Origin: a virus | DNA length: 32,315 bases | IMG/VR virus record: IMGVR_UViG_3300032286_000559 | Location: 1 to 32,315 of that record | Reading direction: 5' to 3' (one strand) | Shown: in pieces, positions 1 through 32,315 of the stretch | Layout: each line of letters starts with the position of its first letter | Numbering within the stretch: the first letter of the stretch is position 1 | Position numbers and translations under genes: made by a program | The notes under the pieces: generated by a model | Database searches by the model: none | What the model was told of the DNA's origin: nothing | The model's input: only the letters and a program-made list of their open reading frames with translations

Positions 1-2
1 CA

Positions 3-38
3 CCACCCCCAACCACACCACCCCCAACCACACCACCG
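3..38 (+). repeat. 15-bp tandem repeat encoding PTTPP
   Basis: The unit CACACCACCCCCAAC recurs about 2.3 times at the very start of the window and encodes Pro-Thr-Thr-Pro-Pro repeats. Low-complexity sequence like this commonly breaks short-read assemblies, which fits the contig ending here. Confidence 0.75.
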
Positions 39-683
39 GAGACTCCACCCGGAGCTCGTGTAACTGATCCAGTCACTGGCAATACCACAACTACATTTGA
101 AGATGGTAGCACATTGACCACAAATGCCGCAGGTGATGTGATTAGTTCTACCAATGCTACAGTAGGAACAGACAATCCATTGGCCGGCATAGTGACCGGA
201 ATCAAAGATGCTGTGGGTGCAGTCAACCCGTATCTTGCTGGTGCAGCAGGCGGTGTTTTGGCATCTGGATTGTTGGGCGGCAACTCCCAAGCCACAGGCG
301 GTAACAATTCAGGATATGCTGGACAAGCAGCATGGCAGTGGGGTCAGGCCACACCTCCTGTTAATGTGGGATTAAATCCAGGGTTTATTGGCAAGGTAGC
401 ATCAGTTCCGTATTATAATGCCACCACGCCAACCCAATCACAATACTACTGGGGTGCTCATCCCTATGCGGCCACAGCCAATGATTTGTTAAACTACAAT
501 AACATACCAAGTGCTCCCGCAGTGCCTTGGGGTCAGGCATATTCAGCAGTGGGCGGAACAAATCAGTTCAACCCTGCTAATTTTGTAAATCAATATATTA
601 CCAATCCACGATATGCTGGAGTCAATTCTGGAACAGCACCCTTGCCAAATGGACCAGTAGCTCCTGGGCAAATACCTAGATAA
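3..683 (+). CDS. Pro/Thr-rich virion-associated protein, 3' part (5' end cut by window edge)
   Basis: The frame is open from base 3 with no start codon, so this is the C-terminal part of a longer gene. It opens with Pro/Thr pentapeptide repeats (PTTPP type, 15-bp DNA unit), then a Thr-rich stretch (DPVTGNTTTTFEDGSTLT), a small Gly/Ala hydrophobic segment (AGAAGGVLASGLLGG, about residues 80-95) and a Tyr/Asn/Pro-rich tail. A TTG at 114 could act as a start but the frame continues upstream without interruption. The frame at the far end of the window (32160-32315) ends in Ala/Pro repeats of the same style, so the two are probably one gene broken at the contig ends. It precedes two ejection-type protein genes and follows the tail hub genes, so I infer a virion or internal protein. 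No family recognised. Confidence 0.6.
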   Translation, partial: PPPTTPPPTTPPETPPGARVTDPVTGNTTTTFEDGSTLTTNAAGDVISSTNATVGTDNPLAGIVTGIKDAVGAVNPYLAGAAGGVLASGLLGGNSQATGGNNSGYAGQAAWQWGQATPPVNVGLNPGFIGKVASVPYYNATTPTQSQYYWGAHPYAATANDLLNYNNIPSAPAVPWGQAYSAVGGTNQFNPANFVNQYITNPRYAGVNSGTAPLPNGPVAPGQIPR

Positions 684-706
684 TATTGGATAAATCAGTT
701 AAACTA

Positions 707-726
707 ATAAATAAACGCAAAGGAAT
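707..726 (+). promoter_or_regulatory. Late-promoter-like ATAAATAAA box fused to a ribosome-binding site
   Basis: The 20-mer ATAAATAAACGCAAAGGAAT lies just before the ATG at 733. An almost identical module (19 of 20 bases) sits at 21822-21841 before another structural gene. The A/T part resembles a -10 or T4-type late box (TATAAATA); AAAGGA is the ribosome-binding site. Promoter function is inferred from recurrence and position. Confidence 0.45.
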
Positions 727-732
727 ACAACT

Positions 733-1467
733 ATGTCATTAGGAAAAAGCAACCAGAGTGGAACATCAACAACGATTCCCACATTGAGTCCAGAACAAAA
801 TGCTATGATCGCAGCGCAAACTGGCTTGTATACTGGCACAGTTGGTCCAGCGTATCAAAATGCAGTCACAGGTGCAACAAATCTATACAACGCTAGTGCG
901 CCAGGTGTAAATGCTGCCGCACAGAATCTAGCAGGCACTGCCGCACAAGCACAACAAACATTGGGATCAACTGGTGAAAGTGCTTTGAGAACAGGTATCA
1001 GTGGTTTAGAAAATCTCTACAGCCCAGAATATCAATCACAGCAGTTGCAGGCCGCATTGATGCCAGCACAGGCACAATACGCACAAAACATTGCCAATCA
1101 AGGAGCTCAGTTTGGTGGTGCAGGTCAATTGGGATCAGCACGACAAGCTCTAGCTCAACAACAAACCGCTGGTGCTACAGAAGCCGCACAGATGCAGGCC
1201 GCTGCTCAGGTAAACAATCAGATCGCACAACAAAGGATGGCTGCAGGTCAGAGCTTGATTGGTGCTGGTCAAGCAGGAATATCAGGTGCCCAAGGTGCCG
1301 CGCAGAATCAGGTTACCGCTGCCATGCAACCACAGGCCCTATACAATCAATATGCCAATGTGTTGTTTGGAACACCAAGTCAAAGTTGGAATCCTAGTTT
1401 TGCTGGCACACAAGGTCAAACTACAACTGGTAATCAATCAGCGTTTAGTGCTGGTTTTAAAATTTAA
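733..1467 (+). CDS. Ala/Gln-rich internal (ejection-type) virion protein
   Basis: The 244-residue protein is dominated by Ala, Gln and Gly, with a long predicted helical region (about residues 55-200) holding the motif GGAGQLGSARQALAQQQ at about 132-148. Such Ala/Gln-rich helical proteins sit next to the transglycosylase protein in many podoviruses and are internal or DNA-ejection proteins, comparable in role to P22 gp7/gp20 or T7 gp14. The ATG at 733 has a good AAAGGA ribosome-binding site and an upstream ATAAATAAA box. The next gene begins 10 bases downstream, suggesting co-translation. The function comes from composition and order, not a conserved catalytic motif. Confidence 0.6.
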   Translation: MSLGKSNQSGTSTTIPTLSPEQNAMIAAQTGLYTGTVGPAYQNAVTGATNLYNASAPGVNAAAQNLAGTAAQAQQTLGSTGESALRTGISGLENLYSPEYQSQQLQAALMPAQAQYAQNIANQGAQFGGAGQLGSARQALAQQQTAGATEAAQMQAAAQVNNQIAQQRMAAGQSLIGAGQAGISGAQGAAQNQVTAAMQPQALYNQYANVLFGTPSQSWNPSFAGTQGQTTTGNQSAFSAGFKI

Positions 1468-1477
1468 GGAAGTTTAA

Positions 1478-3889
1478 ATGGCAGATTACAGCGAGATTTT
1501 TAATCAATATCTCAACAATAGATTTAATCAGGCTGAGCCTCAAATGACAGCTGGGTCACAAGATCTCAGCACAGGTACTATGGTTCCTCCAGCAGTGGGT
1601 CCAACCATTGCCGCCAGTCAAGGACAACAACCCGCCAATCCACTCAATCAAGTGCCAGGTGCAGTTGCTCCACAAACCATGGAACAACCATCCATGGCGC
1701 AGACAGCAATGGCACAACCGCCCATGGCGCAGACAGCAATGGCACAACCACCCATGGCGCAGCCCGCAGTTCCTGTTACAGGTGCAGTCAATCCTGATTA
1801 TGCCTCATATATTGGCAAGAATGAAAGTGGAAACAATGCCAACATTGGATATCACAATCCCACACTAGGCACAGCATATGGCCAATACGGTATCACTGCT
1901 CCGGCCTACAAAGATATACAAAGAACAGACCCATATTTTGCTGGCAAAGATATCACCAGTTTATCTGCAGAAGATCAAAAACGAGCGTTGGATGTGTTTA
2001 CTGCCAACAGCGCCAAAGCCCTACAAAATTATGGTATTGAACCAACCCAGGGCAACTTGGCTGGTGCTCATTTCCTAGGTCCAAAAGGTTTAAATGATTA
2101 TCTAACCAAAGGTTATATCAGTCCAGCGGCAGCACAGGCCAATGGTGGTGAAGCAAGAGTGCGTCATATCGTTGATCAGAGATTGAAGTTCAATCCAGCT
2201 GCTGCCAGCGGTGCCACCAATCAAGCAATCACTCCAGAGCAAGCCGCTACACAACCAGGTCCTGGCGTGCCAACCTATGCCGGTGTTCCAGAACAGACCA
2301 AAATAGAAGCATTGCAAACCAAATACGATCAACTGAACAAAGATGATCCTATTGCTATCATGGCATTGACCCGGGATGAAAATCCTGCTATTGCCAGTGC
2401 AGCCAAAGCCAAAGCATATGATCTACTCAAAACTGGCAACATGACACTGGATGCAAAATCCAAAGTTGATGATGCATTGGCAAATGGTCAGATTCCCAAA
2501 TACAATGAAAAAACAGAAGAAGGCAGTTATATCAAGGCCTATCTGTTTGCTCGTCTAGGATTGAATGATTTGGCATTGCAAGAACAACAGAAGATTTCAC
2601 CAACAAAACAAACAATGGGTGTGATGCTGGGTGACCAACACTATGCAGCCACGTTTGCCAAGGATGGCCAACTTTTGTATGCCTATGATGAAGATGGCAA
2701 CAAGGTAAATGACAAAACCCTGGCCAAACTAGCGGCTAACTCTTATAATCCCAAAAATGCACAACAACATGCACAAGTGTATGCTGATCCAACAGGCAAG
2801 GTCAAAGGCACATTTGTGCTTGAAACTCGTCCAGGCGGTATGCCAGTATACAAAGAAGTCAGCACTGGTAGATTGGCCACAGGCAATGAAGCAGCTAACC
2901 TAAAAGCACAAGGCGTACAAGGTTCATTAGAATATCAACAACAGCAACAGAATATGAAAAATCAAGGTCAACTTGATGTTCATAGAGCCAAACTTGAAAC
3001 AAGCCTAAAATATATTCCTGCACAAGAGCATAACAAGTTTATTAGCAAGTTCAACGCTGAAAATGGAACCAATTTTGCATTGATGTCAGGCCCGGGTGGC
3101 AAAGAAGAATTGGTAGGTGGAACTGTGGCAACAGCTCCAACTGCCATGCCAACCGCACAACCAACCGTACCAGCCATGGCCGCTCCTGTAGCACAATCTG
3201 TAGCACCTGCAGTTCCTGGCGCACAACCTGCAACAGCACCTGGTGCAATACCCGGAGCAACCGCAGTGCGTCCAGCCAGCGATTTCGCAACACCTGCCGC
3301 TTACAAAGCATATCTTGAAGCCAAGAAAGTGCAAGACAAAGATCTGGCTGAAGGTGTTGCCAAACTACAACTTGGATTGCCACAGTATGAAGCCAATGCT
3401 GAAAATATCTTGAATACCATCAAAGATGTAGTTGGTACCAAAGAAAAACCAGCTGAAGGATTTGAAGACAGTGTGGGTATCAAAGGATGGTCATCTGCGT
3501 TTGGATTGATGGATAAACCATTGCCAAACACAGCAGCTCGTAACTGGCGTGCCAAGTATGATCAACTGATGGGTCAAGAGTTTTTGGATGCGTTTAATCA
3601 ACTGAGAGGTGCTGGTGCTATCAGTAACCAAGAAGGAGCCACTGCTACCAAGGCTCGTGCTGCTCTCAGTGATCCCGGTATCAGCGAAGAAGCTTTCCGC
3701 AAAAATGCCAAGATACTTGAAGACACAGTCAAGAAAGGTGTTGATAGACAACGGGCACTTGTTGGATTATCTCCCTTGTATCCTGAAGTGTCTATGGGTG
3801 CCAAATCCGCAACTGCTGCCGCACAACAAGAAAAAACTATTGGCGGCGTGACTTATGTGTTTGATGGCACGGGATGGAAAAAGAAATAA
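1478..3889 (+). CDS. Internal virion protein with SLT-type lytic transglycosylase motif
   Basis: This 803-residue protein starts with a Pro/Gln/Met-rich linker (residues 20-100, including a tandem MAQTAMAQPP repeat). A lysozyme-like domain follows at about 105-235. The motif YIGKNESGNN at 111-120 contains the likely catalytic Glu116, followed by GTAYGQYGIT, matching the ESG...GxxQ pattern of SLT transglycosylases. The remaining ~550 residues are helical and charged with another Ala/Pro linker near 550-600. The arrangement matches podovirus ejection proteins (T7 gp16, P22 gp4-type muramidase role) that open the cell wall during DNA entry. The start is supported by AAGGAAG 6 bases upstream. No other cell-wall hydrolase was recognised, so it could also be the only lytic enzyme. 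Confidence 0.72.
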   Translation: MADYSEIFNQYLNNRFNQAEPQMTAGSQDLSTGTMVPPAVGPTIAASQGQQPANPLNQVPGAVAPQTMEQPSMAQTAMAQPPMAQTAMAQPPMAQPAVPVTGAVNPDYASYIGKNESGNNANIGYHNPTLGTAYGQYGITAPAYKDIQRTDPYFAGKDITSLSAEDQKRALDVFTANSAKALQNYGIEPTQGNLAGAHFLGPKGLNDYLTKGYISPAAAQANGGEARVRHIVDQRLKFNPAAASGATNQAITPEQAATQPGPGVPTYAGVPEQTKIEALQTKYDQLNKDDPIAIMALTRDENPAIASAAKAKAYDLLKTGNMTLDAKSKVDDALANGQIPKYNEKTEEGSYIKAYLFARLGLNDLALQEQQKISPTKQTMGVMLGDQHYAATFAKDGQLLYAYDEDGNKVNDKTLAKLAANSYNPKNAQQHAQVYADPTGKVKGTFVLETRPGGMPVYKEVSTGRLATGNEAANLKAQGVQGSLEYQQQQQNMKNQGQLDVHRAKLETSLKYIPAQEHNKFISKFNAENGTNFALMSGPGGKEELVGGTVATAPTAMPTAQPTVPAMAAPVAQSVAPAVPGAQPATAPGAIPGATAVRPASDFATPAAYKAYLEAKKVQDKDLAEGVAKLQLGLPQYEANAENILNTIKDVVGTKEKPAEGFEDSVGIKGWSSAFGLMDKPLPNTAARNWRAKYDQLMGQEFLDAFNQLRGAGAISNQEGATATKARAALSDPGISEEAFRKNAKILEDTVKKGVDRQRALVGLSPLYPEVSMGAKSATAAAQQEKTIGGVTYVFDGTGWKKK
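1694..1760 (+). repeat. 30-bp tandem repeat in coding sequence
   Basis: A 30-bp unit starting ATGGCGCAGACAGCAATGGC occurs twice almost exactly (1694 and 1724) with a partial third copy at 1754. It encodes the ten-residue MAQTAMAQPP linker repeat upstream of the transglycosylase domain. Copy number could vary between isolates without shifting the frame. Confidence 0.85.
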
Positions 3890-4896
3890 TGGATGAATAC
3901 ATCACAGATCCTGAATTATTAAAACAGCTAAATGGCGTTGCTGAAACAGCACCTGCGCCTGTGGCACCGCCCGCAGCTGAATCTGGGTATATAACAGATC
4001 CAGCATTATTAAATCAGTTGAATGCCCCTACAGGTGCTGTGGCTCCTGGTGATATCACTGCAGGTCCTGCAGGATATGCGGCTCCTGCCTTAACTGGAGC
4101 GGCCTATGGTGTAGAAACTGGATTGCCACAACTGGCACAAACTGTCAAAGGTGCAGTGAGTCCAGTAGTAGCAGGTGCCGGCAACTATCTAAAAAATCCA
4201 ATGAACATATTAACTGACGTGGCATTGACCCATATGGGTGCTCCGCCAGTTGCTGGTATGGCCAAACTATATGATGCTTACAAGGGTGTAAAACAAGTGG
4301 CTGGTAATCTTAATGAGGCATTAAGTAAACTTCCTGAACAAACATTGGCAAAAATTAAACCAGCAGGTGATTATCTCAGCAATGCGTTATTATCAAAAGA
4401 TATAAATGCATTGGATGATGCTATAAAACTTAAAGGTGCTGGGCAGGCCATCAAAGAACTTCAGTTACCAACTTATCTAAAAGATATTCCAGAAGCAAAA
4501 CAAGCACTTAATGAAATAAAAGGAGCTTTTCCTGGCACTATGGGCAAGATTGGAGCAGTGGCAGGTCCGTTGGTTCGCGGAGCAAGTCGTGTGTTGGGTC
4601 CAGCAGGTATGGCCATGGACATATATGATGCCGCAAAATATGCACAAGAAGCCGGATTGGGTCAAAGACTAGCACAGGGCGAAGGTGCAAGAGGCATGCA
4701 GGCATTCCAAAATCTAAACAATCAAAACGTGTCAGGCTACATGCTGAGTCCTGTAGAAGCCAAAAACGTGCTGGCTTCAGGAGATGAGCGTACAATAAAC
4801 ATGTATGGCGGTCGTCAGAGATTAGAAGGTATTGTTTCTGCACCCAACGCCATAAACAGTGGTTTTACAAATCAACTAAATACTTTGTCAAGATAA
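3889..4896 (+). CDS. Putative ejection protein with paired YITDPxLLxQLN motifs
   Basis: I start this gene at the ATG at 3889, which overlaps the upstream stop (TAATG), rather than at an in-frame ATG 15 bases earlier that lacks a ribosome-binding site. The 335-residue product carries two near-identical short motifs at the N-terminus, YITDPELLKQLN (about 4-15) and YITDPALLNQLN (about 35-46). Ala/Gly-rich hydrophobic stretches and amphipathic helices follow. Short DPxLLxQL motifs recur in phage ejection proteins and may dock partner proteins. Tight coupling to the transglycosylase gene supports a role in the same internal core or ejection complex. There is no enzymatic motif. Confidence 0.5.
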   Translation: MDEYITDPELLKQLNGVAETAPAPVAPPAAESGYITDPALLNQLNAPTGAVAPGDITAGPAGYAAPALTGAAYGVETGLPQLAQTVKGAVSPVVAGAGNYLKNPMNILTDVALTHMGAPPVAGMAKLYDAYKGVKQVAGNLNEALSKLPEQTLAKIKPAGDYLSNALLSKDINALDDAIKLKGAGQAIKELQLPTYLKDIPEAKQALNEIKGAFPGTMGKIGAVAGPLVRGASRVLGPAGMAMDIYDAAKYAQEAGLGQRLAQGEGARGMQAFQNLNNQNVSGYMLSPVEAKNVLASGDERTINMYGGRQRLEGIVSAPNAINSGFTNQLNTLSR

Positions 4897-4905
4897 GGAA
4901 CAGAA

Positions 4906-5346
4906 ATGGAAATGGTAGAACAAGCATTAACCAATGTATTCAACAGTAACTTTTTGTGTTATTACAAAAGTCACGCAGCACATGTCAATATAGTAGGCAG
5001 AAACTTTTACTCAGATCACAAGCTATTACAGAAGATTTATGAAGATTTACAAGGGGAAATTGACACAATTGGCGAGCTTTTGAGGTCAATTGATGCCTAT
5101 TTTCCTACCACTATGTCAACACCTATGATGAGTGACACTATTGACAATTTGACTCCGGACTATGGAGATGGACTAGATTATCTACAACAGATTTATGATG
5201 ATCTAGAAGTGTTGATTGAAGTACATTTAGAGCTGGAAGATGTAACACAAAACGAACGTGGCTATAATCACTTGGCCAACTACGCACAAGATCGCGTCCG
5301 CATTCTAAAAAGGTTCTGCTGGATGCTTCGTGCCACCTTAAATTAA
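4906..5346 (+). CDS. Dps-like ferritin-fold protein with intact ferroxidase residues
   Basis: The 146-residue protein matches the Dps family over its first ~65 residues: YKSHAAHVNIVGRNFYSDHK aligns with the family's KTHNFHWNVTGPNFHSLHK. The ferroxidase ligands keep exact Dps spacing: His26, His38 (12 apart), Asp53 (15 further) and Glu57 (4 further). The Trp after the first His is Val27, and the extra Asp ligand found in many Dps proteins is Gln42. There is no Lys-rich N-terminal DNA-binding tail. Family members oxidise and store iron as 12-mers and protect DNA from peroxide. AAGGAAC upstream supports the ATG at 4906. It lies between ejection-protein genes and a small membrane protein, so it is probably expressed late. 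Assembly and DNA binding are inferred. Confidence 0.72.
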   Translation: MEMVEQALTNVFNSNFLCYYKSHAAHVNIVGRNFYSDHKLLQKIYEDLQGEIDTIGELLRSIDAYFPTTMSTPMMSDTIDNLTPDYGDGLDYLQQIYDDLEVLIEVHLELEDVTQNERGYNHLANYAQDRVRILKRFCWMLRATLN

Positions 5347-5347
5347 T

Positions 5348-5599
5348 ATGTCAAATATCATGAGTACAATGCCAACTGTCAATAGCGAAAAAACAAACTT
5401 GGAGTTACACGTGGATCTATGTGCAGAACGTTACAAAGAACTTGATGAAAAAGTAACTGTGGTGCATGCCAAGATAGATGTGCTTGCCGCAAAGATCAAC
5501 GAGTTCAATGCCAATGTGACCAAAGTTGTGGTAACCACAGCAGGCACCATAGTGGTAGCAGTGATCTCGTTGATTGGTGTTATATTCACCAAGTTTTAA
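5348..5599 (+). CDS. Small coiled-coil protein with C-terminal membrane segment, possible holin
   Basis: The 83-residue protein has a charged, heptad-like helix (about 20-55: ERYKELDEKVTVVHAKIDVL and on) followed by one hydrophobic segment (about 58-80: VVVTTAGTIVVAVISLIGVI) ending in TKF. This coiled coil plus C-terminal anchor layout resembles XhlA/hemolysin-type phage proteins and some holins, but there is no decisive motif. It begins 2 bases after the Dps-like gene and ends by overlapping the convergent minus-strand gene by 4 bases. The start is ambiguous (ATGs at 5348 and 5360) with no strong ribosome-binding site, so translational coupling is likely. A lysis role is a guess from topology and position. 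Confidence 0.5.
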   Translation: MSNIMSTMPTVNSEKTNLELHVDLCAERYKELDEKVTVVHAKIDVLAAKINEFNANVTKVVVTTAGTIVVAVISLIGVIFTKF

Positions 5600-6063
5600 T
5601 CCGTATACGCATAACCAGGTTTTCCTTGGCTCACATAGTTTTGTAGTGTGCTTTTGTTCATGCCCATGATCCTAGCGGCTTCAGCAATACTGTTGTAATG
5701 GCCTGTGGGTGTGCGGAATCCTTGATTTTGACGAGCTCTGCGTCTTTTGGGTTTGTCTTCATCCACCAGTTGTGATAGTGCTTCAGCCCGTTCTGCCGCA
5801 GCAAATGCAAGTTCCACTTCCTCATCTGTCATGTCTTCCATGTCCGCATCTTTCACATAGGTCTGGAACCGGTTGCTGTCATACCGGGCAATCTGGTCTT
5901 CCAAATACAACAAGCTGTTGATCCAACAATCCGCTTGGGCTCTATGTGTCTCACTCAACTGATCGTATTTGATATTGATATCAATCAGATCTTTCAATGT
6001 GGCCAGAGTGGTTTTGGCCTGTGTGTATGTAAACTGCTCTACTTGTTCTGCTGTTAGGTTCAT
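5596..6063 (-). CDS. HTH/NUMOD1-like DNA-binding protein, only minus-strand gene
   Basis: The 155-residue product is mostly helical and acidic in its first 110 residues, then has a basic patch (KRRRARQ). The C-terminal module TPTGHYNSIAEAARIMGMNK continues into STLQNYV, the pattern of NUMOD1-type helix-turn-helix motifs found in phage endonucleases and DNA-binding proteins. AGGAAAC precedes the ATG. A perfect sigma70 promoter (6099-6127) reads into it with a leader of about 29 bases, so it is probably expressed immediately on infection. Its divergent position beside the plus-strand early promoters suggests a regulator, but no nuclease catalytic motif or known repressor fold is visible. It is convergent with, and overlaps, the gene ending at 5599. 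Confidence 0.6.
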   Translation of the reverse strand: MNLTAEQVEQFTYTQAKTTLATLKDLIDINIKYDQLSETHRAQADCWINSLLYLEDQIARYDSNRFQTYVKDADMEDMTDEEVELAFAAAERAEALSQLVDEDKPKRRRARQNQGFRTPTGHYNSIAEAARIMGMNKSTLQNYVSQGKPGYAYTD

Positions 6064-6098
6064 TTTGTTTCCTGTGGTGTATTGTTGATCATGTTACG

Positions 6099-6127
6099 AT
6101 TATATAGTCTATTTAGCATTTTGTCAA
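6099..6127 (-). promoter_or_regulatory. Perfect sigma70 promoter for the minus-strand gene
   Basis: Read on the minus strand, TTGACA (6122-6127) and TATAAT (6099-6104) are separated by exactly 17 bases, identical to the bacterial consensus. Transcription should start near 6092 and run into the gene at 6063. The -35 box is 26 bases from that of the divergent plus-strand promoter. Confidence 0.85.
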
Positions 6128-6153
6128 CGCATAAAAGAACCAAAAAATACCTG

Positions 6154-6182
6154 TTGACAAGGGGTTTTATTTTGTGTATAAT
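6154..6182 (+). promoter_or_regulatory. Perfect sigma70 promoter driving the small RNA cassette
   Basis: TTGACA (6154-6159), a 17-base spacer and TATAAT (6177-6182) match consensus exactly. The expected start at about 6188-6190 coincides with an ATG at 6190, so any protein made from it would be leaderless. A terminator at 6339-6371 should end the transcript after roughly 185 bases. Confidence 0.85.
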
Positions 6183-6189
6183 AAATACA

Positions 6190-6309
6190 ATGCAGAACAA
6201 GGAATCTCATTTTGTTTCTCCAAGCTCTATTGTGATTACTTTTAACCTTGTTTGGCATCTTGTTATTGCGTTATTCCTAAAATGTATAGATACTCTCCTG
6301 GCAAGGTGA
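6190..6309 (+). CDS. Possible leaderless 39-residue membrane peptide
   Basis: The ATG coincides with the expected transcription start of the 6154-6182 promoter, so translation would have to be leaderless. The peptide begins MQNKESHF, has a hydrophobic stretch (SIVITFNLVWHLVIALFL, about residues 13-30) and ends KCIDTLLAR. It overlaps the helices of the candidate small RNA. No family recognised. The alternative is that this frame is chance and the transcript is non-coding. Confidence 0.2.
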   Translation: MQNKESHFVSPSSIVITFNLVWHLVIALFLKCIDTLLAR

Positions 6310-6338
6310 AATCAACACAACCAATAACAAGTTTTTCA

Positions 6339-6371
6339 AAGCCCAGTTAGTGCAATGCTAATTGGGCTTTT
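6339..6371 (+). terminator. Rho-independent terminator of the small transcript
   Basis: AAGCCCAGTTAG (6339-6350) pairs with CTAATTGGGCTT (6358-6369) with one G-U pair, around a 7-base loop, followed by TTCCTTTTCC. It separates the small RNA cassette from the next promoter at 6387. Confidence 0.8.
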
Positions 6372-6386
6372 CCTTTTCCAAATCAA

Positions 6387-6415
6387 TTGACAAACAGTTT
6401 TTAGATCATTATACT
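6387..6415 (+). promoter_or_regulatory. Near-consensus sigma70 promoter for the early gene block
   Basis: TTGACA (6387-6392), a 17-base spacer and TATACT (6410-6415). The expected start near 6422 gives a leader of about 97 bases to the ATG at 6519. The spacer is almost entirely filled by one arm of a 16-bp inverted repeat, suggesting an operator. Confidence 0.8.
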
Positions 6416-6480
6416 AAATACAACTGAAGTAAACCTTGCCGCAACAACGAGTATCTTGAACAGAGATCTAAAAACTGTTT
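6392..6480. repeat. Perfect 16-bp inverted repeat straddling the early promoter
   Basis: AAACAGTTTTTAGATC (6392-6407) is exactly the reverse complement of GATCTAAAAACTGTTT (6465-6480); the arms are 57 bases apart. The first arm lies between the -35 and -10 boxes, the second about 45-60 bases into the transcript. Because the first arm is upstream of the start, the pair cannot form a hairpin in that transcript, so paired protein-binding sites are more likely than an RNA structure. Confidence 0.8.
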
Positions 6481-6518
6481 GGTAATATCGCACCCAGCGA
6501 TAACATTTAGGAACCATT

Positions 6519-7229
6519 ATGAGTATGATTGAACAAATAAACACCCGCTTACAGAGCGGAAATAATATTAAACATTTAACACTAAACACTAAACATTTAA
6601 ACACTAAACATTTAAACACTAATACACTAGATTTGCCCTCAGGCGAATCAAGTGACTCATTAAGGCTTACGCCTTCTGGTGGCCTCGCTCCGCTCTCTGC
6701 TTCGCCTTGCTCGCAGCCAGGTGAGGTCATTTGTTCTGGGGAGGTAATTCCCGCGTTGGTAAAATCAGATTTCCAATACATCGCAGTGAGTTTAAAAACA
6801 CAGACCAAAGAAGAACGGCTTGAGGTCAATATAGATTTTAAATTGCAAAACAGCAAAGCATTTAATAAGTTGGTATTCAATCTTGTTGGATGGAATCGCC
6901 GCAGAGAGTTTTTTGAAAATATCAAAGAAATCGCAGATTGGACAGGATATCAATCCGCATATGCACAACAAACCAAAACAGATTTTATTGGCAAAGGTAG
7001 ACCAAGAGCAAAACAAAGAAAAGGATCAGTGCATCGCAGTCCAATCAGAGAAGAAACTGCAATGTTGGTATCCTCTGAAGGTGCTTTGATATGTCATCTG
7101 TGGATTGAGGATGCTTATTTTATTTTGCCATTTGATCCATGGAGTGACGCAAATAAACTATTTTGTGCCAAAGCTGAATATGTGAATAATCCAGGAAGCA
7201 CGAGAATCAAAAGAGGAGGATGGTTATGA
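6519..7229 (+). CDS. Early protein of unknown function with odd repeat-bearing N-terminus
   Basis: The 236-residue protein has two parts. Residues ~17-35 are an (N)TKHL repeat encoded by 15-bp tandem DNA repeats. Residues ~38-75 come from a G+C-rich patch (about 6660-6740) unlike the surrounding DNA. The rest (about 78-236) looks like an ordinary globular domain, with KAFNKLVFNLVGWNRRREFF near 113-132, a basic GRPRAKQRKG segment near 159-168 and an aromatic C-terminal part. No family is recognised. AGGA six bases upstream supports the ATG, and the gene is the first after the early promoter at 6387. It overlaps the next gene by 4 bases (ATGA), so both are probably made together. The low-complexity N-terminus could be a recent insertion or an untranslated origin-like region if a later start is used. 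Confidence 0.6.
   Translation: MSMIEQINTRLQSGNNIKHLTLNTKHLNTKHLNTNTLDLPSGESSDSLRLTPSGGLAPLSASPCSQPGEVICSGEVIPALVKSDFQYIAVSLKTQTKEERLEVNIDFKLQNSKAFNKLVFNLVGWNRRREFFENIKEIADWTGYQSAYAQQTKTDFIGKGRPRAKQRKGSVHRSPIREETAMLVSSEGALICHLWIEDAYFILPFDPWSDANKLFCAKAEYVNNPGSTRIKRGGWL
6569..6626 (+). repeat. 15-bp iteron-like tandem repeats
   Basis: TAAACATTTAAACAC occurs exactly at 6590 and 6605, with a shortened copy TAAACATTTAACAC at 6569, a fragment TAAACAC at 6583 and a degenerate TAATACAC at 6619. The array is A/T-rich, sits just after the early promoter and is followed by a G+C-rich patch. It is in frame within the gene at 6519. Iteron-type binding or an origin role is possible but not shown. Confidence 0.75.
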
Positions 7230-7783
7230 AAAATTTAACAGTGGAACAACAACAGTTTTGGCGGAGAGCAGATCCAGAGTTTTGGGCTGATATAGATACC
7301 ATGCGTGAATCATATCAAGCACCCATACGGATAGAACGAGCATTTGCACAAAAACTAACCACTTGGTCAGACGAATTAAATCCCAAAGGTCGTGGTCAGT
7401 TCCAGTTTAATGTTGGCGATAAAAACAGCAGACAAAAAATAACATTAAACTTTGCTTGGGGCAAAACAGGTCCAGGAGGAACACATACACTCAATCGTTG
7501 GTATGAAGAAATACAATGCTTGTTGAGAAACGAACCGGGTATTAAAATGTACAAGGCCACTGCGTATCTTCCAAACACACAAGATTATCAGACCTGGTGT
7601 CAGTTTATTGAAGTCCGTAAATTTAATATGCCCATACAAGCCTATTGCATTTGGAATGGAGATACCATTATAACAAGCAAAGCAAATCCAGTGATCCGTG
7701 ATACCGCATACGATTGGACATTTGATTGGCGTAATGCACAGTCATTAGAACAGATGTTATTTTTAGTAAAGGATTTGGTATAA
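7226..7783 (+). CDS. Early protein of unknown function
   Basis: The ATG at 7226 is chosen over one at 7220 because the strong ribosome-binding site AGAGGAGG ends at 7219, six bases before it; the upstream stop overlaps as ATGA. The 185-residue product begins MKNLTVEQQQFW, is rich in Trp and Tyr, and has the central segment FNVGDKNSRQKITLNFAWGK. It looks globular with mixed alpha/beta content and no membrane segment. I recognise no family or catalytic motif. It forms a two-gene early unit with the preceding gene; the next gene has its own sigma70 promoter. A host-takeover role is possible from timing alone. Confidence 0.6.
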   Translation: MKNLTVEQQQFWRRADPEFWADIDTMRESYQAPIRIERAFAQKLTTWSDELNPKGRGQFQFNVGDKNSRQKITLNFAWGKTGPGGTHTLNRWYEEIQCLLRNEPGIKMYKATAYLPNTQDYQTWCQFIEVRKFNMPIQAYCIWNGDTIITSKANPVIRDTAYDWTFDWRNAQSLEQMLFLVKDLV

Positions 7784-7813
7784 TATCGCGGCAATCAAAT
7801 AAACTAAAGAGAT

Positions 7814-7842
7814 CTTGACAAGAATGATAAATAAAAGTATAA
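7814..7842 (+). promoter_or_regulatory. Perfect sigma70 promoter for the second early unit
   Basis: TTGACA (7814-7819), a 17-base spacer and TATAAT (7837-7842), identical to consensus. The spacer contains GATAAATAAAAG, a form of the ATAAATAAA box seen elsewhere. Expected start is about 7849, leaving a leader of about 16 bases with AAAGGA before the ATG at 7865. Confidence 0.85.
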
Positions 7843-7864
7843 TTGAACAAGCAAAGGAACAGCA

Positions 7865-8299
7865 ATGAAATACACATTAGAAGAAAAAGTCAAGTTTACA
7901 GAACATGTTGTAAACGAAATCAACAAACACTGGATCACATACAAAAGTGATCTGTTTAACCATCCAGAGTTTTGGCAAGCCACATTGCACAGTTACAACA
8001 ATCAAGACTGGGAAATCCTGATGGAAGTGATGGAAGTGATCCGCATAGAAGATGCCCTCACTTATCTACCTGATTCAAAAAGCACGTTTGATGATGTGCG
8101 AAGCATCTTGATGCGAGAAGGTCATTCAGCCAATCCCAAAGCCATGGATGCACGTAAAAACAAAAAGCGTGCATTCAAAGCACTAATGCACGTGAAAGAT
8201 GTGTTCAACAATTTTACAGGATACGAAGCGCCAACACGATTCGCACCGGATCCTGAACCTGAAACACAGTTTGAATTATTATTTGAAAAGAGAGAGTAA
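7865..8299 (+). CDS. Early protein of unknown function
   Basis: The 144-residue protein starts MKYTLEEKVKFTEHVVNEIN, is largely helical and charged, and ends in an acidic tail (PDPEPETQFELLFEKRE). A basic stretch (DARKNKKRAFKALMHVKDVF, about 96-115) might contact nucleic acid. AAAGGA 6 bases upstream supports the start, and the gene directly follows a perfect sigma70 promoter. The next gene begins at the base after its stop. No family recognised. Confidence 0.6.
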   Translation: MKYTLEEKVKFTEHVVNEINKHWITYKSDLFNHPEFWQATLHSYNNQDWEILMEVMEVIRIEDALTYLPDSKSTFDDVRSILMREGHSANPKAMDARKNKKRAFKALMHVKDVFNNFTGYEAPTRFAPDPEPETQFELLFEKRE

Positions 8300-8650
8300 A
8301 TGAATCAAGAAAAACTATGGGCTAGATATACGCGAGTGGGAGATATCTTTGTCAACATCACCACTTACAAACGCAATCTAGTGCCGGATGGAGATTGTTT
8401 GGTATGGACAGGCCCTTTGCACAGACAAGGATATGGGTTTATAGGTTACTTGACAGAAACAGGCCTCCGTAAAATGACAGTGGCACACAGAGTGGCCATG
8501 CGCCTTAAACTGAATCGTGGGTTGGCCACCACAGAAGATGTGCGCCATAGCTGCAACAAAAATCACTGCTGTAACCCAGATCACTTGTATATCAAGACCA
8601 ATGAGACCATTAATGAAACTACTGAAACGATACCAGCCTTCGCCCAATGA
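8300..8650 (+). CDS. HNH endonuclease-like protein
   Basis: The 116-residue protein carries the free-standing phage HNH layout: CLVWTGPLHRQGYGFIGY (about 33-50), a conserved AHRVAM helix (about 63-68), and the metal-binding end VRHSCNKNHCCNPDHLYIKT (about 81-100), with the HxC...CCNPxHL signature. Small HNH proteins of this sort act as homing or nicking endonucleases, or assist packaging in some phages. It starts directly at the stop of the previous gene and overlaps the next by about 38 bases. Homing is suggested by family, but there is no interrupted host gene here, so its role is uncertain. Confidence 0.7.
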   Translation: MNQEKLWARYTRVGDIFVNITTYKRNLVPDGDCLVWTGPLHRQGYGFIGYLTETGLRKMTVAHRVAMRLKLNRGLATTEDVRHSCNKNHCCNPDHLYIKTNETINETTETIPAFAQ

Positions 8651-9152
8651 CACATGGATCTGGCAGTATGCCACTCACACAGATGTGTTGGACATGTTCC
8701 AGATGGCCAAATGTTATTTTGAACATGAGATGGCCAGTGTTGTGACCATATCAGATGAAACTTACAAATACTCGCTTGACCTAGCTGTGACACATCAACG
8801 ACACAATCTAGCACACGAACAGCTATTGGTATGTCGTGACAAAGACACCAACAAACTGTTGGCCTACTGTTGGATTGGTCGTGGACACAAAACGCCTTAC
8901 AGTCCAGACGAGATGGCAGAAGCACGCATGTTGCACATGGATCTTGATCTACCTGCACAGACCAGGATACATCTGTTGGTGCAGGCCTTGGCCTACTGGG
9001 AGATCTGGGCCACAGCTTGCCATATTCCAGTGATAGTATCCACCAGCATAAGAACACAACAACAGGCATTCCTCAAAGTGCATGAACGCATGGGCTATGT
9101 GATCAGAGGTGGAATAGCTTACAAACAACTTGCAAAGGAATCCCATGTTTAA
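8613..9152 (+). CDS. Putative GNAT-like acyltransferase-fold protein
   Basis: The frame is open from 8517, but the first codons overlap the HNH gene and read as low quality. The ATG at 8613 (or 8601) gives about 179 residues. The central strand-helix pattern (EQLLVCRDKDTNKLLAYCWI, then a long helix RIHLLVQALAYWEIWATACH) and the end AFLKVHERMGYVIRGGIAYKQL resemble the later part of GNAT N-acetyltransferases, where a helix and G(Y/F) strand precede the last beta strand. The canonical acetyl-CoA loop is not clear. It is translationally coupled to its neighbours. It could be a degenerate GNAT acting as a structural or host-modifying protein; substrate unknown. Confidence 0.5.
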   Translation: MKLLKRYQPSPNDTWIWQYATHTDVLDMFQMAKCYFEHEMASVVTISDETYKYSLDLAVTHQRHNLAHEQLLVCRDKDTNKLLAYCWIGRGHKTPYSPDEMAEARMLHMDLDLPAQTRIHLLVQALAYWEIWATACHIPVIVSTSIRTQQQAFLKVHERMGYVIRGGIAYKQLAKESHV

Positions 9153-9414
9153 CGAATTATGGAACACAGTAACTGGTTTTGGCGATCGCTATGCACAACA
9201 ACAGTTCCATCCCCAAAACTTTGAAGCCGCACAACAGCATGTGGTCAATCAACAACAGGCCCAATACAACAACATATTGTCACAAGCCGCACAACAACAC
9301 TTGCCACCCAAATGGGTATTTGCAGGCCAAGCCATGACACTCACAGACTTTGCCGTCAAAGTGTATGGTGATACGCCACAAGCCACAGCATTCATATTAC
9401 GACACGGAGAATGA
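9145..9414 (+). CDS. Small Gln-rich protein of unknown function
   Basis: AAAGGA at 9134-9139 points to the ATG at 9145, which overlaps the preceding stop. The 89-residue product is rich in Gln and Ala in its first 55 residues and ends with MTLTDFAVKVYGDTPQATAF, weakly reminiscent of the tail-protein-X/LysM-like pattern (…A…YGD…). That similarity is too slight to name it. It is followed 1 base later by the GroES-like gene. Confidence 0.5.
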   Translation: MFNELWNTVTGFGDRYAQQQFHPQNFEAAQQHVVNQQQAQYNNILSQAAQQHLPPKWVFAGQAMTLTDFAVKVYGDTPQATAFILRHGE

Positions 9415-9415
9415 A

Positions 9416-9673
9416 ATGATACAAGCATTAGGAACAAAACTGGTAGTAACAAGAACAGAAAGAGAACAAACAACAACTTCAGGCATCATCATCAGCAATC
9501 TGCAAGAGCAGAATCCCACTGCTAGGATTGTGAGCCAAGGTGCGGATGTCACATTAAACTGCAAACCAGGTGATCAAGTGGTGATCAGTTGGCCATCAAC
9601 AGCAGAAACCCGGCATGAAGGAACCACCTATTACATAGTGGACCAGACAGGTGTATTTGGAGTGATACCGTGA
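9416..9673 (+). CDS. GroES-like co-chaperonin
   Basis: The 85-residue product matches the GroES fold throughout. IQALGTKLVVTR at the N-terminus aligns with the GroES first strand. The mobile-loop segment REQTTTSGIIIS (about 16-27) has the hydrophobic tripeptide (I24-I26) that docks on GroEL. NPTARIVSQG aligns with the GExxxVG strand, KPGDQVVIS with VGDxVIF, and the C-terminus ends in GVFGVIP, like DILAIVE. The roof loop is short, making it smaller than bacterial GroES (~97) and T4 gp31 (111). Phage co-chaperonins replace host GroES to fold bulky capsid protein in the GroEL cage. The ATG at 9416 follows GGAGA; upstream in-frame codons from 9350 lie inside the previous gene. Confidence 0.85.
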   Translation: MIQALGTKLVVTRTEREQTTTSGIIISNLQEQNPTARIVSQGADVTLNCKPGDQVVISWPSTAETRHEGTTYYIVDQTGVFGVIP

Positions 9674-9900
9674 ACCCTACACCAGATCAAATACTCACAG
9701 CCAGCCTCAAACTGATCGTGGACGAGTTTGTGAACATGGGCTACGAAGAAAGAGTGATCTTTGGCAAGGTAAACCTAATCTTACAAGGCATGATCACAGC
9801 AGAAGGCACATTCACTGATCAATATCTGGCCTTGGCTGAATCAGCACTGAAACAGCAGGACACAGCACAGATCATAGTGCCGGGAGGAATCAGCCTATGA
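9670..9900 (+). CDS. Small helical protein of unknown function
   Basis: It begins with GTG overlapping the GroES-like stop (GTGA), with GGAG seven bases upstream. The 76-residue product is helical and acidic, with TASLKLIVDEFVNMGYEER near the N-terminus. No motif is recognised. It overlaps the next gene by 4 bases (ATGA). Co-translation with the co-chaperonin is evident, but I cannot infer a shared role. Confidence 0.55.
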   Translation: MNPTPDQILTASLKLIVDEFVNMGYEERVIFGKVNLILQGMITAEGTFTDQYLALAESALKQQDTAQIIVPGGISL

Positions 9901-10337
9901 AAGCACATGATCATCCTTTGTATCGCCGTTGGTGCCATTGGAGACAGGTATGCTTCAACAGCCAGTGCGCAGATTATCCACGCTATGGAGGACGTGGCAT
10001 TGGCATAGGACGTGAGTTTGATGAATTTTGGAATTTTGTTGACCTGGTTGAAACACATTTGGGATATCCTCCAAACCTCAGCAGATTAGACAAACTGAGT
10101 CGCATTGATCAAAACAAAAACTTCACCATAAAGAATCTCAAATGGGACCAACCGGCACCCATAGGCCGCCGCAACTCAAAAGCCTTCCGCATAAAATGCC
10201 GTGGACAAACTCATTCGCTCAGCACTTGGAGTGAGATCACCGGCATCAACTATTCCACTTTGAGAGCACGACTGTTGATATTGGGTTGGACCACAGCTGA
10301 AGCATTGGAGTTCAAACCAAGACGACTTAATAAATAA
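9897..10337 (+). CDS. YGGRGI-type phage nuclease-like/DNA-binding protein
   Basis: The 146-residue protein shows the order typical of a widespread phage family related to HNH/homing nucleases: HPLYRRWCHWRQVC at the N-terminus, YGGRGIGI (about 30-37) followed by EFWNFV, then LSRLDKLSRIDQNKNFTIKN and LKWDQP (about 61-86). The C-terminal half (SLSTWSEITGINYSTLRARL) looks like a helix-turn-helix followed by GWTTAEAL. Such proteins are often free-standing selfish or DNA-binding elements. Catalytic activity is not proven, since clear metal ligands are less obvious than in the HNH protein at 8300. It starts in a 4-base overlap with the preceding gene. Confidence 0.6.
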   Translation: MKAHDHPLYRRWCHWRQVCFNSQCADYPRYGGRGIGIGREFDEFWNFVDLVETHLGYPPNLSRLDKLSRIDQNKNFTIKNLKWDQPAPIGRRNSKAFRIKCRGQTHSLSTWSEITGINYSTLRARLLILGWTTAEALEFKPRRLNK

Positions 10338-10338
10338 A
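10329..10338 (+). promoter_or_regulatory. ATAAATAAA box, putative late promoter element
   Basis: TTAATAAATAAAC overlaps the end of the gene at 9897 and precedes the gene at 10353. It matches the recurrent box also seen at 706, 16575 and 21821. There is no -35 match. Confidence 0.3.
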
Positions 10339-10352
10339 CATGTGCTGGTGTT

Positions 10353-10760
10353 ATGGGTCCAATGCAGGATGCTGAATCAGAACTTTTTGTCCCATTCCGT
10401 CTGATTGAAAAACAAAACAGCCAAATGCAACCAGCCGTAAATAACAGTATGAATCCCACACAGTTCCAACAAAAGATCGCAGGCCTGCTGACATACAACA
10501 AAAGATCTGAAACATTCCAATGTGTCCGCACAGAGAGACCCTGCGACATCTGTCAACAAACAGTACCGGATCCCAGACTTGCTTGCTTTGGTACTGTGAG
10601 AAATGACAAAATCATGCTGACACACAAATGCGTCACATGCAATCGTGTGTTGTTCTCTGGAAACGGCAAAAGAAAACCTGGCACTTGGGATCCGGCCTAT
10701 GCCCTAACACGCAAAAACAAACCTGTTATTAGGCCAAATAAAAACGATTCTGCTAAATAA
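10353..10760 (+). CDS. Putative zinc-binding protein of unknown function
   Basis: The protein has two Cys pairs, CDIC (about 63-66) and THKCVTC (about 90-96), with a further Cys between, a spacing compatible with a zinc ribbon or treble-clef finger. It ends in a basic tail (LTRKNKPVIRPNKNDSAK). The start is uncertain: ATGs at 10353 and 10449 both lack a strong ribosome-binding site, giving 135 or 103 residues. It sits just upstream of the putative small terminase. Function unknown; nucleic-acid binding is plausible. Confidence 0.5.
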   Translation: MGPMQDAESELFVPFRLIEKQNSQMQPAVNNSMNPTQFQQKIAGLLTYNKRSETFQCVRTERPCDICQQTVPDPRLACFGTVRNDKIMLTHKCVTCNRVLFSGNGKRKPGTWDPAYALTRKNKPVIRPNKNDSAK

Positions 10761-10763
10761 AAG
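10753..10763 (+). promoter_or_regulatory. CTAAATAAAAG box before the putative small terminase
   Basis: CTAAATAAAAG spans the end of the previous gene and ends one base before the ATG at 10765. It is a variant of the recurrent A/T box; no separate ribosome-binding site is visible for the gene. Confidence 0.25.
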
Positions 10764-10764
10764 T

Positions 10765-11166
10765 ATGGATGATTTAAATCAAAAACAAACAAAAGGCACT
10801 CGTGGTGGAGTTAGACCCGGTGCAGGCCGTCCCAAGGGTGCCAAGGACAGAGTCACTGTGAGTGGCATATTAGAAGCATTGGATTTTAAAACTGGTGGTC
10901 AATCTTATGAAGAAATACTGATTGAAGATTTCCTCACTGCTCGCATTAGTGGTGACACACAGCTGACTCACAAGTATCATACACTACTATCCAATAAGTT
11001 TGTTGCCAACCTTAATGAGATAGTGGTAGAAGAAGTTGGTGAAGGAATAACCAACAAGGTGGCTGCGTTCCGTGAAGCAATAGAGGCCTTAACAAGGGCA
11101 AATCCCACAGAAGATATAAATAATACAAAGGACACAAACCATGCCACTAATAAAGAGCAAGAGTAA
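10765..11166 (+). CDS. Putative terminase small subunit
   Basis: The 133-residue protein begins with a basic Gly-rich segment, [18 protein letters not shown] (about 12-29), typical of the N-terminus of many phage small terminases and related DNA-binding proteins. A helical body follows ([20 protein letters not shown]) and an acidic C-terminus. Small terminases recognise viral DNA and recruit TerL. The assignment rests on this motif and on being the first gene of the packaging block, but the large subunit is about 3.7 kb downstream, further than usual. An alternative is another DNA-binding protein sharing the GGxRPGAGRP tag. It overlaps the next small gene by 26 bases. Confidence 0.45.
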
Positions 11167-11293
11167 ACAAGCATTTAAAAAGAATGTGAAAACTGAGATA
11201 GCCGCAGGAAAGCCTCCCAAGCAGGCCGTGGCCATCGCTTATGCTACCAAACGTTCAGCAACCAGTAAAATGAAGAAACCCAAAGGAAAATAA
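11141..11293 (+). CDS. Small basic phage protein ([12 protein letters not shown] type)
   Basis: This 50-residue frame reads [20 protein letters not shown], then [18 protein letters not shown] and a Lys-rich end. The pattern [30 protein letters not shown] recurs as a short conserved protein in many podoviruses, usually near packaging or head genes. It is strongly basic and may bind nucleic acid. ACAAAGGACA lies about 11 bases upstream. It overlaps the preceding gene, and the next gene starts 1 base after its stop. Confidence 0.7.
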
Positions 11294-11294
11294 T

Positions 11295-11672
11295 ATGAAG
11301 ATGAAAACTCCAGCCCCAGGCCAAGGTAGAATCCGTAGCTGGCAAACTGCAGACACAGGTCTAGGCTTCAATGGTCAAGACAATGGTTCCAGCCAGAGAG
11401 CACAAGCCCCAAACAAAGTAATGACCAATCAATGGTCAGGCCACATGAATGATGGTCGTGATGTGCAGTTTGGCCAGATGCCCAATCGCACAGGCAATCA
11501 AAGTAAAATGGAAGCTGGCCGTCGTCAACCTCCAGCCACTGCCAAATCCAGTGCCAATCCTGTTGACTCAGGTGCTAGAAAATGGGATCCCAAATGTGAA
11601 CAGAACTATGTGGGCAATCCTGATCGCATCCAAGAGCGTCAAATGTACAACAAAACTGGTAACAAGGAATAA
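11295..11672 (+). CDS. Gly/Asn/Gln-rich protein of unknown function
   Basis: The 125-residue product is hydrophilic and appears mostly disordered, with short motifs such as TADTGLGFNGQDNGSSQR and VDSGARKWDPK. No domain is recognised. It lies in a run of small genes between the putative small terminase and the methyltransferase and may be a minor virion or assembly protein. AAAGGAAA lies 5 bases upstream of the ATG at 11295. Confidence 0.5.
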   Translation: MKMKTPAPGQGRIRSWQTADTGLGFNGQDNGSSQRAQAPNKVMTNQWSGHMNDGRDVQFGQMPNRTGNQSKMEAGRRQPPATAKSSANPVDSGARKWDPKCEQNYVGNPDRIQERQMYNKTGNKE

Positions 11673-11677
11673 TCACC

Positions 11678-12043
11678 ATGGCCAATACTCCAGCAGGAAA
11701 GACCTTTCGTTTATCAGCAGCCAGCACAACCAGCACCAGTTATACCATCACCAGTGATGTTCCTGTGAATGCATGGGAATTCCTAAATGATGGTGGACAA
11801 CCCGTCCAGGTCAAGTTTTTTGTCAACTCAACAGGAACCGTGGTGTTTCCATCAGCAGGTGTTCCAGACTATGACATCACCATACAACATGCTGTAGATA
11901 ATCAAACAGTATTCCTACCACAGCGTTTGATCGCTGCCTGTGGGGATCTTGGTGGATTTACCGCCACTGTGAACATAAGTGTTATCGCTGAGAGTGGAAC
12001 ACAAGGTGTGAATGTGACACCAGTACAGGTACAAGGACGATAA
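11678..12043 (+). CDS. Beta-rich protein, possible capsid decoration or minor virion protein
   Basis: The 121-residue product is dominated by Thr, Val and Ser in alternating beta-strand patterns (TSYTITSDVPVNAWEFLNDG; ATVNISVIAESGTQGVNVTP), with one Cys and no charged clusters. That composition fits small virion proteins such as head decoration or tail proteins. AAGGAA eight bases upstream supports the ATG. No family is recognised, so the structural role is inferred from composition and location only. Confidence 0.5.
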   Translation: MANTPAGKTFRLSAASTTSTSYTITSDVPVNAWEFLNDGGQPVQVKFFVNSTGTVVFPSAGVPDYDITIQHAVDNQTVFLPQRLIAACGDLGGFTATVNISVIAESGTQGVNVTPVQVQGR

Positions 12044-12044
12044 A

Positions 12045-12287
12045 ATGAATATTCCAAAAATGAAATCAAACTATGGCACAGGTCCCAAAACAGGCAATGC
12101 CAGTGCAAGACCAGGCAAGCGTGAAACATTTGCTGAGGCCAAAGAGGAGCGTAGCAATCTAGCAGACAGCATCAATACAGCTTTTGCCATGCGTAGTCCA
12201 ACAACAGAAAGTCGTACCAAGACCACGATTGATCCAGCACTGGAAGGTGTGGCCAGCGTGGTCAAACCCAAGCGTTTTAAGAAGTAA
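12045..12287 (+). CDS. Small basic protein of unknown function
   Basis: The 80-residue product is rich in Lys, Arg, Ser and Thr, with a central charged helix (FAEAKEERSNLADSINTAFA) and a basic C-terminus ending RFKK. The ATG at 12045 follows AAGGAC seven bases upstream. A small hairpin follows the stop codon. No family recognised. Confidence 0.5.
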   Translation: MNIPKMKSNYGTGPKTGNASARPGKRETFAEAKEERSNLADSINTAFAMRSPTTESRTKTTIDPALEGVASVVKPKRFKK

Positions 12288-12293
12288 ACCCCG

Positions 12294-12314
12294 GGCTCTA
12301 AACAGAGCCTTATT
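12294..12314 (+). terminator. Short GC hairpin, weak terminator or processing site
   Basis: GGCTCT (12294-12299) pairs with AGAGCC (12304-12309) around loop AAAC, followed by TTATTG rather than a clean T run. It fills the short gap before the gene at 12342 and would at most terminate partially. Confidence 0.4.
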
Positions 12315-12341
12315 GCATTGCAACACAACAAAGGAAAAGAA

Positions 12342-13127
12342 ATGAAACGAGAAAAGTCAGTAGACGTGTGGAATGATTCCACACCAGAAGCAGTGGCACC
12401 AGAAACAGAGATCCTGGATACAGAGCCTCTAGAACAGATTGAGTCAGTGTCAGCACTCAAACCAGACACAGTGGAATACAGCCTAGCAGGTCTCAAGATG
12501 GATTTCCCCACCAGCAGAGACCTAGAGCAGTTTGTGTTTGATGAAACTGCCATCAGCCTTAAACTCAAAGGTATTGATCCAGAAAAGAAGTTTGAAATAG
12601 CCTTGGCTGTGTTGAATGGCGATGATGTTGATCTACGCTATATCTCAGGTGCCAATCCTTATCTGGACAACAAAGAACTGATTCCAGAAGATCCAATCCG
12701 TCCAATACCTCCTCGTGATCCACGCTTGCCCAACACAGAGCCAATGAGCATATTCCATGACTTTGCTGTGCCACATCCTGACAAGGACATGCGGGCAGTG
12801 GATGGCAAGGTTATCTGCCAGTTCAAGAAATATGAGGACGGTTCAATCAGCTACGAGATCATGGGCCCATTAGAGAAACAGAGCTCAGGTGAGAAGCTGG
12901 ACAAGTATGGTCGCAGCAGACCAGAAAAGTTTGTGTGGATTGATCCCAGAACAGGTGAGCAAGCAGTTCGCTATGCGGATGGCCAGTATACCAAGATGGG
13001 TCAGCGCCTACGTACCTTGATGGAAAGCCGTAAGGTCAATCGTAATCAAACATTCTGGTCAACCTGGATTGATCGTGACTTTGTGCAGTTCAACCAAAGT
13101 GCTATTGATAATCCTTGGGAAAATTAA
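12342..13127 (+). CDS. Phage protein of unknown function
   Basis: The ATG at 12342 is preferred because AAGGAAAAG precedes it directly; an in-frame TTG at 12318 has no such support. The 261-residue product has an acidic N-terminus, a Pro-rich middle (PEDPIRPIPPRDPRLPNTEP, about 125-144) and a basic aromatic C-terminus (RKVNRNQTFWSTWIDRDFVQ). No domain is recognised. It leads a run of three tightly packed genes before the methyltransferase. Confidence 0.55.
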   Translation: MKREKSVDVWNDSTPEAVAPETEILDTEPLEQIESVSALKPDTVEYSLAGLKMDFPTSRDLEQFVFDETAISLKLKGIDPEKKFEIALAVLNGDDVDLRYISGANPYLDNKELIPEDPIRPIPPRDPRLPNTEPMSIFHDFAVPHPDKDMRAVDGKVICQFKKYEDGSISYEIMGPLEKQSSGEKLDKYGRSRPEKFVWIDPRTGEQAVRYADGQYTKMGQRLRTLMESRKVNRNQTFWSTWIDRDFVQFNQSAIDNPWEN

Positions 13128-13130
13128 ACC

Positions 13131-13415
13131 ATGCAAGATCCTAGACAACAACAGCAGGTCCAGGATACTATCATAATGGGCAAGGTCAACGCAGCACATC
13201 GCGAGGCCTTCCGTGAAAAGTTTCCCAACCAAACAGAACATTTGCTGAGACTGATCTCAGAACGATTGCAAGCTGGCCTAGACAAGCGATCAGGTGTGAT
13301 CGTACAGGATCCCAACACCTGGCTGTTGTCAGCAGAAGAAATCCTGCATCTGAGCCAAGCCATGCGTAATGTGTATCTAATATACAAAGATGTGAGATCA
13401 CCGTATGAATACTGA
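13131..13415 (+). CDS. Small helical protein of unknown function
   Basis: The 94-residue product begins MQDPRQQQQVQDTIIM and is helical throughout, with REAFREKFPNQTEHLLRLIS and a C-terminal helix (AEEILHLSQAMRNVYLIYKD). It starts 3 bases after the preceding stop and overlaps the following gene by 11 bases, so translation is coupled. No family recognised. Confidence 0.55.
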   Translation: MQDPRQQQQVQDTIIMGKVNAAHREAFREKFPNQTEHLLRLISERLQAGLDKRSGVIVQDPNTWLLSAEEILHLSQAMRNVYLIYKDVRSPYEY

Positions 13416-13638
13416 TTGGGATCCATACGAAGTCCTTCAAACCCTAGAGCATGTGTGCCTTCGTAACTCAGCTGAAGTAGACATGTTAAGCACTAAACTG
13501 GCAGCATCCACTCAGTTGCAAGAACAAATGGCCCTGCAGTTGCGATACCTCACCAACGCAGTAATACGATTGCAAGAGGTAAACAAAATAACCAACTCAA
13601 GGTTGGATCATATAGAAGAGAATAGACATGACATATAA
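13405..13638 (+). CDS. Small coiled-coil protein of unknown function
   Basis: The 77-residue product is almost entirely heptad-like helix (MLSTKLAASTQLQEQMALQL, then NAVIRLQEVNKITNSRLDHI), consistent with an oligomerising coiled coil. It overlaps the genes on both sides by 11 bases, and its last codons carry the methyltransferase start. No function can be assigned. Confidence 0.5.
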   Translation: MNTDWDPYEVLQTLEHVCLRNSAEVDMLSTKLAASTQLQEQMALQLRYLTNAVIRLQEVNKITNSRLDHIEENRHDI

Positions 13639-14905
13639 AATCATATGCGGTAACAATACGGATGTATTAAAAACTTATCCAGACAATCACTTTGATAGCA
13701 TAGTGACAGATCCACCGTATGGAATAGATTTCCTGGGCAAGGATTGGGATGCCAACACAGGTGCACTGGAAACATATCAGGAGTGTTTTCGTGTGCTTAA
13801 ACCTGGCGGACATATCCTTGCGTTCAGTGCGGCTCGCACATATCACCATTTGGCTGTTACAATAGAACAGGCCGGCTTTGAGATCCGTGATCAGATCATG
13901 TGGATCTACAGTTCAGGTTTCCCCAAGAGCCAGGATATTGGCAAGCAGATTGAAAAAAAAATAAACAAATCATTAGGCAAACCAAATAAAGTAATAAAGA
14001 AACTTGATATGAGTATTGAAAGCAATACCACTATGGGTTTTGGAGGTGCTGGAAAAAACGGGCATAGTGATGCCGGACTCAGCGGTGAGATAATAGAAGT
14101 GACACATCCACAAGCAAAAGCGTGGTCAGGGTGGGGCACAGCCTTAAAGCCAGCACATGAACCCATCTGTCTAGCCCGCAAGCCTATTAAAGGTAGTATC
14201 CGCGAGAACTGCTTGAAGTATGGCACAGGTGCGTTAAACATTGATGCCACTAGAGTGCCTTATGAGGATGATGATAGTTTGGAAGATCTAAAAACAACTT
14301 CAGGTAACAATGCCTCCACATACAAAAACTTCAGTGCTGAAGAACGCACTACAAAAGATCAACCCCGGGCTGGCAAACGCACAGCCAGTTTCCATTCTGC
14401 CACTGGCAATCCAGACGCTATACAATCCGGTGGAGATGGATCAGGAGGATGGGAAGCCAGTCAGATAGGCCGCTTTCCCTCTAATGTGATTGGTGAGATC
14501 TCAGAACCCTATCAAAAGTATTTTTACTGCCCCAAAGTCAGCCGCAAGGAACGACATGCAGGATTTGATACCTCTACGATAGCAACCAATCCAGCAGGTA
14601 TGTATGATGCGGATGGCACAGGACAACAATACAATCCACAAAAGAAAATTGGTGAACAAGGCAACAATCACCCCACAGTCAAACCCATTGAACTTATGAA
14701 GTATTTGATCAAGTTGGTCACACCTGCTGGTGGCACCGTGTTGGATCCATTCAACGGATCAGGCTCAACTGGCTGTGCCGCTGTGGAGTTGGGCTTCAAC
14801 TATGTGGGCATTGATCTTGATCCAGCTTATGTGGACATAAGTGAGCGACGTATTGAGGCCTGGAACAAAGGTGGAACCACCTTCAACAACTTATTTGATG
14901 AGTAA
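13628..14905 (+). CDS. Site-specific DNA methyltransferase (amino-methyltransferase, beta-class order)
   Basis: The 425-residue enzyme has catalytic motif IV, DPPY, at residues 28-31 (SIVTDPPYGIDFLGKDWD). It then has LKPGGHILAF (motif V-like) near 57-66, WGTALKPAHEPICLARKP near 169-186, and the S-adenosylmethionine-binding motif I, DPFNGSGSTG, at 373-382 followed by YVGIDLDP. DPPY before FxGxG is the beta-class order of N6-adenine or N4-cytosine methyltransferases. The internal stretch 220-330 is the likely target-recognition domain. There is no restriction enzyme beside it, so it is an orphan, probably shielding phage DNA or altering regulation; target unknown. AGAAGAG precedes the ATG, which lies inside the end of the coiled-coil gene. 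Confidence 0.88.
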   Translation: MTYKIICGNNTDVLKTYPDNHFDSIVTDPPYGIDFLGKDWDANTGALETYQECFRVLKPGGHILAFSAARTYHHLAVTIEQAGFEIRDQIMWIYSSGFPKSQDIGKQIEKKINKSLGKPNKVIKKLDMSIESNTTMGFGGAGKNGHSDAGLSGEIIEVTHPQAKAWSGWGTALKPAHEPICLARKPIKGSIRENCLKYGTGALNIDATRVPYEDDDSLEDLKTTSGNNASTYKNFSAEERTTKDQPRAGKRTASFHSATGNPDAIQSGGDGSGGWEASQIGRFPSNVIGEISEPYQKYFYCPKVSRKERHAGFDTSTIATNPAGMYDADGTGQQYNPQKKIGEQGNNHPTVKPIELMKYLIKLVTPAGGTVLDPFNGSGSTGCAAVELGFNYVGIDLDPAYVDISERRIEAWNKGGTTFNNLFDE

Positions 14906-14908
14906 AGC

Positions 14909-16534
14909 ATGATTGATTCCAGTGTGCTGATGCGTCGTGCCATACGCTGGTGCTGTGATCAACAAGGTCTCAAGCCAGACAGCATAGCCTTGTTTGACAC
15001 ACGCACCCAGGCGGCATTTATGGACATGGCCATCGCAGTGGCAGAGGACATGGAGATCAATCAGTTGAAATACTTCCGTCCATTTGATCACCAAAAGGCT
15101 TTTTTTGCCACAGGTGCCAGCGCTCGCCGTGGTATCCTGGCCGCCAACCGTATTGGCAAAACAGTCAGTACCTGTTATGAAACTGCCATGCATTTGACAG
15201 GACTGTATCCTGAATGGTGGACAGGCAAACGATTCCCCAAAGCAGTCACAGCATTTGTGGCAGGTGAAGGATGGGAACAGGTAGCCAGAGTGTTACAGGA
15301 TGAACTGCTGGGCACCAAAGATGTCAAGATACGAGATCAGATAGGCACAGGAGCAATCCCCAAAGAATGTATCATAACAGATACCATGCGATGTGATGGT
15401 GCCAATGTGTTGGGTGTTGAGATACGACACACTTCAGGTGCCAACAGTTATCTGCTGTTTGGTAACTATACCCAGGAAGTGCGTAACTTACAGGGATTCA
15501 AACTGGATTTTGTAGTGTTTGATGAGCAACCACCAGATGCGGTATTCTCAGAACTGGTCACAAGAACTGCCACCACACAAGGACAAGTGCTGTGTAGTTT
15601 CACTCCACTCAAAGGTCTCAACGGATTGGTATCCAAATTCTGGTATCATGAAGCGGGATATGAACATGTGAGAGTAGCGTGGGATGATGTGCCTGAAACA
15701 GATCCATGGGGTGAGCCATTCCTATTAAACACAACACGTCGCCAGCTGGAGCGTGACTACTTGCCACATGAGCGTGAAGCTCGTATCGCAGGTATTCCTG
15801 TTATGGGTCAAGGTGCTGTGTTCCAGATACGCAACTGGCCCACGTACAAAACAGGTGACTTTGATTTCCGCACCATGAACAACATAGAGCGAGTTATAGC
15901 ATTGGACCTTGGCCTGGTGCGTGACAAAACAGTGATCTCCTACATGTTCTACAATCCTCGCGAGCAGGAAATGTGGTTGCACAGCCAGATAGTGGTCAAA
16001 GGCACTGAAGAAGCCAATCCGGCCAACTATATCAATCATCTCATGCGTCCAGAAGTGTTTGGCACACCCATAGTATTGCCCAGTGATGCCAACACAGCAG
16101 GCCGTTATACCATGAGCAGCCTCAGTATCAGACAACTGTTTGAACAGTACGAACTCAACGTGCATCCACAACCTGTGATGAATCCACCTGACGCAGAAGG
16201 CAAGGTCACCAACAACAAAAGTTTTGGTATAAACGTCATGCGACAGATGTTGGAGATAGGAACCTTGCATGTGAATGAAAACTGTGTGGAGTTCCTGCGT
16301 GAAGCCAAGAACTATTTCGTGGATGAGAAAGGTAGATTCAGCGATCCAGATGACTGTATTGACAGTGCCCGTTATGCTGTGATGGCCTGCCTAAATGGAT
16401 GGACTGAGCCATACGACAGCAAGACACCACAACAACGCATGGCAGAAGCAAGGATGGTTATCTATAACTCACAGGCAAATAAAAATACCATCAAAGCGGG
16501 ATGGAAGCGAACCTTTGATCCCGCAGAGAGATAA
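14909..16534 (+). CDS. terL: Terminase large subunit
   Basis: The 541-residue protein holds the DNA-packaging ATPase and nuclease. The ATPase part has a Walker A-like GILAANRIGKT (75-85), a Walker B LDFVVFDEQ (199-207) with catalytic Glu206, and the coupling motif CSFTPLKG (229-236). The C-terminal RNase H-like nuclease starts with VIALDLGLVRDK (Asp333), followed by PSDANTAG near 391-398 and DPDDCIDSARYAV near 476-488, providing further acidic metal ligands. Length and motif order match podovirus/P22-group terminases. It pumps DNA through the portal encoded next and cuts it at packaging end. It starts 3 bases after the methyltransferase stop. Confidence 0.93.
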   Translation: MIDSSVLMRRAIRWCCDQQGLKPDSIALFDTRTQAAFMDMAIAVAEDMEINQLKYFRPFDHQKAFFATGASARRGILAANRIGKTVSTCYETAMHLTGLYPEWWTGKRFPKAVTAFVAGEGWEQVARVLQDELLGTKDVKIRDQIGTGAIPKECIITDTMRCDGANVLGVEIRHTSGANSYLLFGNYTQEVRNLQGFKLDFVVFDEQPPDAVFSELVTRTATTQGQVLCSFTPLKGLNGLVSKFWYHEAGYEHVRVAWDDVPETDPWGEPFLLNTTRRQLERDYLPHEREARIAGIPVMGQGAVFQIRNWPTYKTGDFDFRTMNNIERVIALDLGLVRDKTVISYMFYNPREQEMWLHSQIVVKGTEEANPANYINHLMRPEVFGTPIVLPSDANTAGRYTMSSLSIRQLFEQYELNVHPQPVMNPPDAEGKVTNNKSFGINVMRQMLEIGTLHVNENCVEFLREAKNYFVDEKGRFSDPDDCIDSARYAVMACLNGWTEPYDSKTPQQRMAEARMVIYNSQANKNTIKAGWKRTFDPAER

Positions 16535-16535
16535 G

Positions 16536-16556
16536 TGATTTATACCCTATAAATCA
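16536..16556. repeat. 9-bp perfect palindrome upstream of the portal gene
   Basis: TGATTTATA (16536-16544) and TATAAATCA (16548-16556) form a perfect inverted repeat around CCC, just after the terminase stop. It contains TATAAAT on both strands and lies 18 bases before the TATAAATA box at 16575. It may be an operator or a weak RNA hairpin. Confidence 0.6.
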
Positions 16557-16574
16557 GCCTTACCGGCAGGAATA

Positions 16575-16582
16575 TATAAATA
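16575..16582 (+). promoter_or_regulatory. TATAAATA box before the portal gene
   Basis: TATAAATA within GGAATATATAAATAAAAAC, about 22 bases before the portal start, in the only real gap of the head block. It matches the T4-type late box and the other recurrent boxes. No T4-type late sigma gene is visible here, so the factor that would read it is unknown. Confidence 0.4.
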
Positions 16583-16604
16583 AAAACAACCAAGGACAAG
16601 CCAC

Positions 16605-18947
16605 ATGTTAGATAAAAAACATTTTGTAACCACAGAGATATATAACCCCAAAGGAGTCACTGAACGATTCCTGTTCATGAAAGGTTTATTAGATCAGAAG
16701 TGTGCTGCCAATCTGCGTTTGTTGGCCACCAAAAACAACATCAATCGTGCGAGTGATTACCATTATCTAAACCTAGCAGTGACACAATCTACTGCTCCAG
16801 TAAACGGTATTGACTATATACATCCGGTAGTAAAATCCAACGTGGACTATTCAACAGCAGTGATCTCAAAAGGACTCATGCAGAATGGTGAGATCAACTT
16901 TGAGTTTGTGGCTGACAACGAAGCGGACACAGAAGCGGCCAGACAAGCCACCAACATGGTACACAAGATAGTTAACCAAAACTCAGATCCACACAAGATC
17001 CTACAGCATTGGATCATGGACTCCTTGTTGCACAAAAATGGTGAGATGATGGTAAGCCCCAGCAGAGAGCAGATCGTCCGCTATGTAAAAACCACAGGTA
17101 CAGCCAGCCAATTGCAGGCATTTGAAGCACAGGCCGCAGATGCAGGACTCACAGCACTACGCACCAGCCGTAGAAAAGTTAATGTAGACGTGGCACAGGT
17201 AGAAAAAGAAACACAGGAATGGGTCACTGGTGCCAACAAAGAACGAAAACAAAACATCCTAAACACATTTATTGAAAATCTAGGTCGCCAAGCTGAAGGT
17301 GAAGATGTGGATGCGGAACCCGTGATGCCACCAGAAATGAACACACCTGTGGCAGATGGTGAATCAGCCATAGCAGATGCCATCGCCCGTAACACCATAT
17401 ATGATGCTGAATACAAGTTGACTGGACATGTGCTGAACGTTCGCTTCCGTCCCATCAGCCAGCACTACTGGATGTGCGATCCCACAGTGGTTGACATACA
17501 GGATCAGCCATTCTGCGGATTCTACGATCCAATGAGCATACAAGAAGCCACAGAGCGTTATCCAGATATCAATTTGGAAAAGTTCATGGAACATGCTGAG
17601 TATTCAAACGTGGGTGCTTACCAAGCAGGTTCCTTGTTGAACAACTTGGCCATCCATGCACGTGATTCAGTTCCAATCAATGGTCTACCCAGCTCAGGAT
17701 ATGCCGCACAGGAACCAGAAGCACGCCAAGTCACAGTGTTGACAGTATGGAACAGATTTGACATTGACAATGATGGTGAACTGGAACTGGTAGAAGTTAT
17801 CTATTCAGGAACCTATATCATCAGTGCCAGAGAAGTAGAGTTTATTCCAGTGGCCAACATGTGTCCAAGACCCCTGCCACAGAACTTTTATGGTATGAGC
17901 CTGGCAGAAAGCCTAGTGCCTGCACAGGAATACATGACTGCTGCTCACCGTGCAGAAATACAATTGGGACTGCTTACAGCCACTCCACGTATTGGTGTCA
18001 AACCAGATCGCTTGGACTTTGAAATGTTGCAGGATGGCGAAGCAGCCATCTTCATCCTAGACAGCAAGTTTGATCCTGCCACTGACGTGTATCCCCTACC
18101 AGCTCCTGGTGGTAACTTGAATTTTATTGAAGTGGCCATGAGTCGCTTGCAACAGGATGTGATGGGCTTGGTGGGTATGACCACACCCACAGACACATTC
18201 AATCCAGAAGTAATGGATCCAGGCAACTCAGGTGCCAAACTGAACTTGGCCATGGGACCTAATCAGATCATCCAGGACAACATCATCAAGAACTGTGCTG
18301 AAGGCTTAAAAGATGCCTTATGGTTGGTATGGCGTACCTTGATCCAGTATGGTGATGACTATGGTGTCAAACGCCTGGCACAACAGTACAACAAAGACGA
18401 TCAACCCATTTTCCTAGATGCACAAGCATTTGATGATATGAACTTTGGTGAGCGTAAAACAATCCATATTGATTTGGCCCTGGGTATGGCCAGTGAACAG
18501 AACAGCCTACAGAGATTACAGATCGTCAAACAGGTACAACAACAGATGGCCGCAGAAGTTGTTGCTGGTGTGAGTTCAGGAGCATTGACTCCAGACGCAT
18601 TCAAGAAACTACGCAGACCTTATGAAGATATGCTGAGTGTGTTGGGTATTAAACAGTGTGATGCTTATTTGCCAGATGAGAAAGAAGTCATGGCCATGGT
18701 AGCTCAAGCTCAAGAAGCTGCCAAGTCCAAACAACCTGGACCTGATGAGATCAAAGCCAAAGCACAGGCTGAACTAGACAATGCCAAGACACAAGAAATC
18801 ATGAGCAAGATAGCTGGAACACATCCAGATACAACTAAAACATTGGCCCAGGCCAATAAAGAAAATGCTGATGTATCAGGAACCAGTGCCAGCAAGCAAC
18901 TAGAGGCCATATCACTGATCAAACAGCACAAAGCAACAAACTATTGA
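16605..18947 (+). CDS. Portal protein (P22-like)
   Basis: At 780 residues this is close to P22 gp1 (725). It forms the dodecameric ring at the capsid vertex through which DNA passes and onto which the tail assembles. Recognisable stretches include NRFDIDNDGELELVEVIYSG (about 384-403), then PRPLPQNFYGMSLAESLVPA, AHRAEIQLGLLTATPRIGVK, and the PGNSGAKLNLAMGPNQIIQD region (about 537-556), which follow the order of P22-group portals. The C-terminal ~150 residues are a long Gln/Lys-rich helix, as in portals with a barrel extension. It has AAGGAC before the ATG, sits directly after the large terminase, and is followed by a small gene and the scaffold. Confidence 0.88.
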   Translation: MLDKKHFVTTEIYNPKGVTERFLFMKGLLDQKCAANLRLLATKNNINRASDYHYLNLAVTQSTAPVNGIDYIHPVVKSNVDYSTAVISKGLMQNGEINFEFVADNEADTEAARQATNMVHKIVNQNSDPHKILQHWIMDSLLHKNGEMMVSPSREQIVRYVKTTGTASQLQAFEAQAADAGLTALRTSRRKVNVDVAQVEKETQEWVTGANKERKQNILNTFIENLGRQAEGEDVDAEPVMPPEMNTPVADGESAIADAIARNTIYDAEYKLTGHVLNVRFRPISQHYWMCDPTVVDIQDQPFCGFYDPMSIQEATERYPDINLEKFMEHAEYSNVGAYQAGSLLNNLAIHARDSVPINGLPSSGYAAQEPEARQVTVLTVWNRFDIDNDGELELVEVIYSGTYIISAREVEFIPVANMCPRPLPQNFYGMSLAESLVPAQEYMTAAHRAEIQLGLLTATPRIGVKPDRLDFEMLQDGEAAIFILDSKFDPATDVYPLPAPGGNLNFIEVAMSRLQQDVMGLVGMTTPTDTFNPEVMDPGNSGAKLNLAMGPNQIIQDNIIKNCAEGLKDALWLVWRTLIQYGDDYGVKRLAQQYNKDDQPIFLDAQAFDDMNFGERKTIHIDLALGMASEQNSLQRLQIVKQVQQQMAAEVVAGVSSGALTPDAFKKLRRPYEDMLSVLGIKQCDAYLPDEKEVMAMVAQAQEAAKSKQPGPDEIKAKAQAELDNAKTQEIMSKIAGTHPDTTKTLAQANKENADVSGTSASKQLEAISLIKQHKATNY

Positions 18948-18965
18948 TAAGACAAGACTACAGAA

Positions 18966-19310
18966 ATGATAAGAGATGATTTGACACAGGCTTTTAACCA
19001 AAAACCTAAATTAGATATAAATAAAATAAAGACAATGACCCCAGGCCAATTGGATGCGGTCAAAGTTTATGGTTCCACAGCAGAGAATCTTTTGTCCAAT
19101 AAAGATTTTGCATTGTTTGTGCATCATTACAAGTTTGATGTTGCTGATGAACTCAGCAGCATAGCAGGACACACACCAGAAGACAATGCCCGGCGTATAG
19201 CGTTGGCGCATAACATTGCTGGTATTGATAAATTTGTAGCCAGTCTACAGAGAGCAGTATATTTTAAACAGAGAGCGGTAAGCATCCAAAATGCCCCGCA
19301 AGACAACTAA
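18966..19310 (+). CDS. Small head-region protein of unknown function
   Basis: The 114-residue product is mainly helical, with MTPGQLDAVKVYGSTAENLL (about 24-43) and LSNKDFALFVHHYKFDVADE (about 43-62). It lies between portal and scaffold, so an assembly or head role is likely, but no family is recognised. Its coding sequence contains TATAAATAAAATAAAG (19016-19031), a copy of the recurrent A/T box placed about 300 bases before the scaffold gene. Confidence 0.5.
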   Translation: MIRDDLTQAFNQKPKLDINKIKTMTPGQLDAVKVYGSTAENLLSNKDFALFVHHYKFDVADELSSIAGHTPEDNARRIALAHNIAGIDKFVASLQRAVYFKQRAVSIQNAPQDN

Positions 19311-19322
19311 AGGAAATAACAA

Positions 19323-20501
19323 ATGACTACAGATCAAGTAGCGAACACGCCCAACACTGCCAGTGCGGCCCCTGTTCAAAATGCAGTTCCGTCATTAGAC
19401 TCAATTGCTCAGAAAATGGCCGCCATGCGCGAAGGTGCACAGCGTAACCCTACTGAACAATCTAATGCAGCTGAGTCAGGTTCCCCAGCAGAGGCAAATG
19501 CTGAGGCCCCTGTGGTGCCAGAAGGCGATGATGCTTTCTACAATGAGCCAGAAGTTGATTCACCAGGATCAGAAGATAATGATGCAGCCACAGATGACAG
19601 TGACGCCCCTGAACAGGTAAGCCCACAGGATTCTAGCCAGCAAGATGTGATTGATTTTATTGAGTTCTCACAAGAGAATCCCAACGCTAAATTCAAGTTT
19701 ATGCGTAATGGAAAAGAGATGATCATTGATGCCAAACGGGCAGCCGCTATCCTAGGACAAGGTGGAGCAATACATGAAGAAGCAAGAGAATTAAAAGTCC
19801 AAAAAGCAGAGTTTGACGAATACCTACAGTCTAAAAGGGCTGAAGCAGAAGGTCTTACACTGGCACTGGAGTTTACGGTTCGCCCGCAGATTCAGAAAGC
19901 CTATGATGAAATCATAAAAACACAGACTTACCAAAACACGTTCCAAGCACAATTGGCACAAGCACAGGCCCGTGGTGACATAGCCACAGTAACCCGCATC
20001 CAGGCCAACATGCAACAGAACGAACGCTGGATACAACAACAGTCAAGCATGATAAAACAGTTGAAACCCAACTTGGATCAGTTCTATGACATACGTAAAC
20101 GGCAAGTGGGAGAAGTATTGGAAACAAACCGCAAAGGATTCAAAGACAAAGAACTGCGGAATGAATATGTGTTTAATGAAGTTCGCGAAAAGGTCAGTAA
20201 GAATTGGGAAGGCGCACGCAACCAACTGGTACCAGGTATTGATAACATTGATCTAATCAGTTCAGATGAACATATTTTGAGTCTGATACGTGACGGATTG
20301 AAGTATCGTGAGAAACCCTCCGCCAAATCAGCTGGTGGCAGCATTGCCGCCCTGACCAGTAAGAAATCAGGTATTGCCAACGCAAAAACTGCTGCGCAGG
20401 CCAATCTCCAGCAACTTCAAGAACAGGCCAACAAGGGCGATAAGAAAGCCCAGGATAATCTGCTAGTCGCAAAGCTGAATGCCATGCGAACTCGTAGATA
20501 A
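19323..20501 (+). CDS. Capsid scaffolding protein
   Basis: The 392-residue product sits immediately upstream of the capsid gene. Its N-terminal ~110 residues are acidic and disordered (Ala, Pro, Glu, Asp rich); the middle and C-terminal parts are long charged helices (about 150-300) with a basic end, the profile of P22/T7-type scaffolds whose C-terminus binds the coat protein. The motif FIEFSQENPNAKFKFMRNGK (about 107-126) begins the ordered part. TAAAGGAAATAAC precedes the ATG. Scaffolds guide procapsid assembly and then leave. No protease motif is seen. Confidence 0.75.
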   Translation: MTTDQVANTPNTASAAPVQNAVPSLDSIAQKMAAMREGAQRNPTEQSNAAESGSPAEANAEAPVVPEGDDAFYNEPEVDSPGSEDNDAATDDSDAPEQVSPQDSSQQDVIDFIEFSQENPNAKFKFMRNGKEMIIDAKRAAAILGQGGAIHEEARELKVQKAEFDEYLQSKRAEAEGLTLALEFTVRPQIQKAYDEIIKTQTYQNTFQAQLAQAQARGDIATVTRIQANMQQNERWIQQQSSMIKQLKPNLDQFYDIRKRQVGEVLETNRKGFKDKELRNEYVFNEVREKVSKNWEGARNQLVPGIDNIDLISSDEHILSLIRDGLKYREKPSAKSAGGSIAALTSKKSGIANAKTAAQANLQQLQEQANKGDKKAQDNLLVAKLNAMRTRR

Positions 20502-20528
20502 AGAACCACTCAACTAAAGGAAAATAAA

Positions 20529-21731
20529 ATGAGTCAAATCGCAACGTCAGCCATAGGTAACGGTACTACCGCCTATGCAAGTGACATCGTCGTTAAGGAT
20601 CTAGATCTAGACGTGTCAAATCGTGTCAAAGATGACACACCAGTATTAAACATGTGTATGGCCAAAAAGCGTAAAGTAGTTTCTACTCTACCTTTGTGGA
20701 CCAATGACGTATATCGTCTACCTGCTACTCAAGCAAACCAAGAAGGTATGGCAGTTGCCAGCTCAATGGCTGAAAGCAACCAACGTGCTAACTTGGGTAA
20801 CTACACGCAGATCTTCAGTACTGTTATCAGTGCTACAGGTAGTGCTCGTGCAGTTGAACAGTCTGGTGGAGATCCACAGGCATACCAAGAAGTCAAGCAG
20901 TTGATTGAACTGATGTTTGACGTAGAAGCTCAGATCGTTCGTGCTGACCAAGTTGGTACAAAATACGGTGGACAGTCAGGTACAGCAGGTGGTGTAACTG
21001 GTGCTACACAAACTGGTCGTCGTATGGGTTCATTGAACAGTTTTGCAGCCACACACAGCTTCAACGCAACTGGTAACTCAGCAACAACTTTTATCACTTA
21101 CACAAACAACGAAACTTCAGACGTGGCCACAACTGCATCTGGTATTATCGTTGGTGGTACAGGTGGTGCTTACCTAGGTAGCACATACTATGTTGGTAGC
21201 GATGAAGCCAACACACAGTTCTATCCAGCGATCTACAAGCAGTTGGTAACAGCGGCTGAAAAGCGTTTCAATGCCAAGATCCGTACAGTGGTTTGCCCAA
21301 CCAGCTTGAGAACACATTTGAGTGATAACATGCCTACAAGCCGTGGTATCAACCGTGTGAATTCAGAGCGTGGTGACACAATCCAGACTTACGAAGGCGA
21401 CTTCAACTACACATACGAAATCTATGATTCATGGATCATGGACCAGATGGGTGTTGCTAACCAGATCTACTTCCTAAACGAAGAAGTTCTACAATGGGGA
21501 TCATTACGTGACCTAGGTCCAAACAATGAAATCTTCTCAAATGCTGATGCCAGTTTAGATCAGTTCATCATGGAAGGTACATTGATCGTGCGTAACCCAG
21601 CTGGTGTTGCTGTTCTACACGACATCTCAGCAAGTGCAAGTGCTCCTAGCTTGAACGGCTACGGCGCAGGTCCATTACGTGCAAGCGGTCTAGTTGTACG
21701 TTTGAACCAGTTTGGTGGTGGAAGTTTCTAA
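20529..21731 (+). CDS. Major capsid protein (SU10/DUF5309-like HK97 fold)
   Basis: The 400-residue protein follows the scaffold and has the expected size and composition. The N-terminal region, DDTPVLNMCMAKKRKVVSTL then PLWTNDVYRLPA (about 35-66), and the C-terminal QIYFLNEEVLQWGSLRDLGP resemble the SU10/DUF5309 type of coat protein. The middle Gly/Thr-rich part (about 155-225) could be an insertion domain or decoration site. Its codons are dominated by a small set, as expected for a highly expressed gene, and it has TAAAGGAAAA before its ATG. It ends in two hairpins, the second a strong terminator, so it can be transcribed at a higher level than downstream genes. It is the probable client of the GroES-like protein. 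Confidence 0.82.
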   Translation: MSQIATSAIGNGTTAYASDIVVKDLDLDVSNRVKDDTPVLNMCMAKKRKVVSTLPLWTNDVYRLPATQANQEGMAVASSMAESNQRANLGNYTQIFSTVISATGSARAVEQSGGDPQAYQEVKQLIELMFDVEAQIVRADQVGTKYGGQSGTAGGVTGATQTGRRMGSLNSFAATHSFNATGNSATTFITYTNNETSDVATTASGIIVGGTGGAYLGSTYYVGSDEANTQFYPAIYKQLVTAAEKRFNAKIRTVVCPTSLRTHLSDNMPTSRGINRVNSERGDTIQTYEGDFNYTYEIYDSWIMDQMGVANQIYFLNEEVLQWGSLRDLGPNNEIFSNADASLDQFIMEGTLIVRNPAGVAVLHDISASASAPSLNGYGAGPLRASGLVVRLNQFGGGSF

Positions 21732-21745
21732 TCATCGCTGATTAG
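21728..21745 (+). other. 7-bp hairpin over the capsid stop codon
   Basis: CTAATCA (21728-21734) pairs perfectly with TGATTAG (21739-21745) around TCGC and includes the stop codon. There is no T run; it may stabilise the 3' end of the capsid transcript together with the terminator 11 bases downstream. Confidence 0.5.
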
Positions 21746-21755
21746 CAACTGAGGA

Positions 21756-21788
21756 ACAAAAGGAGTTTAAAAACTCCTTTTGTCTTTT
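21756..21788 (+). terminator. Strong rho-independent terminator after the capsid gene
   Basis: ACAAAAGGAGTT (21756-21767) pairs perfectly over 12 bases with AACTCCTTTTGT (21772-21783) around TAAA, then CTTTTAC. It ends the head transcription unit. Confidence 0.85.
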
Positions 21789-21820
21789 ACAGGCATTATA
21801 TGCCCAAAGATAGCAAAACA

Positions 21821-21841
21821 TATAAATAAAAGCAAAGGAAT
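21821..21841 (+). promoter_or_regulatory. TATAAATAAA late-promoter-like box fused to a ribosome-binding site
   Basis: TATAAATAAAAGCAAAGGAA runs from 21821, 33 bases after the capsid terminator and just before the ATG at 21846. It repeats the module at 707-726 at 19 of 20 positions. Because it restarts expression after a terminator, it is the best case for this box being a promoter. Confidence 0.55.
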
Positions 21842-21845
21842 GCTC

Positions 21846-22436
21846 ATGACACCCAATGATGAATACAATCTCAATAATCCCAATGCCAGCATGTTGGATG
21901 ATTCTGATCCAGAAGCCAATTTAGATTACACACGTAGAGATTCCGGTGGGCTTACTGATAATGGCATTGCTGATCGTTTATTAAAAAACAATGATTTATA
22001 TCGCCAAATGAAAGGCGATTGGACTAGAACAGCCACCAACAACAGTGGCAACATCATAGTAACAACAGGCCGTGAAGATGGTAAGTTTTACATCAAACGT
22101 GAACAACTAAACTACAACGCAGTGATTGAGCGTTGCCAGCGTTATAGAACAGCAGCAGAAGCAGGAGTTCCAGATCCCCTAGCACCACTAGATGATTCAG
22201 GTGGATTGGCATGGAAATGGATGGAACTGCCCAGTGTGGTAGAACAACAGATAACAGATAACTATTTTGATGGCATGAGATGGAGCACTATCAAACGAGA
22301 TAAGATATTGAAGGCACAGTTTTATCGTGTGGTACAACAAGAATACCCACAGTTTGTGTGCTATCCAGGTGGCAAACTTCCTATTCCCTTTGATGTACCT
22401 TATCCAGCTCGTTCAGGCCAACGAAAGTTTTTTTAA
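21846..22436 (+). CDS. Head-tail region protein of unknown function
   Basis: The frame is open from 21780, but AAAGGA at 21834-21839 fits the ATG at 21846, giving 196 residues. The N-terminus is acidic and Asn-rich (MTPNDEYNLNNPNASMLDDS); the middle contains NSGNIIVTTGREDGKFYIKR and a helix EQLNYNAVIERCQRY; the end is Pro-rich and basic (PFDVPYPARSGQRKFF). The gene lies between the major capsid protein and the adaptor, the usual place of head-completion or connector proteins. No family recognised. Confidence 0.55.
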   Translation: MTPNDEYNLNNPNASMLDDSDPEANLDYTRRDSGGLTDNGIADRLLKNNDLYRQMKGDWTRTATNNSGNIIVTTGREDGKFYIKREQLNYNAVIERCQRYRTAAEAGVPDPLAPLDDSGGLAWKWMELPSVVEQQITDNYFDGMRWSTIKRDKILKAQFYRVVQQEYPQFVCYPGGKLPIPFDVPYPARSGQRKFF

Positions 22437-22448
22437 GGAAACAATATA

Positions 22449-23186
22449 ATGAGTCAGATAGCCAACGCTAATGAACTAGTCACATTTGTCAAGCAGTTTA
22501 CTGGCAGCAGCAATGATAATGAGATCAAGGAATGTATCTTCATGGCTGAAATGATGATGCGTAACTTGGAACTGCCAATCCAACGCAGTGATCCTTACAG
22601 CCCTCAGTTCCAAGCTGTGGCAGATGCAGATGGTATGGTCGCTATCCCCGGCGACATGCTGAAGCCAATCGTGTTTTTCAAGATGGGCGGAGTTCAAGGC
22701 AACTCAGGCAACTCCGGAATGGGTCCATGGATAGTTTATGATCGTATTGGTGATCGTGATATCATCACACAGAGCTTGGTTGAAGCCCTGTATCTCAAAC
22801 CTATCAATATTCCATCTGTGTATCGTGGCAAGTTTTCAGAAGTGGGTCAGCGTTATCAGTTCCTACCAGGACTGAGCCAAGGTGACATAGTGAATCTCTA
22901 TTACTATCGTGCTTGGCCATTCCTGTTCAGCGTGGACAACAACAATAATCAGGTGCTAAACAATGGTGTGTTGCAGAGCTTTCCAGAAGGTTATGTGTAT
23001 GCCACCTTGCATTGTTATTATATCAAACGCAAAAGCCCAGAGGATGCACAGATATACAAGGCCAAGTTTGAAGAACAGGTCAATATTGTTGAAGATCAAA
23101 ACTCAAAAGGCAAATGGTCAGGTGGACATACCAGATTGACCAGCATATTCCAGCCAAGAAAAGATACCAGATACAACGCCAAATAA
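22449..23186 (+). CDS. Head-to-tail adaptor/connector protein (P22 gp4 or T7 gp11 type)
   Basis: The 245-residue protein has the profile of podovirus adaptor proteins that bind under the portal ring: an N-terminal helical part (ELVTFVKQFTGSSNDNEIKE, then FMAEMMMRNLEL), a beta-rich core with DADGMVAIPGDMLKPIVFFK (about 58-77), and RYQFLPGLSQGDIVNLYYYR (about 136-155) with an aromatic hydrophobic strand after it, then a helical C-terminus. AAGGAAAC before the ATG supports the start. It is followed within 4 bases by the first fibre gene. The exact subfamily is inferred. Confidence 0.65.
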   Translation: MSQIANANELVTFVKQFTGSSNDNEIKECIFMAEMMMRNLELPIQRSDPYSPQFQAVADADGMVAIPGDMLKPIVFFKMGGVQGNSGNSGMGPWIVYDRIGDRDIITQSLVEALYLKPINIPSVYRGKFSEVGQRYQFLPGLSQGDIVNLYYYRAWPFLFSVDNNNNQVLNNGVLQSFPEGYVYATLHCYYIKRKSPEDAQIYKAKFEEQVNIVEDQNSKGKWSGGHTRLTSIFQPRKDTRYNAK

Positions 23187-23189
23187 TCT

Positions 23190-25838
<2,649 letters not shown>

Positions 25839-25848
25839 GGAATAACGA

Positions 25849-27027
25849 ATGAGTTTAACTAGGATACAACGTGGATTTTTAGACACCGGAGCTGTGATAG
25901 TTCCTGATAATATATATACCACCGCGGGTACAGCCAGTTCCAGCACATTCCTGCGTGGTGATGGCGCATGGGCTACAACAAATAATCAATCATTAAACAC
26001 AAATAGTTCAGTGACATTTGCCAATCTTACTGTTACCAATACTGTGACCACACAAGGATTGATAGTAGGATCATCAGAGATATATCTTGCAGGATTGAAT
26101 GCCTCTACTTCAACTGCTATAATGTTTTATAATACTGCCACTGGTCAAATCAGTTATGGAGCTCCAGCATCATCAAATAATCAATCATTAAACACAAATA
26201 GTTCAGTGACATTTGCCAATCTCACCGTGACAAACACCGTGACCACACAAGGACTGATAGTAGGATCATCAGAGATATATCTTGCAGCTTTGAGTGCCTC
26301 AACCTCAACTAGCCTAGTTTATTATAATACTATTACCGGTCAAATAACATACGGACCTTCAGTTTCATCATTAGACACCAGTACCACACAAGTGGCTTAT
26401 GCCACAACTGCTGGATTTGCCTTGTCATTCAATACTGCAACACTGGTTACTACTGCGGTATCAATATTAAACACCAGTACCACTCAGGTAGGTTATGCCA
26501 CTACCGCTGGATTTGCCTTGTCATTTAACACAGCCACATTGGTAACCACTGCGGTATCATTGCTGAACACATCAACCACACAGGTAGGTTATGCCACTAC
26601 CGCTGGATTTGCTTTGTTATTCAACACTGCCACTTTGGTAACTACTGCGGTATCATTGCTGAACACATCAACTACTCAGGTAGGTTATGCCACAACTGCT
26701 GGGTCTGTGATAGGCGTAGTTGTTGATACTGTTTATACCTTGGCCAACGTGTCAGGAACTCTTACTCCAGCCATATCGTCAGGATCAGTACATGTTTACA
26801 CGCTGACAGGAAATATTACCTTGAACGCATTAAGCAGTCCTGTTGCAGGTAGCAACATCACATTGATATTAAAACAAGATGCTACCGGAAATAGAACCAT
26901 GACTAGCACAATGAAATGGGCCAATGGTAGCAAGACATTAAGCACAATAGCCAGTTCCACAGATATTGTCAGCGTATTTTACGATGGCACAAACTACTGG
27001 GCATCATTAGGCAGAGGGTTCGTATAA
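25849..27027 (+). CDS. Second tail fibre protein with tandem repeats
   Basis: The 392-residue protein shares the [11 protein letters not shown] motif with the preceding fibre and contains two 65-residue copies of a module beginning [16 protein letters not shown]. It then has three to four 32-residue repeats (NTSTTQVGYATTAGFALSFN, about 180-280). Its C-terminal ~100 residues (YTLTGNITLNALSS, then SSTDIVSVFYDGTNYWASLG) match a fibre tip domain common in phages. AAGGAATAACG precedes the ATG. It overlaps the next gene by one base (TAATG). The repeats may extend the shaft, with binding by the tip. Whether it assembles with the first fibre is unknown. Confidence 0.72.
   Translation: MSLTRIQRGFLDTGAVIVPDNIYTTAGTASSSTFLRGDGAWATTNNQSLNTNSSVTFANLTVTNTVTTQGLIVGSSEIYLAGLNASTSTAIMFYNTATGQISYGAPASSNNQSLNTNSSVTFANLTVTNTVTTQGLIVGSSEIYLAALSASTSTSLVYYNTITGQITYGPSVSSLDTSTTQVAYATTAGFALSFNTATLVTTAVSILNTSTTQVGYATTAGFALSFNTATLVTTAVSLLNTSTTQVGYATTAGFALLFNTATLVTTAVSLLNTSTTQVGYATTAGSVIGVVVDTVYTLANVSGTLTPAISSGSVHVYTLTGNITLNALSSPVAGSNITLILKQDATGNRTMTSTMKWANGSKTLSTIASSTDIVSVFYDGTNYWASLGRGFV
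25981..26370 (+). repeat. 195-bp duplicated module in fibre gene
   Basis: The block starting AATAATCAATCATTAAACAC at 25981 recurs at 26176, offset exactly 195 bases (65 codons), with scattered substitutions. Confidence 0.8.
26374..26700 (+). repeat. 96-bp tandem repeats in fibre gene
   Basis: Units of 96 bases (32 codons) begin at about 26374, 26470, 26566 and 26662 (the last partial). Each encodes a form of NTSTTQVGYATTAGFAL. Confidence 0.85.
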
Positions 27028-29231
27028 TGGCATTCCATGGAGTAGGTTCTATAAACGGTATCGCCAAACGCAGCCAAGGGCAGGAGATTATTTCAATTGG
27101 AGCCGGCAATCAAGGACCTGCCATTAATATATACAAGACTAATCCAGGAACCACACAACTTATATCTATACAAGGTCCAGGAGCAATGATAGCACCTTCA
27201 CCAAATACAAGTTTATCAATAAGTACCAATCCAGATGGTACATTAATAGCTGCTGGTTCTAATTTTTATCCTTTTTTAGTAATATATCAAAAAATTAACA
27301 ATGTGTTTACAGCATTACCATTATTGTCTCCGTCACCTGGGGCTGCCGTTTATGCAACTAAATTTAGTCCAGATGGTAGTAAATTAGCAGTAACAAGTAA
27401 TGGCGGCGGGTTGCTTATATATAATATAACAGGAACTACATTTACTTCTCTTCCAATTAATATAATTCCATCATCCACTTTCGTCTATGGAGTAGGATGG
27501 AGCCCAAATAGTAGTTTACTATCTGTTTCAGGAAGTACAGGATTAGGAAATGCTGCTGTTTATTATGTGACTGGATCTACTGCGACTCAATTTGTTACTG
27601 GATTATCCTCTACTACATCTTATTGTTCTGATTGGAGTCCTATAGATCCATTGGTAACATTTGGTAATAATAATGGTTTCAATACATATTATTATAATGG
27701 ATCAGGAACAGGCACAAGATTTACTTCTATATCTAATGGTTATATAAGTAATGTTGCTATAATAAATATGGTAGCATATAATAATACAAGTAGTGGCTAT
27801 ATAACAACCAGTTCTATAGCAATTCAAGCTAGCAATGGTCCAAGAACAGTATATAATTTAAGTTTGGCAGGAACTGCCACGGTCCAAACTGCGGTAGGTA
27901 GTGTTCCGGCAGGAGCTAATGGTATTACCCTTGGTTTATTTTGGAATTCATCAGGAACCACATTAATAGGTACAACTAGTGCAGGTCAGTTAGGAATGGT
28001 AAACAGAACAGGAAATTCTTATGTTACAAGTTCAACATATATTCCACCCGTTTCTGCGTCTTCTAATGTTCAACATATTGATTATAACACTTCAACAAAT
28101 TTAATAACCTTATTTCAACGTCTATATCCTTACATAGCACAAATATCTTGGAATAAAAATACCGGCGTATTTACAGATCAAGATTGTTGGGGAAGAACAC
28201 CGCAAGGATATTCTTTTTCAAGCATTATTCCTGTAAACCCTTCAGCAGTAATTTTTAATGCCAGATTTAATCCAGGAGGATCAAATCCACCAGGAACTAT
28301 ATTAGCGGTGGCCAATAACTCAGCTCCATTGTTATCAACTTATTTGTATGACACTAATGCTAATACATGGACTTCAATAACCACAGCATTCACTGCTTCA
28401 ACAGTTGGCACTATTATACAGATGTCATGGAGTCCTAATGGACAAATATTAACAGTGGCTGGTAATACAAATCCTTATATTAATAATTATTATGTGTCAG
28501 GTACAGGAACAGCAACTACATTTACAAAATTAGCACAACCTATTGATCCATGGAATGTTCCACTTAATGCCACATATAGTGCGTGGAGTCCTGATAATAG
28601 ATTATTGATTATGTCAGGTACAGGAACAGCACCATATTTTACAGGTTATGCTGTTAATCAAGCAGGAGCTTCAACTACATTTACAAGATTTACATCAACT
28701 AATTTTGTAGGAGTAGATGGATCAACTTATGAATTTGCTTTTAATCCAGATGGTACAAAATTAGCAACTGGGTTTGGTGCTTCTCCACAATTAAGAATAT
28801 TTGATGTTGCCTATAATGGTACATTGACAACTTTTTCTACAGCATCAAATACTGTAAACGTCAATCCAGGTACAATAAACGTAGGTCGTATACAATGGAG
28901 TCCTCAAGGAAATTATGTAGTAATATCAGGAAATACAAGTAATTCTGTTCGCGACACCAATATATATTCTCGTAATAACAATACTTTTACATTGGTATCA
29001 ACTGCTTTTACCAATCCTCCTGAACAGGATATTGCTAATGGATTTTGGAGCCAGGATGAAAGTAGGATGGGATTTATTACAAGTGTAATGACTTCCCTTG
29101 ATTGGCCAGGACTCAGTTCGCAGGTAAGAACGTCCAATGTAAATACATTTACATCAGCCACAATAGTTTACCCAACCAATATAAGTTTACCCATGACTGC
29201 ATATAATATAGATTATAGATTTGATTTATAA
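27027..29231 (+). CDS. Beta-propeller (WD40-like) tail or receptor-binding protein
   Basis: The 734-residue protein carries about ten copies of the WD40-like blade core, roughly 45 residues apart in the first part: STNPDGTLIAAGSN (~67), KFSPDGSKLAVTSN (~112), WSPNSSLLSVSG (~158), WSPIDPLVTFGN (~203), and later WSPNGQILTVAGN, WSPDNRLLIMSG, FNPDGTKLATGFG and WSPQGNYVVISGN. Two propellers or one large one are possible. It has no signal peptide or enzyme motif. Its DNA is visibly more A/T-rich and uses more TTA, AAT and TAT codons than neighbouring structural genes, suggesting a separate origin. Its place between fibre genes and the tail hub supports a tail-tip or receptor-binding role, which is inferred. 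Confidence 0.65.
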   Translation: MAFHGVGSINGIAKRSQGQEIISIGAGNQGPAINIYKTNPGTTQLISIQGPGAMIAPSPNTSLSISTNPDGTLIAAGSNFYPFLVIYQKINNVFTALPLLSPSPGAAVYATKFSPDGSKLAVTSNGGGLLIYNITGTTFTSLPINIIPSSTFVYGVGWSPNSSLLSVSGSTGLGNAAVYYVTGSTATQFVTGLSSTTSYCSDWSPIDPLVTFGNNNGFNTYYYNGSGTGTRFTSISNGYISNVAIINMVAYNNTSSGYITTSSIAIQASNGPRTVYNLSLAGTATVQTAVGSVPAGANGITLGLFWNSSGTTLIGTTSAGQLGMVNRTGNSYVTSSTYIPPVSASSNVQHIDYNTSTNLITLFQRLYPYIAQISWNKNTGVFTDQDCWGRTPQGYSFSSIIPVNPSAVIFNARFNPGGSNPPGTILAVANNSAPLLSTYLYDTNANTWTSITTAFTASTVGTIIQMSWSPNGQILTVAGNTNPYINNYYVSGTGTATTFTKLAQPIDPWNVPLNATYSAWSPDNRLLIMSGTGTAPYFTGYAVNQAGASTTFTRFTSTNFVGVDGSTYEFAFNPDGTKLATGFGASPQLRIFDVAYNGTLTTFSTASNTVNVNPGTINVGRIQWSPQGNYVVISGNTSNSVRDTNIYSRNNNTFTLVSTAFTNPPEQDIANGFWSQDESRMGFITSVMTSLDWPGLSSQVRTSNVNTFTSATIVYPTNISLPMTAYNIDYRFDL

Positions 29232-29261
29232 CGCCAGTATTAACCAAACAAATAAAATAAT

Positions 29262-31166
29262 ATGACAATACAAACAGTAAAAATCCCCATTGGTAAAATG
29301 AGCTTCACACCAGATGTGCCTGCGGCAGCTTTGGGTCCCAATGAATACAACGCCGGACGCAATGTTGAAACAGACGTGCGTGGCATACGGTCAGTGGCAG
29401 GTGATGAAGAGATATTATCATATGTGCCTGGTAATCCAACCTATGTAACAGGTGGCTATCGTCTAGGTGGCGAGTGGTGGTTTGTGGTGGCCACCACTCA
29501 AGGCAAGTATTGGGCCAGCAACGGCGGTGCTTGGCAAGACATTACTCCTGATGTGGGTGACTTCACCGGATACAATCAAGCAACCAATATCACTGAATCA
29601 TGGAGCGGTACTGTGTTGTTCCTAAATGATGAACACAATCCTCCAATGTTCTGGCCAGACCAACCAGGTGCTGTGCTGGTCATGTACAGCAATCAGATTC
29701 CGTTGAGCATCAATGATATTGTGACCACTGATCTAACACACAGGACTGTGTTGTTTGATGATGTGGGTTATACACCATTCCAAACAGGTGGATATATCAA
29801 TATATCAGATGTAAATCCCAGATACTACAATGGTGTGTTTGTTGTGACCACAGCCACCAGCAGTTCAACCACTTACCTCAACAACACAATAGGTCCATAT
29901 GACAGTGGTGGAAAAGTTGCTCCAGAATATACCTGGAACTACAATCCCAATTGGTCAAATGTGTATGCCAAGTTTATGCGTATCTACAACACACCCAACG
30001 TGGGATCTATACTGGTAGCAGGTAATCTCACTGCCACACCTGTGACCACAAGCACACAGGAAACATATCCTGTCACTGTGCAATGGAGCCAAGCGTTTGG
30101 ATTGAACCAAGCTCCAACAACCTGGACACCCACAGTGGTCAACGTGGCCAACCAGTTGGAAGTTCCTTTGAGAGGACAGGCACTAGATGCGTTTCCTTGT
30201 AATGGCCAGTTTTTCCTATGCAGTTATTGGGACACAGTGGTATTCAGCCCGCTGAACTATTCAACCACCTCAGCGCCTATATTAGGTGTGCGACAGTTCA
30301 ATCAAGGTCGTGGCCTGTTGAGTTCAAACTGCTGGGCCAACACAGACAAACTGGTATATGGAATTGATGCCAGAGATCTCTGGGTGTTTGATGGACAGGA
30401 TTTCAAAGGCATTGGCAATCAGCGTGTGAAGAACTGGTTTTACGATCAGTTGGATCCGCAGTATTATGATCGTGTGTTTATGGAGACCAACACACAAAAA
30501 TCACAGATTGAAATATTTTATCCAGACATGTTGGCCCAAGATGGTGTGCCCAATCAGATGTTGAGTTATCGTTATGATATTGATGCCTGGAATGCACCTC
30601 GTGCTGTTGACAGCGCCACCATGAGTTGTGAAAGTCCTGTATGGACCAACAATCAAATCAACCCAGGAACCAGATGTGTGGTATATGCACGCGGTTGCAC
30701 AGATCAAACTCTAATACAAAAAGATCAAGGATTCTATTTCCTTAACTGTGTGGATGGTGTGACAGGCACCAGTTTGATCAGTGTGATTGACAGTGAGTTC
30801 CGCAGAGACAACATCAAGATACTGCCAGACTATACCAGCAAACTATTGGTGCATAGAGTATTGCCTGAACTAGTAAACTTGGGTGCAAACCTGAATGAAA
30901 ACAAAGAATTGCCTGTATATCCAGCACCGGGATATGTCACAGTGACCATTGAAGGATCTAACTCTGTGGGATCTACTGCTTCGCAAATCACACCCGTGGT
31001 GTTGGCAGTGGATGCCAATGGTAACCCTGGACAAGATCCATGGGCACAGATTGATCAAAATGCATTCCGTGTAAACAGCATTGTGTTGAGTGATGTCAGC
31101 ACCAGCACCGTATGGCATTGTGCAAATCTCACTTGGCAAGTGGCCAAGACAGAAGAGGATCGTTAA
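29262..31166 (+). CDS. Tail hub/nozzle protein (P22 gp10 or T7 gp12-like)
   Basis: The 634-residue protein begins MTIQTVKIPIGKMSFTPDVP, then YNAGRNVETDVRGIRSVAGD, GGYRLGGEWWFVVATTQGKY and LFLNDEHNPPMFW, a layout common in podovirus tail tubular B or packaged-DNA-stabilisation proteins that continue the tail tube below the adaptor as a beta-propeller-type nozzle. Later blocks include FLCSYWDTVVFSPLNYS and RDLWVFDGQDFKGIGNQRVK, consistent with repeated blades. The start at 29262 follows an A/T-rich gap without a clear ribosome-binding site. It overlaps the next gene by one base (TAATG), so both are probably made together. Confidence 0.7.
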   Translation: MTIQTVKIPIGKMSFTPDVPAAALGPNEYNAGRNVETDVRGIRSVAGDEEILSYVPGNPTYVTGGYRLGGEWWFVVATTQGKYWASNGGAWQDITPDVGDFTGYNQATNITESWSGTVLFLNDEHNPPMFWPDQPGAVLVMYSNQIPLSINDIVTTDLTHRTVLFDDVGYTPFQTGGYINISDVNPRYYNGVFVVTTATSSSTTYLNNTIGPYDSGGKVAPEYTWNYNPNWSNVYAKFMRIYNTPNVGSILVAGNLTATPVTTSTQETYPVTVQWSQAFGLNQAPTTWTPTVVNVANQLEVPLRGQALDAFPCNGQFFLCSYWDTVVFSPLNYSTTSAPILGVRQFNQGRGLLSSNCWANTDKLVYGIDARDLWVFDGQDFKGIGNQRVKNWFYDQLDPQYYDRVFMETNTQKSQIEIFYPDMLAQDGVPNQMLSYRYDIDAWNAPRAVDSATMSCESPVWTNNQINPGTRCVVYARGCTDQTLIQKDQGFYFLNCVDGVTGTSLISVIDSEFRRDNIKILPDYTSKLLVHRVLPELVNLGANLNENKELPVYPAPGYVTVTIEGSNSVGSTASQITPVVLAVDANGNPGQDPWAQIDQNAFRVNSIVLSDVSTSTVWHCANLTWQVAKTEEDR

Positions 31167-32092
31167 TGAGCCAATATCCTATAGACACACCAGAAGGACT
31201 GTACGAGGCAGTGAATTATCTGGCCTCAGGTCCCAGTGGACTTGGACAGAACTTTGCAGGATTCAGCAGTTATGATCCTGTTTATATTCGTCCCACATTC
31301 AATCAACCATTTACTGTGGCAGTGACTGCCACAAACAGTCCACCCAGTTGGTATGTGCCTCCTATCTCAGTGACCAATGCACAAGTGATTGGAAATGCCA
31401 CAGGAACCAATACCAGTAAGAATTATGAGATATTTTTTACACCGCAACCCACAGTTCCATTTGGAACAGGAGCCAGTGCTGATCCACAAGGTATTGTTGA
31501 TGATCTATATGGCGCAGGCAGCAACTTCAATGGATCAGCTGATGTATTGATTTGCACTACCAGTTCAGTCATATTCCAGACCATCAACACCTATGATTTT
31601 GGAGCCTATGTGTCAGGCGGAACCATAACCAAACTGGATGTAGATAACTTTGTGTCTACTGATTGTAATGGTCGTGTGTTTGTGACTGGTCCTACTGATC
31701 GTGTGTTTATTGCCGCACAAATAGGATTGGAGTTTACTTACAGTTGTACAATGGCCAGTGAATTTGATATAACCATAGCCATCAATCGTTATACCCCCAC
31801 TACCACTGCTACTCCAGCACTGGGAACAGATTACAGATTTAATTTTGATAAAACAATCAGCCAAGTTATAACACATTACAGCACTGGAACAGCCGGCACT
31901 GTAGATGTAAATCTAGGACAGACCATATTTACTAGTGTTATTGATCAACCCAGCTTTGGTTATTATTGGTATATACTTGAAGTAAATTTTAACACGATTG
32001 ATTCCACAGGAACCGCATATCCAGGTGATGCCAAACCCGGCATATTCACAGCAGGATTGAGAAGTTTGACAGCACAGGTCGTAAAACAATAG
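31166..32092 (+). CDS. Virion structural protein of unknown subtype
   Basis: I start at the ATG at 31166, which overlaps the hub stop (TAATG); an upstream in-frame start at 31112 would lie inside the hub gene. The 308-residue product is beta-rich, with SQYPIDTPEGLYEAVNYLAS near the start, NSPPSWYVPPISVTN and CTMASEFDITIAINRYTPTT, and no charged helices. It is typical of tail-associated proteins that accompany the hub in podoviruses. The assignment to the virion rests on coupling to the hub and on composition. Confidence 0.6.
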   Translation: MSQYPIDTPEGLYEAVNYLASGPSGLGQNFAGFSSYDPVYIRPTFNQPFTVAVTATNSPPSWYVPPISVTNAQVIGNATGTNTSKNYEIFFTPQPTVPFGTGASADPQGIVDDLYGAGSNFNGSADVLICTTSSVIFQTINTYDFGAYVSGGTITKLDVDNFVSTDCNGRVFVTGPTDRVFIAAQIGLEFTYSCTMASEFDITIAINRYTPTTTATPALGTDYRFNFDKTISQVITHYSTGTAGTVDVNLGQTIFTSVIDQPSFGYYWYILEVNFNTIDSTGTAYPGDAKPGIFTAGLRSLTAQVVKQ

Positions 32093-32159
32093 GTATTTTG
32101 CTGTTTTGCTAAATATTAGTGGACGGCAGGATAATAAAATTTAAATAAGAGCGATAGAT

Positions 32160-32315
32160 ATGGCAAGCGGAAACGAAGCACAATTTAATGGATATAACGA
32201 AAACGGTCAACCAATAGACAATTACGGTCAAGTAATGTCATGGGTTGATCCCAATCAATTTGCAGCCTATTATGGTATAGATGCGCCGGCAGCAACCCCG
32301 GCACCAGCCCCGGCA
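32160..32315 (+). CDS. 5' part of Ala/Pro-rich virion gene running off the window
   Basis: The frame begins MASGNEAQFNGYNENGQPID, continues with VMSWVDPNQFAAYYGIDAPA, and ends in Ala/Pro repeats (TPAPAPA) at the last base, with no stop. The 52 visible codons probably join the Pro/Thr-rich frame at 3-683. The reading phase requires 1 or 1+3n missing bases between the contig ends, so a little repeat sequence is lost. The 67-base gap before it contains GCTAAATATTAG and CGGCAGGATAATA, similar to the CGGCAGGAATATA before the portal gene. The ribosome-binding site is weak (AAGAG). Confidence 0.6.
   Translation, partial: MASGNEAQFNGYNENGQPIDNYGQVMSWVDPNQFAAYYGIDAPAATPAPAPA

Follow-up and report, generated by a model that had tools for sequence, protein, structure and literature searches.

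The locus considered here raises the question of what a phage would make from a short segment that stands in front of an early gene and is enclosed by a promoter and a terminator of its own, and on what such a product would act. The window, by which we mean the whole stretch of DNA analysed, is an IMG/VR virus record of 32,315 bases with an SU10-like portal and a terminase, and the phage is of an aquatic type. Judged by terminase, the closest phage record (51%) is a metagenome-derived genome of an unclassified podovirus; a phage nucleotide search with the window sequence gave no match and scans of GTDB genomes by terminase returned distant phages only. The genome also carries genes for a ferritin/Dps-like protein (4906-5346) and a GroES-like co-chaperonin (9350-9673).

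The cassette and its relatives

The preliminary description read the locus as a promoter-to-terminator cassette with two additional helices before the terminator and without a ribosome-binding site. These elements are all found: the promoter and the long-stemmed terminator are both present (Table 1), stems A and B precede the latter and are supported by covariation, and no ribosome-binding site lies 5' of the sole ATG frame (39 codons, starting at 6190). The segment 6189-6375 folds at -50.5 kcal/mol, compared to -33.6 +/- 4.1 kcal/mol for 200 dinucleotide shuffles (z -4.15, 0/200 as stable). Judging from the consensus sites, we infer that a host sigma-70-type promoter would make an RNA of about 180 nt ending at its own terminator. 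The very high output at the start of infection that the preliminary description proposed would likewise derive from the consensus promoter. Two other promoters with 12/12 consensus positions occur in the window, one on the minus strand (6099-6127), directed leftward toward the gene 5596-6063 and back to back with the RNA promoter, the other, as a third such site, on the plus strand (7815-7843).

Table 1. Position of the RNA cassette, its proposed pairing blocks and the neighbouring gene in the window
Feature	Position	Strand	Details
RNA promoter, TTGACA-17-TATAAT	6154..6182	+	12/12 consensus; start expected at ~6189
Small RNA, ~180 nt (stem A, stem B, hairpin C/terminator)	6189..6375	+	fold, covariation, covariance model matches
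Stem A and loop	6191..6257	+	6191-6202 pairs with 6246-6257: 3 pairs, one mismatch, 8 pairs
Stem B, closing the putative antisense loop	6259..6331	+	6259-6268 pairs with 6322-6331, 10 pairs
Putative antisense block 2, UUCCUAAA	6274..6281	+	complements Shine-Dalgarno region 6506-6513, UUUAGGAA
Putative antisense middle block, AGAUACUC	6288..6295	+	complements leader 6449-6456
Putative antisense block 1, UGGCAAGGU	6299..6307	+	complements leader 6433-6441, ACCUUGCCG; 9 bp, one G-U
Hairpin C/terminator	6338..6370	+	15-pair stem, then T-rich tail; apical loop U-GCAAU-G
Second promoter, TTGACA-17-TATACT, for the target mRNA	6387..6415	+	11/12
Target mRNA leader	6422..6518	+	UUGCCGC 6436-6442; Shine-Dalgarno AGGA within 6506-6513
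Proposed target: early gene, 236 aa	6519..7229	+	76% identical homologue in L002-L004

Related phage contigs carry, at the equivalent early locus, five full, diverged relatives of the RNA and one partial relative. Searching for homologues of the gene 6519-7229 led to L002-L004, which form a single lineage (76% protein identity) and hold the same cassette in the upstream region; the L004 contig is covered at greater length by L120. The terminase led to L115 and L130, whose early region contains a strongly diverged version of the cassette, L176 was reached via an anchor on another early protein, and the partial relative, L127, comprises the first 43 bases of the RNA at a contig end. A covariance model built from the window and L120 only matched L115 (E 0.001) and L130 (E 0.05), the second stem of which is bulged and was left unaligned by the model, and subsequently brought up L297 (E 0.0008), a lineage not met before. 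L176 did not emerge from the model independently; it is backed by its anatomy and its pairing, and is the least certain member of the family. A consensus-like promoter stands at the same place in L120, L115 and L130, and a weaker one in L176.

Further searches were carried out with the model and with patterns. Over whole records the covariance model gave no match, known members being missed likewise. The scan with the loop-A pattern (72 loci) returned nothing beyond the known family and that with the loop-B pattern returned L002-L004-type contigs and 33 other loci. The scan for promoter plus stem (120 loci, mostly phage tmRNA genes with a like promoter) added no member to the known family; phage tmRNA genes, recognised by eye (L185, L189, L191, L204, L210 and others), share with the RNA the promoter-and-start pattern TTGACA..TATAAATAA..TGTAG. 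The exact terminator pattern had no match in IMG/VR. Hairpins with the GCAAU pentaloop of hairpin C recur in related phages (L112, 7456, minus strand; L300, 6898, plus strand) and were ruled out as family members, being ordinary terminators of coding regions; GCAAU may therefore be a favoured terminator loop and not a part of the RNA function.

Compensatory change in the helices and the fate of the 39-codon frame

The structure is conserved in the family and is under selection. With the stems placed by hand in six lineages, 63 of the 66 pairs of stem A are canonical and 9 of its 11 positions show compensatory change; stem B has 41 of 42 canonical pairs and compensatory change at all seven positions (7/7), and in hairpin C the pairs are canonical throughout (30/30), with compensatory change at 4 of 5 positions. 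In the alignment of five lineages, which was fitted to the covariance model and thus leans toward structure, but with which the hand-placed stems agree, paired cells amount to 94.5%, compared to 34-52% with partners in slid registers, and both sides have changed at 20 of the 29 pairs, a level reached by none of 500 shuffles.

The 39-codon frame is cut after a single codon (ATG TAG) in L120, L130 and L127, and a small protein gene was ruled out because the frame is not kept there. As the helices are maintained by compensatory change and the internal frame is dead in relatives, the product should act as RNA. Rfam 15 gave 0 matches at the gathering threshold in the whole window; at a relaxed threshold nothing convincing appeared in the window, the sub-threshold matches being at chance level by score. 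The earlier suggestion of an undescribed structured phage small RNA has thereby gained strong support from the compensatory changes in all three helices, from the lack of an Rfam match and from the cassette in relatives, where the helices are retained and the frame is interrupted.

Complementarity to the leader of the neighbouring gene

The mRNA of an early gene starts from a second promoter behind the terminator in the window, L120, L297, L115 and L130; in L176, the proposed target is the next gene but one, and the intervening small gene has its own consensus promoter. All six lineages have the leader motif UUGCCGC near the 5' end of this mRNA, and the complement of UUGCC(GC) sits in the apical part of the second hairpin of the RNA. 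The gene itself differs by lineage: it encodes the 236-aa protein in the window and L120 (no Pfam or PHROGs match), a 335-aa protein in L115 and L297, a different short protein in L130 and a GIY-YIG-like nuclease, assigned by eye, in L176. RNA and leader seem to persist as a unit in front of a changing gene. For the protein of about 335 aa (L115, 1963-2961, minus strand; L297, 4835-5851, plus strand; 49% identity between both) no convincing PHROGs or PDB match was obtained; its motifs DI.CAAPTL..Q and LL.HDGWTS resemble, by eye, motifs A and C of palm-domain polymerases. In the window, a 16-base inverted repeat (AAACAGTTTTTAGATC / GATCTAAAAACTGTTT, 6391-6407 and 6463-6479) links the spacer of the second promoter with the leader.

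Beyond the window (Table 1), block 1 pairs as CGGCA-GGCUG with CAGCC(U)UGCCG in L120, as GCGGCAA with UUGCCGC in L115 and L130, where both 7-mers lie in predicted hairpin loops, as UUAGCGGCAA with UUGCCGCUAA in L176 and as GGCAAGGCU with AGCCUUGCC in L297. The last of these was predicted beforehand and then found after the covariance model search; it is the only true prediction, the pairing in the window, L120, L115, L130 and L176 having been noticed post hoc. Block 2 pairs over the ribosome-binding site or the start codon, and no motif is common to it among the lineages: UUCUUUAAUUGUUG with CAACAAUUAAAGGA in L120 (14 bp), UUUAAUAUCAU with AUGAUAUUAAG in L297 (11 bp), UUAAUGUAAUUCUC with GAGAAUUAUGUUAA in L115 (14 bp) and GUCAUAU with AUAUGAC in L130, whereas in L176 block 1 is continued across the Shine-Dalgarno sequence, and the two sites are adjacent. 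The antisense loop is colinear with the leader in the window, L120 and L297; the second block of L115 and L130 is located in the single strand after stem B. The pairing letters thus vary from lineage to lineage, although the core UUGCC:GGCAA never does, and covariation in that part comes from the flanks only.

With the leader UUGCCGC unchanged in 6/6 lineages and the RNA side changing, the leader motif may be under a second constraint, and UUGCCGC and GCGGCAA could be a binding site for a protein, in DNA or RNA, present in both transcripts rather than two pairing partners. We regard such an explanation as very improbable, given that the flanks pair in a lineage-specific manner and that the Shine-Dalgarno block, without any common motif, is nevertheless complementary in most lineages.

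As an interrupted colinear duplex, RNA and leader reach -27.8 kcal/mol in the window (shuffled-leader mean -16.6), -43.0 kcal/mol in L120 (mean -23.0) and -50.2 kcal/mol in L297 (mean -24.8), with p 0.001 in each case; for L115 and L176 a single colinear duplex was not significant and was rejected, the two sites being arranged otherwise. Interaction energies, calculated as cofold minus separate folds and compared with 200 shuffled leaders (p floor 0.005), were -10.6 kcal/mol in the window (p 0.015), -22.2 in L120 (0.005), -25.0 in L297 (0.005), -17.0 in L115 (0.005), -10.3 in L130 (0.015) and -14.4 in L176 (0.005), the means for shuffled leaders ranging from -3.6 to -6.9 kcal/mol across the six lineages. 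The cofolds place pairing on the Shine-Dalgarno sequence or the start codon in all six, and for five of the six leaders none of the other five RNAs surpasses the cognate one. When the gene-start regions of a contig are compared, the target takes first place in L120, L297 and L115, and in L176 no gene does better; in the window two other gene starts score higher, which leaves the target third, and in L130 it is about sixth. L130 is weak altogether, with two matches of 7 bp each and duplex p values of 0.04 and 0.2. Elsewhere in the contigs, chance also produces contiguous matches of 14-18 nt; as chance complementarity extends to 14 bases or more, it is the position of the pairing and its recurrence from lineage to lineage that carry the argument, and not its length in any one genome.

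In each lineage, the complementarity of the RNA extends to the translation start of the neighbouring gene, which makes a built-in antisense brake its most likely function. We estimate at roughly three in four the probability that it acts in trans on the early gene next to it on the downstream side and represses translation of that gene. Stem A and hairpin C/terminator would protect the ends of the RNA and stem B would present the large loop, which, being exposed, might pair first with UUGCC(GC) at the 5' end of the neighbouring leader; the duplex would then zip over the Shine-Dalgarno sequence, block ribosome binding and thereby translation.

The same complementarity could also operate in cis, if transcripts reading through from the first promoter folded the antisense loop onto the leader and hid the Shine-Dalgarno sequence, so that only transcripts from the second promoter were translated. 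The two halves share a strand and are separated by 60-240 nt, and either arrangement would show this complementarity; what makes action in cis unlikely is the strong terminator and second promoter that intervene in the window, L120, L297, L115 and L130, as well as the small gene with its own consensus promoter that separates RNA and target in L176.

The targets named in the preliminary description, i.e. host transcripts, RNA polymerase or Hfq-like chaperones, have found no support; the complementarity points to the neighbouring early mRNA of the phage itself. In the loop of stem A, a CUCC-like anti-Shine-Dalgarno motif is kept in all lineages, and UUUUGUUUCUCCAA in three (6210-6223 in the window, and also L120 and L127), and in L120 the RNA has one 14-bp match to another ribosome-binding site of the phage; both would suit an RNA directed mainly at the host (mRNAs, RNA polymerase or a chaperone), with the leader acting as a sponge or its complementarity being secondary. 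Another reason would then be needed for the fact that this one neighbouring leader is matched in all six lineages, independently and in each by letters of its own, and we consider a mainly host-directed RNA improbable. The match in L120 concerns UCUUUCUCCACGGC, which is perfectly complementary to the ribosome-binding site (3580-3593) of a second early gene (3596-4426), and in the window UCUCCUGGCA of the RNA matches the ribosome-binding site of gene 9897 over 10 bp; either gene is a possible second target, but these matches could be due to chance.

If the RNA is indeed an antisense brake, its transcription side by side with the target suggests a likely role in limiting or timing production of the early protein, or else in silencing the corresponding gene of a related phage that superinfects the cell.

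Known antisense RNAs and biological meaning

What is known of antisense RNAs that phages direct against their own genes comes for the most part from a small number of temperate model phages. P22 sar RNA and lambda OOP RNA lower translation or stability of phage mRNA; they are encoded on the opposite strand, overlap their target and are perfectly complementary to it, whereas the present RNA comes from the same strand and pairs imperfectly. CopA/CopT and RNAI are plasmid antisense RNAs, likewise overlapping and of opposite strand, which control replication, and the loop-to-loop recognition near the mRNA 5' end is a feature that the present RNA would share with them (the 7-mers of L115 and L130 in predicted loops).

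The closest likeness is to the C4 RNA of P1/P7, which owes its specificity to pairing of the a' loop with leader sequence further upstream and masks the ribosome-binding site with its b' loop (PMC5320573), in an operon ordered c4-icd-ant (PMC8198154). Like C4 (RF01695), the present RNA is a phage RNA encoded upstream of its proposed target on the same strand, with two blocks complementing a leader site and the ribosome-binding site of a downstream gene. However, C4 is about 77 nt long, is processed by RNase P from the target's own transcript and has its three stems arranged otherwise, while the present RNA has about 180 nt, another fold and, by its anatomy, its own promoter and terminator. Its proposed target genes are other than icd/ant, and among the proteins scanned neither an integrase nor a repressor was recognised. 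The C4 model had no match in the window at the gathering score, it listed none in the window or the L004 region at E up to 10, and six phage records searched at E up to 1 remained without a match, control genomes also giving none over the cut-off. Membership was therefore rejected, as the model has no match and size, transcription unit and fold differ: by analogy the RNA would work like C4, but it is not a member of that family.

From comparative sequence alone, a new structured RNA family could thus be described together with its proposed target and pairing sites, and the lineage-specific pairing is directly testable. It is conceivable, though we hold it only tentatively, that a clade of phages without recognised lysogeny genes possesses stand-alone antisense RNAs which resemble C4 and form a new family, where promoter, RNA, terminator and leader make up a transferable silencing module, whose scaffold is kept and whose antisense letters are adapted from lineage to lineage to the early gene that follows, maybe as RNA-based superinfection immunity or control of early-gene dosage. 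Should these phages be lytic, control of an early gene at the RNA level would be unusual, and it would point to just such dosage control or to immunity against superinfection.
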